From positions 1 to 64,000 of the forward strand of contig OMVY01000010.1 in assembly GCA_900314635.1 (NCBI GenBank): 64,000 nucleotides of DNA. Reading direction: 5' to 3'. This DNA is from an uncultured Methanobrevibacter sp. (GTDB lineage Archaea > Methanobacteriota > Methanobacteria > Methanobacteriales > Methanobacteriaceae). Of this stretch, positions 1-64,000 are shown in pieces (the stretch's first letter is position 1; each line of letters opens with the position of its first letter). The translations under genes were made by a program, and so were the position numbers. The notes under the pieces are model-generated. The model was not told where the DNA came from. It made no database searches and worked only from the letters and a program-made list of their open reading frames with translations.

Positions 1-1
1 C

Positions 2-91
2 GTACGTGGCATTTTAAAGAGAATCTACCGCAGAGATCTAATTTGGAATGAAAAAAGAAAAAATGAAAAAGCTCATCAACAAAGTTTTTGA
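2..91 (+). CDS. Possible 3' end of a truncated gene
   Basis: The window opens in a frame that stays open for 29 codons and ends in TGA; the peptide is strongly basic (many Arg and Lys). No domain can be recognised. A competing reading in the third frame gives a short Lys-rich peptide starting ATG at 48 and ending TAA at 104, so either could be the tail of a real gene cut by the window edge, or neither. The local base composition is less AT-rich than the DNA that follows, which is the main argument that something coding ends here. Confidence 0.3.
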   Translation, partial: VRGILKRIYRRDLIWNEKRKNEKAHQQSF

Positions 92-628
92 AAGAGCCAA
101 ATAAAAACAAATAGAAAGATTTATATAGTATTAGTTATTTGTTCACTAAAATGAAAAAATTTTTTTAAGAAAGTTCAATTTGAAATTGAATATAAATTAA
201 AATCAATAGCTAAAAATAAAAAATAGGAAATTTTCAAGTATCTTATTAAAAAATAGGATATGGATTTAATTTAAAATGAAAACTAAGATAAAATATGATA
301 AAAATTTAGAAATTAAAACCAAAATGATAAATCTAAATTAAAAAATCAAATTTAATTCCACTAATATAAAAAAATATAATATATTATATATAATAAAAAA
401 ATCATGAAATAAAAAATCAGAATAATAAATTATTATAATAAAAAGCATGAAATAAAAAATCTGAATAATAAATTATTATAATAAAAAGCAGGAAATGAAA
501 AAAAAAGGAAAATCAGAATAATAAATTATTATAATAAAAAATCAAGAAATAAAAAAATAGAAAAAATGAATTAAAATAAAATAATAAAAAAAAGTAAAAA
601 TAAAGAGAAAACTCTTTATTATATATTC
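92..628. repeat. AT-rich gap with imperfect tandem repeats
   Basis: No gene is visible. A TATA-like element on the plus strand (GATTTATATAG, about 118-128) has no evident gene behind it. From about 390 to 560 a unit containing AATAATAAATTATTATAATA is repeated three times, spaced by roughly 43 and 52 bases. The repeats lie just beyond the stop codon of the acyl-CoA synthetase gene on the minus strand. Confidence 0.6.
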
Positions 629-2734
629 TTATTCTTCATCAATTTTGATTTTTACATCCAAAGCACTGGATCCTTTCTCATATACAAAGATAGGATTTAT
701 ATCAAGCTCGGAAATTTCAGGGAAGTCCAAAGTTAATCTGGCTACACGCTTGATAGCGTTCTTGACTTCATCAATGTCTCCAGGAGCTTCTCCTCTGAAT
801 CCTTCAAGCAATTTGGATGCCTTGGTTTCAGCAATCTGCTCATCAATCTCTTCAGAGGTCAATCCTTTAGCAAGTTTGAATGAAACATCTTCAATAAGGT
901 TTACAAAGATTCCACCCATACCAAATCCTACCATAGGACCAAATTGGGAATCTCTAACCATACCAACAAGAACTTCAATTCCAGAGTCCATCATTTTTTG
1001 AACTTCAACACCATCTGGCACGATGTCAGGATGAGCCTTGTTAGCATTATCAAGAATTTCCTTGTATACTTCTTCAGCTTCTTCTTTAGTTTGTATGCCT
1101 ACTTTTACTCCACCAATATCAGATTTGTGAAGTATCTTGTCAGATGCAATCTTAAGAACTACAGGGAATTCCATATCCTCTGCAAGCTGGCCTGCTTCCT
1201 CAGGTGAAGTAGCAAGTTTGATTGGTGCAGCTGAAATTCCATATGCTTCAGCAACAGCATAAGCTTCGCTACCAAGCAGGGTGTCTCTTCCATCTGCTTT
1301 TACTTTTGCAAAGATCTTCTCAACAGCTTCCTTGTCGACATCATCGATGTCTCCAATAGGATCATCATAGTTTCTATTGCGGACAGCTTCAAATCTTGCC
1401 AGATAGCTCATTACCTTGACTGCAGTTTCAGGGAAGACATAAGTTGGAATATTGTTTTCTCTAAGCAGGTCATTAGCTGCTTCAAAAGATGGTCCACCCA
1501 TGTTTACAGCAATAACAGGCTTGTCAAAGTCTTTGGATCCCTCGACAAGAGCTTCTGCAATTCCATCAGGGTCAGCTGATGCTGTAGGACATACCATCAC
1601 AATCAATCCATCTACCTCATCGGATTCCAAGATGATTTCAAGAGAATCCTTGTATCTGGATACAGGAGCGTCACCCATAACATCCACAGGGTTCTTAGCA
1701 CTTCCTTCAGCAGGAATAGCTTCCTTCAATCTGGCGGTTGTCTCTTCATCGAATTGAACAAGGTTCAAGTCGAATTTTTCCATAGCATCTACGGAAAGTA
1801 CTCCTCCACCACCAGCATTGGTGACAATAGCTAAGTTTCGGCCGGTAGGCAATGAACATTTGGAAAATGCAAGACCTACATCAAAGAGCTCGTCCATTGT
1901 CTCTACTCTGAATACTCCTGATTGTTTGAATGCAGTATCAAATGCGCGGTCACTTCCTGCCAATGCACCTGTGTGTGATGATGCGGCAGCTGCCCCTGCA
2001 GATGATGAACCTGATTTGAGGATTACAACAGGTTTCTTGTATGAAACTTTTCTTAAAGTTCTGATAAAGTCTTCATCATCGGTAATAGATTCAAGATAGC
2101 AGATTACAACAGCAGTTTCAGGATCATCAGATAAATATTCAATCAGTTCGATTTCTGTAGTTCCAGCCTTGTTTCCAAGGGAGATGATTTTACTGAATCC
2201 TATTCCTGATGTTAGACTCCAGTCGATAATAGCTACCATCATAGCTCCACTTTGTGAAATAAATGCGATATTTCCTTCAGGAGGCATGTGCTGTGAAAAT
2301 GAAGAGTTCAATGGAGTGTGTGAATCAGTAGTTCCCAAACTGTTAGGTCCGATAACATTGATTCCGTATTCCTTTGCAATAGCTACAAGTTCAGCTTCAC
2401 GTTCTGCCCCTTCACCACCGATTTCCTTGAATCCAGCAGTGATAACAACTATATTTTTAACTCCATATTCCCCGCATTCCTTTACAATGCCGTTTACACC
2501 TACGCTTGGAATTGAAATAATTACCAAATCTGGCACTTCAGGTATGTCGGAAACATTTTTATAAGCTTTCAAGCCTTGAACAATGTCATCTTTTGGGTTT
2601 ACAGGATAGATATTGCCTTTAAAACCGTCATTAACAATATTATTTAAGATAATATAACCTACTTTTCCTTCTGAATTTGATGCTCCAACGACTGCAACAG
2701 AGTCTGGATTAAACATCTTATTAAGATCAGCCAT
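629..2734 (-). CDS. Acyl-CoA/acetyl-CoA synthetase, ADP-forming, fused alpha-beta
   Basis: Converts acetyl-CoA (or another acyl-CoA), ADP and phosphate to the acid, CoA and ATP, or runs in reverse to activate the acid. The 701 residues fuse both subunits. A CoA-binding Rossmann domain is at the N-terminus (VAVVGASNSEGKVG near residue 12), followed by ligase-CoA domains with the phosphorylatable His in SSHTGALAG (about residue 255). The ATP-grasp beta part occupies roughly residues 480-701 and contains PVVLKIASDKILHKSD. The length is usual for the fused family. The start is supported by AAGGAG ten bases upstream. It is transcribed alone. Substrate preference cannot be told from sequence. Confidence 0.9.
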   Translation of the reverse strand: MADLNKMFNPDSVAVVGASNSEGKVGYIILNNIVNDGFKGNIYPVNPKDDIVQGLKAYKNVSDIPEVPDLVIISIPSVGVNGIVKECGEYGVKNIVVITAGFKEIGGEGAEREAELVAIAKEYGINVIGPNSLGTTDSHTPLNSSFSQHMPPEGNIAFISQSGAMMVAIIDWSLTSGIGFSKIISLGNKAGTTEIELIEYLSDDPETAVVICYLESITDDEDFIRTLRKVSYKKPVVILKSGSSSAGAAAASSHTGALAGSDRAFDTAFKQSGVFRVETMDELFDVGLAFSKCSLPTGRNLAIVTNAGGGGVLSVDAMEKFDLNLVQFDEETTARLKEAIPAEGSAKNPVDVMGDAPVSRYKDSLEIILESDEVDGLIVMVCPTASADPDGIAEALVEGSKDFDKPVIAVNMGGPSFEAANDLLRENNIPTYVFPETAVKVMSYLARFEAVRNRNYDDPIGDIDDVDKEAVEKIFAKVKADGRDTLLGSEAYAVAEAYGISAAPIKLATSPEEAGQLAEDMEFPVVLKIASDKILHKSDIGGVKVGIQTKEEAEEVYKEILDNANKAHPDIVPDGVEVQKMMDSGIEVLVGMVRDSQFGPMVGFGMGGIFVNLIEDVSFKLAKGLTSEEIDEQIAETKASKLLEGFRGEAPGDIDEVKNAIKRVARLTLDFPEISELDINPIFVYEKGSSALDVKIKIDEE

Positions 2735-3247
2735 AGATTTAACTCCTTTATCTTTAATTTCAAAATTTTATTATTTTGCATTACAATTAATAAATTTCAC
2801 ATATTTTCATAAAAATTTTCATTAATTTATAATGATAAATAATTAAGAATTATTTATGTAAAAACCTATTATAATATTTATCGGTAAAACTGTAAAATTT
2901 CAGATTTTCATTATAAATCATCAGTGAAATTATAAAATTTTTTTCCAATGAATAAAACAAAATGACAAATATTTTTCAATGCAAAATAGAAAGCAAATAG
3001 TTAAGAAAAATATTTAATTCTTTACTACTTATATTTCTAATTAACATAATATATAAAGGTTTTTTAAAAATTAAGCATGAAAATCTAAGATTATAGAAAA
3101 AAAGATTAAAATTAAGTTTTTTAAATAAAAAGAGTTCAGTTAACTAAAAAAAAATATTGAAAAAATAAAAAAAAGAAATCCTTAAAAAAAATGGATTTAA
3201 AAATAAAAAAAATGTAAAATAGTGAAAAAACACTATTTGAAAATTAT
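2735..3247. other. AT-rich intergenic stretch upstream of the acyl-CoA synthetase gene
   Basis: No gene seen. A clear TATA element for minus-strand transcription (TTTATATA, 3050-3057, with flanking CC towards the BRE side) would put the transcription start near 3025 and give the synthetase mRNA a leader close to 290 bases. A weaker TATA-like run near 2870 would give a shorter leader. The rest is low-complexity A/T. Confidence 0.45.
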
Positions 3248-4708
3248 TTAATCGCTGACTTCAATGCCCAGCTGAACAAGCTTGTCTCTGATATCATCAG
3301 ACAGGTCATATTTCTTTTCAGCACGAAGCTTGGCTCTAACATCTGCTATTATCTCAAGCAATGCCTCATCATTAGCAGAAGTCTCATCCTTGTAATCCAG
3401 GAAATCTATTCCCAGAATTTCACTGACATCTGCAAAGAAATGCTTGACAGCAAGCATGTCTTCAATGCTTATCTTCCTTTCTTCCAAGTCCTTATTGGAT
3501 TGCTTGATAAATGGGAAAATAGCTGCAATTGCCTTTGGAGTGCTGAAATCATCATCCATGCTGGTGAAGAACTGGTCAACACATTCATCAAAAGCCTCAT
3601 AAGCTGTGCCATGATAATTGAATTCTAAAAGCTCCTCTCTTATTTCACTCTCATCCAGGGAAAGTATCTCAGCAATATTATCAGATACATTTCCTTTTTC
3701 ATACTCTGCGGCAATAGCCTCATCGAGAGCTTCAATATAATTCTTGATTCTTGAAACATTTCTCTCAGCCTGGTGGAGGCTTACCTCGCTAAAGTCAATC
3801 GGACTTCTGTAGTGGGTTAAAAGGACAAAGAACCTGAATGTTTCAGGAGAATATTCCTTCAGCAATTCACGGATGGTTATGAAGTTTCCAAGAGACTTGG
3901 ACATCTTCTCGCCTGAAACATTTAAGAAACCTGTATGCATCCAGTATTGAACAAGTGGAGACTTGCCGGAAACAGCTTCAATCTGTGCGATTTCAGCATC
4001 GTGGTGAGGGAATATCAAGTCAAGTCCGCCTCCATGTATGTCATATTGAGCTCCGAAATATTTTTCAGTGATTGCTGTATCTTCAATATGCCATCCAGGT
4101 CTTCCCTTACCCCAAGGAGAATCCCAAACAGGCTCTCCAGCAAACTCTTCACCTTCACGGTTCTTCCATAAGGCAAAATCGTTGGAGCTTCTTTTGGAAT
4201 CGTCAACATCTATTCTATGGGTTTCCAGCTCTTCAATATTACGATTGGAGAGTTTTCCAAACTCATCAAACTTGGAGACCTCGAAATATACTCCTGTTTC
4301 AGTGACATAGGCGAATCCCTTGTCCACAAGTCTCTGAATCTGGTCGATTATCTCATCCATGTGGTCAGTAGCTCTTGCAAAGTAATTGACTGATGTGACA
4401 TTCAATGTAGCCATGTCTTCTATAAATCTCTTCTCGTATTTTCGAGCTAATTGAGAGCTTTCGATATTTCTCTCCTTTGAGCGGTTGATGATTTTATCAT
4501 CAACGTCGGTTATGTTCTGCAGATAGAAAACTGAGTATCCTTTGAACTCCAGGTATCTTTTAATCATGTCAAAGGATATGTATGTCCTTCCATGACCTAT
4601 ATGAGCATCATCGTAAACTGTAGGGCCGCAGACAAAAAGCTTGATCTTATCCTTGAACAAAGTCTTCAAATCCTCTTTTTCTCTTGACATAGTGCTGTAA
4701 ATCTTCAT
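3248..4708 (-). CDS. cysS: Cysteinyl-tRNA synthetase
   Basis: Class I synthetase that charges tRNA-Cys. Visible motifs: CGPTVYDDAHIGHG near residue 28, which combines the first zinc Cys with the HIGH signature, and KMSKSLGN near residue 269. The 486-residue length is typical. AAGGAAG precedes the ATG. Some methanogens lack CysRS and make Cys-tRNA through SepRS/SepCysS; the presence of this gene next to cysE and cysK indicates that free cysteine is made and charged directly here. It lies upstream, in the same direction, of none of the cys genes in a tight operon (gap of about 200 bases), so it probably has its own promoter. Confidence 0.97.
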   Translation of the reverse strand: MKIYSTMSREKEDLKTLFKDKIKLFVCGPTVYDDAHIGHGRTYISFDMIKRYLEFKGYSVFYLQNITDVDDKIINRSKERNIESSQLARKYEKRFIEDMATLNVTSVNYFARATDHMDEIIDQIQRLVDKGFAYVTETGVYFEVSKFDEFGKLSNRNIEELETHRIDVDDSKRSSNDFALWKNREGEEFAGEPVWDSPWGKGRPGWHIEDTAITEKYFGAQYDIHGGGLDLIFPHHDAEIAQIEAVSGKSPLVQYWMHTGFLNVSGEKMSKSLGNFITIRELLKEYSPETFRFFVLLTHYRSPIDFSEVSLHQAERNVSRIKNYIEALDEAIAAEYEKGNVSDNIAEILSLDESEIREELLEFNYHGTAYEAFDECVDQFFTSMDDDFSTPKAIAAIFPFIKQSNKDLEERKISIEDMLAVKHFFADVSEILGIDFLDYKDETSANDEALLEIIADVRAKLRAEKKYDLSDDIRDKLVQLGIEVSD

Positions 4709-4913
4709 TATATCTTCCTTGAATTATAAATAAAAGTAAATTATGATTTTTAAAAAATTCATTATACTACAATATTTTTATTTTAATTAGTATATAATAT
4801 TATAGATTCTTAAAATTTATAACCTTAAAAAACGATTATCATAAATAAGTTAAAAATCTAAAAAAAATAAAAAAAGTATAAAGCCAATAATAAAAAATTA
4901 ATGGCTAATTGAA

Positions 4914-5291
4914 TTATAATTCCAATGCAGAACCTAAACAGGCTTTACAGTCTGCAGGAACTTGTCCATGCTCCCTATGAATTTGACATAGGATATCTTC
5001 TGTCTTGATTCTCTTGCAGATATAGCAAGTACGGCTGATAATATCTGCCTTGGTAGCAGTGCCGTCATTCAAATCATCAGCAAAATCCTGTATCAACTGC
5101 TTGACATCATCATTAAATTCAATGCCGCTGCCTCTCTTATCAGTCAGATATTGAGATACCGCAGGCTGTGTGATATCCATTAATTCAGAAATTGTTTTTT
5201 GCTTCATTCCCAACTTCAACAAGTCTTTTGCAAGTTCTGATCTAATAGCAGGTATGACATACCATACTACCATTTCACAAGGTGGTTTCAT
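4914..5291 (-). CDS. HTH transcriptional regulator with Cys/His-rich C-terminus
   Basis: 125 residues. Residues 13-55 form a helix-turn-helix (DLLKLGMKQKTISELMDITQPAVSQYL) of the Xre-like archaeal COG2522 type. The C-terminal third carries C89-x2-C92, C102-x2-H105-x2-H108 and C115-x2-C118, enough ligands for one or two metal or Fe-S sites, or a thiol sensor. The start has a strong GGAGG seven bases upstream. The gene follows cysE by 65 bases in the same direction and is probably cotranscribed, suggesting it controls cysteine synthesis. That role is inferred from position and from the repeated dyad at the cysE and cysK promoters; no direct proof is in the sequence. Confidence 0.8.
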   Translation of the reverse strand: MKPPCEMVVWYVIPAIRSELAKDLLKLGMKQKTISELMDITQPAVSQYLTDKRGSGIEFNDDVKQLIQDFADDLNDGTATKADIISRTCYICKRIKTEDILCQIHREHGQVPADCKACLGSALEL

Positions 5292-5356
5292 ATAATACCT
5301 CCATTAATTGAAATTTATATTTATTTTCGGCTATTTTATCAATGAATTATTTTAAA

Positions 5357-6088
5357 CTATTCCTTCTTAGAATAATTATCTAAAACTTCAAAGTTGAAAT
5401 TCTTAAAGATCTCTTCAATTTGAGAATCATCTATCAATTCCTCTTTAGGAACATCAAGTTTTTCAGATAACAGGTCTATCTGTTTCTCCATAGCATCCTG
5501 ACGTTCTAAAATTGTATTAATAGCTGCTGCAACAGGGTCCGGCAGATTATGGTCAAGGTCAAGTTTGTACTCCTTCTTCTCCTGAACGATTCTGCATGGA
5601 ACTCCAACCGCAGTGGTTCCAGATGGAACATCGCTCAATACAACAGAGCCTGCTCCGATTTTACAATTATCCCCCAGGGTAATGTTTCCCAATACCTTGG
5701 CTCCAGAGCCTATTACCACCTTATTTCCAACTGTAGGGTGTCTTTTGCCTTTGTTTAGACTTACCCCTCCAAGAACAACTCCCTGGTAAAGCAGAACATC
5801 ATCTCCGACTTCTGTAGTCTCACCGACAACAATGCCCATGCCGTGGTCTATAAAGACTCTCTTTCCGAATTTGGCTCCTGGGTGAATCTCTATTCCTGTT
5901 ATGAAACGACTCAGATTGGAAACGAAACGGGCTGACAATTTATGATTATGAATCCAAAGCCAGTAGTCCAATTTGTGAAAGAGAATCGCCCATAATCCAG
6001 GGTAGCATAATAGAATCTCGGCAGTACTTCTTGCTGCGGGATCGCGCATCTTCACAGCTTCTATCTCTTCTTTAATACTTTCAAACAT
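5357..6088 (-). CDS. cysE: Serine O-acetyltransferase
   Basis: Makes O-acetylserine from serine and acetyl-CoA, the substrate of CysK. An N-terminal helical domain ([23 protein letters not shown]) is followed by a left-handed beta-helix of hexapeptide repeats ([20 protein letters not shown], then [19 protein letters not shown]) carrying the catalytic His of DHGMG. A C-terminal extension of about 60 residues, partly coiled-coil, goes beyond the minimal family length. The reading frame is open from 6103, but the codons there are TTG; the ATG at 6088 with GGAT nine bases upstream is the better start. Upstream are two TAAC-N-GTTA dyads around a TATA box. The gene is of bacterial type and may be an old acquisition. 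Confidence 0.95.
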
Positions 6089-6240
6089 GTTCTTATCCAA
6101 CAATATTCAATAGTTGACACAATCAAAACAATTTAAAAGTTCATACAAATACCATTAAATCATATAAACTATCAAACTACTTCAACAATGTCTTAATTAA
6201 TTAATTTAAAACATGAACTTTTAAACTAATTTTCTAAATA

Positions 6241-6270
6241 TAACATAAGTTATATATTTTAACATAGTTA
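6241..6270 (-). promoter_or_regulatory. cysE promoter with two dyad operators
   Basis: On the minus strand a TATA box (TATATAA, 6256-6250) is flanked by two copies of one dyad: TAAC-ATAA-GTTA at 6241-6252, overlapping the downstream side of the TATA box, and TAAC-ATA-GTTA at 6260-6270 on the BRE side. The first has wider symmetry (ATATAAC/GTTATAT, 6238-6255). A bound protein would compete with TBP/TFB, so repression is the likely outcome. The same half sites recur at the cysK promoter. Confidence 0.55.
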
Positions 6271-6392
6271 TATTTATTTTTTTAGTATTTAAAATTTTTT
6301 TAAAAGAAAAAATAGAGATGATAAAAATTTAAATTAAAATATAAATTTCAAAAAATAAAAAGAAAAAATATTTAATTTAAATATTTAAGAAA

Positions 6393-7385
6393 TCATTTTC
6401 CAGATGGGAAAATAGAGTCATCGTATTGGTCGTATAACTCCTGGAATACCCATTCGGTGGATAAGTATCTCTCACCAGTATCTGGTAAAATCACCACTAT
6501 TGTTTTTCCTTTATTTTCCGGACGTTTCGCAATTTCCAAACCTGCCCAAGTAGCTGCTCCTGAGGATATTCCCGCAAAAATACCTTCCTCTTTAGCTAAT
6601 TTCAACAAGGTGGAAGCGGCATCATCATCATTAACAGGAACTATCTCATCAACAATTTCTGTGTCTAAAACGCCAGGCACGAATCCAGGACCGATACCCT
6701 GGATTTTATGAGGCCCTTTCACGCCTTTTCCCAGGGTCTGGCTTGTGGAAGGCTCGACAACTACTGCCTTGAAGTCAGGATTGACCTCCTTGATGGCTTG
6801 TGCAATACCAGTTATGGTACCTCCTGTTCCAGCAGCAGATACTACTATGTCAACTTTGCCGTCAGTATCCCTTAATATTTCAGGACCTGTTGTCAGCCTA
6901 TGAATTTCAGAGTTTGCCTTGTTTTCAAATTGTTGTGGAATGAAAGAGTTTTCATACTTCTCTGCAAGTTCGGTGGCTTTTGCAATAGCCCCTCCCATAC
7001 CCTCGCTTCCAGGAGTAAGAACAATTTCAGATCCGAATACAGCCATCAATTTTCTTCTTTCCATGGACATGGTCTCAGGCATGACAATAATTAATTTATA
7101 ACCTTTAGCTGCAGCAACAAATGAAAGTCCAATACCTGTGTTTCCACTTGTCGGTTCAATAATAACTGTATCCTTGTCAATCAATCCATCCTTTTCCGCT
7201 TGTTCAATCAAATTTACTGCAACACGGTCTTTTACACTTGCAACAGGATTGAAAGACTCGAATTTAACTAGCACGTCTGCATCTACGCCTTCAGCGATTT
7301 TATTTAATCTTATTAATGGAGTATTGCCTATTGTTTCTGTAATATCGTTCGCAATACCTCTTTTTAATTTAGGAATATTAACCAT
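6393..7385 (-). CDS. cysK: Cysteine synthase A (O-acetylserine sulfhydrylase)
   Basis: PLP enzyme that joins O-acetylserine and sulfide to give cysteine. Visible: the PLP-lysine in PVASVKDR, the TSGNTG substrate loop, and the PLP-phosphate loop [11 protein letters not shown]. The frame is open up to 7478, but the upstream 31 codons are AT-rich and unlike the family; the ATG at 7385 ([10 protein letters not shown]) with GAGG about ten bases upstream is chosen, giving 330 residues, the usual size. It sits about 300 bases upstream of cysE in the same direction, each with its own dyad-bearing promoter, so they form a small regulon more than a single operon. Confidence 0.96.
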
Positions 7386-7768
7386 TTTATCATCCTCTAC
7401 AATAATTTTTTTAAATGATTTTATATTATCCCTTCTAAAATATAAAATAAATCTTAAACAATTGAATAAAAATAACAATTGTTATATTTAATTATGTTTT
7501 CTTAATATATAAAGATTTTTATATTTGGATGCAAAAATCGGCTCTTTCCAAACTTTTTGATTAATTTTTTAAATTTGAATTTCCATATCTTTTACAAAAA
7601 GTTTTTTAAATCCGCCAACGAATCAATCAGGATAATATATTTAAAACTTGAAAACATATATAATTAATAATTTATTAATGCTTTTAAAAAGAAACTAAAA
7701 AGCTAATAAAAAATGTTTAAAAATCCGATTATAACAATTTAAGAACAATTGAAATTTTAAATGATAAC
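7386..7768. other. Divergent intergenic region between cysK and ogt
   Basis: Holds two promoters facing away from each other. For cysK (minus) a TATA element CTTTATATAT lies at 7505-7514. For ogt (plus) a TATA-like ACATATATAA lies around 7654-7663. Between them there is only A/T-rich DNA with a short GC-bearing segment near 7525-7625 that shows no open frame of interest. Confidence 0.5.
7473..7484. promoter_or_regulatory. Dyad operator at the cysK transcription start
   Basis: TAAC-AATT-GTTA, embedded in the perfect 14-base palindrome ATAACAATTGTTAT (7472-7485). It lies about 25 bases downstream of the minus-strand TATA element, that is, at the expected transcription start of cysK. Same half sites as the two dyads at the cysE promoter. 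Confidence 0.55.
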
Positions 7769-8371
7769 ATGACCTTATTCAAGCATATAATCCCTGAAAG
7801 TCCTATCGGCGAGATTACTATAATTTGGAAGGACGAACCTGAATTTATCATTGAAGAGATATTCATCTCCACACCAAGCGAAAAATCAAGCACAAAGGCT
7901 TTCGAAAAGTATGAACAGAATGGAATATTGGAAGATAAGAAATCCACTAAATTAGACAAATTCCTTGATGAATTGGATAATTATCTAAATGAAAGGGAAT
8001 ATACGTTTTCCTTGAAATACCTAAACCTGGACAAGCTGACTCCTTTTCAAAGAAAAGTTTTAATAGAAGAGTTCAAAACCAAAAAAGGAACTGTGAACTC
8101 ATACAAGCACCTTGCTAAAAAAATAGGCAATCCAAAAGCCTACAGGGCTGTTGGAAGTGCATTGTCCAAGAATCCTTATCCTATTGTAATCCCTTGCCAT
8201 AGAACAGTGAAATCAGATAGAACCCTTGGAGGATATGCTGGTTTGAAAGAAGGCATTGAAACCAAGAAGACCCTGTTGGAAATTGAAGGGCTTATAATTC
8301 AAGGAAAAAAAGTAATCAGCGACAGTCCGATTATCGCACTGAATAAAAACGAACAGCAAAGATTGATTTAA
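7769..8371 (+). CDS. ogt: Methylated-DNA--protein-cysteine methyltransferase
   Basis: Suicide repair protein that moves the methyl group of O6-methylguanine to its own cysteine. The active-site motif IPCHR with Cys143 is present, preceded by the HTH region (YKHLAKKIGNPKAYRAVGSALSKNP) and followed by GGYAGLKEGIETKKTLLEIEG. The N-terminal domain of about 80 residues is divergent. The C-terminal tail of about 20 residues past the core is longer than in many homologues. No good ribosome binding site precedes the ATG (only GATAAC), so translation may be weak or depend on another feature. The last 14 bases of the gene region (AAAGATTGATTTAA) occur again at 8447-8460. Confidence 0.93.
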   Translation: MTLFKHIIPESPIGEITIIWKDEPEFIIEEIFISTPSEKSSTKAFEKYEQNGILEDKKSTKLDKFLDELDNYLNEREYTFSLKYLNLDKLTPFQRKVLIEEFKTKKGTVNSYKHLAKKIGNPKAYRAVGSALSKNPYPIVIPCHRTVKSDRTLGGYAGLKEGIETKKTLLEIEGLIIQGKKVISDSPIIALNKNEQQRLI

Positions 8372-8449
8372 TGAAAAAACTTAAAAAACCTATTTATTCA
8401 AATAAAATCAATCAAATAAACCCAAAATTATTATCAAAAAAACTGAAAA

Positions 8450-8473
8450 GATTGATTTAATTAAAAATCAATC
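8450..8473. terminator. Bidirectional terminator hairpin between ogt and nth
   Basis: GATTGATTT (8450-8458) pairs with AAATCAATC (8465-8473) across a six-base loop. It lies between the convergent ends of ogt and nth, is followed by a T-rich tract on the plus strand and has T-rich DNA on the other side for the minus strand. Confidence 0.5.
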
Positions 8474-8478
8474 AATAT

Positions 8479-9114
8479 CTATTTTTCATTATCTTCACCA
8501 TCATATTGGCAAAGATCTGTCAATGGACAAATATCGCATTGAGGCCCTATAGGACGGCAGATAGTCTGACCGAATTGCACCATCAAATCATTCAAATCCA
8601 CCCAGAGGTCCTTTGGAACCTTTTCCATCAAAACAAATTCGGTATCTTCCGGTTTTTTAGTATCTGCAATGCCCCAGCGATTGGATATCCTATGAACATG
8701 GGTATCCACTGGAATAGCTGCTTCTCTGAATGCAAATACAAAAACACAATTTGCTGTTTTCCTGCCTACTCCTGGAAGAGTTAAAAGCTCATCCATGTCA
8801 TTGGGAACTTCTCCTCCATACTGGTCGATCAAGATTCTTGAAACCTCCTGGATTCTTCCTGCCTTGACTCTGTAGAAGCCGGCGGGCTTGATCAGTTTCT
8901 GAACCTCTTCAACAGGAGCATCAGCTACTGCATAAATATCAGGATAAACATCAAATAAGGCGTTAGCAGCCTGGTCAGTATTTTCATCCCTTGTCCTTTG
9001 AGACAATATTGTTCTAACCAGGACCTTGTAGGGATCATGGTCTAGAAAAGTTCTAACTGTGTAAACTTCATTCAATCTTTTAAAAATCTCCCTTATCTTC
9101 TCTTCTTCATTCAT
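8479..9114 (-). CDS. nth: Endonuclease III (DNA glycosylase/AP lyase)
   Basis: Removes oxidised pyrimidines and cleaves the abasic site. The helix-hairpin-helix LPGVGRKTANCV with the catalytic Lys, the catalytic Asp in VDTHVHR, and the C-terminal [4Fe-4S] pattern C-x6-C-x2-C-x5-C (CRPIGPQCDICPLTDLC) are all intact. The frame extends to 9138, but the ATG at 9114 (MNEEEKIREIF) has AGAGG eight bases upstream and gives 211 residues, the normal size. Nearby ogt makes this a small DNA-repair neighbourhood, though the two genes converge. Confidence 0.95.
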   Translation of the reverse strand: MNEEEKIREIFKRLNEVYTVRTFLDHDPYKVLVRTILSQRTRDENTDQAANALFDVYPDIYAVADAPVEEVQKLIKPAGFYRVKAGRIQEVSRILIDQYGGEVPNDMDELLTLPGVGRKTANCVFVFAFREAAIPVDTHVHRISNRWGIADTKKPEDTEFVLMEKVPKDLWVDLNDLMVQFGQTICRPIGPQCDICPLTDLCQYDGEDNEK

Positions 9115-9165
9115 GATAATGCCTCTTGTAAACATCAAAAAATATTAATTTTCAGTAACTTTCAA

Positions 9166-9240
9166 CTATTCAAGCACCAATTCAACACCGCTAATAAAAA
9201 TTTTCAGTAATTCGACTATTCAAGCACCAATTCAACACCG
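9166..9240. repeat. 50-base tandem duplication including the end of aroA
   Basis: A 25-base sequence (CTATTCAAGCACC..., reading the aroA stop codon and its last seven codons on the minus strand) is present identically at 9166-9190 and 9216-9240, exactly 50 bases apart. The preceding TTTTCAGTAA is also shared. The inner copy is in aroA; the outer copy is non-coding debris beyond the stop. Confidence 0.85.
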
Positions 9241-10586
9241 ATTTCAGCCATTGCCTCAATGAAATTAGGGAATGAAACATCAAAACACTCGCCATCTTCC
9301 ACTTCAACATCATGCTTTAGTCCAAGAAGTGAAAATGCCATGGCCAGCCTGTGGTCGTTATGAGAGCTGACTGTTCCTCCGTGAATTGTATTGCCTTTGA
9401 TAATCATGCCGTCGTCATTTTCTTCCAGAACACATCCCAGCTTCTCAAGTTCGCGACATGTGGTGTCTATTCTGTCTGTTTCCTTCAATCTAGCATGATG
9501 AACCCCTGTGATTTTAGTATCGCCGCAAGCACAGGCAGCTAGAACAGCTACTGTAAGCAGCAAATCAGGAGCATCGGAAAGGTCAATTTCAGATACGGCC
9601 TTGAGCTTTCCATCCGATTTTACTATCAAGTAGTCATTGAAAACGGTTATATCAACACCCATGTCCTTCAAGATGTCGATGATTAGTTTATCTCCCTGTT
9701 TGGAATCCTTGAAGAGATTTTGGACTCGAATTTCGCCACCTGCAATAGCAGCAGCCGCTAAAAGATAGGAAGCTGAAGAGTAATCCCCTTCAACAACATA
9801 ATCGCAGGACATATATCTTTGAGGAGAAACTGAATAGTCCATGCCCAGGCATCGCTCTTCGCATGAAGTACATACATCATGCAGGCCTGTTTCTTCTTCA
9901 TCAACCCCCACGCCAAAGGTTTTCATTATTGATATGGTCATGTCAACATAAGGTTTTGATACAAATTGTGGAAAGACTTCTAAAAAAACACCTTTTTCAG
10001 TTAAAGGAGCTGAAATCAGGATTGATGATATGAATTGAGAGCTTATGCTTCCTAAAATCTCGGATTCTCCACCATGATAGCCTGGCATGATTTTGATTGG
10101 AGCCTTGTCATTGTCATGCATTGAAACCGTTTTTACACCTAAAGGTTCTAAAGCATCTAAAAGAGCACCCATTGGACGTGTCTTAAGGGAATCATCCCCA
10201 GTAAAGACCACTTCATTGTCAGACAATGCAGCAAGACTAGTCATGATTCTGAGTGTTGTTCCTGAGTTTGCAAGATCGATCATGTCCTCAGAAGGATTTG
10301 GACTGTTATTATGCAGTTTTCCCCCAGTTCCTTGAACTTCAAGATAGTCCATTTTCACAGACTTTCCACCTTTTAGAATAATTTCTTTCTTCTTAGTGAT
10401 GACAGCTCCAAGAGCTTCACAAGCCCGGATGGATGCCAATACATCCTCAGAATAAAGCACATCATATAATTTTGAAGTACCATTGGCAAGTGATGCGAGA
10501 ATTACCGCCCTGTGACTGTAACTTTTTGAAGGAGGGGCTTTAACAGTCCCATTAATTTCATTAAAGTCTTTTATTTTAAGATTCAT
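9216..10586 (-). CDS. aroA: 3-phosphoshikimate 1-carboxyvinyltransferase (EPSP synthase)
   Basis: Sixth step of the shikimate pathway: adds the enolpyruvyl group of PEP to shikimate 3-phosphate. The PEP/S3P loop APPSKSYSHRA near residue 20, LANSGTTLRIM, the TRPMG element, and HHARLKETDRI plus HNDHRLAMA near the C-terminus are all recognisable. An insert with C-x2-C (DVCTSCEERCLGMD, about residue 243) is unusual and is not a standard part of the family. The frame opens at 10595; the ATG at 10586 (MNLKIKDFNE) is preferred because GGAA lies about nine bases upstream, but this choice is not firm. Confidence 0.96.
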   Translation of the reverse strand: MNLKIKDFNEINGTVKAPPSKSYSHRAVILASLANGTSKLYDVLYSEDVLASIRACEALGAVITKKKEIILKGGKSVKMDYLEVQGTGGKLHNNSPNPSEDMIDLANSGTTLRIMTSLAALSDNEVVFTGDDSLKTRPMGALLDALEPLGVKTVSMHDNDKAPIKIMPGYHGGESEILGSISSQFISSILISAPLTEKGVFLEVFPQFVSKPYVDMTISIMKTFGVGVDEEETGLHDVCTSCEERCLGMDYSVSPQRYMSCDYVVEGDYSSASYLLAAAAIAGGEIRVQNLFKDSKQGDKLIIDILKDMGVDITVFNDYLIVKSDGKLKAVSEIDLSDAPDLLLTVAVLAACACGDTKITGVHHARLKETDRIDTTCRELEKLGCVLEENDDGMIIKGNTIHGGTVSSHNDHRLAMAFSLLGLKHDVEVEDGECFDVSFPNFIEAMAEIGVELVLE

Positions 10587-10867
10587 TAAATACATTCCAA
10601 TTAGTTGATTAAAAAATAATAATTTGATAATATTACAATTTATTATAAAATATGATTAAGACATATTATAAAATTTTCTAATATATTAAACAAGGAGAAG
10701 ATTTTAAAATCATATTGTGAAATTTTCCAAAATCAAAACCGGATAATTTTTAAAAAAGATTTGTAAAAATTTTCTAATATAATAAATGGAATATATTAAA
10801 ATAATAAAAAATTTAAAAAAAAAGCATTAAAGTTTAAATAGATAAAAAAAGATGAAAATAAAAAAAA

Positions 10868-11305
10868 TTAGAAATAATTAGGGTCCTTTTGAACTTTAAG
10901 GGTTTCAAAGCCTTCCAATACCAATCCCGCACCATCCTTGGCTCTTCCTTCCATGGATTTAGAACCTACATAGCTGTAAATGCAGCCGGAACCACTAGAA
11001 GCCAGCATCAGACCTGCAACCATTGGCTTGGTTCCTCCAGTAAAGTTTATGTGGACTATTTCCCCTTCCAGTCTGGCCATCAAATCATTGGATTTATCAA
11101 AAGCTTCGCTAAGACTTTCAGGATCATCTATTTTTACAAGAGAGTATTCTAAATCAAAACTAACATTTTCCAGAATCTCTTCTACGGTTTTAAGGGTTTC
11201 CTTGGAGTGGATAAAATAAACAAATTTTGGCTTGATCTGCTCAATAGCCACTTCAAGAGGTCTTGGAGTACCTCCAACAGTTAATATTAGTGTTTCATCA
11301 TCCAT
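10868..11305 (-). CDS. Stand-alone CARF-domain protein
   Basis: 145 residues that appear to be one Rossmann-like CARF domain, the cyclic-oligoadenylate sensor of type III CRISPR systems. The first strand and loop read ILTVGGTPRPLEVAI (residues 7-21) and the second ligand loop is INFTGGTKPMVAGL (86-99), the TGGTKPM form typical of the Card1/Can2 (DUF1887) branch. No nuclease or other effector domain follows, and the stop is followed by AT-rich DNA, so the gene is not obviously a cut-off piece. A CARF-only protein could be a ring nuclease that degrades cyclic oligoadenylate, or a remnant. GAGGAAGATAAG precedes the ATG. No cas gene is nearby. Confidence 0.75.
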   Translation of the reverse strand: MDDETLILTVGGTPRPLEVAIEQIKPKFVYFIHSKETLKTVEEILENVSFDLEYSLVKIDDPESLSEAFDKSNDLMARLEGEIVHINFTGGTKPMVAGLMLASSGSGCIYSYVGSKSMEGRAKDGAGLVLEGFETLKVQKDPNYF

Positions 11306-11590
11306 CTTATCTTCCTCAATATAATTTCTGTTAATTACAGTATAAATATTTTATAATTTTTAAAATTTAATGAACAGTTAAAAAACAATCCCCGTGAAAA
11401 ACTGATTTTGATATTTAAAATAAATAAAAAAATTAAAAAAAAACAAGCAATAAATAAACAAAATATTTTGATATTTAAAATAAATAAAAAAACTAAAAAA
11501 AATAAAAACAAGCAATAAATAAACAAAATAAAAAAAATCGTATAAAAAAAAGAGAAAAATAGAAAAATAAAATAAAAATTTTATTTTAAA
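11306..11590. repeat. AT-rich spacer with two copies of a 60-base repeat
   Basis: A 60-base unit beginning TTTTGATATTTAAAATAAAT and containing AACAAGCAATAAATAAACAA starts at 11406 and again at 11466, nearly identical. It lies between the 3' end of the secreted-protein gene and the CARF gene, in the path of minus-strand transcription leaving neither gene body. No coding frame of interest. Confidence 0.7.
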
Positions 11591-12904
11591 TTATGAAGGA
11601 AATACCTTGTAATACTTCAAGAAATACTTCATCATAGTATATGATTTGCCAATGGTTCCGCTGGCTATTGTCCCATGAGGAGTCTTGACCTCGCAGGTTA
11701 CAGAAGTAATTCCATTAATGCAGCAATGATCCTCAAGTGCGCCAGGATACTCCAATGCTGCTTTAGAATAGATTAATTTCGCAACACCCGCCTTTTTGGA
11801 AATATAAGTGGCCAGTTGTGCACTGGAAGCCATAGGAGCATAGGTTCCCATTGCAACATTCTTTCCAGGAGTGCCGCCAGGCCTTGTACAATGGAAATCT
11901 CCTAATGCAACTGCATTTTTAGATTTTGCAAATTTGATAATCCTGTTTGGAATGGTTCCTTTTTGATTTGCAATACTATTCAAGTTCTTGCCATTGTAAT
12001 ATCGGGTATTTTTTGCTGTCATGCTAGGTGCGACAAATGGGAAGACATAAATTTTTCCTTTGATATTTGTCTTTTTAGCCAATTTATTTATTAACTTAAT
12101 TGAAGCTGCTTGAGAAGACAGTTCATTACCATGAATACCTGAAACTACAACCACAGTTTTTCCATCACCATCTCCAAATTCAATATATGGGGTTCCCTTC
12201 TTGGCTGCTTTTATTATTGCAGTGGTGAGTGAGGATTTTACAAGTTTCTTATATAAAACTGCATTGTTTTTTATATTTCCCTTGCTTCCCCATTTGAAAA
12301 TTCTTATCTTTAAATTAACTTTTAATTTGCCTGTATTCTTTGCCTTTTCATAATAGCTGGAACCTGCATAAGTGGCATTATAGGAATAATTCTTTTTTGA
12401 AGAAATTTTAACTTTGACAGAAGCCCATCCATTTGAGCCAGTTTTAGCATAATAATTCTTGCCATTGAATCTGAACTTAATCTTTTTACCTGACAATGCT
12501 TTTCCCTGATAGTTTACCAGTTTTGCCTTCAAGGTCAGAGTCTTTCTAGCATACTTGTATGTATAACTGCTTGCAGTAAGTTTTGTAGCTTTTTTATTAA
12601 CTGCAACAGTTGAAGAAGCATTAGTTGAACTGCTTGAATTATCTGTCGCTAATGTGGAATCTGAACTGCTGGCTGAATCAATAGAACCAGATTCTGAATC
12701 TGCAATTGCAGGGCTTTCATCAGCAGAACTTACATCATCCAAACTGGAAGCCGCATCTCCAATTAGAGATCCATCAGCAGCATCAACATCCCCTAAAATG
12801 GAAACAGCATCCGCGCTTGAATTATCCGCTGCACTAATGGATGAAATACTAATCAAGCATAGCAATAAACATAAGCAAAATAAAAATTTACCGAGTTTAA
12901 TAAT
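11591..12904 (-). CDS. Secreted protein: Ig-like domain plus AstE/AspA-type zinc peptidase fold
   Basis: A hydrophobic signal segment (LGKFLFCLCLLLCLIS) is followed by about 75 residues rich in Ser, Ala and Asp. Then comes an Ig-like/Big-type domain (KLTASSYTYKYARKTLTLKA to YYEKAK) and a C-terminal domain of about 190 residues resembling succinylglutamate desuccinylase/aspartoacylase. Zinc ligands visible are GIHGNE (His, Glu) and the His of GDFHC; a likely catalytic Glu is in VTCEVKTPHG. It probably hydrolyses an amide bond at the cell surface; pseudomurein is a guess. Start problem: the in-frame first codons after AGGAG are ATT at 12904/12901, while the only ATG (12909) is in another frame that stops soon. 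TTG at 12865 would delete most of the signal peptide. Either a rare start or a one-base frameshift is present. Confidence 0.75.
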   Translation of the reverse strand: MIKLGKFLFCLCLLLCLISISSISAADNSSADAVSILGDVDAADGSLIGDAASSLDDVSSADESPAIADSESGSIDSASSSDSTLATDNSSSSTNASSTVAVNKKATKLTASSYTYKYARKTLTLKAKLVNYQGKALSGKKIKFRFNGKNYYAKTGSNGWASVKVKISSKKNYSYNATYAGSSYYEKAKNTGKLKVNLKIRIFKWGSKGNIKNNAVLYKKLVKSSLTTAIIKAAKKGTPYIEFGDGDGKTVVVVSGIHGNELSSQAASIKLINKLAKKTNIKGKIYVFPFVAPSMTAKNTRYYNGKNLNSIANQKGTIPNRIIKFAKSKNAVALGDFHCTRPGGTPGKNVAMGTYAPMASSAQLATYISKKAGVAKLIYSKAALEYPGALEDHCCINGITSVTCEVKTPHGTIASGTIGKSYTMMKYFLKYYKVFPS

Positions 12905-13163
12905 AACATTCTCCTAATTAATTTTTTACCCGCCTACAATTCATAAATCTAAGAAGTTAGATTAAATATGAATTTTTTTAATCAGAATTTAATTTAAAAC
13001 TCAAAATTTAATTAAAATAAGCGAATAAGGTTATAAATAAAGTTTTCTTACTTTTACTATTTAAATGTATTATTAAAATGTTTAACAATTCCTGATTAAA
13101 TAGAAAAAATAACTTAAAATAAATGATTAAATTCCATATACTCCTTAATTTAGCCAGGGATTT

Positions 13164-13208
13164 ATGAAAAAATCTGAAATTGATTCTTTAAATGAATTTG
13201 TAAAATAA
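13164..13208 (+). other. Tiny ORF in front of the silent hsdS cassette
   Basis: ATG to TAA encoding 14 residues (MKKSEIDSLNEFVK). It ends nine bases before the inverted repeat of the silent cassette and overlaps the cassette frame. It shares no likeness with the start of the active hsdS. It may be the relic of a gene that the cassette was inserted beside. The 290 bases before it hold only AT-rich DNA with a TATA-like TTATAAATA near 13030. Confidence 0.2.
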
Positions 13209-13216
13209 AATTGTTT

Positions 13217-13250
13217 TCTGTCGGGATGAACCAGAGTTAAGATTTCCAGA
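13217..13250 (+). repeat. Inverted repeat, N-terminal site, silent copy
   Basis: 34 bases starting TCTGTCGGGATGAACC, with an inverted partner at 17293-17326 inside the active hsdS differing at one base (A versus C at position 17). The repeat encodes CRDEPELRFP. Similarity stops sharply upstream of it, as expected for a recombination junction. Confidence 0.9.
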
Positions 13251-13823
13251 ATTTAATGAAAAATGGGAAACTTTAAAATTAGGTGATTTTCTTGAATTTA
13301 TATCAACAAATTCTCTTTCAAGAGCTAAATTAAATTTAGATGATGGAAAAATTAAAAATATTCATTATGGGGATATACATACTAAATTTCCAACAATTGT
13401 AAATGTTGAAAATGAAGAAATTCCTTTTATAAATTTAGATGAAGACACTTCTAAATTTAAAAAAGAACAATTTTGTAAAGAGGGAGACCTTGTAATAGCC
13501 GATGCATCTGAAGATTATGCAGATATTGGGAAAGCAATAGAATTAGTAAATGTTAATATAGATTTAGTTGCAGGTTTGCATACTATCTTAGCAAGAGATA
13601 AATCAAATAAAACAGCTACGGGTTTTAAAGGCTATTTGTTTTTAACGGAGGATTTGAGGAAAAAAATTAAAATTAATGCTAATGGAATTTCTGTTTTAGG
13701 AATTAGTAAAAATAATATTGCTAATTTAGATGTAAAACTACCTTCTAAACAAGAACAAGAAAAAATTTCAAGTTTTCTTCATGCAATTGATAACAAAATT
13801 GAGTTATTGGAAAAGAAACTAGT

Positions 13824-13841
13824 TCTATACCAACAACTCGA
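13824..13841 (+). repeat. Inverted repeat, central site, cassette 1
   Basis: TCTATACCAACAACTCGA, a perfect 18-base inverted match to 14983-15000 in cassette 2. It falls in the conserved helix between TRD1 and TRD2, so inversion between the two copies would exchange TRD2 domains. Confidence 0.9.
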
Positions 13842-14409
13842 AAAAGATGTTAGAAAGAGTATTTTTAATTTTAATGATGAAAAAATCGGATTTAATAAAT
13901 TTTTATTGGGAGAAATTGCAGAAATTAAAAAAGGATTCACTCCATCAACACAAAATGAAGAATTTTGGAATGATGGCAAGTATTTATGGTTAAGTATTGC
14001 AGATATGAATAAAAAATATTTAACTGAAACAAGCAAGAAAATTACTGAAAAAGCTATAAAAAACAGAGCAATTATTCCAAAAAATACTCTTGTAATGAGT
14101 TTTAAACTAACAATTGGGAAATTAGCAATTTTAAAAGAAGATATGTTCACAAATGAGGCAATTGCAAGCTTTAATTGGAAAAATAAAAAAATATCTACAG
14201 AATATATGTATTTTTATTTGAAATCAATAAATATTAAAAAATATGGTTCACAAGCAGCAAAAGGAATAACATTGAATAATGAAACTTTAAATTCTATTCC
14301 CGTATATTTGCCTGATTTAAATAAACAAAAAGAAATAGTTGAAATATTATTATCCTTTAATAATAAAATTGAAATGCTTAAAACTCAATTAACTGCACTA
14401 AATAGATTT

Positions 14410-14472
14410 AAAAAAGGATTATTACAAAAAATGTTTGTTTAAATAAACATTTTTTGAAGTAGACCTTTTTTT
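14410..14472. repeat. Tail-to-tail inverted ends of two hsdS cassettes
   Basis: The last codons of cassette 1 (encoding GLLQKMFV) and of cassette 2 (GLLQKMFI) meet head-on with overlapping TAA stops, forming an imperfect inverted repeat centred near 14441. The same C-terminal sequence ends the active hsdS near 16122. Confidence 0.75.
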
Positions 14473-15000
14473 AATAATTTAAATTCTTTATTAAAATCTT
14501 TTAAAAGATTGATTTTATTTTCTAGACTATTTAATATTAAAACAATATTTTCTTGATTAAAATCCGAAGGGATAGGTAGTTCAACTTCTTTTAAAATAGA
14601 ATAATGTCTTTTATACCCTTCTGGAGAGATATTATAATTTTTTAATGCATAATACAGATATTTCATGTTTGTATTTTCTTTTCTTGATTGTAATAATTTA
14701 ATACCATCACCAGCTACAATAAATGGATAATTAATATATTGCAAATGAGTAGTATGATCTCCAAATAGTATTATAGGGAATATATTACAAAGTTTAGCAG
14801 CATTATCAAAATATCCTGCTTTATCTTTTCCTTGTGTTAAAACAGGAATTTTGCCTTTATCTTTTATTTCACTATTTTTTATTTGAAATCTTTTTGAGGA
14901 GATTACTTTAAAAATTTCATTAACTGTGAAAAATTTGCTATTTAATTCAATATCTTTAAAAAGAATTTTTCTCCATTCTGCCTCGAGTTGTTGGTATAGA
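14439..15000 (-). pseudogene. hsdS: Silent hsdS cassette 2 (second TRD only)
   Basis: Open frame on the minus strand encoding the second half of an HsdS: LYQQLEAEWRKILFKDIELN, then a TRD (ISSKRFQIKNSEIKDKGKIP, GDHTTHLQYINYPFIVAGDG) and the closing helix ending KKGLLQKMFI. It begins at the 18-base central inverted repeat, has no TRD1 and no start codon. The frame stays open to about 15066 without a recognisable domain there. It is a donor of TRD2 sequence for cassette 1 if the intervening segment inverts. The TRD differs from both other second TRDs. Confidence 0.82.
14983..15000 (-). repeat. Inverted repeat, central site, cassette 2
   Basis: Perfect reverse complement of the 18 bases at 13824-13841. 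Together they bound a 1.14 kb segment holding two TRD2 domains in opposite directions. Confidence 0.9.
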
Positions 15001-15067
15001 CATATTAAATAAAGATTAGTGCAGTACTGAAATAAATTATAAATTTTTATTATAAAGACAATTTATT

Positions 15068-16108
15068 ATGTATTATAATAAATTATTTCAAAGATTTTGT
15101 AAAGAGCGAAATATCAAAGAAAGCACTATGAAAGGATATCGCTCTACTTTAAAAAAGTATGAAGGATTTCATAAGAAAACTTTAGATGAACTAATGGAAG
15201 AAGCTATTGAAGATGAGGAAAAGGGAATTCCCCTTAAAGAAAGGAAAATAAAGAAGAGATTATTGGATTATCGAACTTACTTGCTTGATAGTGATATGTC
15301 TCCTAATACATCAAAGACATATTTCTCAAAACTAAAGACCTTTTATTTGCACTTTGAGATTGAACTACCTCATTTGCCTGATGCTAAATACAATAAAATT
15401 TATGAGACTAATTATTTGGATTTGCCAACTAAAGAACATATAACTCAAGCTATAGAAATTTCCACAATTGATTTAAAATCAGTGATTTTGTTCATGTCAA
15501 GTAGTGGAACTGCAAAAGCGGAAACCCTTTCGCTAACAGTTGAGCAATTTATCCAAGGAACTCAAGAATATCATAATGGCGGATCAATTGAGACAATCTT
15601 AGATACTCTAGAAAAACGAAAAAATGTAGTTCCTACTTTTTATTTAAAGCGTATCAAAACAGATAAATATTATTATACTTTCTGCTCTCCAGAAGCAAGC
15701 AGATATATTGTTAAATACTTGAAGACTAGGCAAAATCTGAAATTAGAAGATAAATTATTTGATTTCACTCCTTCACTTCTTTTAACTCGTTTTCAAGAAA
15801 TAAACGACTACTTTAATTGGGGTTTTAAAGGAAAGTATAGATTTTTTAGATCCCACACTCTGAGGAAATTTCATGCATCAAATATTGGTTTAAGTGCTGA
15901 GTATATTGATTCTCTTCAAGGAAGAAGCAAGAATGAAGTTCATGAGACTTATATTAAAACTAATCCAAAAAGATTAAAGGAAATTTATAAGTCTGCAATG
16001 AAGAATGTGATGATTTTTGAGAGTAAACATATAAAAGAAGTGGAAAAACAGGAGTTTAATATTATAATTAATGTATTTTTATCTGGAAAAGAGTATAATA
16101 TTATTTAA
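15068..16108 (+). CDS. Tyrosine recombinase/integrase of the hsd locus
   Basis: 346 residues. An N-terminal SAM-like core-binding domain (residues 1-100) is followed by the catalytic domain. Seen active-site residues: H263-x2-R266 (SHTLRKF), H292 and the nucleophile Y295 (VHETYIK). The first catalytic Arg position reads GTAKAETL, so Lys150 seems to stand where Arg is expected. It lies between silent and active hsdS genes, convergent with the active one, inside the segment that the 34-base repeats would invert. That position suggests it inverts hsdS DNA. No ribosome binding site precedes the ATG; a TATA-like TTATAAATTT about 28 bases upstream fits a leaderless mRNA. Confidence 0.88.
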   Translation: MYYNKLFQRFCKERNIKESTMKGYRSTLKKYEGFHKKTLDELMEEAIEDEEKGIPLKERKIKKRLLDYRTYLLDSDMSPNTSKTYFSKLKTFYLHFEIELPHLPDAKYNKIYETNYLDLPTKEHITQAIEISTIDLKSVILFMSSSGTAKAETLSLTVEQFIQGTQEYHNGGSIETILDTLEKRKNVVPTFYLKRIKTDKYYYTFCSPEASRYIVKYLKTRQNLKLEDKLFDFTPSLLLTRFQEINDYFNWGFKGKYRFFRSHTLRKFHASNIGLSAEYIDSLQGRSKNEVHETYIKTNPKRLKEIYKSAMKNVMIFESKHIKEVEKQEFNIIINVFLSGKEYNII

Positions 16109-16121
16109 CTAAAAAAGATGT

Positions 16122-17378
16122 TTAAATAAACATCTTTTGCAATAAACCTTTTTTAAAGTTAATAATCTCTTGAATTTTCATTTCCATTAAATGCTCTTTA
16201 TTATCGAATTTAAGTAAAAAATCTGCAATATATTTCTGCTTTTGAATATCATAAGGTATTGCTATAGGTGTTTTTCTCAAATCTTTCATCTTAATACTTT
16301 TAAAAGTACTTCCTGTAATATTATTATTAAAATAATGTTGAATTTTATTTGATTTCATCAAACAATATAAAAATTTTGGTTCCAACAAGTTTTTATTAGC
16401 CCTTAGTGAAAATACAGATTCATTTATATTCCAATTTAATGGATCTTCTTTAATTAGATAAACTTCGCCCACACGACCTATACTTGCAAAAATTAAATCA
16501 TCCTTCTTCAAATCAGACCGCTTATTAATCATATTTAATGCATCATCATCTATTTTATCACACTTTTCATCTAAAGTCAATTTTCCATTTTCAAAATTTT
16601 TAATGGTTACATAAAAATTAGTTCCCCCATCATTTAACTTAAAATTTTTTCTAGGGTTTAAACCTGTGGAAAATTTAGTTACAACATCTTCTAGAACTAA
16701 TTCTGTGTATTCAATTTTTAATTTATCAAATGTTTGGATATTAAAAATTTCGGAATAATAATAATCTTTTAAATATAAAATTTTTTCATGTTTCTTTTCC
16801 AATAACCCAATTTTTTTATCAATTGTTAATAAAAAATTCGCTATCTTTTTTTGTTCATTTATATTTGGATAATATAATTCCAAATTCTTTATAATTTTAG
16901 ATGAAAGATTTCCCTGACCTCCTTGCAAATATTTATGCACAATATTCTCTTTTTCTTTTAAAAAATAATTGTATTGGAATACATTATCCATTTCATTATC
17001 AATTTTTAAAACTGCTTGATTTATTGCGCCATCTAATTTTGAAATGGCCACTTCTCCACTTGTCGCTCCATAAAGAGCTAATAATAAATCTCCTTTTTTT
17101 ACTAATTTAGCAGAAGAATTATTAATAGCATCTTCATTTATATATTGTTCTGTTTCTTCAGAATTTATTTCACCAGATTTGATAAATGGAATATTCCCAA
17201 TATAAAAATTCTTATTTGATGTAGAAGGTGTTCCACCAGAATATGTTTTACTAATTTCACCAATTTTTTCTTTTTTCCATTTATCTTTAAACTCTGGAAA
17301 TCTTAACTCGGGTTCATCCCGACAGATATTTTCTTTTTCATTGGTTTTCTCAGAAGAAACAAGTTTTTGCTGTACCAT
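16122..17378 (-). CDS. hsdS: Type I restriction-modification specificity subunit (expressed copy)
   Basis: 418 residues that read one half each of a split DNA target. Order: leader MVQQKLVSSEKTNEKENI, repeat-encoded CRDEPELRFPEF, TRD1 (IGEISKTYSGGTPSTSNKNF to about 180), a conserved helix (ANFLLTIDKKIGLLEKKHEK), TRD2 (LEDVVTKFSTGLNPRKNF to about 390) and the C-terminal helix (INFKKGLLQKMFI). AGGTGG precedes the ATG. It starts eight bases after the hsdM stop, so it is the last gene of an hsdR-hsdM-hsdS operon. The promoter-proximal 18 residues are outside the inverted repeat, so they would stay fixed while the rest is exchanged. Confidence 0.95.
   Translation of the reverse strand: MVQQKLVSSEKTNEKENICRDEPELRFPEFKDKWKKEKIGEISKTYSGGTPSTSNKNFYIGNIPFIKSGEINSEETEQYINEDAINNSSAKLVKKGDLLLALYGATSGEVAISKLDGAINQAVLKIDNEMDNVFQYNYFLKEKENIVHKYLQGGQGNLSSKIIKNLELYYPNINEQKKIANFLLTIDKKIGLLEKKHEKILYLKDYYYSEIFNIQTFDKLKIEYTELVLEDVVTKFSTGLNPRKNFKLNDGGTNFYVTIKNFENGKLTLDEKCDKIDDDALNMINKRSDLKKDDLIFASIGRVGEVYLIKEDPLNWNINESVFSLRANKNLLEPKFLYCLMKSNKIQHYFNNNITGSTFKSIKMKDLRKTPIAIPYDIQKQKYIADFLLKFDNKEHLMEMKIQEIINFKKGLLQKMFI
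17293..17326 (-). repeat. Inverted repeat, N-terminal site, expressed copy
   Basis: Partner of 13217-13250: 33 of 34 bases match in inverted orientation. Inversion between them would flip about 4.1 kb, including the recombinase, and swap the full body of hsdS. Confidence 0.9.
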
Positions 17379-17386
17379 GAAACCAC

Positions 17387-18928
17387 CTAAAATATAGGGG
17401 CTCTTATGCCCAATTCTTCACAATATTTCTTGATTTCCTTATCAATATCTTCCATTTCAATAGCTATTTTTTCAAGCTCATCACAAACTTCATCAAGATC
17501 TATCGGCTCTTCTTCCTCAAAGGTATCAACATATCTTGGAATATTGAGATTGAAATCATTCTCTTTTATTTCTTCCAAAGTGGCTTTATGAGAATACTTT
17601 TCAATTTCTTCTCTGTTTTTGTAAGTGTTGACTATTTTTTCAATATCCTCTTCTCTTAACTTGTTTTGATTTTTAACCTTTTCAAAGCCTTTGGAAGCAT
17701 CAATGAATAAAACATCCTGATCTTCTTCTCTGCATTTCTTAAAGATTAAAATGCAGGTTGGAATGCTTGTACCATAGAAAATATTGGCTGGAAGACCAAT
17801 AACCGCATCAAGATAATTCTTTTCATCTACAAGATATTCTCTTATTGTTCCTTCTGCAGCTCCCCTGAAAAGAACTCCATGAGGCAATACGATTCCCATA
17901 GTTCCATTTTCATCCAAATGATGAATCATGTGTTGTACAAAAGCATAGTCCGCCTTTGATTTGGGAGCCAGCCTTCCATATGCACTGAATCTTTCATCAT
18001 CAAGGAATGAACTGTCAGAAGACCATTTAGCAGAGAACGGTGGATTGGCAACGATGGCTTCAAACTTCATATCCTTATGCTGAGGGTGTTCTAGAGTATC
18101 GCCTTGCTTAATATCAAAATCACTATATTTGACTCCATGGAGAATCATATTCATTCTAGCGAGGTTGTAGGTGGTTTGATTTAATTCCTGACCATAAAAA
18201 TCACCAACTTCACATTCACGAGCAACCCTTAAAAGCAAGGACCCAGAACCACAAGTAGGATCATAAACAGTTTTTAACCTAGTTTTTCCTAAAGTAACAA
18301 TTTTTGCTAAAATTTTAGAAACCTCTTGAGGAGTATAGAATTCCCCTGCTTTCTTACCTGCTTCTGAAGCAAATTGGCTTATTAAATATTCATAAGCATC
18401 TCCAAGAATATCAGCTTCCGCATCTTCAATCTTAAAGTCAATATCATTTAAAGTCAGAATCACTTTGGAAATTAAATTATTCTTTTCATTATTACTTGAG
18501 CCTAATTTGGAAGAGTTTAAATCCACATCCTCAAAAAGATTGCTGAAATCATCCTGGCTTTTAGTGTTCATTGAGGAATTACTGATATAATTTAATGACT
18601 TGATTAAATCATCAAGAATGAACTCACCGACCTCTGCTTTTTTTACAACAGTAGAAAACAGGTATTCTGGTTCAATGAAATAACCTAGATATCCTATGCT
18701 GTCTTCTTTTAAGTCAGGATTGTATTCATCCAATTTCCAAGCATCCTCAAATGTGATTCCATCTTCCTTTAATTCATTATCAATGTATAATTCTAATTTT
18801 TCTGACAGATAACGATAAAATATAAAACCTAAAATATAGTTCTTATATTCATTAGCATCCATATTCCCTCTTAAGAGATCTGCTATAGACCATAACTTAC
18901 TTTCCAAACTATTTTGATAATTAGACAT
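17387..18928 (-). CDS. hsdM: Type I restriction-modification methyltransferase subunit
   Basis: Adds a methyl group to N6 of adenine in the sequence chosen by HsdS. An N-terminal helical domain (residues 8-160) precedes the SAM-binding motif I DPTCGSGSLLL (224-234) and the catalytic motif NPPF (296-299). The reading frame has a TTG one codon earlier; the ATG at 18928 behind AGGTGGG is preferred. The stop is eight bases before hsdS and the gene starts about a dozen bases after hsdR, a tight operon. About 513 residues, normal for the family. Confidence 0.97.
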   Translation of the reverse strand: MSNYQNSLESKLWSIADLLRGNMDANEYKNYILGFIFYRYLSEKLELYIDNELKEDGITFEDAWKLDEYNPDLKEDSIGYLGYFIEPEYLFSTVVKKAEVGEFILDDLIKSLNYISNSSMNTKSQDDFSNLFEDVDLNSSKLGSSNNEKNNLISKVILTLNDIDFKIEDAEADILGDAYEYLISQFASEAGKKAGEFYTPQEVSKILAKIVTLGKTRLKTVYDPTCGSGSLLLRVARECEVGDFYGQELNQTTYNLARMNMILHGVKYSDFDIKQGDTLEHPQHKDMKFEAIVANPPFSAKWSSDSSFLDDERFSAYGRLAPKSKADYAFVQHMIHHLDENGTMGIVLPHGVLFRGAAEGTIREYLVDEKNYLDAVIGLPANIFYGTSIPTCILIFKKCREEDQDVLFIDASKGFEKVKNQNKLREEDIEKIVNTYKNREEIEKYSHKATLEEIKENDFNLNIPRYVDTFEEEEPIDLDEVCDELEKIAIEMEDIDKEIKKYCEELGIRAPIF

Positions 18929-18940
18929 CAACCCACCTTT

Positions 18941-21664
18941 TTAATAATTGAATTTTTCAAATAAATCAGTTATTCTGTTCTTTATTGTTTTCACTTTGTT
19001 TTTCCTTGCCTTATATCTTAATGTGTCCTTAAATGAAGCTTTTATTAAATCATCATCAAGTTTTCCAGAGAATTCATATTTTTCAAAGAATTTACGAGCC
19101 ATGGCCTCATCCAGGTTTTCCTCATCGATGATATTGCAGATTTCCGCTCTTCTTTCAGTTCTCATAAACTCTTCAAAAGCATCTCCAACAGTAGTCTGTT
19201 TAGTATCAATATTACCCAGTTTTTCATTAATAAATTTCTCAATAAGGTCAATCTTACTACGTAATTGCTGGGTTTCATTAACAAGTTTCAAGATTCTTTT
19301 CTTGTCATGTTCAAAACTAGTGCTACTGAAATCCAAGTCTTCCATCAGTTTGATAATGTAATCAACATTGATTTGATCATTTCTCAAAAGCTCAAGTTCA
19401 AAATCAATATCATCCAAAATGGAATCAGGACCCTCTCCCTCAGTAACTAAATCATCATATATTTTAAAGTAAACGCTTTTATAGTCATTGAATTCCTGTT
19501 CAGTCATGTCCAGGTTGTCAAATGTGAATTCCGTGAAAATATCTAACTTGTTCTTTATCCTTGACAATTCTCTGAAATTCAGAACAAAAGTCTCCTTATC
19601 CGTTTCACTTTGTAAATTCATTGCCTCTTCAACAGTTTCGACTAACTTATGTAGCTCTTTAACTGCTTCATTGAATTTATCTACAAAGAATTCGTAAGGA
19701 GGAATTATAATATCTTCACAATTATCTGTCATTGAGAATAAAGCAATTGCTCTGTCAGTATCCTCTTTAATGTCTCTGAAACATACAATATTTCCTTGCG
19801 ATTTTCTCATATTGATTACACGATTAGTCCTTGAAAACGCTTGCAGGAGAGTATGGTATTTTAAGTCCTTATCAACATACAGAGTATTTAGCATAGGACT
19901 ATCGAAACCGGTTAAAAACATGTCCACAACAAGCAACAAGTCAATTTCTCTGTTTTTCATTCTTTTGGATACATCAGCATGATATCCTTTAAAGTCATCA
20001 GTACTGAAATTAGTATCAAACATTTCATTATAGTCCTTAATATAGGAATCTAATAAATCCTGTGAAAGTTCCTTTTCAGAGGAATCCTCATTAACTTTAT
20101 AAGTGAAGATTGTAGCTATTTTTAAATCGTGCTTTGCTTCTTTGAAGAGTTTGTAGTATTTATGAATTACTCCACCTCTTGATACTGTAAACATTGCATT
20201 GAATTCACGATTCTTAGTCTTAGTGCTGTAACTGTTTATCACATAATCCACAATTGGTTTTAATCTTTTATCAGATTCTAAAAATTCCTTAGTGTCGATT
20301 CCAGTGACTTCCTTGTCAGGCTTGTTTTTGATTTTTGCTCCTCCAAAGTAATCAACTGAAAATCCTAAAACGTTTCCATCTGCAATTGCATCTTTAATGA
20401 CATATTCATGAAGCCTTTTTCCAAAAATGCTTTTGGTGGTTTTGAATCCATCAGAATTTACGGCAAAAATTGGAGTTCCTGTGAATCCAAAGGACAGGAC
20501 ATTTGTAAAGAAATCAACAATGGACTGGTGCATCTCACCAAATTGACTTCTATGGCATTCATCAAAAATAAGAATGATGTTTTTATCTTTAATGCTTTGA
20601 AGCTTTTTTTGATCTCCACGGGTTTTTACAGCCTTAGATAACTTTTGTATTGTGGTAGTCACCAATTTACCTTTTCCTTGGGTGGTTAAATTTTTTATCA
20701 AAGCTCCTGTGTGCTCTGTTACATTAACACAACCATCACAGAAACTGTTGAACTCCTTGTTTGTTTGAATGTCAAGATCTCTTCTGTCCACTACAAAAAT
20801 TACTTTATATATAGATTCCTCTTCTGCAAGCAGCTGGCTTACTTTGTATGATGTTAAGGTCTTTCCACTACCTGTTGTGTGCCATACATAGCCATTTTGC
20901 TTATTTTCCAAAGCCTGTTCTATAACCGCTTCGACAGCATATTTCTGATAAGCCCTTAAGATCATCAGTTTTTTAGAGGATTCATTTAAAACCATGTATT
21001 TGGAAATCATTTTTGCAAGATTGCATTTTTCAAAAAAGGTATCTGTAAAATCTTCCAATGAGTAAATATTGTTGTTTTCCTTGTCTTTCCAGTAGAATGT
21101 GAATTCAAATTTAAGCTCGTTTGGTCTTCCATTAGCAAAATATTTGGACTCCACACCATTGCTGATTACAAAAATCTGAATGAAATTAAATAAACCTTTA
21201 TAAGAGTGAAGTTTATACCTATTGATTTGATTAAATGCCTCTTTTATATTCATTCCTCTTCTCTTAAGTTCCACTTGAACAAGAGGCAATCCATTGATAA
21301 GCAAAGTTACATCATAACGATTCTTATGCAAGCCTTCCATTTTAACCTGGTTGGTAACTTGAAAAATATTCTTACACCAATCTTTCTCATTGATGAATTT
21401 GATGAAAAATGATTCTTCTTCCCTTTCAATGAAAAAATGGTCTCTTAATTTTTTAGCTTTGTCAAATATTGTTCCAGAATCCAAATATTGAAGAACCCTG
21501 TTAAATTCTTCATCAGTTAAATCACAACGATTCAACTTTTCAAGCTGCACTTTAAAATTAGCATTTAGCTCTTCTTCATTTTTAATATTGATTTTTTGAT
21601 AACCGTTTTCAGATAGCCTATCAATTAATTTGGCTTCTAAAACTGCTTCACTTTCCACTGACAT
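18941..21664 (-). CDS. hsdR: Type I restriction-modification endonuclease/translocase subunit
   Basis: 907 residues. The N-terminal nuclease domain has the PD-(D/E)xK pattern (Asp118 in RYDVTLLI, then QVELK at 130-134). The superfamily 2 helicase motor follows with Walker A TGSGKT (264-269), the DECH box (FDECHRSQ, about 350) and GFTGTP. A C-terminal helical region of about 250 residues binds the rest of the complex. AGGGG precedes the ATG. First gene of the hsd operon; promoter in the 200 AT-rich bases upstream. No frameshift or missing motif, so restriction is expected to be active. Confidence 0.96.
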   Translation of the reverse strand: MSVESEAVLEAKLIDRLSENGYQKINIKNEEELNANFKVQLEKLNRCDLTDEEFNRVLQYLDSGTIFDKAKKLRDHFFIEREEESFFIKFINEKDWCKNIFQVTNQVKMEGLHKNRYDVTLLINGLPLVQVELKRRGMNIKEAFNQINRYKLHSYKGLFNFIQIFVISNGVESKYFANGRPNELKFEFTFYWKDKENNNIYSLEDFTDTFFEKCNLAKMISKYMVLNESSKKLMILRAYQKYAVEAVIEQALENKQNGYVWHTTGSGKTLTSYKVSQLLAEEESIYKVIFVVDRRDLDIQTNKEFNSFCDGCVNVTEHTGALIKNLTTQGKGKLVTTTIQKLSKAVKTRGDQKKLQSIKDKNIILIFDECHRSQFGEMHQSIVDFFTNVLSFGFTGTPIFAVNSDGFKTTKSIFGKRLHEYVIKDAIADGNVLGFSVDYFGGAKIKNKPDKEVTGIDTKEFLESDKRLKPIVDYVINSYSTKTKNREFNAMFTVSRGGVIHKYYKLFKEAKHDLKIATIFTYKVNEDSSEKELSQDLLDSYIKDYNEMFDTNFSTDDFKGYHADVSKRMKNREIDLLLVVDMFLTGFDSPMLNTLYVDKDLKYHTLLQAFSRTNRVINMRKSQGNIVCFRDIKEDTDRAIALFSMTDNCEDIIIPPYEFFVDKFNEAVKELHKLVETVEEAMNLQSETDKETFVLNFRELSRIKNKLDIFTEFTFDNLDMTEQEFNDYKSVYFKIYDDLVTEGEGPDSILDDIDFELELLRNDQINVDYIIKLMEDLDFSSTSFEHDKKRILKLVNETQQLRSKIDLIEKFINEKLGNIDTKQTTVGDAFEEFMRTERRAEICNIIDEENLDEAMARKFFEKYEFSGKLDDDLIKASFKDTLRYKARKNKVKTIKNRITDLFEKFNY

Positions 21665-21867
21665 AAAAACCCCTAATAAATATAAAATAAGTTACATTTA
21701 TTAATATAGAATTTAATCTATTTAAAATATAATAGTTTAAAATCAATATGTGGATAGTATATTTAAAAAAAAAGTAAAATCTAGAGTTTAACTTAAAAAA
21801 TTTCAAAAAGTAAAATAAAAAAAAGAATAAAATAAGCTTTAAATTAAAATTAAAGCTTAAATTAAAA

Positions 21868-24633
21868 TTATCTGATTACTTCTACGATAATTCCGAGCTC
21901 TTCGGATTGCAGGATATCAACTTTCTTACCACTTGCACCAACAATTTCCTTGGTCATCTTCAAGTGGTCTTCAGTGACAGCCTTATCTGCAATTATAATC
22001 TCGCCGTCTTGAGCAAGCTGTTGAGCAATCTCATCAGCATCATGGGACTTAATATATCCAATGACTTGTCCTGCATCCTTTTTAAACTCAGGACCGATCT
22101 TGCTCATATCAGGTTCAATCTCAATTACCTTCTCATGAACTTCAGGCTTACCTTCAGCAATCTCCAAATCTTCAATCTTCAAAGTTCCGCTGATATCCTC
22201 TGCAAAGCATTCAAGAACTTCTTTTAAATCCATTGTCTTATCATCCAGATAAACATTTGCATTAGCTACTGGAACATTAAGCGGAATCTTGGAAGCTGAT
22301 TTGAATCTTCTAATCTCACTGATTAGCTCGATAGCCAGATCGCCGTCGTTAATGGATTCCTCATTATCAAGGTCATCATCAATTTTCGGCCATAGGGCAT
22401 TATGAATGCTTCCTTCATTGCCGAAGTATTGGTAAACCTCCTCAGTGAAGAACGGAGCTATAGGAGCAAGCAGTATTAATGAGTTTTCTACAATAAATCT
22501 CAAAGTGTATTTTGCAGCGATTCTTGAATTTGAATCAATATCATCATTGTAAAGCCTGTATTTTACAGCCTCGATATATTCATCACAGAAGTCATGCCAT
22601 ACAAAATTCTCAATTGTATTTATGGCTCTTGCATAATTATAATCTGCAAATGCCTCATCAACAATCCTGTTTACCTTGTTGAATTTGGCAATGATCCATT
22701 TATCCATTGGATTCAAGTAGGATTTGATTTCCTCTTCGCCGGTATTTGCAATAGCGTTTTCAGACTCTTCATCGAAGATATGCATGCTAATGAATCTGAA
22801 AGCATTCCAGAATTTACGGATGAATTTGTAGCCATGCTTGATGTCTTTCCAGTCAAATGCCACATCAGATCCTGGAACACTGTTTGCAGCCCAGAGCCTT
22901 AAAGGATCTGCGCCGTATTTTTCCACTACTTCCTCAGGTCCGGTAACATTTCCACGGGATTTGCTCATCTTGAAGCCGTCTTCACCGAATACCATACCAT
23001 TGATTACAATATCATCAAAAGGCTTCAAGCCTGTGAGAGCCAGACATCTGAGAGTTGTATAAAATGCCCAGGTCCTGATGATGTCGTGTCCCTGAGGACG
23101 GATGTTAGATGGGAAAATATCCTCCCAGCCAGGATTAGGCCAGTCAGCTACAGACAATGGAGAAATTGAACTGTCCATCCAGGTATCAAGAACATCCTCT
23201 TCGCCGATGAATTCTGTGCATCCGCATTCACAAGGTTCTAAAGGCTTGTCGACAGTCGGATCAATAGGCAGCTGGTCTTCGCTAGGCAGAATGACCTTTC
23301 CACAGTCCTTGCAGTACCATACAGGAATAGGGGTCGCAAACAATCTCTGTCTTGAAATACACCAGTCCCATTCCATGGAATCCGCCCAATTCATCAAACG
23401 GCTTTTCATATGTTCCGGAACCCAACGCATTTCATCTGTTGCCTTTTTGATATCATCAATCATCTTGGTTACTGCTACAAACCATTGTTTTTTAACAAGA
23501 ATCTCAATAGGGGTCTTGCATCTCCAGCATTGACCGACATTCTGGTCCACATCCTCCTGTTTGGTGAGGTAGCCTAGTTCCTTCAAGTCATGAATGGTCT
23601 GCTCCTTTCCTTCTGCAATGGTGAGGCCTTCATATTTGCCTGCAGCAGAAGTCAGGTAGCCCTGTTCTGAAATAGCTTCGATGACATCAAGATCATACTT
23701 GTTTACCCATGCGACGTCAGTCTTGTCACCAAAGGTACAAATCATTACCGCACCGGTACCATATTCCATATCAACCTCTTCATCAGCGATGATCTTAACC
23801 TTCTGACCGGATAGCGGAACTTCCACATATTTTCCAAGCAGATGGTTGTATCGCTCATCGTCAGGGTGAACTACAACAGCTACACATGCAAACATGAGCT
23901 CAGGACGGGTGGTTGCAATCAATACTCCCGGTACAGATGAATCGGATACATCCGGACAATCTGCCACACGTATGTATGAATTGCCTTCAGTTGCATCAAT
24001 CAATTCCTGAGGAACATCTGCAGGAGGGAAATTAACATAATTCAATTTGGTTGTATTGTCTGCATATTCCACTTCCGCAAATGCAATTGCAGTTTCACAG
24101 CGAGGACACCAGTTAACAGGGTGAATTCCCTGGTAGACAAGTCCCTGATCATACATTTTCAAGAAGGATAACTGAGTTCTTTTCCTGTACTGAGGAGTCA
24201 TGGTAATATATTCCCTGCTCCAATCCTGGGAGAAACCTACAGAGCGCATCTGGATTCTCATTGCTTCAATGTTTTTACCAGTAAGTTCAGTGCACATTTC
24301 CCGAAACTCTGCACGGGAGACATCATTCTTCTTGATGTTGTGAGTTTCCTCGACTTTTACTTCTGTAGGAAGACCATGACAGTCCCATCCTTGAGGGAAT
24401 AATACATCCATGCCTTTCTCCCTTCGGTATCTTGCATTGAAATCAATATAAGCCCAGTTCAAAATGTGGCCCATATGAAGCAATCCGGTTGGATAAGGTG
24501 GTGGAGTATCAATGACGTATCTTGGTCTTGTTCCATCTCCTATAAATTTATAAACTTCATCATCTTCCCATTTTTTTTGCCATTTTTCTTCGATTTTATG
24601 GTCATAATCTTTAGGAATTTCTTTTTTTGTCAA
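21868..24633 (-). CDS. valS: Valyl-tRNA synthetase
   Basis: Class I synthetase with editing domain. The HIGH motif appears as [11 protein letters not shown] (about residue 55) and the KMSKS motif as FKMSKSRGN (about 545). Zinc-type Cys pairs are in [15 protein letters not shown] and WYCKDCGK. The frame opens at a TTG at 24648, but the SD-like GGAGAG lies inside that extension; a TTG at 24633 (encoding [11 protein letters not shown]) nine bases after it is the more likely start. No ATG is available at the 5' end. About 921 residues, normal for archaeal ValRS. Confidence 0.96.
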
Positions 24634-25173
24634 ATATATTCTCTCCAAAAAGCGAATAGATAATAAAAATGATTTTAAATGCTTGTATAATTAGAATTAG
24701 TATCAAATCAGCCATTAAATTGAAAATAATTATTCAATAGCTGTTTTTTATAACTCCAAATCAAACATCTTATTTTAATATTTATAAAAAGTATATATTA
24801 AGTTTTATTATAAAATCATTCGGCATATGAAAAGGCAATATTAGTTTTAAAATCAGAATATTTTAAAATATGAAAAATCCTAAAAAAGTGAAAAGTGAAT
24901 GATAAAAAATAAAAAATTCTGAAAAATGTAAAAAGCAATGATAAAAAAAATAAAAAATTCTGAAAAATGTAAAAAGCAATGATAAAAAAATAAAAAATTC
25001 TGAAAAAGAAAAAAAGCAATGATAAAAAATTCTCTCAAACATAAATATTTAATATAATAATAAACAAAATACAAAATATATTTTTAACTTTTATTAATTA
25101 TCATAAATATGATAAAAAAAAGTATTAATAAAAATAAAATATTCTTTTAAAATAATTTACAAGAGGTGATAAA
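24634..25173. repeat. Intergenic stretch with a four-unit tandem array
   Basis: Units of about 39-41 bases, GATAAAAAAATAAAAAATTC then TGAAAAATGTAAAAAGCAAT, start at 24901, 24940, 24981 and 25021. The last is partial. The array lies between two divergent genes (valS and the 118-residue membrane protein), so on the 5' side of both. TATA-like sequences for valS lie near 24790. Phe-rich open frames across the array on the minus strand are artefacts of the repeat. Confidence 0.75.
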
Positions 25174-25530
25174 ATGGAATTATTATGGTTTTATGTTGCA
25201 ATTGCCCTTGCAATCAGCGACGAATTACATGGAAGAATAGTCTGGAACATAGCAAGAGATTTCTACATAGTCTTTGGAGGCCTGTTAAGCACTACATTCC
25301 ATTCAGTAACGGAAACATGGATTGCCCATGAATTCATAGAAGCCGTTTTCCATTTTATACTCATATCAATTGTATTTTTATCATTCAAAATAGGATTTTT
25401 AGCTGCATTGATTCACTTTTTTATAGACATAACCCATTCTATAACCATGCCCCATCTTCCATGGCCGGTACACAGGGCATTGCACTTTACTGTTGAATCT
25501 TTATTCTTCATAGCCCTGTTTGGATTATGA
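25174..25530 (+). CDS. Small His-rich integral membrane protein
   Basis: 118 residues with three or four membrane segments (about 3-15, 30-40, 57-82, 105-118). Nine histidines, several within or next to membrane segments, plus acidic residues: DELHG, FHSVTETWIAHEFIEAVFH and HFFIDITHSITMPHLPWPVH. The spacing H-x3-D-x2-H resembles metal-site patterns of small membrane hydrolases, but I do not recognise the family. The start is certain: GAGGTGAT seven bases upstream of ATG. It precedes pheT by 88 bases and could share its transcript. Confidence 0.75.
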   Translation: MELLWFYVAIALAISDELHGRIVWNIARDFYIVFGGLLSTTFHSVTETWIAHEFIEAVFHFILISIVFLSFKIGFLAALIHFFIDITHSITMPHLPWPVHRALHFTVESLFFIALFGL

Positions 25531-25618
25531 ATAAAAGGGGTTATTGACAAAATCAATACAAATTAATTATCATTATTAGCTAGAATCATATGAATTATCA
25601 GACAAATTAGGAGATAAT

Positions 25619-27274
25619 ATGCCAGTAATTACATTTAAATATCAAGATTTAAAAGATTTAGGAATAGATCTTGAAAAAGATGAACTTATCAATACAATAC
25701 CTATGATGGCAAGTGACATCGAGGACTATGACGATGAAGAGATAAAAGTGGAATTCTTCCCGAACCGTCCGGACAATCTATCCATTGAAGGAGTAGCAAG
25801 GTCTTTTAAAGGATTTTTAGGACTTGAAACAGGACTTCCAAAATATGACATTGAAGAATCCGGAGAAAAGGTTTATGTTTCAAAGGAAGTTGAAGAAATC
25901 CGCCCACATATTCGCTTTGCAAAAATCGACAATGTCGACTTCAGCGGAGATAAGATCAAATATATAATGGACTTCCAGGAAAACCTGCACTGGGTTATTG
26001 GAAGAGACAGGAAGAAAGTAGCTATCGGAGTCCATAATGCAGACGTGGTGGAAGGTCCGTTCAACTACATAGCTACTGAAAAGACAGAAAACGCTTTTGT
26101 TCCTCTGGAAATGGGAGAAGAACTCACCCCTGAAGAGATTCTTGAGAAAAATCAAAAGGGAGAGAAATATGCTCATTTAATAGACAAGTTTGACAAATAT
26201 CCTTTAATTCTCGATAAGGACAACAAGGTCCTGTCAATGCCTCCAATCATCAACGGAGAATTGACAAAACTTTCCGAAGATACAAAAAACATTATTGTGG
26301 ATGTTACAGGAACCGATGAAAAAGCAGTAAATCAAGCTTTGAACATTATATGCTCATCATTTGCAGAAGTAGGAGGTAAAATCAAATCCATGGAAATCGT
26401 ATACGAAGACGAAACTTTCGTATCCCCTGATTTGACTCCAAAAGAGAGAAATGTTCATGTGGATGTTGCAAATGAATTGATTGGAGGAACCGACCTTGAT
26501 GCAGAAGATGTTAAAAGACTGCTTGAAGGTGCAAGGTTCGATGCTGAAATATTAAATGAAAACGAACTCAAAGTCATTATTCCTGCATACAGAATAGATA
26601 TATTACATGAAGTGGATATTGTTGAAAACATTGCAATCCAATACAGAATAAACAATGTAGAAGCGAAACTTCCAAACCTTGCGACAATTGCAAATGAACA
26701 CAGCTGGTTTAAATCCGAACAGACAATCCGCGAACTCATGGTCGGTTTCGGATTCCAGGAAGTCATGAGCCTGATGCTTACAAGCGAGAAAAACCACTTT
26801 GAAAAGATGAATCAAGAGGAAATAGACCATGTTCAAGTAGCAAGACCTATTTCTATCAGCGGAACAATGATCAGAACCAGTCTTCTCAACAGTTTGATGG
26901 AGTTTTTAGAAGACAACAAGCATGAGGACCTTCCTCAGAAAATCTTTGAAATCGGCGATGTTGTCTATATGGATGATGAAAACTTCAACAAGACAAGAAC
27001 TGTCAAGAAACTGGCAGGTCTTATCTGCCACTCAAGTGCTAACTTCACAGAAATCAAATCCACTACATCAAGCATTGTTTCCAATTTAGGATATTCCATG
27101 GAATTATCCGACTCAGAAAACACTAGCTTTATTACAGGACGTGTGGCAGACTTTACTGGAGACTCCAAAAACGGTCAGATTAAAGGATTCTTTGGAGAAA
27201 TAGCTCCTGAAGTTATTAGAAACTTCGAGCTGGAATATCCAGTCACAGCATTCGAAATTGAATTTATTCAATAA
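25619..27274 (+). CDS. pheT: Phenylalanyl-tRNA synthetase beta subunit
   Basis: Structural and editing partner of PheS in the (alpha-beta)2 enzyme. 551 residues, the archaeal/eukaryotic short form without the bacterial N-terminal tRNA-binding domain. Recognisable parts: [18 protein letters not shown] in the N-terminal part, the B3/B4 editing region (residues 90-250), the B5 domain ([20 protein letters not shown]) with [19 protein letters not shown], and the catalytic-like fold to the C-terminus. AGGAGAT precedes ATG. pheS is not in the window. A strong terminator follows. Confidence 0.96.
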
Positions 27275-27600
27275 TTAAATTACAAAGTATTTGATGATAA
27301 AAAAAATCAAATACTGATTTTTCTTTTTTTAAATTTTTTCTAAAATTTTGATTTTTACAGGAATTTTCTTTTTATTCCACAAGACTTAGATTTAACCTGA
27401 TTTCAAGGGAGTTAATTAAATCTTTTTGAAAGTTTACTCGATTTTTTTTGTTGAATTTATTAAAGCTATTTTTTACTGACTGACATTAGCTATTTTTTTC
27501 TGACTGCCATTATCATTTAAAAACCATATTAATTTTCAATAAATATTTATACATATGGATATAAATTTTAATTAAACATAAAAATCAATACGGGGAGAAA
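27275..27600. other. Terminator of pheT and promoter region of the zinc-ribbon gene
   Basis: After the hairpin terminator there is a short direct repeat (AGCTATTTTTTACTGACTGACATT near 27468, repeated as AGCTATTTTTTTCTGACTGCC near 27490) about 110 bases before the next ATG. A TATA-like TTTATACATATG lies near 27546-27557. Otherwise AT-rich. Confidence 0.45.
27286..27330 (+). terminator. Hairpin terminator after pheT
   Basis: AGTATTTGAT (27286-27295) pairs fully with ATCAAATACT (27306-27315), followed by GATTTTTCTTTTTTT. Starts 12 bases past the pheT stop. Confidence 0.75.
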
Positions 27601-28005
27601 ATGAAGGAACTTCATTGCAAAGTCTGTGGAAGTGCAAATATCGAGCGTAAAGATGAAATATACATCTGCAAGTCCTGTAATAAGGAGTACAGCGCTTTAG
27701 AAATCATCCAGCTTACAGAAGATGACATCGAAACCGAGCACAAGACATTGAAGCTAAGCAGAGGTTCAATAGCTGAAAAAAGCAAGGATTTCCATAAAGT
27801 AAAACCGCTGTCTTATTATGAAAACCTTTCAAGGACCAATCCCAATGACTGGGAAGGGCAGTTCTTTGTAGTTTATCTCAAAGCCCAGAAAGCCCAGATA
27901 AATGAAATAATACCCTCCATATCAAAAATAATCAATGCAAGCCACAAATCCCTGAATTTGATAAAAGAAAACATAAAAAGCCCTGAAAAGCAATGGATGC
28001 TCTAA
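27601..28005 (+). CDS. Zinc-ribbon protein, N-terminal part (possibly frameshifted)
   Basis: 134 residues. One zinc ribbon at residues 5-24 (CKVCGSANIERKDEIYICKSC) followed by a region predicted to be mostly helical. GGGGAGA precedes the ATG. The frame ends at 28005 in the middle of a helix, and the next frame (-1) continues with helical sequence, overlapping by 13 bases. Zinc-ribbon proteins of this kind usually have ribbon plus helical body in one chain, so this and the following ORF may be one gene of about 270 residues broken by a one-base indel, joined by a -1 frameshift at GAAAAG, or translated separately with a TAATG stop-start. Confidence 0.6.
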   Translation: MKELHCKVCGSANIERKDEIYICKSCNKEYSALEIIQLTEDDIETEHKTLKLSRGSIAEKSKDFHKVKPLSYYENLSRTNPNDWEGQFFVVYLKAQKAQINEIIPSISKIINASHKSLNLIKENIKSPEKQWML

Positions 28006-28412
28006 TGGAAATATCAGGTGCTTGTCAAATCATTGCAGCAACCTTCAAGAATACAAATACAAATATGAAGACAAGCAATGAAGCGCTTATTAATAGAACC
28101 AATAAGGAATGGATTCTAAGAGTTGAACATTTGACAAGAATGTTCTATTCCTTTGGAGATGAAGTAAAAGAATTATTTGGAGAAGACTTTAACTTTATTT
28201 ACCTCAATTCCTGGAAGACAGGTGTCTGGTACAATCTGGACATTGTTCCTCTCTCAGACAACAAGGATGCCCATATAAATAAAATCAAGGAATACGAGTT
28301 GAAGATTAAAAAGGAAGAAGCGGAATATGATTCCAAATTGGAATCAAAATATGGAATAGATATTGAAGAAAAAGAGAGCGATTCATTCTTTAAAAGAATT
28401 TTTAAAAAATGA
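27993..28412 (+). CDS. Continuation of the zinc-ribbon protein in the -1 frame
   Basis: Up to 139 residues, from ATG at 27993, or from the ATG at 28005 that overlaps the upstream stop as TAATG. Sequence is helical with a possible coiled coil near the C-terminus (INKIKEYELKIKKEEAEYDSKLE) and a basic end (FFKRIFKK). No separate ribosome binding site is visible, which favours coupling or fusion with the upstream frame. No function assigned. Confidence 0.55.
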   Translation: MDALMEISGACQIIAATFKNTNTNMKTSNEALINRTNKEWILRVEHLTRMFYSFGDEVKELFGEDFNFIYLNSWKTGVWYNLDIVPLSDNKDAHINKIKEYELKIKKEEAEYDSKLESKYGIDIEEKESDSFFKRIFKK

Positions 28413-28485
28413 TTTTAAGAATATTAATATTACTTTAAAATTTCTAATTTGAAAAAAACAATAATGCAGAAAAAGGAGGAATTAA

Positions 28486-29229
28486 ATGTACTGTCCAAAA
28501 TGCGGAAGCAAAAACGAAGAAAAAAGTGAAAAGTGTGGAATATGCAGTCATGACTTAAGAAAAAAGAGGTATACTCCCCTCTTTAACACAAATCATAAGG
28601 TGCAATGTCCTGAATGTTTCAAATACAATGAAGCAGACTACCAATACTGCATCAAATGCGGCAAAGACATATCATCATTAAATCCTCCAAAAAAAGGCAT
28701 AAAGATCGAACTTCTTGGAGAACCTAAGGAGATTGATGAAAAATACTGCCCTATATGCGGCAAATTAAATCCTTTGAATGCAGATACTTGTGAATGCGGA
28801 TTTAACTTCAATAATATCCGAACTGTGGGAATGGATGACAGCAAAATAAAATGTCCTTACTGCGACAGCCTTAATGAACCTGATTACAACTACTGCATTA
28901 AATGTGGATATAATATATCTTCAATAAAAGTTGAAAACGGGGATATTGTAAAAGAAAACATGGGCAAAGCCATAGCCAAAGATGAGAAGTTTTGTCCTAA
29001 TTGCGGAAATGCAAGCAAATGGAACAGTGAGAAATGTCCAAGCTGCGACTATGATTTTTCCAGAAAAAAACCAGGACTTAGAGTTGCTTTAAGCACCAAT
29101 CCTATTTTATGTCCCTACTGTCACAGCTTTAATGAAAAAGAGAACAATTACTGCTATAAATGCGGCTACAATCTTAAAGATCTTAAAGAAAGTGAAAATG
29201 AAGTAAAGGTTAAAATAAAAATTGAATAA
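28486..29229 (+). CDS. Protein of six zinc ribbons in three pairs
   Basis: 247 residues consisting of six C-x2-C...C-x2-C ribbons in alternating type: MYCPKCG, VQCPECF, KYCPICG, IKCPYCD, KFCPNCG, ILCPYCH. Odd ribbons end in a short form (CGICSHDL, CECGFNF, CPSCDYDF); even ones end CIKCG or CYKCG with a tyrosine-rich middle. This is a double-zinc-ribbon unit repeated three times. Such proteins often mediate protein-protein or nucleic-acid contacts; nothing more can be said. AAGGAGGAA precedes ATG. It follows the previous zinc-ribbon ORFs by 73 bases, a likely common transcript. Confidence 0.85.
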   Translation: MYCPKCGSKNEEKSEKCGICSHDLRKKRYTPLFNTNHKVQCPECFKYNEADYQYCIKCGKDISSLNPPKKGIKIELLGEPKEIDEKYCPICGKLNPLNADTCECGFNFNNIRTVGMDDSKIKCPYCDSLNEPDYNYCIKCGYNISSIKVENGDIVKENMGKAIAKDEKFCPNCGNASKWNSEKCPSCDYDFSRKKPGLRVALSTNPILCPYCHSFNEKENNYCYKCGYNLKDLKESENEVKVKIKIE

Positions 29230-29361
29230 AAAACAATTAAAAGAGAAAACAGATATAAAAACAATGTAACTATTTTAAAAAATATAGTCAAACAAAATAA
29301 AAAAACAATAAAATATTTTAAGAAAATACAGTAAATAAAATAAAAAAAATATAAACCTTTA

Positions 29362-29392
29362 AAAGCACATTATTTTGTGCTTTCTTTTTTTT
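29362..29392. terminator. Terminator between zinc-ribbon gene and YjbQ-like gene
   Basis: AAAGCACA (29362-29369) pairs with TGTGCTTT (29376-29383) and is followed by CTTTTTTTT. The opposite side also has an A/T run, so it could serve both convergent genes. Confidence 0.7.
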
Positions 29393-29419
29393 AATAATCT
29401 TTGAAGAGAGATATCGGAA

Positions 29420-29830
29420 TTACTCTCCAACGACTGTTATAACAATTGTCCTGTTTGTCCTTGGGCCATCCAGTTCAACAAAGAACACTGATTGCCATGT
29501 TCCAAGTTCCATCCTGCCATTAGTAATTGGAATGGTCTCGGATGAGGATAATAGAAAAGATTTAAGGTGTGATTTTGCATTATTGTCGATGAAATCATGT
29601 TTGTACTTATCATTTGGAACTAGCTTTTCAATAAAAGTTTTAAAATCTTCTTTTAAACCAATTTCATCCTCATTTATGCAAATAGCGGTTGTGGAATGCT
29701 TAGAGAAAATACTTATAATTCCTTCTTTTATATGGGATTCATTCACTATTTCATTTATGGATTGAGTAATGTTTATAATTTGAAATTTTGATTGTGAAGT
29801 AATCTTGATTGATTTTTTAAAAACTGTCAT
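29420..29830 (-). CDS. YjbQ/UPF0047 family protein
   Basis: 136 residues of the UPF0047 fold, annotated in other organisms as secondary thiamine-phosphate synthase from the activity of YjbQ. Conserved parts: [57 protein letters not shown] and the closing RTIVITVVGE. The His/Asp/Glu set for a metal site is present. GGTGAG precedes the ATG. Stands alone, convergent with the zinc-ribbon gene. The real substrate in archaea is unknown. Confidence 0.88.
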   Translation of the reverse strand: MTVFKKSIKITSQSKFQIINITQSINEIVNESHIKEGIISIFSKHSTTAICINEDEIGLKEDFKTFIEKLVPNDKYKHDFIDNNAKSHLKSFLLSSSETIPITNGRMELGTWQSVFFVELDGPRTNRTIVITVVGE

Positions 29831-29890
29831 GGGCTCACCAGATTAGTTTAATTAATTTTTTATGCATTATTATTTAAAAATCTTGTATTT

Positions 29891-29946
29891 TATAAAACAA
29901 CATTATTTAAAATACCCTATTATATAAAACAACATTATTTAAAATA
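29891..29946. repeat. Short tandem repeat upstream of Mrp
   Basis: TATAAAACAACATTATTTAA plus four more bases occur at 29891-29914 and again at 29923-29946, 32 bases apart. The rest of the 370-base gap up to the Mrp gene is AT-rich, with TAGACTATA at about 30005 and 30114 and TATA-like runs. Confidence 0.6.
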
Positions 29947-30203
29947 ATTAAAATATGGATTTTTATAAAGATTTAAATGTTATTATGAATATATATTCAA
30001 AACATAGACTATATTTTTAATTGAAGCATTTAATATACTTACCTCTTTAAATAGTGAAAATTTACTGTTTTAAATAAAAACTTTAAATATAAAATATTAC
30101 TAATGATTTAATGTAGACTATACTTGGTAATTTAAGATCTATATTAAACTTAAAAATTTAAAATATTACAAAATATAATCTATAAAAACATAGGAGAGAA
30201 AAT

Positions 30204-31058
30204 ATGCCAGAACATGGACACGGACATGGCGGAAATATGACCCCTGAACAGCAAAAAGCCATGATAGAACAAGAAATGAGGCTTTATGAGCAGATGGGAA
30301 AAGTAAAGTATAAAATCGCTGTTATGAGCGGAAAAGGCGGAGTTGGAAAATCAACTGTTGCTGCAAACCTTGCAGAGGCTTTCCAAAAGAAGGGAATGGT
30401 TACCGGAATCATGGATGTTGATATTCATGGTCCGAACATACCTAAACTATTCGGTGTGGAAGGCAAGGAAGTTATGATTGATAATGGAAAAATGGTTCCT
30501 GTATACAGCAAAAATGGAATCAAGGTAATGTCTATGGGATTTCTGATTGAAACCAATGACAAGCCGATCATTTGGAGAGGCCCTCAAAAAAGCGGAGCCA
30601 TCAAGCAGTTCATGGCGGATGTTGCATGGGGAGACTTGGATGTCCTCATTATCGACAACCCTCCGGGAACTGGAGACGAGCCATTGACTGTACTTCAAAC
30701 ATTGCCGAATGTTGATGCGGTCGTGATGGTTACAACACCTAACAGCATTTCCCAAGAAGATGTTGTTAAATGTGTGAACATGGTTAAAATGCTCCATATC
30801 GATAAAATCGGCCTTGTTGAAAACATGGCTTATTATGTCTGCCCTCACTGCGGTGAAAAATCAGAAATTTTCGGAAAAAGCCAAGGAGATGAATTTGCAA
30901 GTCAGATGGACATAAAATTCCTTGACAGTCTCCCATTGACTGAAGAAGTGCTGAAATCAACTGAAGAGGATAGCACTGTCGTAGATAGCTATGTACAATC
31001 TGAATTAAGTGAAAAATTCATCAGCATAGCAGACAAGATAGAAAAAGAATTTTTATAA
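30204..31058 (+). CDS. Mrp/NBP35-type Fe-S cluster carrier ATPase
   Basis: 284 residues. Deviant Walker A GKGGVGKST (43-51), switch IIDNPPGTGDEPL, and C213-x2-C216 (YYVCPHCGEK), the pair that binds a bridging [4Fe-4S] cluster between two subunits. Acts in the cytoplasm to deliver Fe-S clusters to target proteins. The N-terminus has a His-Gly stretch (MPEHGHGHGGNM) before the ATPase domain. AGGAGAG precedes ATG. The Asp of the usual DxDxxGPN switch is kept (DVDIHGPNIPKL). Confidence 0.95.
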   Translation: MPEHGHGHGGNMTPEQQKAMIEQEMRLYEQMGKVKYKIAVMSGKGGVGKSTVAANLAEAFQKKGMVTGIMDVDIHGPNIPKLFGVEGKEVMIDNGKMVPVYSKNGIKVMSMGFLIETNDKPIIWRGPQKSGAIKQFMADVAWGDLDVLIIDNPPGTGDEPLTVLQTLPNVDAVVMVTTPNSISQEDVVKCVNMVKMLHIDKIGLVENMAYYVCPHCGEKSEIFGKSQGDEFASQMDIKFLDSLPLTEEVLKSTEEDSTVVDSYVQSELSEKFISIADKIEKEFL

Positions 31059-31067
31059 ACAAATTTA

Positions 31068-31107
31068 AATTAAGATAATTATTATCTTAATTCTTTTTTC
31101 CTTTTTT
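31068..31107 (+). terminator. Hairpin terminator after the Mrp gene
   Basis: AATTAAGATAAT (31068-31079) pairs with ATTATCTTAATT (31081-31092), then TCTTTTTTCCTTTTTTT. Located ten bases past the stop. Confidence 0.7.
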
Positions 31108-31416
31108 TAAATGAATTTCTCCCAAAAGCTTTTTTTTAATAGAATCTTTAGAAAGTCAAATAATCAAAAAATGATATTAAGAGCTCTAAAAATCTATTTT
31201 TTAAAATTTATAAAAAAAGATCATAAATTTAATTTTAAAAACTTATAAAAAAGATATAATATCTAATTTTAAAAAAAATTATAAAAATAGAGCCAAGAAT
31301 TCCAAAATTTAAAATTCTTAAAAAAACATAAAATTAAAAAATAGAATTAGTTAAAACTTGTTTTAAGTCTAACTAATCAATAAAAAATGAAATAAACTTC
31401 TTAACTAAAAGTAAAA
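31108..31416. other. Gap between convergent genes
   Basis: AT-rich, no gene. A dyad TTAGTTA...TAACTAA around 31347-31377 with an inner AAAACTTGTTTT lies just past the stop of the minus-strand surface-protein gene and may be its terminator. Confidence 0.4.
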
Positions 31417-31881
31417 TTATTCACCGCTAGCTGCAGGAGCGGCATCGGAACCGCCATCAGAACCTCCACCATCAGCAGGAGTAACACTAGAAGATCCGCC
31501 ATCAGAACCTCCACCATCAGCAGGGGTAACACTAGAAGATCCGCCATCAGAACCTCCACCATCAGCAGGAGTAACACTGCTTGAAGAAGAACTTGAAGAT
31601 TGAGAGCTTGAAGCGGATGGAGAGTAGCTTGAACCACCTGATCCAGTACTTACTTGATAATTAGAACCAGAGCCAGAATTAAAGCTGACAGTTTCTCCTG
31701 TAAAGTTTGTTTCATTCGCAGTCATATTTGTATCATTTGTAACATTAGTAGTATTAGTAGTATTATTCACAACCACATCGGTAGTCTCTTGGGTAGTTCC
31801 CATATAAACCAAGACACAACATGCAGAAGCAATAGCTATTAAGATTAACAAAATGATAATAATTTTATCACCAGTATCCAT
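31417..31881 (-). CDS. Membrane-anchored surface protein with 15-residue repeats
   Basis: 154 residues from the ATG at 31881, chosen because AAGGAGG lies five bases upstream; an open frame reaches 31956 but is AT-rich. One N-terminal membrane anchor (KIIIILLILIAIASACCVLVY), then a Thr/Asn-rich stretch (VVVNNTTNTTNVTNDTNMTA) with several N-x-T sites suited to glycosylation, a Ser/Gly linker, and three copies of the unit VTPADGGGSDGGSSS ending near the C-terminus. Predicted to be displayed outside the cell. Similar low-complexity proteins are common in Methanobrevibacter; no enzyme domain. Confidence 0.8.
   Translation of the reverse strand: MDTGDKIIIILLILIAIASACCVLVYMGTTQETTDVVVNNTTNTTNVTNDTNMTANETNFTGETVSFNSGSGSNYQVSTGSGGSSYSPSASSSQSSSSSSSSVTPADGGGSDGGSSSVTPADGGGSDGGSSSVTPADGGGSDGGSDAAPAASGE
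31451..31578 (-). repeat. 45-base coding tandem repeat
   Basis: Three near-identical 45-base units starting at 31451, 31496 and 31541 encode the VTPADGGGSDGGSSS repeats. Few silent changes exist between units (one A/G difference seen), so the array is young or kept even by recombination. Confidence 0.85.
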
Positions 31882-32049
31882 ATTATCCTCCTTAGTAATA
31901 ATATAAACAATATAATATATAAATTTATTAAAGAGACAATTATATATAAAACTCAAAAATAATTTATATTTTCATCGTCTTATATTATATTTTATAAAAA
32001 CAATTATATAATCATTGTTAAATAATTTTTAAAAATAACTGATATTACT
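31882..32049. other. AT-rich region upstream of the surface-protein gene
   Basis: Several TATA-like runs for minus-strand transcription (for instance around 31907-31922, ATATAATATATAAATTTATT). No other feature. Confidence 0.35.
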
Positions 32050-32200
32050 AAACATCAAAAATCCAATACCGATTTTTAAAAACTCATACATTCCCAAACA
32101 TCAAAAATCCAATACCGATTTTTAAAAACTCATACATTCCCAAACATCAAAAATCCAATACCGATTTTTAAAAATCCATACATTCCTAAACATCATAATC
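32050..32200. repeat. 46-base tandem array abutting the C_GCAxxG gene stop
   Basis: Three full units of 46 bases start at 32050, 32096 and 32142 (AAACATCAAAAATCCAATAC then CGATTTTTAAAAACTCATAC and ATTCCC). A fourth begins at 32188 as AAACATCATAATC, which is the coding end of the neighbouring gene, whose stop codon is at 32186-32188. The array therefore starts inside the gene's last codons. Confidence 0.85.
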
Positions 32201-32593
32201 TTTTAATAACTTGCAAACCTCATTGGCTGAAAACAGGCACAGCTCAACGCAAGGAGATTTGTCTTTTCCATTATCTGAAATTTCACCGCAGGTAACCGCA
32301 CCATATTCCGCTTTGAATGCATTGAATAAATCCTTGGACATTGATTTAATCATGGCATTATCTTTTCCAAGCAGGCCTAAAGCCATTACTGCCCCTGTAA
32401 GTCCTCCACAGGTTCCATCTTCAAAAGTTGCTCCGATACCTCCGGAAAATCCACTTGCTAAAAGTTCAAGAGTTTCAAGATCCAAACCTGCAACTTCACC
32501 AATTCCCATCAATGTTCCCTGGGAACAGCTTTTTCCTTCATCTTTTCTCCAGTATTTCACTCTTTCAACTACTTTTTCACTATCCAATTCCAT
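32186..32593 (-). CDS. C_GCAxxG_C_C family redox protein
   Basis: 135 residues from the ATG at 32593, preceded by GGAGG seven bases upstream; the frame is open further to 32653. Conserved Cys: CSQGTLMG near the N-terminus, GTCGGLTGAVMALG in the middle, then VTCGE and CVELC close to the end, matching the pattern that names the family. These proteins are thought to carry a redox-active or metal-binding Cys set; their reaction is unknown. The 46-base tandem repeats follow directly behind its stop. Confidence 0.85.
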   Translation of the reverse strand: MELDSEKVVERVKYWRKDEGKSCSQGTLMGIGEVAGLDLETLELLASGFSGGIGATFEDGTCGGLTGAVMALGLLGKDNAMIKSMSKDLFNAFKAEYGAVTCGEISDNGKDKSPCVELCLFSANEVCKLLKDYDV

Positions 32594-33032
32594 ATGAATG
32601 CCTCCAATATTTGATTTATTAAATCCAATAAATAGTTTAAACAAATTAATCAATTAAATTAAAACTAACTATGATAAATTTGATTCTATTAGGAAAGACT
32701 ATGTTTTTTATAATGTCCCTCTTTAATTTAATGCAAGTTGTACATTATTCTTGAAAATAAAATTATGATTATGTACATCAGAGAATCATTTTGAAAAAAC
32801 TATGAATTTTTTAAAAAATTCAAAAAAATGATTTTCAAAAATTATAATATTATATTTTAGAAATAAGATTATTAAGATTTACTAAAATTTTTAATAAAAA
32901 TGGAAAAAAATAAAGCAAAAGAAAAGAAAAAGAAAAATTTCTGATAAAAATGAATAAAAATAAGAGAAAAACAATAAAAAAAAGAAGATTCTAATAAGAA
33001 TTAGAATCATACCTTTAAATTAAAAACTATGC
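32594..33032. other. Gap between mch and the C_GCAxxG gene
   Basis: AT-rich. An inverted pair TGTACAT (32739-32745) and ATGTACA (32771-32777) lies about 150-180 bases upstream of the C_GCAxxG start and could be a regulator site. The half near mch (32880-33030) holds only A-rich low-complexity sequence, likely the transcription end of mch. Confidence 0.35.
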
Positions 33033-33998
33033 TTATTCTATTCCAAAGGATTTTTTAAGTAATTCTGCGTTTACAAATCCTTCTTTGTAGACTTTACCAG
33101 TAGTTAAATCGTTAATGACAACTTCTGCTGGTGCGAACATTCCCTTGTCAATTTGGTAGAAGTCGAATCCAGCTGCTTTGAAAGTGTCATAGAATGGAGC
33201 ACCATATCCGTCAGCTGCAGAGGAAGGAACGTTTTTAGCGAGATCTTCAATGTCGTCTCCTTCTTCAGATTCAAGGTAGTAGTAAGTTCTTCCACCGAAT
33301 AATACAGCGTCGTTGGTTCTGCCCATAGCTTTTAATCCGTCAGGAGTGACAGGAGCAATAGGAGCAATACCTGCAGCGTGTTTTACTTTTGTTACATCGA
33401 AACCGAGGAATTCAAGCATTTTGTAGGTTCCGTTTTCAACAACTCTTCCGGAAATCTGGATGGAACCAACAAGGGAAGAAGTAGGAGCTACGAGCAAGTA
33501 TACGTTTTCAACATCCACTTTACATTCATCAGCAACATATTGAGCAACATCAGCGCCAGGAATTACATCAGCTTCTAAAGTCAAAATAGCTAAATCAGCA
33601 TCATCCTTATAGCCGATTTCCTCATAGGTTTCAGCAGGGTTTAATGATAAAGCTCTTGCAGGTCCTGAACCTAATGCAAAGAAGTCACCTACAGCAACAG
33701 ACCATCCTGCTTCCTGGGAACCTAAAGTTGCAATAGCTGGGTAGTCTGTTTTTACTTTTACAGAAGGAAGTGCGAATTTTTCAGATAAGTCTCCAGGAAT
33801 GGAGATGCCTACATCTGCAAGACCACCGAGACAGATCTTGGTGTATAATTCACCAGCTTTGAAACTACCAGCAACATTTACACCACAATCAATAACAGTT
33901 GCGCCGTTTTCCAATTTTTCAACAGCAATGCAAAGGTCGTCAGCTTTTGCAATCATTTCATCTACAGTTTTTTTAGCTTCTACGTTTACACTAACCAT
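33033..33998 (-). CDS. mch: Methenyltetrahydromethanopterin cyclohydrolase
   Basis: Third C1 step of methanogenesis from CO2: interconverts formyl-H4MPT and methenyl-H4MPT in the cytoplasm. 321 residues, the normal length. Family-specific stretches include the N-terminal VNVEAKKTVDEMI, GCNVAG-like DCGVNVAGSFKAGE, GLADVGIS and GRTNDAVLFGGRTYYYLE. TGAGG precedes the ATG by about ten bases. A 360-base AT-rich gap upstream suggests its own strong promoter, as expected of an abundant enzyme. This is the best single marker that the organism is a methanogen. Confidence 0.97.
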   Translation of the reverse strand: MVSVNVEAKKTVDEMIAKADDLCIAVEKLENGATVIDCGVNVAGSFKAGELYTKICLGGLADVGISIPGDLSEKFALPSVKVKTDYPAIATLGSQEAGWSVAVGDFFALGSGPARALSLNPAETYEEIGYKDDADLAILTLEADVIPGADVAQYVADECKVDVENVYLLVAPTSSLVGSIQISGRVVENGTYKMLEFLGFDVTKVKHAAGIAPIAPVTPDGLKAMGRTNDAVLFGGRTYYYLESEEGDDIEDLAKNVPSSAADGYGAPFYDTFKAAGFDFYQIDKGMFAPAEVVINDLTTGKVYKEGFVNAELLKKSFGIE

Positions 33999-34361
33999 AT
34001 TTTTAACCTCAATTAAAATTTAAGATTATAAAATAAATATAAACTTAAAAATTTTTTATAAATTGTTTTTTACAAAGTTAAAAATTATGTAAAAAACTAT
34101 TATAATATTAATTCTAATTATCTAACTATTTATAATTTTATAAAATTTTTTAAAAAGGACTTTTTTATTTTTAAGTGGAATTTCGGAAAATAAAAAGATA
34201 GTTCAAAATTAATAAAAAAGTAAAAAACAGCTAAAAAAAATGATAATGCAATCAATAAAAAAAAGTAAAAAACAGATATGGAAAAATAAAAAAGATAAAT
34301 CAATGCATAAATGAAAAGCAGCTTAAAAGATATTAAATGTTAAGAATTAATCAGAAAAAAT
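33999..34361. promoter_or_regulatory. mch: Promoter region of mch
   Basis: AT-rich. On the minus strand a TATA-like TTTATAAAAA lies around 34053-34062, about 60 bases upstream of the mch ATG; others lie near 34130-34150. A short repeat AAAAAGTAAAAAACAG occurs near 34213 and 34260. No gene seen. Confidence 0.4.
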
Positions 34362-35060
34362 TTATTTATGCTTGGATACCATACTTCGAGCTGCTCTCAT
34401 GTCATTGCTGTAAATATGTCCGGATGTTGAGTGGTAGTGAATTCCGCCAAAGCCAACTTGTTCGTTGATAAGCTCCTTGTTCAATTCCTCTCTAAGCTTA
34501 ATTCCAATATAAGTGATAAAGAACATGTTTGAGTAAAAAGCACCGAAAATATCATTTGAACGGAACATGCAGTGAATAGTAAGTTCTCCATCCCTTACAA
34601 ATGCTTGGAGGAACTGCAGGCATGGAATATCCTCGCGGTCGCAGTCAAGTTCAGGATCATATGTAATAGCTACCGCCCTGTTGCTTCCAAGAGCATTCAA
34701 TAAGCGTTCTTTCATGACTTCAAACTGGTCAACGCCAAAATGGGCAAGAATACGATTCGGATATGAATAAACAAAACCCTGGTCTGAAGAGTCATTAAAG
34801 GATTTCACATATTCATATAATGCATCAGCTTTAATTGGATTTCCTTCCATGTCATATTTACCAGACTTGATTAACTCAAGCATCTCATCAGTAGTCATGT
34901 TTTGATACTTTGCCTTGTATTTTAAATCCAAAGGATCATCAATAACATAAAAATTACCAAGGCTTTCCTTCAAATGATGATTGCTGTCTTTATAGGTCTC
35001 TTTACCTTCATTTAATATTTTATTTACAAAATCCAGATAACATTGATTAATACTTAACAT
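34362..35060 (-). CDS. thyA: Thymidylate synthase, methanogen type
   Basis: Makes dTMP from dUMP with a C1 carrier, in methanogens probably methylene-H4MPT. The catalytic Cys is in EDIPCLQFLQ (Cys147 from the chosen start). Nucleotide-binding elements appear as RSNDIFGAFYSNMFF, in place of the bacterial RSCDxxLGxPFN, and GHIYSND, in place of HIYxNH. Two N-terminal ATGs exist; the one at 35060 (MLSINQCYLDF) has GGA at a proper distance, while the one at 35069 touches it. 232 residues, shorter than bacterial ThyA but usual for methanogens. Neighbouring mch and methionine synthase make this a C1-carrier cluster. Confidence 0.88.
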   Translation of the reverse strand: MLSINQCYLDFVNKILNEGKETYKDSNHHLKESLGNFYVIDDPLDLKYKAKYQNMTTDEMLELIKSGKYDMEGNPIKADALYEYVKSFNDSSDQGFVYSYPNRILAHFGVDQFEVMKERLLNALGSNRAVAITYDPELDCDREDIPCLQFLQAFVRDGELTIHCMFRSNDIFGAFYSNMFFITYIGIKLREELNKELINEQVGFGGIHYHSTSGHIYSNDMRAARSMVSKHK

Positions 35061-35287
35061 AAAAAACATTCCTTTTATAATATAATTAATTTTGTATTTA
35101 TCTATATAAATATTTTAATAATCAATTATAAAAAACAAACAATTAATTTTTAAAGACAAAAATAATCAAAAAATGTTTAAGAAACAAAAACGATTAAATT
35201 AATGAAAATTAAAAATAAATTTTAAAAAAATAACGATTAAATTAATAAAAATTAAAAATAAATTTTAAATAAACAAATAGATACCCA

Positions 35288-36121
35288 TTAAAATCTAAAA
35301 GAATCTCCTGCAGCAGCTATTATACACTTTTCACCAAATTCTTTTTTAAATTCAAAAATAGCTTCCATACCTGTACAATGAACTGGAAATATCAAACGGG
35401 GATTGTATGACTTAATTTTATCTGCAACATAATGAATTTCATCCAAATCAGCTTTGAAAAGATGCATTCCAGCTATAACAGCTACAATGGAATCATTTGG
35501 AAAAAGCTCAAAAGCATATTCCAGCACAGATCCAATGCCCTTGTGACTGCAGGCTGAAAAGACATAGACTCCTTCTTCACCATTCCTAATAGCTAAGAAT
35601 TGCTCATGAGACATGTCATCCTTTTCTAATGTGCCGTCATCTTTCACCCTGAAGAATTCCTCGGTTGAATCATGATTGCCAAAATCAGGAATAGTGCCTG
35701 AGATAACTATGTCCTCATCAAGCCACAATGGACCACCGGTAAAATGCAGCCTTTTGGAAATCATATCCATTTCCACATCAGTCCATTCCAGACCACATGG
35801 ATTAGAATTAATTTTTCCATTAACCGCACCATAAGTTTTTCCAAAAGCATTTTCATGCATGTATATTCCGGATTTTGAATTCACTTCACAGAACTTCGGC
35901 ACGCCATTTGAGTGGTCGTAATGTCCATGGCTTATCACACATGCATCCACATCTTTCAAATCTATTCCCAGTCTTTCAGCATTGTCATAGAAGATATCTG
36001 AAGCTCCAGCATCAAATAGAATCTTCATGCAATCGGTTTCTATATAAATAGAAAGTCCGAATTCAGCTTTGATTCTGGAATTTTCGGTTTTATTCTCTGA
36101 GAGGAATGTGAAATTAATCAT
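35288..36121 (-). CDS. Metallo-beta-lactamase fold enzyme (COG1237; methanopterin-pathway type)
   Basis: 277 residues with the metal motif HGHYDH (His65, His67, Asp69, His70), a further His in VFSACSHKG, VIAGMHLF, and FPVHCTG. This matches the family often annotated as 7,8-dihydropterin-6-methyl-4-(beta-D-ribofuranosyl)aminobenzene-5'-phosphate synthase, a proposed step in tetrahydromethanopterin synthesis. Position between the thymidylate synthase and methionine synthase genes, near mch, supports a C1-cofactor role. Function is still only from family annotation. GGAGATATT precedes the ATG. About 65 bases after metE, same direction. Confidence 0.85.
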   Translation of the reverse strand: MINFTFLSENKTENSRIKAEFGLSIYIETDCMKILFDAGASDIFYDNAERLGIDLKDVDACVISHGHYDHSNGVPKFCEVNSKSGIYMHENAFGKTYGAVNGKINSNPCGLEWTDVEMDMISKRLHFTGGPLWLDEDIVISGTIPDFGNHDSTEEFFRVKDDGTLEKDDMSHEQFLAIRNGEEGVYVFSACSHKGIGSVLEYAFELFPNDSIVAVIAGMHLFKADLDEIHYVADKIKSYNPRLIFPVHCTGMEAIFEFKKEFGEKCIIAAAGDSFRF

Positions 36122-36185
36122 GAAATAATATCTCCAAAAAATTAGTATCTGCTGAAAAAAATATTATAAAAAAAGAACTAAAGAA

Positions 36186-37151
36186 CTATTCAAGCTCTTT
36201 AGCTAAATCAGTCATTATTTTAATTTTGCGCTCTGCAATAGGAAGGTCCACTTTTCTCAAACCGCAATCAGGGTCTAAAAACATGTTTTCAACACCTATC
36301 GCATTGATGCCCCTTACAACTAAATCTCTGACTTTATCTTCTTCATCAATGCTGTTGGATGCTGAATCAAGACAGCCAAATCCTATTTTCTTATCCCCAA
36401 TCAAATCGGCGTTTTCTTCCAAAAGGCCTATATTGACATTATTTCCTGCAAATTCACAGTCAAGATAATCAATATCGAATTTAAGCAGATCTTTAAAGAC
36501 ATCTGACAGGTTGCCGCAAACATGCATGGCCACTGGAATGTCTATGCCCTCAGATAAGATTGAGATTGCCTCTTTTGCAGTTCCAATATCCACCATGCCA
36601 GTAGATAAAAACGGCTCGTCGATTTGAATATATTTGGCGCCGGACTCGTTTATGGCTTCAATTTCCTTTCTTAAAGCATGGGCTGTGTCGATAATTGCAG
36701 GATTTCTATCCTTGTAGAAGGATTCTATTCTTGAAGAATGAACAATAGTGGAAGGACCTGTAACTATTCCTTTAACTCCTTTTTTTGCACGCTCTTCAGC
36801 TGGCAAGTTCCTCTTATCCAATTCCTTATCAAGAACAGCCATTGCATATTTCAAATCTGGAAGGACAATATATTCAAGAGGTGTTTTTATCTTATCAACA
36901 ATAACAGAAGAGTTCATTTCATAGCTAAATCCAGGAATATGTGATACGAAAGATCCGACCATGTCTCCGCGAGGCTGGCCATCTCCGACAATATCAAGTC
37001 CTGCATCAAGCTGGAATTTAACAACTTCTTCAACAGCTATCTTATATGGGTCATAAAGACCTAATGCAGACTTGACTTTATCTCCAAAAGTCTCCGCTTT
37101 CTTAAGGTTGATATCAAAACTACCTACAACAGTTGTAAACAATTTAAGCAC
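36186..37151 (-). CDS. Core methionine synthase (MetE C-terminal domain type)
   Basis: Transfers a methyl group to homocysteine. Only the catalytic half of MetE is present, as is known for methanogens, where the donor is believed to be a methyl-corrinoid and not folate. Zinc ligands are visible: HVCGN (His, Cys), GFGCLDS and DPDCGLRK. The substrate-binding segment QIDEPFLSTG is also present. The start lacks ATG: GTG at 37151 (then CTTAAATTG) overlaps the end of the upstream gene, with GGAT a few bases before; a TTG one codon earlier is possible. Overlap implies coupling to the upstream 100-residue protein. Confidence 0.88.
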   Translation of the reverse strand: MLKLFTTVVGSFDINLKKAETFGDKVKSALGLYDPYKIAVEEVVKFQLDAGLDIVGDGQPRGDMVGSFVSHIPGFSYEMNSSVIVDKIKTPLEYIVLPDLKYAMAVLDKELDKRNLPAEERAKKGVKGIVTGPSTIVHSSRIESFYKDRNPAIIDTAHALRKEIEAINESGAKYIQIDEPFLSTGMVDIGTAKEAISILSEGIDIPVAMHVCGNLSDVFKDLLKFDIDYLDCEFAGNNVNIGLLEENADLIGDKKIGFGCLDSASNSIDEEDKVRDLVVRGINAIGVENMFLDPDCGLRKVDLPIAERKIKIMTDLAKELE

Positions 37152-37452
37152 CAATATCCATTTTTCTTATACTTATCAGTTCTTCTTTCTCAACTGGAAG
37201 TTCAATAGCTGCGGTTCCGTGGCAAGGTTTTGTATAAGTGATTAAAATAGTGCCTTCAGCCTCGTTGATTCCTACAGGTATTGGTGGAAGGCCTATTAAT
37301 CTGGCACCAAGAATCTTATCTCCAGGATTTACATGAATTAACTCATCTGATTCTGTTTCTATAATCTTATAGCATTCCTTTACTCCGGAATTCTTCGCAA
37401 GAACCTTATAATCATCAGATTGCTGCAAATATGTTTCTAAACAAAATGACAC
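37144..37452 (-). CDS. Conserved small protein coupled to methionine synthase
   Basis: 102 residues from a GTG at 37452 with AAGGA about ten bases upstream (the frame opens at 37461). Sequence is beta-rich: HVNPGDKILGARLIGLPPIPVGI and EGTILITYTKPCHGTAAIELPV, with the Cys-His of KPCHGT worth noting as a possible ligand. I do not recognise a named family. Its stop overlaps the methionine synthase start by eight bases, so the two proteins are made together and may act together, for example in handling the methyl donor. Confidence 0.7.
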   Translation of the reverse strand: MSFCLETYLQQSDDYKVLAKNSGVKECYKIIETESDELIHVNPGDKILGARLIGLPPIPVGINEAEGTILITYTKPCHGTAAIELPVEKEELISIRKMDIGA

Positions 37453-37505
37453 AATAAACACATCCTTAATATAATAATAGTCAGTATGATTGATTTAAAT
37501 TTTAT

Positions 37506-37558
37506 AATTGCCTATTCTTCAATCTCAAAGTGAATTGCCTATTCTTCAATCTCAAAGT
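37506..37558. repeat. 27-base tandem duplication at the end of the DUF1890 gene
   Basis: 26 identical bases (AATTGCCTATTCTTCAATCT...) at 37506-37531 and 37533-37558. The second copy holds the stop codon and last codons (FEIEE) of the gene; the first is a non-coding copy beyond the stop. Confidence 0.85.
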
Positions 37559-38003
37559 TTTTCAATGCCTTGTCCAATTTTACTCTGATTGGAGTTGGAT
37601 TATGATAGGCTTTTGCCGCTACAATTTCCGCATCAGTTGATGATGCAACCATGTCAACAAATTCCTCAACTTCAGCTCCGTCTCTTGAGAAGATTAAAGC
37701 AATGGCTTTTGTTTGCAATATATGATAATATGTTACAAAGAAAGTAGCTGCCGCATCCTTATGGACAAGTCCAAGCAGCAAATCATAGTCTCCTTCTTCC
37801 AAGTCCTCCAAAGTCCTGTCGATATCCTCTCTGTTTTTAATATAAACATGTTCAGGATCGCAAACATCCAGTAATTTTCCTGCTGCAGGATTGCTTACAA
37901 TTGTGGTTTCATAACCCATTTGATTAAGCTTATATGAAGCATAAACAGCCAAAGGAGTTTGAGCAGGTGCTTCAGGACATCCAAGTAAAATCATAGCCTT
38001 CAT
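37539..38003 (-). CDS. DUF1890 family protein
   Basis: 154 residues with a Rossmann-like N-terminus (MKAMILLGCPEAPAQTPLAVY). I assign DUF1890, a family seen mainly in methanogens, from the overall pattern; no reaction is known. The Cys in LGCPEAP and the Asp/His in GLVHKDAAAT are candidate functional residues. AGAGTGAT precedes the ATG. It is upstream of the small protein and methionine synthase in the same direction, 80 bases apart, and probably heads that transcript. Confidence 0.7.
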   Translation of the reverse strand: MKAMILLGCPEAPAQTPLAVYASYKLNQMGYETTIVSNPAAGKLLDVCDPEHVYIKNREDIDRTLEDLEEGDYDLLLGLVHKDAAATFFVTYYHILQTKAIALIFSRDGAEVEEFVDMVASSTDAEIVAAKAYHNPTPIRVKLDKALKNFEIEE

Positions 38004-38267
38004 AATATCACTCTAATAAGTTATTAAATATCATTAATTATAATTTTGATTAATTTTTAAATATACATGAATAATTTTGTTCTTAATAATATAAAAGAAT
38101 TGGTATGATAATATAATCAAGTGCGAAACAAAGATTAAAAAAAACCAAATTTAAAAGATTGAAAAAACCAGATTAATTTAAAAAACAAAATTAAAATGTT
38201 TATATGTAAAAAAAAGTTAAATTTGTAATTTGAAAAAACAAAAAAGAGAAAAAATAATTAATAAAAA

Positions 38268-38933
38268 TTAATTATTTCTGTAATTAGCTTCGAATTCCTT
38301 GATTGCATCAATGACTTCTTGTAATCCTTTATCTTCTTTTAAGTTAGTAGCTATTACCTTGACATCAGGATTAAGTGATTTAGCATCTTCAACCATTTTA
38401 TCAGTGCTAGCACCGACAGCTTCAGCCAGGTCGATCTTGTTGATAACAACTAAATCAGCACTTTGGAAGATAAGAGGGTGTTTTTCCACAGTATCGTCAC
38501 CTTCGGTAACGCTTACAACAACTACTCTCATATGGGATCCTAAATCGAAGTCAACAGGACAAATCAAGTTACCTACATTCTCAATAAACAGGTAGTCAAT
38601 ATCTTCAAGAGGCATGTCGATTAAGCCGTGCTCAACCAGGTGAGCATCCAAGTGACATTCATTGCCTGTATTTAAACCTACAACAGGCACGTTGTGCTTT
38701 TCAATCCTTCCAGCATCGAATTTGCTGATGATATCCCCTGCAATTACCCCGATCTTATCATGAGTAGCATCAATATATTTTTCGATAAGTGAGGTTTTAC
38801 CAGAGCCGATAGCTCCTACAAAGTCTACACAAAAGATATCTCTTTTATCAAATCTTTCTTTGTTTTTATCAGCTAGTTTCTTATTAGCTTCCATAATATT
38901 TTTAGCAACAGTAACATCTGCAACCTTATGCAT
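38268..38933 (-). CDS. hypB: Hydrogenase/urease-type nickel incorporation GTPase HypB
   Basis: GTPase that helps load nickel into [NiFe]-hydrogenases. P-loop GAIGSGKTSLIEKY (about 40-53), the metal-site motif region NECHLDAHLVEH at the dimer interface (Cys, His), base specificity element VINKIDL. 221 residues without the His-rich N-terminal tail found in some bacteria. GGAAGTGA precedes the ATG. hypA lies 150 bases upstream in the same direction. In a hydrogenotrophic methanogen these serve the F420-reducing, F420-non-reducing and energy-converting hydrogenases. Confidence 0.96.
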   Translation of the reverse strand: MHKVADVTVAKNIMEANKKLADKNKERFDKRDIFCVDFVGAIGSGKTSLIEKYIDATHDKIGVIAGDIISKFDAGRIEKHNVPVVGLNTGNECHLDAHLVEHGLIDMPLEDIDYLFIENVGNLICPVDFDLGSHMRVVVVSVTEGDDTVEKHPLIFQSADLVVINKIDLAEAVGASTDKMVEDAKSLNPDVKVIATNLKEDKGLQEVIDAIKEFEANYRNN

Positions 38934-39085
38934 AAATTCACTTCCTAAATTTCTAAATATATAATAAGATTATTTAAAAAAGTAATACATTTTTAAAAAA
39001 TCATCAAATTGCTATTAATGATTAAAAGTTTTTAAAAATAATAACAAAAAGGATAATTAAAAATTATCCCAAATATAAAATGAAA

Positions 39086-39460
39086 TCAATCATCTTCTTT
39101 TTCAATGCTGATTGTTTTAACAGTGACATCCTTTCCGTTTAAAATCTTTATTCTAGGATTGGCGCATTCAGGACAATACACCATAGGAGCATAATGATCT
39201 TCATCATCAATATTTGCAACTCCTTTAAATCCGCATTTTTCACATTCAATTTCAACTTCCAGGTTTTCTATAACAATTTTGGCATTTTCAGCAATTGTAT
39301 CCTTGCTTAAAACATCCAACATAAACTTTACCTGCTCGGGATTAAGCATTGCCAGTTTTCCGATTTCAATAACGATTTCGGTAACCTCAGTAGCGCCGTT
39401 CTGCTCAGCGGTTTCAAGAACCGCATTTAAAATCCCTTGAGCCATTGATAATTCGTGCAT
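39086..39460 (-). CDS. hypA: Hydrogenase nickel incorporation protein HypA
   Basis: Nickel-binding partner of HypB. The invariant N-terminal MHELSMAQGI gives the nickel ligand His2, and the zinc site is formed by ECEKCG and YCPECA. 124 residues; a small insert (VANIDDEDHYAPMV) between the two Cys pairs lengthens it relative to bacterial HypA, as in other archaea. GAGG precedes the ATG. Adjacent to hypB. Confidence 0.96.
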   Translation of the reverse strand: MHELSMAQGILNAVLETAEQNGATEVTEIVIEIGKLAMLNPEQVKFMLDVLSKDTIAENAKIVIENLEVEIECEKCGFKGVANIDDEDHYAPMVYCPECANPRIKILNGKDVTVKTISIEKEDD

Positions 39461-39539
39461 TTTAAATCCTCAAATAAGTATTAAATAAAAGTCATTAAAT
39501 GATAAACTCATTAATTGACAATTAAAACAAATTAAATTT

Positions 39540-40460
39540 TTATTTTAAAGCATCTGCAATTATTCTAGCAACGGAAATATCGCTGACATCAGATTTCAAA
39601 GTATCAGTTCCAGCCACATTTCGAGCCCCGGCAGCAAAAATCTTTAAAACAGCATCATTTACAAGAACCGGATGGACGCAGCATACATCGACTGATTTTG
39701 CACCATGCTCTTTTAAGATTCCGATTGCATTGACAATGGTTCCTCCAGTAGCTATGATGTCATCGATTATGACTGCTTCCTTTCCATTTACAGAATCAAT
39801 GTTGACTTTTGAATTCTTCTTGATGGAATCAAGTTCGTCGCTGGCAAAATCAGAATGGACATCTACAATTTTAGTTTCCACCTTGTCAGGTCCGAGTCTG
39901 ACCTTGCTCATGTATGTGCAGCTGCAGCCAAGAATTTCAGCAATTTCTTCCGCAAATCCTAATGCACCTTTATCAGGAGCGATTATGATAGGATCCTCGG
40001 TAATCTCAGAAATATAATCTGCAATTGGAGGCATGGCTGAAATATTTGCAGTAGGAATTTCGAAAAAGTCACGAACGCTGTCTTCATGAAGATTTATTGA
40101 AATAAACTCATTAGCACCGGAACTTTCAATCAGATTGGATACTATCTGAGCTGAAACAGCTTCCCCATCCTTAAATCTTTTTTCCTGTCTGCCGTAACCT
40201 AAATAAGGAACAACTACTTTAATATGTTCAGCACCCAGGCTTTTAAGGTTTCTGATTAAAAACAGCAATTCAATCAGATTTTCATCCTGAGGAAAACCAG
40301 TAGATTGAATCACAGTAACTTCTTTATCTATTTCACCTTTAATTCTTAAATATCTTTCACCATCTGGGAATTTCTTAGTTTCTATAGGACATAAAACATC
40401 ACCAAGTTCACGTGCAACATTTGCAGCAAGTTTCTGTGATGCTGAACCGCCAATTATCAT
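39540..40460 (-). CDS. prs: Ribose-phosphate pyrophosphokinase
   Basis: Makes PRPP from ribose 5-phosphate and ATP, feeding nucleotide, His and Trp synthesis and, in methanogens, methanopterin. 306 residues. Flexible/ATP loops are visible as PYLGYGRQEKRF, the ribose-phosphate side INLHEDSV (the position of the usual HxH is varied), and the PRPP loop VIIDDIIATGGT. GGTGAT precedes the ATG. A TATA box (TTTATATAAA near 40575-40585) about 115 bases upstream likely drives prs, perhaps with hypA-hypB following. Confidence 0.95.
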   Translation of the reverse strand: MIIGGSASQKLAANVARELGDVLCPIETKKFPDGERYLRIKGEIDKEVTVIQSTGFPQDENLIELLFLIRNLKSLGAEHIKVVVPYLGYGRQEKRFKDGEAVSAQIVSNLIESSGANEFISINLHEDSVRDFFEIPTANISAMPPIADYISEITEDPIIIAPDKGALGFAEEIAEILGCSCTYMSKVRLGPDKVETKIVDVHSDFASDELDSIKKNSKVNIDSVNGKEAVIIDDIIATGGTIVNAIGILKEHGAKSVDVCCVHPVLVNDAVLKIFAAGARNVAGTDTLKSDVSDISVARIIADALK

Positions 40461-40936
40461 TTTATCACCAAATTATTCTAAATAATCTTTTATAAAATTA
40501 ATCAAACATCACCCTTTAGAAATTTTAACTTTGAAAATAATTTCACTTAAATCAATAAAAGGTAATCATATATCTTTATATAAATATTTGTAATTAAATA
40601 TTACTATTTTTTTAATTTGAAAAAATCGAATTTTGAAAAAAGTATTACATATTATAAAAAATCATATAAGAAGTAATAACGAAAAAATTCATTAAAATTC
40701 TAAAAAAACAATAAAGACCATATAATTAAAAAATCATTAAAATTCTAAAAAAAAACAATAAAGACCATATAATTAAAAAATCATTAAAATTCTAAAAAAA
40801 CAATAAAGACCATATAATTAAAAAATCATTAAAATTCTAAAAATAATTATGATCAAAAAAATTGAAAATAAAAAAAAGATAGATTGGCTCAAAAGAGCCA
40901 TTTAGTTAAAATTTTAGTCTTAAATGAATAAGCCAG
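40461..40936. repeat. Intergenic stretch with a 45-base tandem array
   Basis: Units starting CATTAAAATTCTAAAAAAAC and containing AATAAAGACCATATAATTAA begin at 40690, 40735, 40782 and 40827 (the last truncated), with spacing of 45, 47 and 45. The array lies beyond the stop of the membrane-protein gene. The prs TATA box is at the other end near 40580. Confidence 0.75.
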
Positions 40937-42034
40937 TTATTGACTTACAATCTCATTGCTGTCTCTTTGAATTGTTACTGCATGAGCCAGCACCAATGAA
41001 CCAAGGAATATGAATGTTAAAAGCGCCATACCATTGATTGTTCTGTTAAATAAGAATAAACCAATTATTCCTTGAGCCATGAATGCTGTAAGAGATCCGA
41101 TTAGTAAAACTTCCTTTCCTAGGTATTTCTTATTATTCTTCTCTCTTTTTTCTCTATATATGTGGAGTATTTTCAATCCGATGACAACAGTTGCCAGAAT
41201 TATTAAAACAACAGCAACCAGAGTTAGATATCCGAAGTCATATGCATAACCGAAAGTTCCAGGAAGCATGTAGTCGATTACATCTTTTTTAGTAACCAGC
41301 ATTCCAAAGAACAACGGAAACGGAAGACCGAACATTAGAATGAATGACATAGGAAGGCTAATGTATCCATCAGCAAATCCAGTACTTGCAGACCAATAGG
41401 ATGCTGCAGGGTCATGTCCGATTAACCATGTGTTGTCTAAAACTAATTTCACACTAGCCAATGAGTTCTGGTCAAGTCTTGAAATCCTTAGCATAGGGGA
41501 GAAAATCTCAATACCTGTAATCCTTGAAACTATCTCAAGCATACCAAATGCAAGAGCGCCTAATCCTAAAAATCCTAAAATCATCTTCATTCCAGCAATG
41601 GATTTTTGTCTGAATGATTTGGAAATTATAGTGTATCCTATAAACAGACCTAGGAACCATAATAAGAGGAAAGACCTGTGCATCAATCCACCGAAGATGG
41701 TTATTGCAAGAAGCAAACCAATTACCAGCCTTCTCAATCCGGCCACATTCACACCCGATTCCTCCATCACCTTAAGCGATGACAAAGCAGTGATAATTGC
41801 TAAAAGTGCAATAGGACCAAATGGGTGAGTAAATTCATGTTGACCAAATGATAAAACCAATAGCATTAGGTCTCCACCAAATAAAAGTGCGAAACCTGCA
41901 GAAAGAAAAAGGGACAGGAAGGTCACCACACTTAAAGATAATGGAACCAAATTAATGATAAAAATCATGGAAGCAAGCATAATCAAAGATACTTCCAGAA
42001 TAAGTTGAAAATGATTTTGAGCTATTAATAACAT
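40937..42034 (-). CDS. Polytopic membrane protein between prs and lonB
   Basis: 365 residues from the ATG at 42034 (GTGAT six bases upstream; the open frame reaches 42112). Eight to ten membrane segments, for example VSLIMLASMIFIINLVPLSL, LVIGLLLAITIFGGL and MALLTFIFLGSLVLAHAV. Loop signatures DNTWLIGHDPAASYW and SFGQHEFTHPFGP hold His/Asp residues. No family recognised with confidence. It shares direction with the next gene upstream (a single-pass protein) and lonB, and the order is probably an old Methanobacteriales arrangement. Together with the next gene it may form one complex. Confidence 0.7.
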   Translation of the reverse strand: MLLIAQNHFQLILEVSLIMLASMIFIINLVPLSLSVVTFLSLFLSAGFALLFGGDLMLLVLSFGQHEFTHPFGPIALLAIITALSSLKVMEESGVNVAGLRRLVIGLLLAITIFGGLMHRSFLLLWFLGLFIGYTIISKSFRQKSIAGMKMILGFLGLGALAFGMLEIVSRITGIEIFSPMLRISRLDQNSLASVKLVLDNTWLIGHDPAASYWSASTGFADGYISLPMSFILMFGLPFPLFFGMLVTKKDVIDYMLPGTFGYAYDFGYLTLVAVVLIILATVVIGLKILHIYREKREKNNKKYLGKEVLLIGSLTAFMAQGIIGLFLFNRTINGMALLTFIFLGSLVLAHAVTIQRDSNEIVSQ

Positions 42035-42276
42035 GAAATCACACTTTATTTTAAATTTTATTAAATCTTGATTTAGTCTTTTATAAGACTTTAAATTAAT
42101 ATGAAATAACAATAATTCATTTATTTAATTAAGTATTTAAATATTAGTAAAAATTTGAAAAATGTTTTCTTTAAAAAATAAAAAATACAATCCACATATT
42201 TAAAAAATCATAAAAAGAGATAAAAAAAATTAGAATAAAAAGAAGATTTTAAAAAATGACAATAAAAAAAAATTAA

Positions 42277-42753
42277 TTAAATAATATGAAATCTAATATT
42301 GCCCATTAAAATATCTGGAATAATCGGCAATGGATTAACTGTTGTGATACTCATTGTCACAGCATCAGCACGAGAATTGCCTTCAACCCAGTCATGCTGG
42401 CGAATATTTTCCAATAAATCTGCACCAAAAATATGTTCGGCGGCTTGATCATTAATAATAATCAAGAGATGAGGGTCAACATTATAGGTATATTTAAATA
42501 TTGCATCAACTTCTCCATAAGGGTCATCCAGCATGTAGATATTATGGAGAGTACGTCCCTGCTCATCAAATGAACTTCCAGGATATATCCAATTGAAACC
42601 ACCATTGAGACTCCATAAGGCAGCCATATCTACGCCGGGGATGTTTCCTTCGGTATCATCTTGAGCTAAAATTACCACATTAGAAAACAAACTAAATACA
42701 ATAAGAACAAGTAAAATTATTGCAATAATTCCAACTGCTTTTCTTGCATTCAT
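42277..42753 (-). CDS. Single-pass extracellular protein of unknown function
   Basis: 158 residues from the ATG at 42753 (GGTGATG upstream; frame opens at 42765). One N-terminal membrane segment (AVGIIAIILLVLIVFSLFSNVVIL) followed by an exterior domain: GVDMAALWSLNGGFNWIYPG, DPYGEVDAIFKYTYNVDPHL, DAVTMSITTVNP. No catalytic motif and no family known to me. It lies 240 bases upstream of the polytopic membrane protein gene in the same direction. Confidence 0.65.
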   Translation of the reverse strand: MNARKAVGIIAIILLVLIVFSLFSNVVILAQDDTEGNIPGVDMAALWSLNGGFNWIYPGSSFDEQGRTLHNIYMLDDPYGEVDAIFKYTYNVDPHLLIIINDQAAEHIFGADLLENIRQHDWVEGNSRADAVTMSITTVNPLPIIPDILMGNIRFHII

Positions 42754-43092
42754 TTTCATCACCATTTTTTTAGTAACAGAAATGTAAAAATAATATTACA
42801 TTTAAAAGTTCCATTAATTAATATACAATAACCTATTAATAAATATTTCTATAAAATCAAGCATTAGAGTTAAATTAAAAATTGGAAAAAGGCAACAATT
42901 TTTAAAAAAAAAAATTAAATCAGAAAAAACAGCAAAAATATGGCCAAAAATGATAAAAAATAAAAAATAGTGTATTAGTCCATAAAAGAAAAAATAGAAA
43001 ATAGTATATTATTCTATAAATAAAAAAATAGAAAAGCGACAAAATAAAAAAAATAAGAAAACAGCTAAAAGCTGTTTAATTGAAAAAATAAA
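42754..43092. other. Gap downstream of lonB
   Basis: Very AT-rich with an imperfect repeat (AATAGTGTATTAGTCCATAA near 42965 and AATAGTATATTATTCTATAA near 43000). It covers the end of the lonB transcript and the promoter of the next gene. No coding frame seen. Confidence 0.4.
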
Positions 43093-45252
43093 TTAATTGG
43101 AAACCGGTTTGGAAAATCCGGAGCTTTCAGTGGAAACCTTGCTTGCAACCCTGTTGCTGAGTTCCCTCATCTTGCTGATTAATTTATCCTTCTTGCTGCC
43201 GTTAATCAATATATTCTCTAAAACATCCTCGATTGTCTCACATGGAACAATCTCGATCATGTCTTCGTATTTTTTCTCAAGCATGACATCAGCCATGTTG
43301 GATTTAGGCAGCAATACCTTCTTGATTCCTGCTTCTGCAGCCGCTTCAATCTTGGCAGTTGCACCTCCAATAGGCATCACATCACCGCGAACACTGAGTG
43401 AGCCGGTTAAGGCAACTGTTTGATCTATAGGAATGCCTTCAACAGCTGAAATAACAGCAGAAGTTATTGAAACACTTGCACTGTCTCCTTCCACACCATC
43501 ATAACTTTGCAGGAACTGAACATGAATATCATAATCTGAGATATCAACTTGAGTGTACTTCTTGATAATTGCACTTACATTCTGCACGGAATCAAGAGCG
43601 ATTTCTCCAAGCTTACCTGTAACAATGATCTTTCCTTCGTTCTTGCTGCTTGCAGGAGCCATTTCTGCTGCAATAGGCATGACTATACCGCTTCTATCTC
43701 CAATAACAGCCAGTCCATTGACCATTCCGACTTTTCCACCGGTGGAGTTGAATACTGCATATTCCTTTCTTTGTGCAATAGCCCTGTCAGCCATCTGTTG
43801 CTCCAAGGTTCTGGAGAATTTCTTAGCAGTCTGAACATGCTCTGCTGTAACAAGCTCTGCGCCTTCCTCTTTGGCAACATCTCCTGATGAACGTACAAGA
43901 CCTCCCAGATCTCTTAATCTAAGTGTCAAAGCATCTTTTTTACCTGAACGGCGTTTGGCTTCAAGAATAATCTCATCAATCGCATCAGGTGCGAAAGCAG
44001 GAATTCTGCCATCGTTTTTAACTTCCTGAGCTACAAATCTTGCAAGCTTTACCCTGTTTTCAGGAGTATCATCCATGCTGTCCTTCATATAAACCTCGTA
44101 ACCATATCCACGAATTCTTGAACGCATTGCAATGTGCATTCCTTCAAGAACTTGGATGTTACCGGAAGCCACAAGAACAAAGTCGCATGGAACAGCTTGT
44201 GAGCGAACCATCGCACCGCTACTGTTTTCACTTTGACCAGTAATGGCATACTGCTTTTCCTGCATTGCGGATAAAAGCTCCTGTTGAGTTTTCATAGCCA
44301 TTGTACCTATTTCGTCAATGTATAAAACTCCCTTGTTGGCCTTATGAATCATTCCGCTTTCCACACGTTCGTGTGCAGGAGTTCCAAGACCGCCGGACTG
44401 GTAAGGGTCGTGTCTTACATCACCAAGCAATGCACCTGCATGAGCGCCGGTAGCATCGAAGAATGGTGCAAATCTTTTATCACCATTGTTTACAAGCAAT
44501 TTAGGATATTGAGCATTGCTTCTAGGTTTGATTTGCATCGCAATAAATATGATAAGCAAGCCTGCTATGATGGCTTCAAAAATTCTGTTATAAAGGATAC
44601 CTAGCACGAAAATTGCAGCGATAGCAAAAGTAGCTATCATGGTTTTCTTTTCATTGTCTCCTTTGGACTCGGCTTTGGTCATCTTGACTATTTTCTTTCC
44701 TTCGCCTGCAGGCACTGTTCTAATTAAAGGATGATTCTGATCTTCTGGATTTGGATAGACAAGGACATCCTGTAAAACTTCAGGAGGCAGCAATTCAGCC
44801 ATACCTTTGGCAAGCATTGATTTTCCAACACCAGGATCTCCAATAAGGAGGACATTCCTTCTCTGCTTGGCTGCCTTTTTAATTGTCTCAACTGATTCCT
44901 CATGACCTATGACCTGGTCGATAAGAAGAGGAGGAACCTCAATATCATCAGTACTGCTTATTTGAGAGTAATCAATCATATGCTTTGCCTTGTCATTGTC
45001 ATCTCTGTCTATAACTTCCACTTCCACAGCTTTTTCATCAGAAGAGGATTCCTCATTTTCACTAACATCACCAGAGATGGATTCCAAGTCAGCACTTTCA
45101 TCATCAGAGACTATTTCAACATTTTCATCCTCAAATGAGAGCTCTGCAACTTCAATGTCAGAGTTAGGTTCTACAGAAGAATCTTCTTTTTCCATACTTG
45201 CACCAGATTCCATTTCCTCAATTTCTGCAGATAATCTTTCATCTATTTTCAT
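43093..45252 (-). CDS. lonB: Archaeal membrane-anchored Lon protease
   Basis: ATP-dependent serine protease facing the cytoplasm and tied to the membrane. Order: an acidic N-terminal tail of about 95 residues (Glu/Asp/Ser-rich), AAA+ domain with Walker A GDPGVGKS (about 140), two membrane segments inserted in the AAA+ domain ([30 protein letters not shown]), Walker B VLYIDEIG, and the protease domain with Ser in GDSASVS and Lys in [10 protein letters not shown]. The frame begins at a GTG at 45264; the ATG at 45252 follows GTGGGGTT and is preferred. The acidic tail makes it longer than many archaeal LonB. Dyads upstream may control it. Confidence 0.95.
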
Positions 45253-45703
45253 GAATAACCCCACTTAGTTTTTACTATAAATTCTTCAATTTAATTAATA
45301 ATCTAAATTTTCATTAGTTTTTCTTTTATTAAATTATTTCAGTTTCTTATGTATATAATGAAAATGAATTAAAGCCTTTTTCAAGTTATTTTGCTTTTTT
45401 AACTCATTTCCAAGATTCTATTTATCAATTAATCGAGAAAATTTTCGATTAAATTTTATTATTTAGTATATAGTTTACTAAGTATAATATAGTTTTTGTT
45501 TATTATTTTATTATATAAAAACTTTTGTATTTTAGTAAATAAAAGTTATTAAAATGGTGAACTTATTTAACTTAGAAAAACAGTACAAAAATTAAGTAAA
45601 AAAATTAATAAAAAAGTAAAAAATAGAGTTATAAAAAACTTAAAATGATGATATCTTATTAGAATAAAAGAATTTCTAAAAAAGATAAGAGATAATGAAA
45701 ATA
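45253..45703. promoter_or_regulatory. lonB upstream region with two dyads and a TATA box
   Basis: AATCGA...TCGATT (45431-45450) and TTAGTA-N7-TACTAA (45463-45481) lie on the way from a minus-strand TATA element (TTTTTATATAATAA near 45505-45518) to lonB. The second dyad sits where transcription would start. These could be operators for a heat-shock or stress regulator; this is inference. A leader of over 200 bases would result. Confidence 0.4.
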
Positions 45704-45952
45704 TTATCTCTTAAAAATTCCTTTGACTTTGTCTAAGATGCCACCAGCAATAAGGCCTGCAGCAATAGTGTAGATTTGGTCGGCTTGTGCCTCATCCACA
45801 CCTAATTTTTCAGCAATCAAGTTAACAATAGTGTCCTTGTTTTTATTTCCTGCGATAAAGTTACTTTGGAAAATTTCATTAACCATACCGCCCTGGTCTT
45901 CGGACAGGTTAGCTTGTTTCATAATTTCCTGAATAAAATCTGTTTCGTTCAT
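45704..45952 (-). CDS. Small helical protein of unknown function
   Basis: 82 residues, all predicted helical, with a hydrophobic AAGLIAGGILDKV near the end and a basic tail (GIFKR). The pattern of an acidic N-terminal helix followed by a Gly-rich amphipathic helix is seen in small conserved bacterial and archaeal proteins without known function. No ribosome binding site precedes the ATG; a TATA box (GTATATAT, 45981-45988) about 30 bases upstream suggests an almost leaderless mRNA. Confidence 0.7.
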   Translation of the reverse strand: MNETDFIQEIMKQANLSEDQGGMVNEIFQSNFIAGNKNKDTIVNLIAEKLGVDEAQADQIYTIAAGLIAGGILDKVKGIFKR

Positions 45953-46201
45953 AATATTTTATATGTGAATTATGATATTAATATATACCCGAATAAGTGG
46001 CTCTAAAAAATTTGTTGATTTATTTTTTAATTTATATTGAAATTTAAATTTCAGGGTTTTTTCACAAAGTTTTTTAATTTGACGTTTTCATAGAATAAAT
46101 TAATATAAAATAAAAAACTAAATAAAACATAATTTAAAATTTATTAAATCTTTTTAAAAATTAAATATTTAAATCTTTGAAAAAATAAAAAGGATGAAAT
46201 T

Positions 46202-47764
46202 ATGGCTAAGTGTTTAATGGTTCAAGGAACATCATCTGACGCAGGAAAAAGTCTGCTTGTTACAGCTCTTTGCAGAATTTATGCAAAAAGAGGGTACAAA
46301 GTGGCTCCATTCAAATCCCAGAACATGTCTTTAAATTCATACACAACCGAGGAGGATGGAGAAATAGCTATAGCACAGGTATTGCAGGCGAATGCAGCCA
46401 ATGTCAAGCCAAGCATCCACATGAATCCGATTCTCTTAAAGCCAAAGGGAGAATTCACCTCTCAGGTTATTGTTCAGGGAAAAGCCGTTGGAGACATGGA
46501 TTTCAGAGAGTACCAGACAAAATATCGTCAAAAAGCATTGGAAGCCATAAAAGAGTCACTGGACATCCTAAAAGAAGAAAACGATTTAATATTCATAGAA
46601 GGAGCAGGCTCACCTGCCGAAATAAACCTCAGAGACAAGGACATTGCAAACATGAAAATAGCTGAAATTGCAGATGCTCCTGTCCTGCTTGTTGCAGATA
46701 TCTACAAGGGAGGTGTATTCGCCCAGATTGCAGGAACAATAATGCTTCTGGAAAAATCACAGCAGGAGAGAATAAAGGGAACAGTCATCAACAAATTCAT
46801 AGGCAATGCAGACATACTGATGCCTGGAATCAGGGAAATCGAGGAAATCACAAGCACTCCTGTTCTTGGAATACTGCCATATGACAATAATCTCAGACTG
46901 CCTGAAGAGGATTCAGCATCCCTGATGAATCATAAATTCGATGCTGGCAAAGATATTACAATCGGAGTCATTAAACTTCCTAAAATCGCAAACTTTACAG
47001 ACATAGATCCTTTCGAATACGAAGAGGATGTAGGACTTAGAATGATTGAAATTTTTGACGACATCGATTGTGAAAATCCGGATTTCGATGCCTTGATATT
47101 GCCTGGTACTCGAAGCGCTACAGGAGACATGAAGGCTCTCAAAGATTCAGGAATGGATTTGAAAATCAAAAAGCTTTCAGAAAAAATACCAATTATAGGA
47201 ATCTGCGGAGGCTATCAAATACTGGGCAAAACCATAATCGATGAAGAAAACAAGGAGTCAAGTGTTGGAACCATTGAAGGATTGGGTCTTCTAGATGTAT
47301 TCAGCGAATTCAAAAGAGATGAAAAAGTAGTAAAGCAAAGCATTGCAAAGATAGACTTGAATAAAAACAAAGATAGTGAATCAAGTGATGATTTAATTTA
47401 TGATATTTTCAAGAATATTGATGGAGAGGAGATTACAGGATTCGAACTTCATGAAGGAACCACACAATTAAATTCTGCAAGTCCTCTGTTTAAGGTCGAA
47501 AAAGGAATAGGAAACAATGATGAAGACTCTTATGACGGCGCATATGCTGGAAACATATTCGGAAGCTATTTCCATGGGCTTTTCTACAACTACAATATAA
47601 GGCGCGAGTTCCTGAACCATATTCGAAAAGAGAAAGGATTGAAAGAATACCATGGAGAGGATCCTTATCAAGCTACCAAGGATTATTCAATAGAAAGACT
47701 TGCCAATATTGTGGAAGAGAATCTGGACATGGATTATATCGACAGCCTTCTTTTTGACAATTGA
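46202..47764 (+). CDS. cobQ: Cobyric acid synthase
   Basis: Amidates four side chains of the corrin ring in cobamide synthesis using glutamine and ATP. The N-terminal P-loop-like domain (MVQGTSSDAGKSLLVTALCR; KSQNMSLNSY) is followed by the class I glutamine amidotransferase domain with the catalytic Cys in GICGGYQILG and the His in SYFHGLFYN. 520 residues; an insert with DKNKDSESSDD (about 390-415) slightly lengthens it. AGGATGA precedes ATG. Cobamides are needed by Mtr and by the methionine synthase nearby. Confidence 0.96.
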   Translation: MAKCLMVQGTSSDAGKSLLVTALCRIYAKRGYKVAPFKSQNMSLNSYTTEEDGEIAIAQVLQANAANVKPSIHMNPILLKPKGEFTSQVIVQGKAVGDMDFREYQTKYRQKALEAIKESLDILKEENDLIFIEGAGSPAEINLRDKDIANMKIAEIADAPVLLVADIYKGGVFAQIAGTIMLLEKSQQERIKGTVINKFIGNADILMPGIREIEEITSTPVLGILPYDNNLRLPEEDSASLMNHKFDAGKDITIGVIKLPKIANFTDIDPFEYEEDVGLRMIEIFDDIDCENPDFDALILPGTRSATGDMKALKDSGMDLKIKKLSEKIPIIGICGGYQILGKTIIDEENKESSVGTIEGLGLLDVFSEFKRDEKVVKQSIAKIDLNKNKDSESSDDLIYDIFKNIDGEEITGFELHEGTTQLNSASPLFKVEKGIGNNDEDSYDGAYAGNIFGSYFHGLFYNYNIRREFLNHIRKEKGLKEYHGEDPYQATKDYSIERLANIVEENLDMDYIDSLLFDN

Positions 47765-47848
47765 AAAAAGTCAGCGAATAATAAAATTACTTCATTTATA
47801 TAAATAAGAAAAAAATAAAAAACCATGAAAAAAACAGGATTTGAAAAA

Positions 47849-48151
47849 TTACAATATTTCAAATTCCACTTCTTTTTTTACAAATAACACTGTTTCCTGA
47901 TTGAAATCATATTTAATCATTTGAAAAATTTTTTGAATGATATCCTCATCCATTTCCCCATTGCAGTAAACATAATACACCAATGTCTCAAAACTGTTGC
48001 CACCATATACTCCTGTTTCACTGCGAATGCTGTAAGATGGGAAATACTGATTGAACAAATCATCCAGTATGCTCAAATCTAGAACTATGAGCTTTTCGCC
48101 CACTCTCTTTTTTGTTGGAACATAAAATTCATAGCAATACTGTTTTGACAT
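47849..48151 (-). CDS. Small hypothetical protein
   Basis: 100 residues, mixed alpha/beta, aromatic-rich (SKQYCYEFYVPTKKRVGEKL, ETVLFVKKEVEFEIL). GGGG upstream of the ATG supports translation. It converges with cobQ and follows the thiolase gene by about 100 bases in the same direction. It is not the DUF35 protein often found next to thiolase and HMG-CoA synthase: it has no four-Cys zinc ribbon. Function unknown. Confidence 0.65.
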   Translation of the reverse strand: MSKQYCYEFYVPTKKRVGEKLIVLDLSILDDLFNQYFPSYSIRSETGVYGGNSFETLVYYVYCNGEMDEDIIQKIFQMIKYDFNQETVLFVKKEVEFEIL

Positions 48152-48255
48152 GCAAAAAAACCCCTAAAAATTAATTGAATATGAAAAAATAAGAAACTTT
48201 AAAAAATTAAGTTAAAAAATGTTGAAAAAAAGAAAAAAAGATAAAAAACTAAGAA

Positions 48256-49428
<1,173 letters not shown>

Positions 49429-49464
49429 TTAATAAAAAATCCTCGTTATCAATTCATCTCCAAA

Positions 49465-50505
49465 TTATGCCATTCGTAATTTTCCTTTGAATTTAGCGTA
49501 AACCGCATAATCAACATACTTCTTATCTGCAATAATCTCTTCAGTTGTAGGAGCTAAATTTCTAACTTCATCAATTCTATCGTTAACAGTTAAAGTAAAT
49601 CCGTCACTACCAGCACCTGAACCATAAGAAATAATGAATATCTTATCTCCAGGACTTGCATGGTCTAAGACATTGGATAATCCTAAAGGAACCGCACCAG
49701 AGTAGGTGTTTCCGATATTAGGAGTTAAAAGACCATATTTGTATTGCTCAGGAGTGAATCCCAGTCTTTTTGCCGCTCTCAAGTAGAACTTTCCATTAGG
49801 CTGGTGGAATACAGCATAATCATAATCTTCCGCTTTAGTTTCGGTTTTTTCAAACAAGCCTTCAGCTGCACTTAATACATGTCTGAAGTAAGCAGGATCT
49901 CCAGTAAATCTTCCTCCGTGACTTGGGTAAGGCTGACCTTCTCTTCTGTAGAAATCAGGAGTATCTGTAGTGAAACTGTAAGTAGTTCCAAAATCTGCAA
50001 TAGTGTTTTCACTACCGACAATATAAGCAGCACCGCCAGCAGATGCTGTGTATTCCAAAGCATCTCCAGGAGCTCCTTGAGATGTGTCTGCACCAATAGC
50101 AAGACCATATTTGATCATGCCGGAATCTACAAGACCCATAGTGGCTTGAATTCCTGCAGTACCTGCCTTACAAGCAAATTCCAAATCAGCTGCAGTCATA
50201 TCAGGTGTTGCCCCGATAGCTTCTGCAACAATAGTGGCAGTAGGTTTAACTGCATAAGGGTGAGATTCTGAACCAACATAAACAGCTCCAATATCTTGAG
50301 GGTCTATTTGTGCCCTTGCCAATGCATTTCTAGCAGCCATAACAGCAATGGTTGCAGTATCCTCATCAGCGGAAGGTACAGACTTTTCATTAACAACTAA
50401 ACCATTAGAAATTGAAACAGGGTTATCTCCCCATACTTTTGCGATTTCTTCTACTTTTATTCTATATGAAGGCACATTTGCTCCATATCCTACAATTCCC
50501 GCCAT
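49465..50505 (-). CDS. Hydroxymethylglutaryl-CoA synthase
   Basis: Makes HMG-CoA from acetoacetyl-CoA and acetyl-CoA. Catalytic residues: Glu in [10 protein letters not shown] (about 80), Cys112 in [10 protein letters not shown], His in [10 protein letters not shown] (about 234). 346 residues, the archaeal short form. It starts the pair with thiolase. A TATA element (TTTATATG, 50669-50676 on the minus strand) suggests a leader of about 140 bases. The proper RBS is weak (GGTCGTGAT). Confidence 0.95.
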
Positions 50506-50833
50506 TAAATCACGACCATTTTTAAAATTTTAGTTTAACTTCTAGGTTGAAACCTCTTTAATTCAAATCTTAACTAATTAAGATCAATAATTCATTAACA
50601 TGATATGATTATAAAAAATTGAAGAATTGAAATCAATCTTTATAATAATATGATATTATACTTCAAGACATATAAACTTATTTGATAAAAAAAGGATTTT
50701 TAGTTATTATTAAGAAAAACAACCCTATTAAAATCATTTCAGAATTGAAATAAATAAAATATCAAACTTTTAAAAATAGAAACATTAAAAAAAATTAATT
50801 GATTATAATTAAATTTAAAAAAATAGTATAACA
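50506..50833. other. AT-rich gap upstream of HMG-CoA synthase
   Basis: Contains the minus-strand TATA element given for HMG-CoA synthase near 50670 and, beyond it, the downstream region of the tRNA genes. No gene or repeat seen. Confidence 0.4.
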
Positions 50834-50907
50834 TGCAGCTGCCGGGATTCGAACCCGGGTTGTAGGCTTGGAAGGCCCAAGTAATAACCAGACTATACCA
50901 CAGCTGC
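50834..50907 (-). tRNA. tRNA-Gly (anticodon UCC)
   Basis: Folds into a normal cloverleaf of 74 bases: acceptor GCAGCTG with CAGCTGC, anticodon stem TGGGC/GCCTA with loop CTTCCAA (anticodon TCC), T-arm CCGGG-TTCGAAT-CCCGG, discriminator A. CCA is not encoded. No intron. Confidence 0.95.
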
Positions 50908-50916
50908 AAAAAAAAA

Positions 50917-50990
50917 TGCGGCGTCCGGGATTTGAACCCGGGTCTCTAACGTGGCAGGCTAGAGTCTTAACCAGGCTGGACTAACACCGC
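50917..50990 (-). tRNA. tRNA-Gly (anticodon GCC)
   Basis: 74-base cloverleaf: acceptor GCGGTGT with ACGCCGC (one G-T pair), anticodon stem CTAGC/GTTAG with loop CTGCCAC (anticodon GCC), T-arm CCGGG-TTCAAAT-CCCGG, discriminator A. Nine bases upstream of tRNA-Gly(UCC) and probably on one primary transcript with it. Confidence 0.95.
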
Positions 50991-51355
50991 AATATAACAA
51001 CATATTAAGATTTGTTTACATCATATTTAAAACTTTCTATTAATTGATTGTCTGATCTTTAAAAATGCTGGAAGAAACATGAAATAAAAACAAATTAGAA
51101 ATTCTTTCTATCAAAATATCAAAAAAAGCTTTAAAAACTGATATTTACATCAGATAACGATTTTAATAAATCCTATAAAAAATTTAAATATATTAACTAC
51201 ATTAAATAAAAAAAGTACTATTAACCTAACAATTTAAATATAATTAAATAAAAATAATAAAGTTAGAGGTTAAAATAACAATAAAAAAAATTTTTTATTA
51301 ATTGATACAAAAAATTTTTGATAATTAAAATTTATCTCAAATTTATGGTGATAAA
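50991..51355. promoter_or_regulatory. Divergent promoters of the tRNA pair and the small membrane proteins
   Basis: For the tRNAs (minus) an AAAGTTTTAAATATG element lies near 51026-51040. For the membrane-protein genes (plus) TATA-like ATTTAAATATAA sits near 51231-51245. No other gene seen. Confidence 0.45.
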
Positions 51356-51622
51356 ATGTTGGGATTAACTGCAGGTTTAATTTCATTAATAATTTTTGGA
51401 AATATTGAAAACCTAATTTTAGCTTCACAAGGTGTTGTTAAAGGTGCAAATCCTGTGAAATTAGGCATATTAAGCGTAATTATCGTAATATGCTGGTTAC
51501 TTATCGGTACATTCGGCACCCAGCTATTGGAATCATATGGAATGTACATCGAATTCATTGGAGGACTTGCTATATTCATTTTAGGTCTCCAATCCATGAT
51601 GGCTGCTTTAAAAGGAGAATAA
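51356..51622 (+). CDS. Half-size membrane protein, LysE-superfamily-like (copy 1)
   Basis: 88 residues with three membrane segments. Key stretches: FGNIENLILASQGVVKGANP, IGTFGTQ and IEFIGGLAIFILGLQSM. The GGLxIFxLGxQ helix and the polar NIEN in the first helix recall one half of six-segment LysE/MntP/TerC-type ion exporters, which arose by duplication of a three-segment unit. Start certain (GGTGAT). The next gene is a paralogue 23 bases on; the two likely pair as a heterodimer. Substrate unknown. Confidence 0.75.
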   Translation: MLGLTAGLISLIIFGNIENLILASQGVVKGANPVKLGILSVIIVICWLLIGTFGTQLLESYGMYIEFIGGLAIFILGLQSMMAALKGE

Positions 51623-51644
51623 TTAAACTGGATAAGATGATAAA

Positions 51645-51917
51645 ATGAGATTAGATGATATCAAACCATTCTTGGGATTATTGATTTTTGGTAACATTGA
51701 AAACTTGGTTTTAAGTGCTCAAGGGGTTATTGAAGGTGCAAACCCATTAACCGTAGCCATAGCAAGTATAATTGCAGTTATAATCTGGTTCTCCATAGGC
51801 ACATTCGGCACAAAAGCCGCAATGAAATATTCCAGACATATTGAATTCATTGGAGGACTTGCGATTTTCATCCTTGGTATACAATCCATGTTACCAGTTA
51901 TCTTAACATTAATTTAA
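51645..51917 (+). CDS. Half-size membrane protein, LysE-superfamily-like (copy 2)
   Basis: 90 residues, paralogous to the preceding gene: FGNIENLVLSAQGVIEGANP, IGTFGTK and IEFIGGLAIFILGIQSM are shared. Charge distribution differs: this copy has Arg2, Asp4, Asp5 and Lys7 before the first helix, while copy 1 has an uncharged N-terminus. That would suit opposite orientations in the membrane, as in two-gene dual-topology transporters. The RBS is weak (GATGAT), consistent with translational coupling to copy 1. Confidence 0.75.
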   Translation: MRLDDIKPFLGLLIFGNIENLVLSAQGVIEGANPLTVAIASIIAVIIWFSIGTFGTKAAMKYSRHIEFIGGLAIFILGIQSMLPVILTLI

Positions 51918-51990
51918 TATTATTTTTTTAAAAAAAAAGCAGGGAGTTTTAAACTCCCACATTCTATAAAATATACAAGTACTTTTTTTA

Positions 51991-52641
51991 TTATTTCAAA
52001 GCTATTATGCATACCCAGTCTTTTTCTTCTTCATGGAAACAGATGACATCTGAAAAACCTGCTTCTCTTAAAGCAATTTCAAATTCATCATCGGAGTAGA
52101 TGTTCATCTCAATTGATTTGGAGATCTCCTTTTTATCCTCACTGAAACCATCATCAGATGACACTTCATTGCAGAGGAATATTATTCCATCATCTTTCAA
52201 GACCCTATGCACTTCTTTTAAATCATTTACCAAATCAGGCCAGAAATAAACTGTTTCAAATCCTGTGGCTATATCAAAAGTCATATCATCAAATGGCAGT
52301 TGAGATACAGATCCCTGAATAATTTCGCATCTTCCTTCATCAATTGCTTCCTGGTTTCTCAAAGTTGATTTCTCCACACTGACTTCAGAGTAATCAAGAC
52401 CATAAACCTTTTCTTTAGTCAATTTAAGGAAGCGTTCAACATTCACTCCCCCGCCACATCCAATATCTATTATAACATCATCATAGGCAATATCTAAATG
52501 GCTGACACCCCATTGCGCAAGCCCCTCATGGCTTTTATTCATCCTATCCAGAAGTCTGTCCCCTAATTCTCCTTGAGGTTTGCGTGCATTTCTAAGCAGT
52601 TCTTCATCTTCACGAGCATTTCTATTTACATCTTTCACCAT
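51991..52641 (-). CDS. SAM-dependent methyltransferase
   Basis: 216 residues, class I fold. Motif I is VIIDIGCGGGVNVERFL (about 58), motif II VYGLDYS, and the acidic loop CEIIQGSVSQLPFDDMTFD, typical of UbiE/Methyltransf_11 small-molecule methylases. GGTGA precedes the ATG. The substrate cannot be told; the N-terminal 40 residues (NARKPQGELGDRLLDRMNKSH) are shared with a group of archaeal and clostridial methyltransferases. Transcribed alone. Confidence 0.9.
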   Translation of the reverse strand: MVKDVNRNAREDEELLRNARKPQGELGDRLLDRMNKSHEGLAQWGVSHLDIAYDDVIIDIGCGGGVNVERFLKLTKEKVYGLDYSEVSVEKSTLRNQEAIDEGRCEIIQGSVSQLPFDDMTFDIATGFETVYFWPDLVNDLKEVHRVLKDDGIIFLCNEVSSDDGFSEDKKEISKSIEMNIYSDDEFEIALREAGFSDVICFHEEEKDWVCIIALK

Positions 52642-53008
52642 TTTTTCACCAAGAGAATATCTATTTTTAATTCATAAGAAATTTTATCATCAACACTTAA
52701 TCAATTTGATTTTAACATAGTTCTCATCAATAGTTTATTTATTTGATTTTAGATATAAAACTTATTTAGAAAAAATCAATTCAAAATCGAAAGATGGCAA
52801 GTTTGATAAAATGAGATTCTTTTTTCCTTTGAACTGCTAAAGCGCAGATTAAAAATTGAATTTTTTTTCTACATTCAAACACCTGAAAAATTGAATTTTT
52901 TTCTACATCCAAACACCTGAAAAAAATATAAAGGATTTTAAAAATGATTTAAAATCCTAAATATTTATTGATAAAGCCTTCAACCCTTAAATCAATCAAA
53001 TCAAAATC
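52642..53008. repeat. Gap with a 35-base tandem repeat
   Basis: AAAAATTGAATTTTTTTTCT followed by ACATTCAAACACCTG occurs at 52851-52885 and, with one base less and one change, at 52886-52919. It is about 90 bases past the stop of the 72-residue ORF on the minus strand. The rest is the upstream region of the methyltransferase gene. Confidence 0.7.
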
Positions 53009-53218
53009 TTATAAAATTCTTCTTTTCACAAGCTCCTCATCAGATTCCATGACATCTTTAATTTTCAAATCGGCTCCATGATCTATTGCAAAGCATTTCT
53101 CCAAATTCCTTAAATTCTTAATATCCTTCAATGGGGATTTGGAGACATTGGAAATATCTAAAAATTTTACCCTGTCTTCTATTGAAGATTTGTTGCTATT
53201 TTTATAATTTTTAAACAT
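53009..53218 (-). CDS. Small hypothetical protein
   Basis: 69 residues, charged and probably helical (KSPLKDIKNLRNLEKCFAIDHGADLKIKDV). The ATG at 53218 follows AGGTGG at a good distance, so it is probably translated; the frame opens at a GTG three codons earlier. No known family. A TATA box near 53465-53475 on the minus strand and a 14-base palindrome lie upstream. Confidence 0.55.
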   Translation of the reverse strand: MFKNYKNSNKSSIEDRVKFLDISNVSKSPLKDIKNLRNLEKCFAIDHGADLKIKDVMESDEELVKRRIL

Positions 53219-53683
53219 GATTACCACCTAAATTTTTAATATTGAAATTAAATTGGAAATTTTTTCATTTTCAATCGAAACAAAATCTACAAAGCACAAA
53301 AAACCGAATTTTCATGCACAAAAATTAATAGGTTTTTATCGCTTATAAAGTCATAGAAAGAGCATTTGAAAACTAATATTAGTTATAAATAGTTTTACAT
53401 AGTTTAAAGAATTATTAAAAGTATTTAAAAGTTTTGTTAATAAAAAAAAGCTTTTAAAAATAGTTTTATATAGTAAACCAAAATAGTAAAAATTAAAATT
53501 TCCCACAATTTCCCACATAATAAAAAAAAATTAAAAACAATGCCCATAAAAAACTAGCATCTAATAAAAAAAGCTAGCATCTAATAAAAAACCAATATTT
53601 AATAAAAAGATAAAATTGCAAACTATGTAAAAAAAAGTTTAAAACATTCGTATTTATTAAAACTATAAAAAATAGGATAAAAA
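53219..53683. other. Intergenic stretch with palindrome and short repeats
   Basis: AACTAATATTAGTT (53371-53384) is a perfect palindrome about 155 bases upstream of the small ORF. ACTATATAAAAC, a TATA-like element for the minus strand, lies near 53461-53472. AGCATCTAATAAAAAA is repeated near 53558 and 53576. No other gene seen. Confidence 0.45.
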
Positions 53684-53706
53684 AAGGACAGCAAAAAACT
53701 GTCCTT
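53684..53706 (-). terminator. Terminator downstream of the thermosome gene
   Basis: On the minus strand AAGGACAG pairs with CTGTCCTT around a seven-base loop and is followed by TTTTTTT. A second, smaller hairpin (AAGGAGTAAAACTCCTT, about 53720-53736) precedes it on the transcript. Confidence 0.75.
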
Positions 53707-53780
53707 GAAAGTATGAAAAAGGAGTAAAACTCCTTCTCTCAAACTATTGTCTTGCCGAAGGCAAAGCCAATTTAGTTTGC

Positions 53781-55388
53781 TTACATCATTGGAGGCATTC
53801 CGCCCATACCTGGGTCTGGCATGTCTCCGCTGCTGGTACTGCTAGAAGCGATAACATCATCGATTCTTAAAATCATTTCAGCAGCTTCAGAAGCAGATTG
53901 AATAGCTTGTTTTTTAACTCTTTGAGGTTCTACTACTCCAGCTTCTTTCATGTCAGTGACATCGCCTGAGAAAACGTTTAATCCCATGTAAGGGGATTTT
54001 TCATGAGCAGCTCTTAAGTCTACTAAAGAGTCGATGCTGTCTAAACCTGCGTTTTCAGCAAGGGTCTTAGGAACAATTTCAAGGGATTCTGCAAATGCAG
54101 TAACAGCTAATTGTTCTCTTCCACTGATGGATTCTGCATAATCTTTTAATTTTTTAGCCATAGCTACTTCAGGAGCTCCTCCTCCAGCTACAACCTTACC
54201 GTCTTCAACAGTAGCAGCAACTACGCCTATTGCATCATCAACAGCTCTGTCGATTTCGTCTACGATGTGTTTGGTACTTCCTCTTACGAGTAAGGTTACG
54301 GATTTAGCGTCTTTGCATTCTTCTACAAAGATCATGTCATCACCGGAAATCTTCTGCTGGGTGACGGATCCTGCAAGACCTAAGTCCTCTTCGCTTAAAT
54401 CATCGATATTGGTTAAGACGGTTGCACCGGTAGCTTTGGATAATTTTTCAATATCTGATTTCTTGACTCTTCTTACAGCCATGATTCCTGCTTTAGCAAG
54501 GTAGTGTTGTGCTAAGTCATCAATACCTTTCTGTGCGAATAATACGGTTGCACCGGAATCAGCAATCTTGTTAACCATGTCTTTGACCATTTGCTCTTCT
54601 TGTTCGATGAATGCCTGCATTTGAGCAGGGTCGGTGATTCTGATTTCAGCGTCTACTTCAGTTTCCTTGACTTCTAAAGGAGAGTTGATTAAAGCTACTT
54701 TAGCATCTTTCAATTCAGAAGGCATACCAGGGTGTACTTTTTCCTTGTCTACAATTACACCTTGAACTAATCTGGATTCTTCGACAACAGCGCCGTCTTT
54801 CTTCTCGATCTTAATGTGGTCTGTGTCTACTACGCCGTTTTCTTCAACTTGTTGTACAGCATCAACAATTAAGTTTGCTAAAGGTTCACGAGCTTTTTCG
54901 GTTCCTTTACCAGTCATAGCAGTCATTGCTACTTTAATTAACATTTCACGGGAAATGTCGTCAATGGAAATCTCATCTAAGATTTCTTGCGCTTTTTCAG
55001 CAGCTTGTCTGTAACCTAATGCAATGATAGTTGGGTGAATGTCCATATCGAGTAAGGTTTCGGATTTTTTGAGTAATTCTCCTGCAATGATTACAGCAGT
55101 AGTGGTTCCGTCTCCTACTTCATCTTCTTGGGTTTTAGCTACTTCTACAAGCATTTTAGCTGCAGGGTGTTCGATATCCATTTCCTTAAGGATAGTTACA
55201 CCGTCGTTGGTAACTACAATGTCTCCGAGTCCATCTACTAACATCTTGTCCATACCTTTTGGACCGAGAGTGGTTCTTACAGTTTCAGCAAGTGCTTTAC
55301 CAGCTAAAATGTTATTTCTTTGCGCATCTCTACCGAGGAGTCTGTTGGTTCCTTCAGGTAAGATAAAAATTGGTTGACCTTGTGCCAT
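53781..55388 (-). CDS. Thermosome subunit (group II chaperonin)
   Basis: ATP-driven protein-folding ring subunit of the cytosol. 535 residues. Conserved ATP-site elements [32 protein letters not shown] and [15 protein letters not shown], the late [10 protein letters not shown], and the Gly/Met tail ([11 protein letters not shown]) typical of the family. GAGGTG precedes the ATG. It has its own promoter with a strong BRE-TATA and a leader of about 125 bases, and a good terminator. Only one subunit gene is in the window. Confidence 0.97.
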
Positions 55389-55847
55389 CTTTACACCTCT
55401 ATTTTTTTAAAATAAATTTTTTAATAGATAATAATAAATTATATTCAAAGCTATCTAACTATTTTAACAAGTTTTTTAAAATCACAGTTTAACAATTATA
55501 AAATTATTATTCTATAATACAACTGGGTTTAAAGTAATATATAAACCTTTCTATTTTTTAAGAATTTTAAAAAAAATTATTTTTTGAACAGAATATTAAA
55601 AAATTTATAAAATTTGAATATAATTTATAGAATAAAAGATATTTTTTAAACATTTTAATATTAAAGAAATTTAGTAACCTAAATTTATTAAAATAATAGG
55701 TTCCTTTAAGGTATACATTTTTATCCATAAATCTCTTTTAAGAATAATTTGCAAATCAATATTTAAATCATTTGAAAAAAGACTGATTAAAAAATATTCA
55801 ATTATTTTATATTCAATAAATTATAAAGAAAAGTGTAAGGTGTAAAA
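55389..55847. other. Divergent region between the thermosome and cyclase genes
   Basis: Holds the thermosome promoter (given separately) and, on the plus side, AT-rich DNA with TATA-like runs near 55790-55815 for the cyclase-DUF3781 gene. A small GC-bearing segment near 55700-55735 shows no structure of note. Confidence 0.4.
55538..55552 (-). promoter_or_regulatory. Thermosome promoter (BRE-TATA)
   Basis: On the minus strand AAAGG immediately precedes TTTATATA, the best BRE-TATA match in the window. The expected start near 55513 leaves an untranslated leader of about 125 bases before the ATG. Confidence 0.65.
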
Positions 55848-56795
55848 ATGAGTTTTATAGATTTGAGCCACACTTTAAAAAATGATTTTAAATCATATCC
55901 TGGAGATCCTGAGTTTTCTCTAAAAGAGATATTTGAGGAAGAGGAGTTTTACTTGTCCAAACTTGAATGCAGCCTCCATACAGGAACCCATATCGATGCT
56001 GCGATGCATTACATCAAAAGTGGAAATACCGTCAACGATATACAATTAGACAGCTTAATCGGCCCATGTGACGTTTTAAGATTAAAATGCGGCTTGAATG
56101 ACGACTCATCAACACAAGATAACACAAATTTAAAAAATATTTTAAAAAATATGGAAATAAAAATCGAAAATCTTGAAATTCCACAAAAGGGTCTTGAAAA
56201 AATCATCATTTTAAAGACAAGATGGTGCGATTATTTTGATAGTGACGACTACTTCCATAATAATCCTTACCTTTCAATGGAATTTGCTAAATTCATTATT
56301 GAAAATGGAGTGGAAACTCTGGCTCTAGACACACCATCTCCCGATAAATTTGGAAATTCTGAAATTCATAAGATTCTGCTTGAAAACGATGTCAACATCA
56401 TTGAAAATCTGACCAATACAAGGCTTTTGACTAAAAACAAATACAATGCTTATTTTATACCTTTAAAAATTGAATCAGAAGCCTCTTTTGTTAGAGCTTT
56501 CCTATCTGATAATGAAATTCACACAACAGACAATGAAAAGATAAGAAAATCAGTTGACAAGCAGATTCTATATGATAATCTGGACAAGATCCATACAACT
56601 CCAATGGGTGAAGGGAGAATCAAAAGGAATCTTGATGTGGACACTGATGATGTGTTGAAATATTGCATGGAAAAAATCAAAGACTCTAATTCAACAGCTT
56701 ATAAAAAAGGTAAAAATTACTATGTTGAAATAGATGATATGAGCTTCACAATCAACTCAAGTTCATTCACCATAATCACAGCACATAAAAATTAA
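55848..56795 (+). CDS. Cyclase/kynurenine-formamidase-like domain fused to DUF3781
   Basis: 315 residues. Residues 1-222 form a PF04199-type cyclase with the metal motif HTGTHIDAAMHY (about residue 46), an opening IDLSHTLKNDFKSYPGDPEF and the family end SFVRAFL. After a linker of about 15 residues the chain continues with a DUF3781-like domain (YDNLDKIHTTPMGEGRIKRN, then KGKNYYVEIDD and TIITAHKN). I know DUF3781 as a small separate protein, so the fusion is unusual. The first domain probably hydrolyses an amide; the second has no known role. AGGTG precedes ATG. Its 3' end is duplicated just beyond the stop. Confidence 0.8.
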   Translation: MSFIDLSHTLKNDFKSYPGDPEFSLKEIFEEEEFYLSKLECSLHTGTHIDAAMHYIKSGNTVNDIQLDSLIGPCDVLRLKCGLNDDSSTQDNTNLKNILKNMEIKIENLEIPQKGLEKIIILKTRWCDYFDSDDYFHNNPYLSMEFAKFIIENGVETLALDTPSPDKFGNSEIHKILLENDVNIIENLTNTRLLTKNKYNAYFIPLKIESEASFVRAFLSDNEIHTTDNEKIRKSVDKQILYDNLDKIHTTPMGEGRIKRNLDVDTDDVLKYCMEKIKDSNSTAYKKGKNYYVEIDDMSFTINSSSFTIITAHKN

Positions 56796-56852
56796 ATATA
56801 AAATCCATTAACCACAATCACAACACATAAAATTTAAATATCAAATTCATGG
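56769..56852. repeat. 42-base tandem duplication at the end of the cyclase gene
   Basis: ACCATAATCACAGCACATAA and the following bases (last codons plus stop) at 56769 reappear as ACCACAATCACAACACATAA at 56811, with several point changes. Older than the aroA and DUF1890 duplications by its divergence. Confidence 0.75.
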
Positions 56853-57011
56853 TTAAAATTAGAAAATAAGCATAATTACATTACATGTAAAGAAAAAAAA
56901 TTTTCATGTAAGAAAAAATTTCTTAATTAAAAAATAAAAAAAGGTTTGTTCAAACTTAAATAAGTCTGAACTGTACTGCTTAAATTTTCTAAGCAGCAAT
57001 TTTAAAAAGTT

Positions 57012-58979
57012 TTAATTTTCAACTTCAATTTTCTTCCAGTAGGAGACATTGTCCTCTGTTTTTGTAACCTCGACATAGCCTTTGCGCTCAAGGCTCTTTA
57101 ATATGTTCTTGATGTTACCAAAGGAAACGTTCTTGAATGCGACTTCATTGATATAATTCTTAACAGCCAAGGTGTCCATTTCCTCATCAGGAAGCAATTG
57201 ATAGATTTGGGATTGGATGGAATTCAAATTCTTAAGCTGAGGAGCTGTAAGCTTTTCATAAAGATCCTTGATTTTCTCAAACTCTTCCATGGAATCCTTG
57301 TATTCATTGATCTCGGCTCTCAAGTCATCAACTTCAGTATTGTTCTTAAGCGCTTCGATTTCAGCCTTCAAATCAGTTAATTCCTTGTTAAGCTCTGCAT
57401 TGTCAGCTTTCATTGATTCCAAAGCTTCATCCTTTTCCTTAAGCTCGTCATCTTTTGAGGAAGCTTCGACATTTATTATGCCATCATCATCCTCATCATC
57501 TGTATCCTCGACAACCTTGAAGCGAACCTTGTTTTCTTTTGCAAGCTCCAGCTCCCTTTTAATCTCATTCAATTCATCCAGTGACTTGTTGTCAAGAGAT
57601 GTAGGGTTAAGCTTCTCTTCTGGGGATCCCTTAATCTCTGAGGCAATGGCTTCGGTTCCGGATATTTCAAAGAAGAGATCCTTGACTTCATTCAAACGCT
57701 GGATTTGCTCTTCCTTCTTATCCAATTCATCTTGAATACGTGAGAATTCCTCTCTGGAAACAGACTTGTCCTTGAGCATCTTGATTTCAAAGTCCTTCTC
57801 TCTGATTGTGACGTTTTTGGAATCAATCTCCCTCTGCAATGCTACAAGATTGTCCTTGTTGACTATGTTGTTCTTCAAGTCAAGGATTGTTTCCTTTTGA
57901 GATACTACAAGATCATTCAATTCCTTGATTTCAGCATTCTTCTCATCCACGGCAGTCAGTGCATCGGACAATTTCAAATTCGCATCATCATAGTCTGACT
58001 GGGAAGCTGCAAGTTGAAGCTTCAAGCTGTCTGATTCCTGTTTGAGCTCCTTGTTCTCGCTTTTAATTGAGAGGATTTCATTATCCTTTGCAAGAAGGTC
58101 GTTTTCCTTGGAAGCTGATTCATTCAATGCATTCTGCAATTTAAGATTTACTTCACTGAGTTCCAATGATTTGAATCTTTCAAGTTCGTGGTCAAATGAC
58201 TCTTTCAATCCAGATAATGATTCATTGAGATCTGTAAGTTCTGAAACCTTGTTTTCAAGACGCTCTATCTTCTCATCCTTGGAATTTAAAAGCTCCTTGG
58301 ATCTGGTCAAAACTTCGATATTGTGATTTACAGAAGTGGTCAGTTGAAGGATTTCACGTTCCTTGGAACTTAATTCACTATCATGCTTAGCCTTCAAGCT
58401 TGCTATTTCATCATCCTTTGATTTTATATCCGCATCGAATTTAGTGAGGAAATCGCTGAGCTCGCGGCTTTTGGATTTCAAATCCTCGTCATATTTAAGT
58501 TCCAAATCGCTTATTTTCTTATCCTTGGATTCTGCTTCCGCCTTCAATTTCAATATTTCATTATCCTTCTCAAGAAGAGACTCCTGATTTCTAATGGATT
58601 CCTGAAGCTTGATTCTTAAATCTGAAATCTCATCATCCTTGATTTGAATGGTCTTTTCTGATTCTTCCCTTACAGCAGACAATTCATTATCCTTTGCAAG
58701 GAGGGATTCGCGGGCTTCGCTTTTTATGGTGGAAACCTCTTCATCCTTTATTTTCAAGGTTTCTTCAGTTTTTGATTTCAAATTAAAAATTTCAAGGTCT
58801 TTTTCATTCAAGGCTTCTTCAGATTCCTCTTTCAACCTATCGTAATCTTCACGCTCAACTAAAAAGTTCTGCTTTTCCTTTAATTGGATGATTTCCATCT
58901 TTAACTTGTTGATTTCAAGCAATGAAGATTTAACTAACTTCTGTAGTCTTTCGCTATCATCTTGATTGTCAAATGCCAT
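57012..58979 (-). CDS. Long coiled-coil protein with C-terminal winged helix
   Basis: 655 residues. Residues 10 to about 460 are a nearly unbroken coiled coil with repeated segments of the form KDxEIxxLK (for example AKDNELSAVREESEKTI, IKDDEISDLRIKL). A break with acidic sequence (VEDTDDEDDDGIINVEAS, about 495) and a second coil lead to a winged-helix domain at 585-655 (SIQSQIYQLLPDEEMDTLAV, LKSLERKGYVEV, SYWKKIEVEN). No Walker motifs, so it is not an SMC ATPase. A DNA-binding or chromosome-organising role is inferred only from the wing. GTGAT precedes the ATG. Confidence 0.75.
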   Translation of the reverse strand: MAFDNQDDSERLQKLVKSSLLEINKLKMEIIQLKEKQNFLVEREDYDRLKEESEEALNEKDLEIFNLKSKTEETLKIKDEEVSTIKSEARESLLAKDNELSAVREESEKTIQIKDDEISDLRIKLQESIRNQESLLEKDNEILKLKAEAESKDKKISDLELKYDEDLKSKSRELSDFLTKFDADIKSKDDEIASLKAKHDSELSSKEREILQLTTSVNHNIEVLTRSKELLNSKDEKIERLENKVSELTDLNESLSGLKESFDHELERFKSLELSEVNLKLQNALNESASKENDLLAKDNEILSIKSENKELKQESDSLKLQLAASQSDYDDANLKLSDALTAVDEKNAEIKELNDLVVSQKETILDLKNNIVNKDNLVALQREIDSKNVTIREKDFEIKMLKDKSVSREEFSRIQDELDKKEEQIQRLNEVKDLFFEISGTEAIASEIKGSPEEKLNPTSLDNKSLDELNEIKRELELAKENKVRFKVVEDTDDEDDDGIINVEASSKDDELKEKDEALESMKADNAELNKELTDLKAEIEALKNNTEVDDLRAEINEYKDSMEEFEKIKDLYEKLTAPQLKNLNSIQSQIYQLLPDEEMDTLAVKNYINEVAFKNVSFGNIKNILKSLERKGYVEVTKTEDNVSYWKKIEVEN

Positions 58980-59473
58980 TTTATCACTAACTATTAATTA
59001 AAGTAGAATTAGATAAAATTAGCTTAAAATATAATATAACTAATTTTTTAACTAGGAAAATTAATTTAAATTCTAAGAATCGAATCTTTATCTAAAATAA
59101 TTCTTATAATTTACTAAAATATTAACTAATTCTTTACTTTAATGATTCATTAAATTTAAAAGTCAATTTGTAAATATTTAATGATTTAATTTATAAATTT
59201 TAAACTATTTAAAGTTTAACCTAATTTAAGCTAGAATTAAATTTTTTAATACTGATTTTTAAGTTTTTAAAATAAAAAAAGTGAAAAAATAGTGGAAAAT
59301 AAAAGATTCAACTTAAAAAATTAAAAAAATAAAAAAAACAACTTCAAAAAATTAAAAAAATAAAAAAATTAGAACTAAAAAACAATAAAAAGATACAACT
59401 TAGAAAAAAATGAAAAAAATAGAAATTAAAAAACAGAATATGATAATTCTGATTTTTAAAAATATGACTAAAT
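58980..59473. other. AT-rich gap upstream of the coiled-coil gene
   Basis: No gene. A low-complexity repeat (CAACTTAAAAAATTAAAAAA near 59310 and CAACTTCAAAAAATTAAAAA near 59339) lies past the asd stop. TATA-like minus-strand elements are near 59030. Confidence 0.4.
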
Positions 59474-60523
59474 TTAGAGTATCTGTTTATTGATCAACTC
59501 TGCATTCAATATAGAAGCTCCTGCCGCACCTCTAATAGTATTGTGTCCAACAAGAACATATTTTAAACTGTTTTCCATTGCAGCATCCTTTCTGAGTCTT
59601 CCAACAGTAGCAGCCATTCCTCCGCTGGCATTTCTATCCATTCTAGGCTGAGGCCTGTCATCTTCCTCTCTGACAATGACTGGATGTTCAGGAGCGGAAT
59701 ACAAGCCTAATTCCTGAGGAAGGCCTTTGAATTCGCTCATGACCTTTTTAACCTTTTCAATGTCAACATCTTCATCAAGTTCCAGGAATACTGCTTCGGT
59801 ATGACCATCGACAACAGCCACTCTATGACAGGAAGCACTTACAGGGAAATCTGCAGGTTTAACCTCATCGCCGTCAAGAGATCCAAGAAGATAAAGAGTC
59901 TCGGATTCCATTTTTTCCTCTTCACCGCCAATGTATGGAATGATGTTGTCCAATATTCCCATAGAAGGAACACCATTATATCCTGCTCCAGAAATAGCCT
60001 GCATGGTTGAAACATAAAGCCTGTTGATGTTGAAGTTATCAAAGATAGGCTTTAAAGTCAGAGTCATTGCAATAGTGGAACAATTAGGGTTTGTTACAAT
60101 GAAACCGTCCCAGTTGTTGTGTTTCTGCTGAGCATCAATCATGTCAAGGAACTGAGGGTTGACTTCAGGAATTACTAAAGGAATGTCCTTCTTCATCCTC
60201 ATTGCACTTGCATTGGAAGCTACAACAAAGTCTTTCGCATATGCTTTTTCAACTTTAGCTGCAAATTCTGTAGGAAGGGATGAAAATACGATTTCCACAT
60301 CCTTGTCCATTTTTGCAGGGTCTGTTTCAATTACTTCAATGTCTTTTACCTCTTCAGGCATTGCATCATTCAAATACCAGGTGGTAGCATCCTCATATCT
60401 TTTGCCTGCTGATTTTCCGGAAGCCGCAAGAGCAGCGATTTCGAAATCAGGATGTCCTGCAAGCAGAGAGATGAATCTCTGACCTACCATACCTGTTGCA
60501 CCAAGTACACCTACTTTTACCAT
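59474..60523 (-). CDS. asd: Aspartate-semialdehyde dehydrogenase
   Basis: Reduces aspartyl phosphate to aspartate semialdehyde, the branch point to lysine, threonine and methionine. NADP-binding [13 protein letters not shown] at the N-terminus, active-site Cys148 in NPNCSTIAM, and the later [13 protein letters not shown]. 349 residues, the archaeal/fungal-type length. AAGGATATGAT precedes ATG. Fourth gene of the lysC-dapA-dapB-asd operon, 55 bases after dapB. Confidence 0.96.
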
Positions 60524-60578
60524 TTTATCATATCCTTAATACGTGTTAAAAATAATCATCAATTATAAAACAATTTAT

Positions 60579-61403
60579 TTATTCATTAAAACCTAAAACA
60601 TCAGACATGTCGCTGATTTTTCCGCTTTCAGCGGAATTGATGTATCTTAAAGCTCTGATTACACCGGAAATGAATACGGTTCTAGTATGAGCCCTGTGAT
60701 TGATTTCCAATCTTTCACCATCACCGACATAAATAACGGAATGGTCTCCAACTATGTCTCCACCGCGGATTGCATGGACACCGATTTCCTCTTTTGTTCT
60801 TTTACCAACATGTCCTTGTCTGCCGTATACTCCAACCTCTGCAGGGTCTCTCTCAAGAGCTTCAGCGATTACATTGAAGGCAGTCATTGCAGTTCCAGAA
60901 GGAGCATCCTCCTTTTGATTGTGGTGAGCTTCGATAATCTCGATGTCATAATCATCAAGGATAGGAGTCAGATCCTTCAATACTTTGAAGAACACATTTA
61001 CTCCGATTGAGAAGTTTGAAGTTATTACAGCTTTGACATTGTTTTCCTTGATTACAGCGGCATTTCCTGCAGCCTGTTCATCTGAGAATCCGGTAGTACC
61101 AACTACAAGGTTTACTCCGCATGCAGCAGCGGTTTTAATGGTTTCAACAGCTGCAAAAGCAATAGTGAAGTCAACAAGCACTTCAGCTCCTGATTCCTTT
61201 AAAGCTTTCTCCAAATCTTCAGAGCCTACAATAGGAACGCCAATAGGACCGATTCCTGCTTGTTCACCTGCATCTTTTCCTGCTAAAGGAGTGTTTGGCA
61301 TTTCAATAGCAGCTACAACTTCCATGTCATCTTGTTCAGTAATTTTTCTTATAATACCGGAGCCCATTCTTCCAGCAGCTCCAGTTACAGCAACTTTTAA
61401 CAT
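60579..61403 (-). CDS. dapB: 4-hydroxy-tetrahydrodipicolinate reductase
   Basis: Second step of the lysine branch, NAD(P)H-dependent. Rossmann motif VAVTGAAGRMGSGI, VVGTTGFS, and the substrate signature IEAHHNQKEDAPSGTA with the catalytic His-His and Lys. 274 residues. GAGG precedes ATG. Lies between dapA and asd in one direction. Lysine or diaminopimelate is needed for protein and, in this order, for pseudomurein peptides. Confidence 0.96.
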   Translation of the reverse strand: MLKVAVTGAAGRMGSGIIRKITEQDDMEVVAAIEMPNTPLAGKDAGEQAGIGPIGVPIVGSEDLEKALKESGAEVLVDFTIAFAAVETIKTAAACGVNLVVGTTGFSDEQAAGNAAVIKENNVKAVITSNFSIGVNVFFKVLKDLTPILDDYDIEIIEAHHNQKEDAPSGTAMTAFNVIAEALERDPAEVGVYGRQGHVGKRTKEEIGVHAIRGGDIVGDHSVIYVGDGERLEINHRAHTRTVFISGVIRALRYINSAESGKISDMSDVLGFNE

Positions 61404-61556
61404 AATATCCTCTTTAATAAAATTTTGTATTCTGAAAAGTCAAATTGTGAAAATAAAAAATAATTTACAAGTTTTCAGTAAATTAAAACAATATCTATGG
61501 TCTGAATCCTATAAAATATCAATTAAAGATATGCAGACATTATTTCCAATAATTAC

Positions 61557-62450
61557 TTAGATAATATCATACTGTTCCAATACAGCTTTTAATTCTGCTC
61601 TGTGCTCGTCAAGTAATGGAACCAAAGGCAGTCTTAAAGGACCTGCAGGAAGACCCATCATTGTCATGGCCTCTTTTGCAGGAACAGGGCTGGTTTCGAT
61701 GAACAATGCTTTGATAATATCGAATAACTCAAAATGGATGTCTCTTGCAGCATCGAAATTGCCGTCAAGGGCATAATTTACCATATTAACCATTCTGACA
61801 GGATCAATATTTGCTGATGCGCTGATTACACCTCTTGCACCTATTGACATGAGAGGCAGAGTCAGCTCATCGTTTCCGGATAATAAAACAAACTCGTCGT
61901 CGAGTCCTTCATCTCTTAAGAGTTTCATAGTTTTATTGGATTTGTCAACATCAGAGTCAGCTTCTTTAATTGCAGTTATCGCATCGATTTTTGCAAGCTC
62001 GACAATGGTTTCACTTGTCAGGTTAAGACCTGTACGGGATGGAACATTGTATGCAATCATGTCAATGTCGGTTGCATCAGCAATAGCTTGATAGTGTGCA
62101 ATGACACCATGTTGCTGAGGTTTGTTGTAATATGGGGTGATAAGGAGAGTCATGTCTGCTCCATAATCCTCAGCTGCTTTTGTCAAGCTTATGGCTTCAT
62201 CAGTTGCATTGCTTCCAGTTCCGGCGATTGTAGTCACTCTTCCATCAACCTCGTCAACAAGTATCTTGATTACTTCCTGATGTTCCGGATGTGATAAAGT
62301 AGCAGACTCACCAGTAGTAGGAGCAGCAACCAATCCATCAACATCTCTTTCAATCAGCCAGTTAATATTTTGCCTGAAACCTTCTTCATCTATAGAGCCA
62401 TCTTTCAAGAATGGAGTTACCATAGCAACAGCAGTACCTTCAAATATCAT
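61557..62450 (-). CDS. dapA: 4-hydroxy-tetrahydrodipicolinate synthase
   Basis: Condenses pyruvate with aspartate semialdehyde. TIM-barrel signatures: [16 protein letters not shown], the catalytic Tyr in YNVPSRTG, and the Schiff-base Lys in [11 protein letters not shown]. The frame opens at a GTG at 62459, but the ATG at 62450 ([11 protein letters not shown]) with AGGTG upstream is preferred, giving 297 residues. Upstream of dapB by about 150 bases. Confidence 0.96.
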
Positions 62451-62829
62451 TTTCAACACCTATTTATAAAATATTAAATTAATTATCATTTGAAAATCTT
62501 TTAAAACATATTTATTCTTTAAAAATATTTAAAACGTTAAATTAATAATTTAAATTCAAATTTTAATTTTTTAATTTTTCAAGATTTGATAGAAATTATA
62601 AAAAAATTTGCTTATTTTAAAATCTTGAATTCATAAGATTCATAAAAAAATTCATCAGCTAATAAATTTTTAATCCATACCTGTATTAAAAATCTATGCA
62701 ATAATAAACCGCAAATCCAGTTTAACTTAAATTTAATTTCTAAAAAAATAAAGCAATCTTAAATTTAATTAAACAAAAAATAAGACTTACAATTTACCAA
62801 TGACCAGAAAAAAATAAAGAATGCGGAAG
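62451..62829. other. Gap between lysC and dapA
   Basis: AT-rich, no gene. A TATA-like element for the minus strand near 62620 could give dapA-dapB-asd an additional promoter separate from lysC. Confidence 0.35.
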
Positions 62830-64000
62830 TTATAAAACTTCCTTTATTAAATTGTAAGCTTTCTTACCATCTTCCCAATCAACGAATACAACAACAGCAG
62901 TTTGGGATGAGGAAATTTCAACAATGTTCAGGTTGTTTTCCTTAAGAGGAGTGGTAATGATTGAAATAATACCAGGAGTGTCAATGAATTCCGGACTGTT
63001 CATAATCAGCATTGCAATGTCTCTTCCAAGGGAAATAGAACTTAAGCTTTCCTCTTCGATAACCAACTTGTGAAGCAGGTGGTATGCTTCATCAGCATCA
63101 TCCTTGTCAAGGAATGCTGTAATTGAGTTCTGACCTGCGGAAATTCCATATATGTTGATTCCTGCATTGTAGATTACGGTAGTGATCTTGGAAAGCAGAC
63201 CGACTTGATTGAGCATGTTTTCTCCAACAACAGCCACTACAGAAATAGGCTCCGGATGCATGGTAACGGATTTATGCATGGAGTCCTCAAACGGGCCTAC
63301 GATAGTTGTTCCAGGGTCTGACAAATCACCTTTTTCAAAACTGATTATTTTGGCGTTTATATTAGGGTCTTTGTAAATCAAAGCGTGAGGATGCAGCACT
63401 TGAGCTCCATGAGTAGCCAGATCCCTCATTTCCTCCACGGAAATATAATCCAGCTTTTCAGCTTCCTTTATTTTATTAGGGTCTGTAGACATTACTCCGT
63501 TAACATCTGTGACAATGATTACATTGTCTGCTTCGAGGCAGTGCCCTAAAAGGAATGCAGTTACATCACTGCCGCCTCTTCCAAGAGTGGTGATTTCTCC
63601 ATCCTCGGTTTTTCCTAAAAATCCGCAAACAATAGGAATTATTCCTTCATCTAAAAGCTTCATGAGACCTTGGGCTTTTTCTTCGGTTATCTCATAGTCG
63701 ATCTTTGCCTTGGCATAGTTGTTATCAGTAATTACAGGCCATAATTCATGAGTTGGATCAATGAATTCTGATTTTACGCCCAAGGATTCGACAACTGAAG
63801 AAAAGACTCTTATGCTGGTCCTTTCACCCATTGATAAAATTTCCGCCAATTGCTTTTCGGTGATTTCCTTTCCAACGGACTCATCAGCAATAGCTATTAA
63901 GTCATCAGTAGTCTTGTTAATAGCTGATACTACAACGACTATCTTGTTGCCCTTCATATATTCATTCACAACAGACTGCGCCGCCATTCTAATTCTCTGT
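62830..64000 (-). CDS. lysC: Aspartate kinase (5' end outside the window)
   Basis: Phosphorylates aspartate, the committed step of the aspartate family. Visible portion about 390 residues: [14 protein letters not shown], the [12 protein letters not shown] loop, [12 protein letters not shown], then two ACT domains ([20 protein letters not shown] and [20 protein letters not shown]) that normally bind lysine or threonine for feedback control. The frame stays open to the window edge ([10 protein letters not shown]), and the family's N-terminal KFGGTS motif is missing, so the true start lies beyond position 64000. The ATG at 63987 is internal. Confidence 0.95.

What the first reader, a model, noticed from the sequence alone, without database searches (positions are those of the whole stretch)
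13204..21664. Invertible, multi-cassette type I restriction-modification locus in an archaeon
A complete hsdR-hsdM-hsdS operon is followed by a tyrosine recombinase and two start-less hsdS cassettes in tail-to-tail order, with two sets of inverted repeats. That gives two different TRD1 and three different TRD2 sequences. Combining them could give up to six specificities in one population, which would alter genome-wide methylation and phage defence. Phase-variable hsdS systems are known in bacteria (Mycoplasma, Streptococcus, Bacteroides); an archaeal one with this layout may be undescribed.
Basis: partly seen in the sequence, partly recalled or inferred. Interest (0 to 1): 0.88.

Follow-up and report, generated by a model that had tools for sequence, protein, structure and literature searches.

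The report
Shape-shifting restriction system in an archaeon
A methane-producing archaeon carries a DNA-cutting defence system whose target-recognition gene is flanked by silent spare parts, short inverted repeats and a recombinase, arranged so that DNA flips could give it six different targets, as in some bacteria.

Summary
Window 13204-21664 holds hsdR, hsdM, a complete hsdS, a divergent tyrosine recombinase, a silent one-TRD cassette and a silent start-less two-TRD cassette. There are three inverted-repeat pairs, not two: 34 bp with one mismatch, 18 bp, 17 bp. They give exactly six TRD1/TRD2 pairs within two inversions. Inversion itself was not seen (one assembly, no reads). Support for real exchange: a sister species has, next to an orthologous hsdM, a close homologue of the TRD1 silent here, with mosaic breakpoints at two of the repeats; silent cassettes lack stops and show purifying selection (weakest for the one-TRD cassette); recombinases go with cassette arrays in orthologous loci (10 of 12, against 0 of 8). 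Against: only 4 of 9 hsdS-recombinase loci show exact inverted repeats of 16 bp or more, and the recombinase's catalytic set is unusual. The units match pneumococcal Spn556II (hsdS with 2, 1 and 2 TRDs plus a tyrosine recombinase), in another order. Relatives of the recombinase also sit beside BREX pglX copies, repeat-flanked segments before adhesin-like genes, and rows of short ORFs in viral contigs. I found no archaeal hsdS switching in the papers searched. New variant of a known kind.

The parts
18941..21664 (-). hsdR, 907 aa, restriction subunit
   Evidence: TIGR00348 hsdR 498 bits (cut-off 284.6), EcoR124_C, HSDR_N
17387..18931 (-). hsdM, 514 aa, methylation subunit
   Evidence: TIGR00497 hsdM 461 bits (cut-off 242.8), N6_Mtase
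16122..17378 (-). hsdS in the expressed position, 418 aa: TRD1a (about 16740-17291) and TRD2a (about 16125-16721)
   Evidence: two Methylase_S stretches; domain borders from a profile search
15068..16108 (+). divergent tyrosine recombinase, 346 aa
   Evidence: SAM-like domain; PHROG integrase E 4e-12; Foldseek best hits archaeal Xer/XerA, at low TM-scores; K200, H263xxR266 and Y295 invariant in 16 aligned sequences
14439..15000 (-). silent one-TRD cassette (TRD2c), no TRD1
   Evidence: Methylase_S E 5.5e-12 over 14439-14990
13204..14442 (+). silent start-less two-TRD cassette: TRD1b (about 13252-13869) and TRD2b (about 13879-14439)
   Evidence: two Methylase_S stretches; in-frame stop upstream and no start codon
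13217..13250 (+). IR-A copy 1 (34 bp), N-terminal repeat of the silent cassette
17293..17326 (-). IR-A copy 2 (33 of 34 identical), N-terminal repeat of hsdS
13803..13819 (+). IR-C copy 1 (17 bp exact), spacer of the silent cassette
16790..16806 (-). IR-C copy 2, spacer of hsdS
13824..13841 (+). IR-B copy 1 (18 bp exact), spacer of the silent cassette, 4 bp after IR-C
14983..15000 (-). IR-B copy 2, start of the one-TRD cassette
14436..14450 (.). TGTTTAAATAAACAT over the two convergent stops; the same 15 bases at 16119-16133 at the 3' end of hsdS (possible terminator or exchange point)
   Evidence: function not tested

Best explanation
[quoted passage not shown] Only the hsdS joined to hsdM is expressed (inferred from the missing starts of the others). 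The locus-encoded tyrosine recombinase (inferred) recombines short inverted repeats. IR-A flips the whole 4.1-kb segment and swaps the complete reading frame; IR-C swaps TRD2 between hsdS and the two-TRD cassette; IR-B swaps TRD2 between the two silent cassettes. The population can thus hold up to six HsdS proteins, each directing the enzyme to a different bipartite target, so methylation and restriction change together. Shown here: anatomy, repeats, reachable combinations, a relative whose hsdS is mosaic at the IR-A and IR-C positions, purifying selection on silent cassettes. Inferred: that this recombinase does it, that it happens within a culture, and the effect on targets and viruses.
For: Anatomy and repeats. 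Enumeration: 8 arrangements, exactly 6 TRD1/TRD2 pairs, all within 2 inversions; all three repeat pairs are needed (A+B gives 3, A+C 4, B+C 3). Sister species G031 (hsdM 85% aa) has next to hsdM a TRD1 84% aa-identical over 190 residues to the silent TRD1b, the closest of the 143 TRDs compared. Its hsdS follows the window's hsdS in the first 60 nt, the silent cassette in 18 of 18 30-nt steps across TRD1, and neither after the IR-C position. dN/dS 0.21 for silent TRD1b against that gene and 0.25-0.36 for silent TRD2b (three pairs), against 0.24-0.27 for TRD1a in the expressed position (two pairs); no stops in the silent frames, where 100 neutral simulations of TRD1b gave 6.8 on average and never none. 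TRDs homologous to window-silent ones are in the expressed position in L096 (84%) and L041 (52%). Of 38 orthologous hsdM loci, among the 20 with >=3 kb held downstream, 10 of 12 arrays (>=3 TRDs) and 0 of 8 others have a recombinase (one-sided Fisher p 3.6e-4). A similar set of units in another one-contig genome (L117), with a 578-bp exact inverted copy over TRD1, i.e. recent exchange inside that locus. Recombinase relatives sit beside other loci with inverted copies or repeats.
Against: No read-level evidence; one assembly, one form, and no further TRD copies on other contigs beyond C33 and C17. The three repeats share no clear common site, so one enzyme may not serve all. Of nine loci with this recombinase beside hsdS TRDs, only four (window, L041, L056, L117) show exact inverted repeats of 16 bp or more between TRD regions; L059 and L068 have 15 bp at most, L062 and L063 none of 14 or more and L057, cut by its contig end, none of 15 or more. 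In L117 the recombinase is split by a frameshift. PF00589 is not matched; the Arg I box reads A149-K150 and the usual His/Trp is Arg286 (canonical positions recalled). PDB sequence search: 0 hits; the structural model is modest (pLDDT 67, pTM 0.49) and its best Foldseek hit has TM-scores of 0.27/0.34. In the tree the hsdS label is not clustered beyond shuffles (69 of 500 as low), and the window's enzyme lies next to pglX-linked ones. Silent TRD2c has dN/dS 0.44-0.61, and all TRDs are under weaker constraint than hsdM (0.08 against L096). Two arrays with enough flank (L111, L113) have no recombinase found.
Confidence: 0.8

Rival explanations
1. A slow TRD reservoir: the cassettes are exchanged only on an evolutionary scale by homologous recombination or gene conversion between hsdS copies, and the recombinase is inactive or does something else. 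There is no phase variation.
For: The 578-bp identical TRD1 in L117 looks like gene conversion or duplication rather than inversion, and its recombinase is frameshifted. No within-population inversion was seen. Five of nine hsdS-recombinase loci lack exact inverted repeats of 16 bp or more. The hsdM orthologue group also has tandem arrays (L100, L107, L115).
Against: Repeats of 16-18 bp are short for homologous recombination (recalled). Recombinases of two kinds go with arrays in 10 of 12 cases against 0 of 8. The window's recombinase frame is intact and relatives sit beside other loci with inverted copies or repeats.
Confidence: 0.13
2. Division of labour: the locus recombinase acts on only one repeat pair (as PsrA of pneumococcus was found necessary only for the IR1 inversion), and the other exchanges use another enzyme, for instance one of the other recombinases in this genome.
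For: The three repeats have different sequences. In pneumococcus psrA deletion abolished only the IR1 inversion (PMC4948785, passages). The genome encodes at least two further relatives of this recombinase (G000:C14, G000:C27).
Against: IR-B and IR-C lie 4 bp apart in the silent cassette and form a loose inverted repeat (24 of 35 positions self-complementary, reached by 68 of 63965 windows of that length), which would suit one enzyme. No data on activity.
Confidence: 0.35
3. The recombinase is a passing mobile element (integrase) that landed between hsdS copies by chance.
For: Relatives occur on viral contigs, and 19 of 41 recombinase loci examined had none of the three target types.
Against: The place beside hsdS TRDs recurs in window, L041, L056, L057, L059, L062, L063, L068 and L117, in two separate parts of the recombinase tree. 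I did not search for attachment sites or element borders.
Confidence: 0.05

Closest known systems
Spn556II / SpnD39III (cod locus) of Streptococcus pneumoniae with recombinase PsrA
   Same: Type I locus with three hsdS units carrying 2, 1 and 2 TRDs and a tyrosine recombinase; short inverted repeats, one of only 15 bp; several alleles by inversion (PMC4948785, passages; PMC7394358, passages; PMC4190663, title and abstract start in a listing).
   Different: Archaeal host; order differs (psrA lies between hsdSB and hsdSC, here the recombinase lies between hsdS and the one-TRD cassette); recombinase not compared with PsrA; exact repeats of 16-18 bp, whereas the SpnD39III ones are given as 15, 85 and 33 bp; inversion not yet observed here.
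Mycoplasma pulmonis hsd loci with HvsR
   Same: hsdS inversions by a tyrosine recombinase changing specificity (passage in PMC4948785).
   Different: Bacterial; not compared by sequence here.
Inverting type I loci of the REBASE survey (PMC7394358)
   Same: Duplicated variable hsdS with inverted repeats before the 5' TRD and between TRDs (passages).
   Different: The survey demanded exact repeats of >=20 bp, so this locus falls below its threshold. Main text has 0 occurrences of 'archaea'; its supplements could not be opened, so archaeal entries there are not excluded.
Halovirus phiCh1 invertible locus
   Same: Archaeal-world precedent for phase variation by inversion (titles in the reference list of PMC8371274).
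   Different: Viral structural or adhesion proteins, not restriction-modification.

Membership tests
[quoted passage not shown]
[quoted passage not shown]
   start-less + cassette with 2 TRDs and a one-TRD cassette; no window TRD matches another at over 35% identity across 100 residues
[quoted passage not shown]
   IR-A, IR-B, IR-C, beyond shuffles
[quoted passage not shown]
   longest exact repeat 18 bp. This is a search threshold, not a biological definition: the authors say shorter ones are missed, and a 15-bp repeat works in pneumococcus
[quoted passage not shown]
   no reads, one genome per species
Tyrosine recombinases | Sequence homology to the superfamily | tested here: met
   PHROG integrase E 4e-12 over residues 7-309; Phage_int_SAM_5 over its cut-off; XerA_Arch E 1.4e-8, under its cut-off; PF00589 not matched
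Tyrosine recombinases | Fold of the superfamily | tested here: inconclusive
   modest model (pLDDT 67); Foldseek best hits are tyrosine recombinases (4a8e E 2.6e-4, then XerA, integron integrase) but with TM-scores of 0.34 or less and one hit only at E <= 0.001
Tyrosine recombinases | Catalytic set R...K...HxxR...H/W...Y | tested here: inconclusive
   K200, H263, R266 and Y295 invariant, but A149/K150 at the Arg I box and R286 for H/W; canonical positions recalled
Archaeal XerA (NCBIfam NF040815) | Score over the curated cut-off of 220 bits | tested here: not met
   34.7 bits; five Xer-type recombinases beside sister arrays do pass, 236-272 bits
PsrA-type hsdS recombinases | Sequence homology to PsrA | not tested
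   no PsrA sequence was compared

The most novel reading that the evidence does not exclude
One recombinase lineage of Methanobacteriaceae, also found on viral contigs, works as a general cassette shuffler for both sides of the virus-host conflict. In the hosts it re-aims type I restriction (hsdS) and BREX (pglX) and flips promoter-like segments of adhesin-like genes; in viruses it shuffles rows of short surface- or tail-like cassettes. Archaea would then have recombinase-driven phase variation of epigenetic defence, evolved at least twice (this lineage and a Xer-type lineage) around one orthologous hsdM family.
Probability: 0.45. Interest if true: 0.8.

Novelty: new variant of a known kind. 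Interest (0 to 1): 0.62.

Why it matters
Recombinase-driven switching of restriction specificity is known from bacteria; the passages of surveys and reviews that I saw report none in archaea. If it operates in gut methanogens, clonal methanogen populations are epigenetically mixed. That bears on virus resistance, on DNA transfer barriers (and so on genetic tools for rumen and gut methanogens), and on how methylation affects their gene expression. Related Methanobrevibacter and Methanosphaera genomes carry similar loci, so long reads of cultured strains could test it.

Tried and rejected
Searches (stop codons in a range I gave; accession not held; term too short) failed; one search was repeated with a shorter range, 78 and 87 were dropped.

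IR-A as an exact pattern in viral contigs: 0 hits. Recombinase profile against PDB sequences: 0 hits. Same-species strains: none reachable (one genome per species; the named-collection search warns that records of the window's own or near genomes may be left out).

Contig ends as evidence of inversion heterogeneity: in several draft genomes the contig stops near hsdS start or in the TRD spacer (for example L112 and L116 end in a spacer sequence that is an inverted repeat in L113 and L099). But L096 ends inside TRD2, and ordinary repeats also break assemblies, so I do not count this as support.

A common core motif for IR-A, IR-B and IR-C: none seen by eye; the loose palindrome formed by IR-C and IR-B is only suggestive and was picked after the fact. 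The label 'tail' for L051, L052 and L076 in the tree was set by eye from the sequences, not from a family hit.

Rows left out: of the 44 best-scoring recombinase places (a capped list) I examined 41 (window plus 40 fetched) and skipped three (G053:C273:125795, G087:C125, G115:C9). For the association count I used the 20 of 38 hsdM loci with >=3 kb held downstream; that limit was chosen after seeing the data, loci share descent, TRD counts include single TRDs upstream of hsdM and broken frames, and a 36-bit recombinase fragment far upstream in L110 was not counted. Of the 18 loci with less flank, 4 have a recombinase (L056, L057, L063, L105).
Full report
Observation. The window lies in a draft genome of 36 contigs (2.29 Mb, 96.8% complete). 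Its family holds genomes whose contigs agree in length with named Methanobrevibacter and Methanosphaera records, so it is Methanobacteriaceae. On the minus strand run hsdR (18941-21664), hsdM (17387-18931) and hsdS (16122-17378). Then come a recombinase on the plus strand (15068-16108), a one-TRD hsdS cassette on the minus strand (14439-15000) and a two-TRD cassette on the plus strand (13204-14442); the last two meet tail to tail with overlapping stops. Families. The plus cassette has an in-frame stop just upstream and no start codon; the other has no TRD1. Five of 8 Methylase_S matches in the genome are here, two more lie together on contig C33, one is on C17.

Repeats. Exact inverted repeats in 13000-17500: IR-A 16+17 bp around one mismatch (13217-13250 / 17293-17326), IR-B 18 bp (13824-13841 / 14983-15000), IR-C 17 bp (13803-13819 / 16790-16806). 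In 200 dinucleotide shuffles none had four inverted repeats of 16 bp or more; 16 had at least one. Shuffles ignore that the repeats code conserved HsdS motifs, so I also looked at codons: 9 of 11 shared residues at IR-A, 5 of 5 at IR-C and 5 of 6 at IR-B use the same codon, with probabilities under local codon usage of 2e-4, 8e-3 and 3e-3. Enumerating inversions gives 8 arrangements and exactly six expressed pairs, each at most two inversions away; leaving out a repeat pair lowers this to 3 or 4.

Evidence of exchange. Among the 143 TRDs compared, the closest to the silent TRD1b is the TRD1 next to hsdM in genome G031 of the same genus: 84% aa identity, hsdM 85%. Along that hsdS, identity to the window's hsdS is 0.73-0.83 in the first 60 nt (silent copy 0.50-0.57). 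In the next 60 nt, over the IR-A position, the two are close (0.67/0.70 and 0.87/0.93). Then identity to the silent cassette is 0.70-1.00 and higher in all 18 steps across TRD1 (hsdS 0.47-0.70), and after the IR-C position both are at background (0.50-0.73). This is the chimera expected from recombination at IR-A and IR-C. Other TRDs also change position between species: the window's silent TRD2c matches a TRD2 in the expressed position of L041 (52%), its silent TRD2b a silent TRD2 of L041 (71%), its TRD1a a second-position TRD of L114 (72%). dN/dS is 0.21 for TRD1b against G031 and 0.25-0.36 for TRD2b, like TRD1a in the expressed position (0.24-0.27); for TRD2c it is 0.44-0.61, less clear; hsdM against L096 gives 0.08. 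The silent frames have no stops, while 100 neutral simulations of TRD1b had 6.8 on average.

Distribution. I took the 38 hsdM matches of >=66% identity spanning 400 residues or more, fetched their surroundings and annotated them. Seven have the window's type of recombinase: window, L041, L056, L057, L059, L063, L117. Seven have a Xer-type one: L098, L099, L100, L105 (fragment at a contig end), L109, L114, L115. The five of these scanned score 236-272 bits for XerA_Arch (cut-off 220), the window's 34.7, and BLASTP of the window's against that of L099 finds no similarity. Twelve of 38 have TRDs on the strand opposite to hsdM. Of the 20 with at least 3 kb held downstream, 10 of 12 with three or more TRDs have a recombinase and 0 of 8 with two or fewer (one-sided Fisher 3.6e-4; the limit was set afterwards and loci are related). 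L117 lies in a one-contig genome of 1,767,403 bp, a length I recall for Methanosphaera stadtmanae DSM 3091. It has units like the window's (2 TRDs, recombinase, 1 TRD, 2 inverted TRDs; recombinase in the other orientation), a 578-bp exact inverted repeat over TRD1 and a 28-bp one in the spacer, but a recombinase split by a frameshift. Not all loci fit well: of nine with this recombinase beside TRDs, five (L057, L059, L062, L063, L068; some cut by contig ends or without an inverted cassette in view) show no exact inverted repeat of 16 bp or more between TRD regions.

The recombinase. It matches SAM-like domains and PHROG integrase (E 4e-12) but not PF00589. A modest AlphaFold model (pLDDT 67) finds archaeal Xer 4a8e (E 2.6e-4), XerA, integron integrase, XerH and lambda Int, at TM-scores of at most 0.34. 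K200, H263xxR266 and Y295 are invariant in the 16 aligned sequences; the Arg I box reads A149-K150 and the third position is R286. In the family 111 of 138 genomes have some relative at E <= 0.001. With a profile at E <= 1e-40, 103 of the 151 genomes held for the phylum match, 99 in this family and 4 in another family of the order. A scan of named genome contigs for close relatives gave 18 loci, all Methanobrevibacter, Methanosphaera or Methanobacteriaceae. Other phyla were not searched with the profile.

What else it sits beside. Of 41 recombinase loci examined (40 fetched plus the window, out of the 44 best places), 8 have hsdS TRDs, 7 have pglX pieces and 7 an adhesin-like gene; 19 have none of these. 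In the one-contig genome G041 (1,853,160 bp, a length I recall for M. smithii PS) an 80%-identical recombinase stands next to a BREX locus with BrxC, PglZ, BrxL and five pglX segments in both orientations, with a 98-bp exact inverted repeat. In 7 of 7 adhesin-like loci a segment of about 250-425 bp between recombinase and gene is flanked by inverted repeats of 19-30 bp with 0-3 mismatches (no shuffle control). Two of these are in the window's own genome (C14, C27). Twenty viral-contig loci encode relatives. Of seven inspected, four (L138, L140, L141, L142) show rows of similar ORFs of about 110-150 aa facing an oppositely oriented copy or gene; only L140 has an inverted repeat of 16 bp or more (18 bp). 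In the tree of 42 rows, pglX-linked enzymes form one supported clade (97/88), adhesin-linked ones need one or two changes, and hsdS-linked ones fall in two parts and are no more clustered than shuffled labels (69 of 500 as low); the window's lies next to the pglX clade (87/91).

Comparison with the known. The set of units is that of the pneumococcal Spn556II locus: hsdSA with two TRDs, hsdSB with one, psrA, hsdSC with two; PsrA is needed only for the IR1 inversion, a 15-bp repeat (PMC4948785, passages). The REBASE survey required exact repeats of >=20 bp (PMC7394358, passages), so this locus falls below its threshold; its main text does not contain 'archaea', its supplements were not open to me. 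A survey of archaeal restriction-modification systems has no occurrence of 'inver' and cites recombining S subunits among studies largely or only of bacteria (PMC10609329, passages). A review of archaeal tyrosine recombinases has no 'hsdS' and no 'restriction-modification' (PMC8371274, passages). A read-based inversion survey saw none in its 6 archaeal datasets (PMC5903667, passages). A 2025 phase-variation review looks forward to extension to archaea (PMC11868660, passages). The rows shown by searches name no archaeal hsdS inversion; the library lacks most subscription papers. I recall, without a call, work on inversions in viruses of M. smithii.

Verdict. A real, well-built candidate for an inverting type I locus in an archaeon: a new variant of a known kind, with a little-studied recombinase lineage. 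What is missing is direct sight of the inversion.

Noticed in passing
G041:C1:1785200-1823000 (L042, L134, L135); also L039, L045: BREX locus whose pglX methyltransferase is present as several partial copies in both orientations beside a recombinase 80% identical to the window's: a candidate invertible BREX.
   Followed up: partly
G000:C14 (L066:10512-10961) and G000:C27 (L074:10466-10742); also L064, L065, L067, L070, L075: Segments of about 250-425 bp flanked by 19-30 bp inverted repeats (0-3 mismatches) between a recombinase and an adhesin-like gene, 7 of 7 loci: candidate archaeal invertible promoters (no shuffle control).
   Followed up: partly
L138, L140, L141, L142 (IMG/VR contigs): Viral contigs with the same recombinase family beside rows of similar ORFs of about 110-150 aa facing an opposite copy or gene, shufflon-like; an 18-bp inverted repeat only in L140.
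   Followed up: partly
L098, L099, L100, L109, L114, L115: Second kind of archaeal hsdS array with a Xer-type recombinase and a different spacer repeat (GATGCAACAGATTTTCGCACAGAAATTAAGA in L099, also in L113); L100 and L115 are tandem, not inverted.
   Followed up: partly
L057:10431-10985, L059:5966-6565, L117:8258-8812, L063:4602-5156, L098:9499-10038, L100:8721-9266 and others: A separate one-TRD HsdS-like protein of about 185-200 aa encoded just upstream of hsdM in several orthologous loci, but not in the window; role unknown.
   Followed up: no
L117:10418-10995 / 13863-14440 and 11602-12638: 578-bp exact inverted repeat over TRD1 and a frameshifted recombinase in a one-contig Methanosphaera-type genome.
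   Followed up: partly
window 11591-12865: ORF with an AstE_AspA_cat match over its cut-off and sub-threshold Ig-like matches, next to the locus.
   Followed up: no
window 10868-11305: Small ORF with a sub-threshold match to the Card1 CARF domain (21.8 bits, cut-off 24.6).
   Followed up: no

What the first reader, a model, noticed from the sequence alone, without database searches (positions are those of the whole stretch)
13217..17326. 34-base inverted repeat at the front of active and silent hsdS
33 of 34 bases match in inverted orientation, and similarity breaks off exactly upstream of the repeat in the silent copy. The repeat encodes residues just before TRD1, so inversion keeps the frame, leaves promoter and first 18 residues fixed, and replaces the rest of hsdS. 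The flipped 4.1 kb includes the recombinase itself.
Basis: seen in the sequence. Interest (0 to 1): 0.7.

Follow-up and report, generated by a model that had tools for sequence, protein, structure and literature searches.

The report
Six-way invertible hsdS switch, archaeon
A gut methanogen carries a self-contained genetic switch that can flip DNA segments to give its restriction-modification enzyme six possible target specificities, the same kind of switch known from pneumococcus but here in an archaeon, and a sister species carries a version of the gene joined at the predicted flip points.

Summary
A 34-bp inverted repeat (33/34) lies at 13217-13250 / 17293-17326, at the start of a silent and an active hsdS. 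IR2 (34/36) joins the centres of the same two genes. IR3 (18/18) joins the silent gene to a third, half hsdS. Inverting any of them keeps the frame; together they reach eight arrangements and exactly six full-length HsdS proteins (2 TRD1 x 3 TRD2), the logic of the pneumococcal SpnIII/Spn556II switch. A XerA-like tyrosine recombinase lies inside the cassette. The best evidence beyond anatomy is a same-genus species (HsdM 85% identical): its active hsdS has the window's fixed 5' end but then the window's silent TRD1, and the homology breaks at IR1 and IR2. The two IR1 arms resemble each other (33/34) more than the sister's copy (29-30/34), so they were exchanged or homogenised recently. Similar cassettes lie in several Methanobacteriaceae genomes. 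Inversion within a living population is not shown; no reads were available. Known kind, archaeal member; archaeal examples have been mentioned in print only generically. In passing: the same recombinase family sits beside inverted BREX pglX copies and a viral tail-fibre-like shufflon.

The parts
13217..13250 (+). IR1 arm in silent hsdS-b (start of TRD1; codons CRDEPELRFPE)
   Evidence: 33/34 with 17293-17326 reversed; 0 expected
17293..17326 (-). IR1 arm in active hsdS-a, codons 19 onward
13784..13819 (+). IR2 arm in silent hsdS-b, central conserved region (IDNKIELLEKK)
   Evidence: 34/36 with 16790-16825 reversed
16790..16825 (-). IR2 arm in active hsdS-a, central conserved region
13824..13841 (+). 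IR3 arm in silent hsdS-b, just before TRD2b (TCTATACCAACAACTCGA)
   Evidence: 18/18 with 14983-15000 reversed
14983..15000 (-). IR3 arm in half gene hsdS-c, just before TRD2c
13217..14442 (+). silent hsdS-b (TRD1b + TRD2b), no start codon, in-frame stop upstream
   Evidence: two PF01420 matches; translation
14439..15000 (-). silent half gene hsdS-c (TRD2c only)
   Evidence: PF01420 match 14484-14939; translation
15068..16108 (+). tyrosine recombinase (XerA-like), inside the IR1 and IR2 segments
   Evidence: integrase SAM-like domain, XerA_Arch 34.7 bits, fold match to XerA 5hxy, conserved K/R, K, HxLR, Y motifs
16122..17378 (-). active hsdS-a (TRD1a + TRD2a), 418 aa, last gene of hsdRMS
   Evidence: PF01420 2e-39; best solved relatives are HsdS subunits
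17387..18931 (-). hsdM
   Evidence: TIGR00497 460.8 bits, over its cut-off
18941..21664 (-). hsdR
   Evidence: TIGR00348 498.4 bits, over its cut-off; EcoR124_C domain

Best explanation
[quoted passage not shown] The operon hsdR-hsdM-hsdS ends in one expressed hsdS; beyond it lie a recombinase gene and startless hsdS copies (one full, one half) in inverted positions. Inversion across IR1 swaps the whole variable part of HsdS, across IR2 the second TRD, and across IR3 exchanges the two reserve TRD2s, giving six HsdS proteins in frame (shown in silico). The resident tyrosine recombinase most likely catalyses at least one of these inversions (inferred). The result would be a population mixed in DNA methylation and restriction specificity, for defence against viruses and perhaps gene regulation (inferred).
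For: Three inverted repeats at homologous points of hsdS. All reachable inversions give open, full-length HsdS: 8 configurations, 6 proteins of 384-440 aa. Sister species G015 (HsdM 85%) has the window's silent TRD1b (85%) joined to the window's active 5' end, with breaks at IR1 and IR2. IR1 arms agree with each other 33/34 but with the sister's copy only 29-30/34, and share a rare CGG codon (2.7% of Arg codons). Similar cassettes (active hsdS, recombinase, startless inverted hsdS copies, where visible beginning near the same LRF motif) occur in L094, L112, L114, L115, L116 and L053. Contigs end within 1 kb on the hsdS side of hsdM in 9 of 35 cases against 0 of 35 on the other side, as expected if hsdS is repeated or heterogeneous.
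Against: No read or second isolate of the same species shows a flipped junction; the genome is a 36-contig draft. The sister comparison could reflect slow domain exchange rather than switching, and the sister's second TRD is none of the three here and its contig ends there. The recombinase has a Lys near the canonical first catalytic Arg position and no solved sequence relative. IR2 is AT-rich and in a conserved coil, so part of its identity may be ordinary conservation.
Confidence: 0.85

Rival explanations
1. The repeats recombine, but by general homologous recombination or gene conversion; the recombinase is a bystander or acts on one repeat only.
For: In pneumococcus PsrA is needed only for the 15-bp IR1 inversion; inversions at the two longer repeats do not need it (PMC4948785). 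Related loci L092, L093, L104 and L109 carry several hsdS copies, some in inverted orientation, with no recombinase found in the fetched stretch. The recombinase is frameshifted in L112, although its TRD1 copies are identical over 578 bp.
Against: The repeats here are short (18-36 bp), and a recombinase lies in the cassette in six related loci.
Confidence: 0.3
2. Ordinary conservation: HsdS N-termini and central coils are conserved, and the silent copies are decaying duplicates that no longer move.
For: The ELRFPEF and KIELLEKK peptides recur in many HsdS of the family.
Against: IR1 includes a rare codon and 10 of 12 identical codons (rough probability 8e-5); arms are closer to each other than to the sister's copy; a homologue of the silent TRD1 is in the active position in the sister; the silent copies here keep full open frames.
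Confidence: 0.06
3. Slow evolutionary TRD exchange (domain shuffling between copies, strains or species) without population-level phase variation.
For: TRDs related to those of the window occur in other combinations and even other positions in related loci. The sister evidence is between species.
Against: A cassette with its own recombinase, three frame-preserving repeats and startless reserve genes is not needed for that; known systems of this anatomy switch within cultures (PMC4948785).
Confidence: 0.15

Closest known systems
SpnIII / Spn556II (ivr/cod) locus of Streptococcus pneumoniae
   Same: Three hsdS genes, three inverted-repeat pairs, eight arrangements, six HsdS proteins, a tyrosine recombinase in the locus (PMC4948785, PMC7394358).
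   Different: Archaeal host; repeats of 34, 36 and 18 bp instead of 298, 85 and 15; here the active gene carries only two of the three repeats at present; recombinase resembles archaeal XerA; relation to PsrA/CreX was not tested; no switching shown.
Inverting type I R-M loci found by the REBASE survey (S. suis, E. faecalis, A. pleuropneumoniae, M. haemolytica)
   Same: Duplicated inverted hsdS with inverted repeats, recombinase in several (PMC7394358).
   Different: The survey's main text names no archaeon; the S. suis one is four-way.
Mycoplasma pulmonis hsd inversions
   Same: hsdS recombination cited as well characterised in PMC4948785.
   Different: From my own knowledge, a different locus layout; not compared here.
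XerA-type archaeal tyrosine recombinases
   Same: Best fold matches 5hxy and 4a8e; NCBIfam XerA_Arch partial match.
   Different: 34.7 bits against a cut-off of 220, so not XerA itself; linked to variable loci, not shown to act at dif.

Membership tests
Type I restriction-modification system | hsdR, hsdM and hsdS adjacent, with family matches | tested here: met
   TIGR00348 and TIGR00497 over cut-off; PF01420 twice in HsdS
Inverting (SpnIII-like) hsdS switch | more than one hsdS with different TRDs, some inverted and not expressible in place | tested here: met
Inverting (SpnIII-like) hsdS switch | inverted repeats placed so that inversion keeps frame | tested here: met
   three pairs, six full-length products
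Inverting (SpnIII-like) hsdS switch | recombinase encoded in the locus | tested here: met
   tyrosine recombinase at 15068-16108
Inverting (SpnIII-like) hsdS switch | alternative arrangements observed in nature | tested here: inconclusive
   seen between sister species, not within one strain
Inverting (SpnIII-like) hsdS switch | recombinase homologous to PsrA/CreX | not tested
   no PsrA sequence was compared; no solved-structure sequence match
Phasevarion | switch changes methylome and expression of many genes | not testable with these tools
   needs methylome and transcriptome data
Tyrosine recombinase | conserved catalytic residues and fold | tested here: met
   HxLR and Tyr invariant, Lys in the hairpin invariant, Lys or Arg near the Arg I position; fold match to XerA/Cre, though the model is of moderate confidence, pTM 0.56
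XerA (NF040815) | score over the curated cut-off | tested here: not met
   34.7 against 220 bits

The most novel reading that the evidence does not exclude
Methanobacteriaceae and their viruses share one family of XerA-like recombinases that works as a general diversity generator: it flips hsdS cassettes, BREX pglX copies and viral tail-fibre-like cassettes, and perhaps surface-protein loci, making these methanogens phase-variable for defence and giving archaea their first phasevarion.
Probability: 0.4. Interest if true: 0.7.

Novelty: new member of a known kind. Interest (0 to 1): 0.5.

Why it matters
Inversion-driven switching of type I R-M specificity is well studied in bacteria but archaeal cases have, in the papers I could read, only been mentioned in general terms (PMC4948785), and a read-based scan of six archaea found no inversions (PMC5903667). 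This locus gives a concrete, testable archaeal case with all parts defined, relatives in several Methanobacteriaceae genera, and a natural exchange between sister species. If it switches, gut and rumen methanogens hedge against viruses, and possibly vary gene expression, in the way pneumococci do.

Tried and rejected
Exact IR1 search in viral contigs gave one hit in an unrelated contig, judged chance. The sister G015 assembly holds no further part of the cassette. Unbiased motif search over rec-linked inverted repeats gave ATACCAA in three loci (window IR3, L114, L168; also present in the L112 repeat), not significant after allowing for all 7-mers. Recombinase has no sequence match in the PDB. 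Literature searches for Methanobrevibacter with hsdS inversion, invertons or phase-variable R-M gave no relevant paper. The idea that the recombinase family is tied to hsdS alone was rejected: its own-genome paralogues and many relatives sit elsewhere.

Full report
WHAT IS THERE. The window lies in a draft archaeal genome (2.29 Mb, 36 contigs); relatives found by its recombinase are Methanobrevibacter and Methanosphaera. On the minus strand runs hsdR (18941-21664), hsdM (17387-18931) and hsdS-a (16122-17378), with gaps of about ten bases, so hsdS is probably read with hsdRM. Families are clear: HsdR TIGR00348 and HsdM TIGR00497 over their cut-offs, HsdS two PF01420 domains.

Beyond hsdS-a lie a tyrosine recombinase (15068-16108, +), a half hsdS (hsdS-c, 14439-15000, -, one TRD) and a full but startless hsdS (hsdS-b, 13217-14442, +, two TRDs). 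hsdS-b has an in-frame stop just before the repeat and no start codon there.

THE REPEATS. There are two more. IR2 (34/36) joins the central conserved regions of hsdS-a and hsdS-b. IR3 (18/18) joins the point just before TRD2 in hsdS-b and hsdS-c. All three sit at the borders of the target recognition domains.

IN-SILICO TEST. Inverting at each repeat, alone and in series, reaches eight arrangements and exactly six distinct HsdS proteins, all open and full length (384-440 aa): TRD1 a or b combined with TRD2 a, b or c. This is the count reported for the pneumococcal locus: eight arrangements from the inversions and six alternate HsdS proteins (PMC4948785, PMC7394358).

EVIDENCE BEYOND ANATOMY. 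(1) In a same-genus species, G015, HsdM is 85% identical. Its active hsdS starts with the window's active 5' end (MVQ...SSEKTN) but from IR1 on follows the window's silent TRD1b (85% aa) as far as IR2, then has a different TRD2. BLAST on the whole G015 genome breaks at window 13221 and 13822, next to IR1 and the end of IR2. (2) The two IR1 arms agree 33/34 with each other but 29/34 and 30/34 with the sister's copy: they have been exchanged or homogenised since the species split. They share a rare CGG codon, and 10 of 12 codons are identical. (3) Cassettes of the same plan occur in L094, L112, L114, L115, L116 and L053; where the start of a silent copy is visible it lacks a start codon and begins near the same LRF/LRY motif. 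L112, a single-contig genome of 1,767,403 bases (the size I recall for Methanosphaera stadtmanae DSM 3091), has TRD1 identical over 578 bp in inverted copies, with a frameshifted recombinase. (4) Assemblies break within 1 kb on the hsdS side of hsdM in 9 of 35 cases, and in none on the other side.

THE RECOMBINASE. Pfam sees only the integrase N-terminal domain in this protein; one relative also matches the catalytic domain family. The fold model (mean pLDDT 78, pTM 0.56) matches XerA and Cre. HxLR, the hairpin Lys and the final Tyr are conserved; the Arg I region reads SSGTAKAE, with Lys (Arg in one relative). It is not XerA by NCBIfam's cut-off. A tree does not group hsdS-linked members as one clade; the BREX-linked ones form one.

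MECHANISM. Shown: anatomy, frames, six products, between-species exchange at IR1 and IR2. Inferred: inversion within populations, catalysis by the resident enzyme (for which repeat is open; in pneumococcus PsrA serves only the 15-bp repeat), and changed methylation and restriction specificity.

NOVELTY. Known kind, archaeal member. Li et al. [quoted passage not shown] the REBASE survey's main text has no archaeal mention; the archaeal R-M survey has no word on inversion in its main text. I found no paper on this locus, within a library that lacks most subscription journals.

Noticed in passing
L171 265-6001 and 8001-9038 (IMGVR_UViG_3300028048_001915): A methanogen virus contig (pseudomurein endoisopeptidase-like gene, separate integrase) has a tail-fibre-like ORF followed by about eight forward and two inverted ~450-bp cassettes, each opening with a repeat like GTGAAAGATAmCAATAAC, near a recombinase of the same family (68%): a shufflon-like receptor-binding array.
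   Followed up: partly
L038 7013-13074; also L039, L041: The closest recombinase homologues (about 80%) sit beside BREX pglX; in L038 a full pglX faces an inverted partial pglX with repeats of 103/116, 64/68 and 58/69. Suggests invertible pglX in archaea.
   Followed up: partly
L056 9366-14091, L057 9490-12801 (own genome, other contigs): Two paralogous recombinases (about 55-61%) lie just upstream of Ig-domain surface proteins; no clear hsdS-like repeat pair was found there.
   Followed up: partly
L112 10418-14440: In a 1.77-Mb single-contig genome the inverted TRD1 copies are identical over 578 bp while the recombinase is frameshifted, so the locus may be locked or the frameshift may be a sequencing error.
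   Followed up: no
window 13824-13841, L112 12648-12679, L114 8938-8967, L168 11220-11270: ATACCAA recurs in the inverted repeats of recombinase-linked loci; a weak candidate for the crossover core.
   Followed up: partly
L092, L093, L104, L109: Related hsdRM loci carry arrays of several hsdS copies, in L092, L104 and L109 partly inverted, with repeats at TRD borders in those examined (L104, L109) but no recombinase found in the stretch fetched.
   Followed up: no
L109 3407-4621, L094 5027-6759, L096 1287-1844: TRDs related to window TRD1a, TRD1b and TRD2b occur in other combinations and in the other TRD position, pointing to domain movement between positions.
   Followed up: partly
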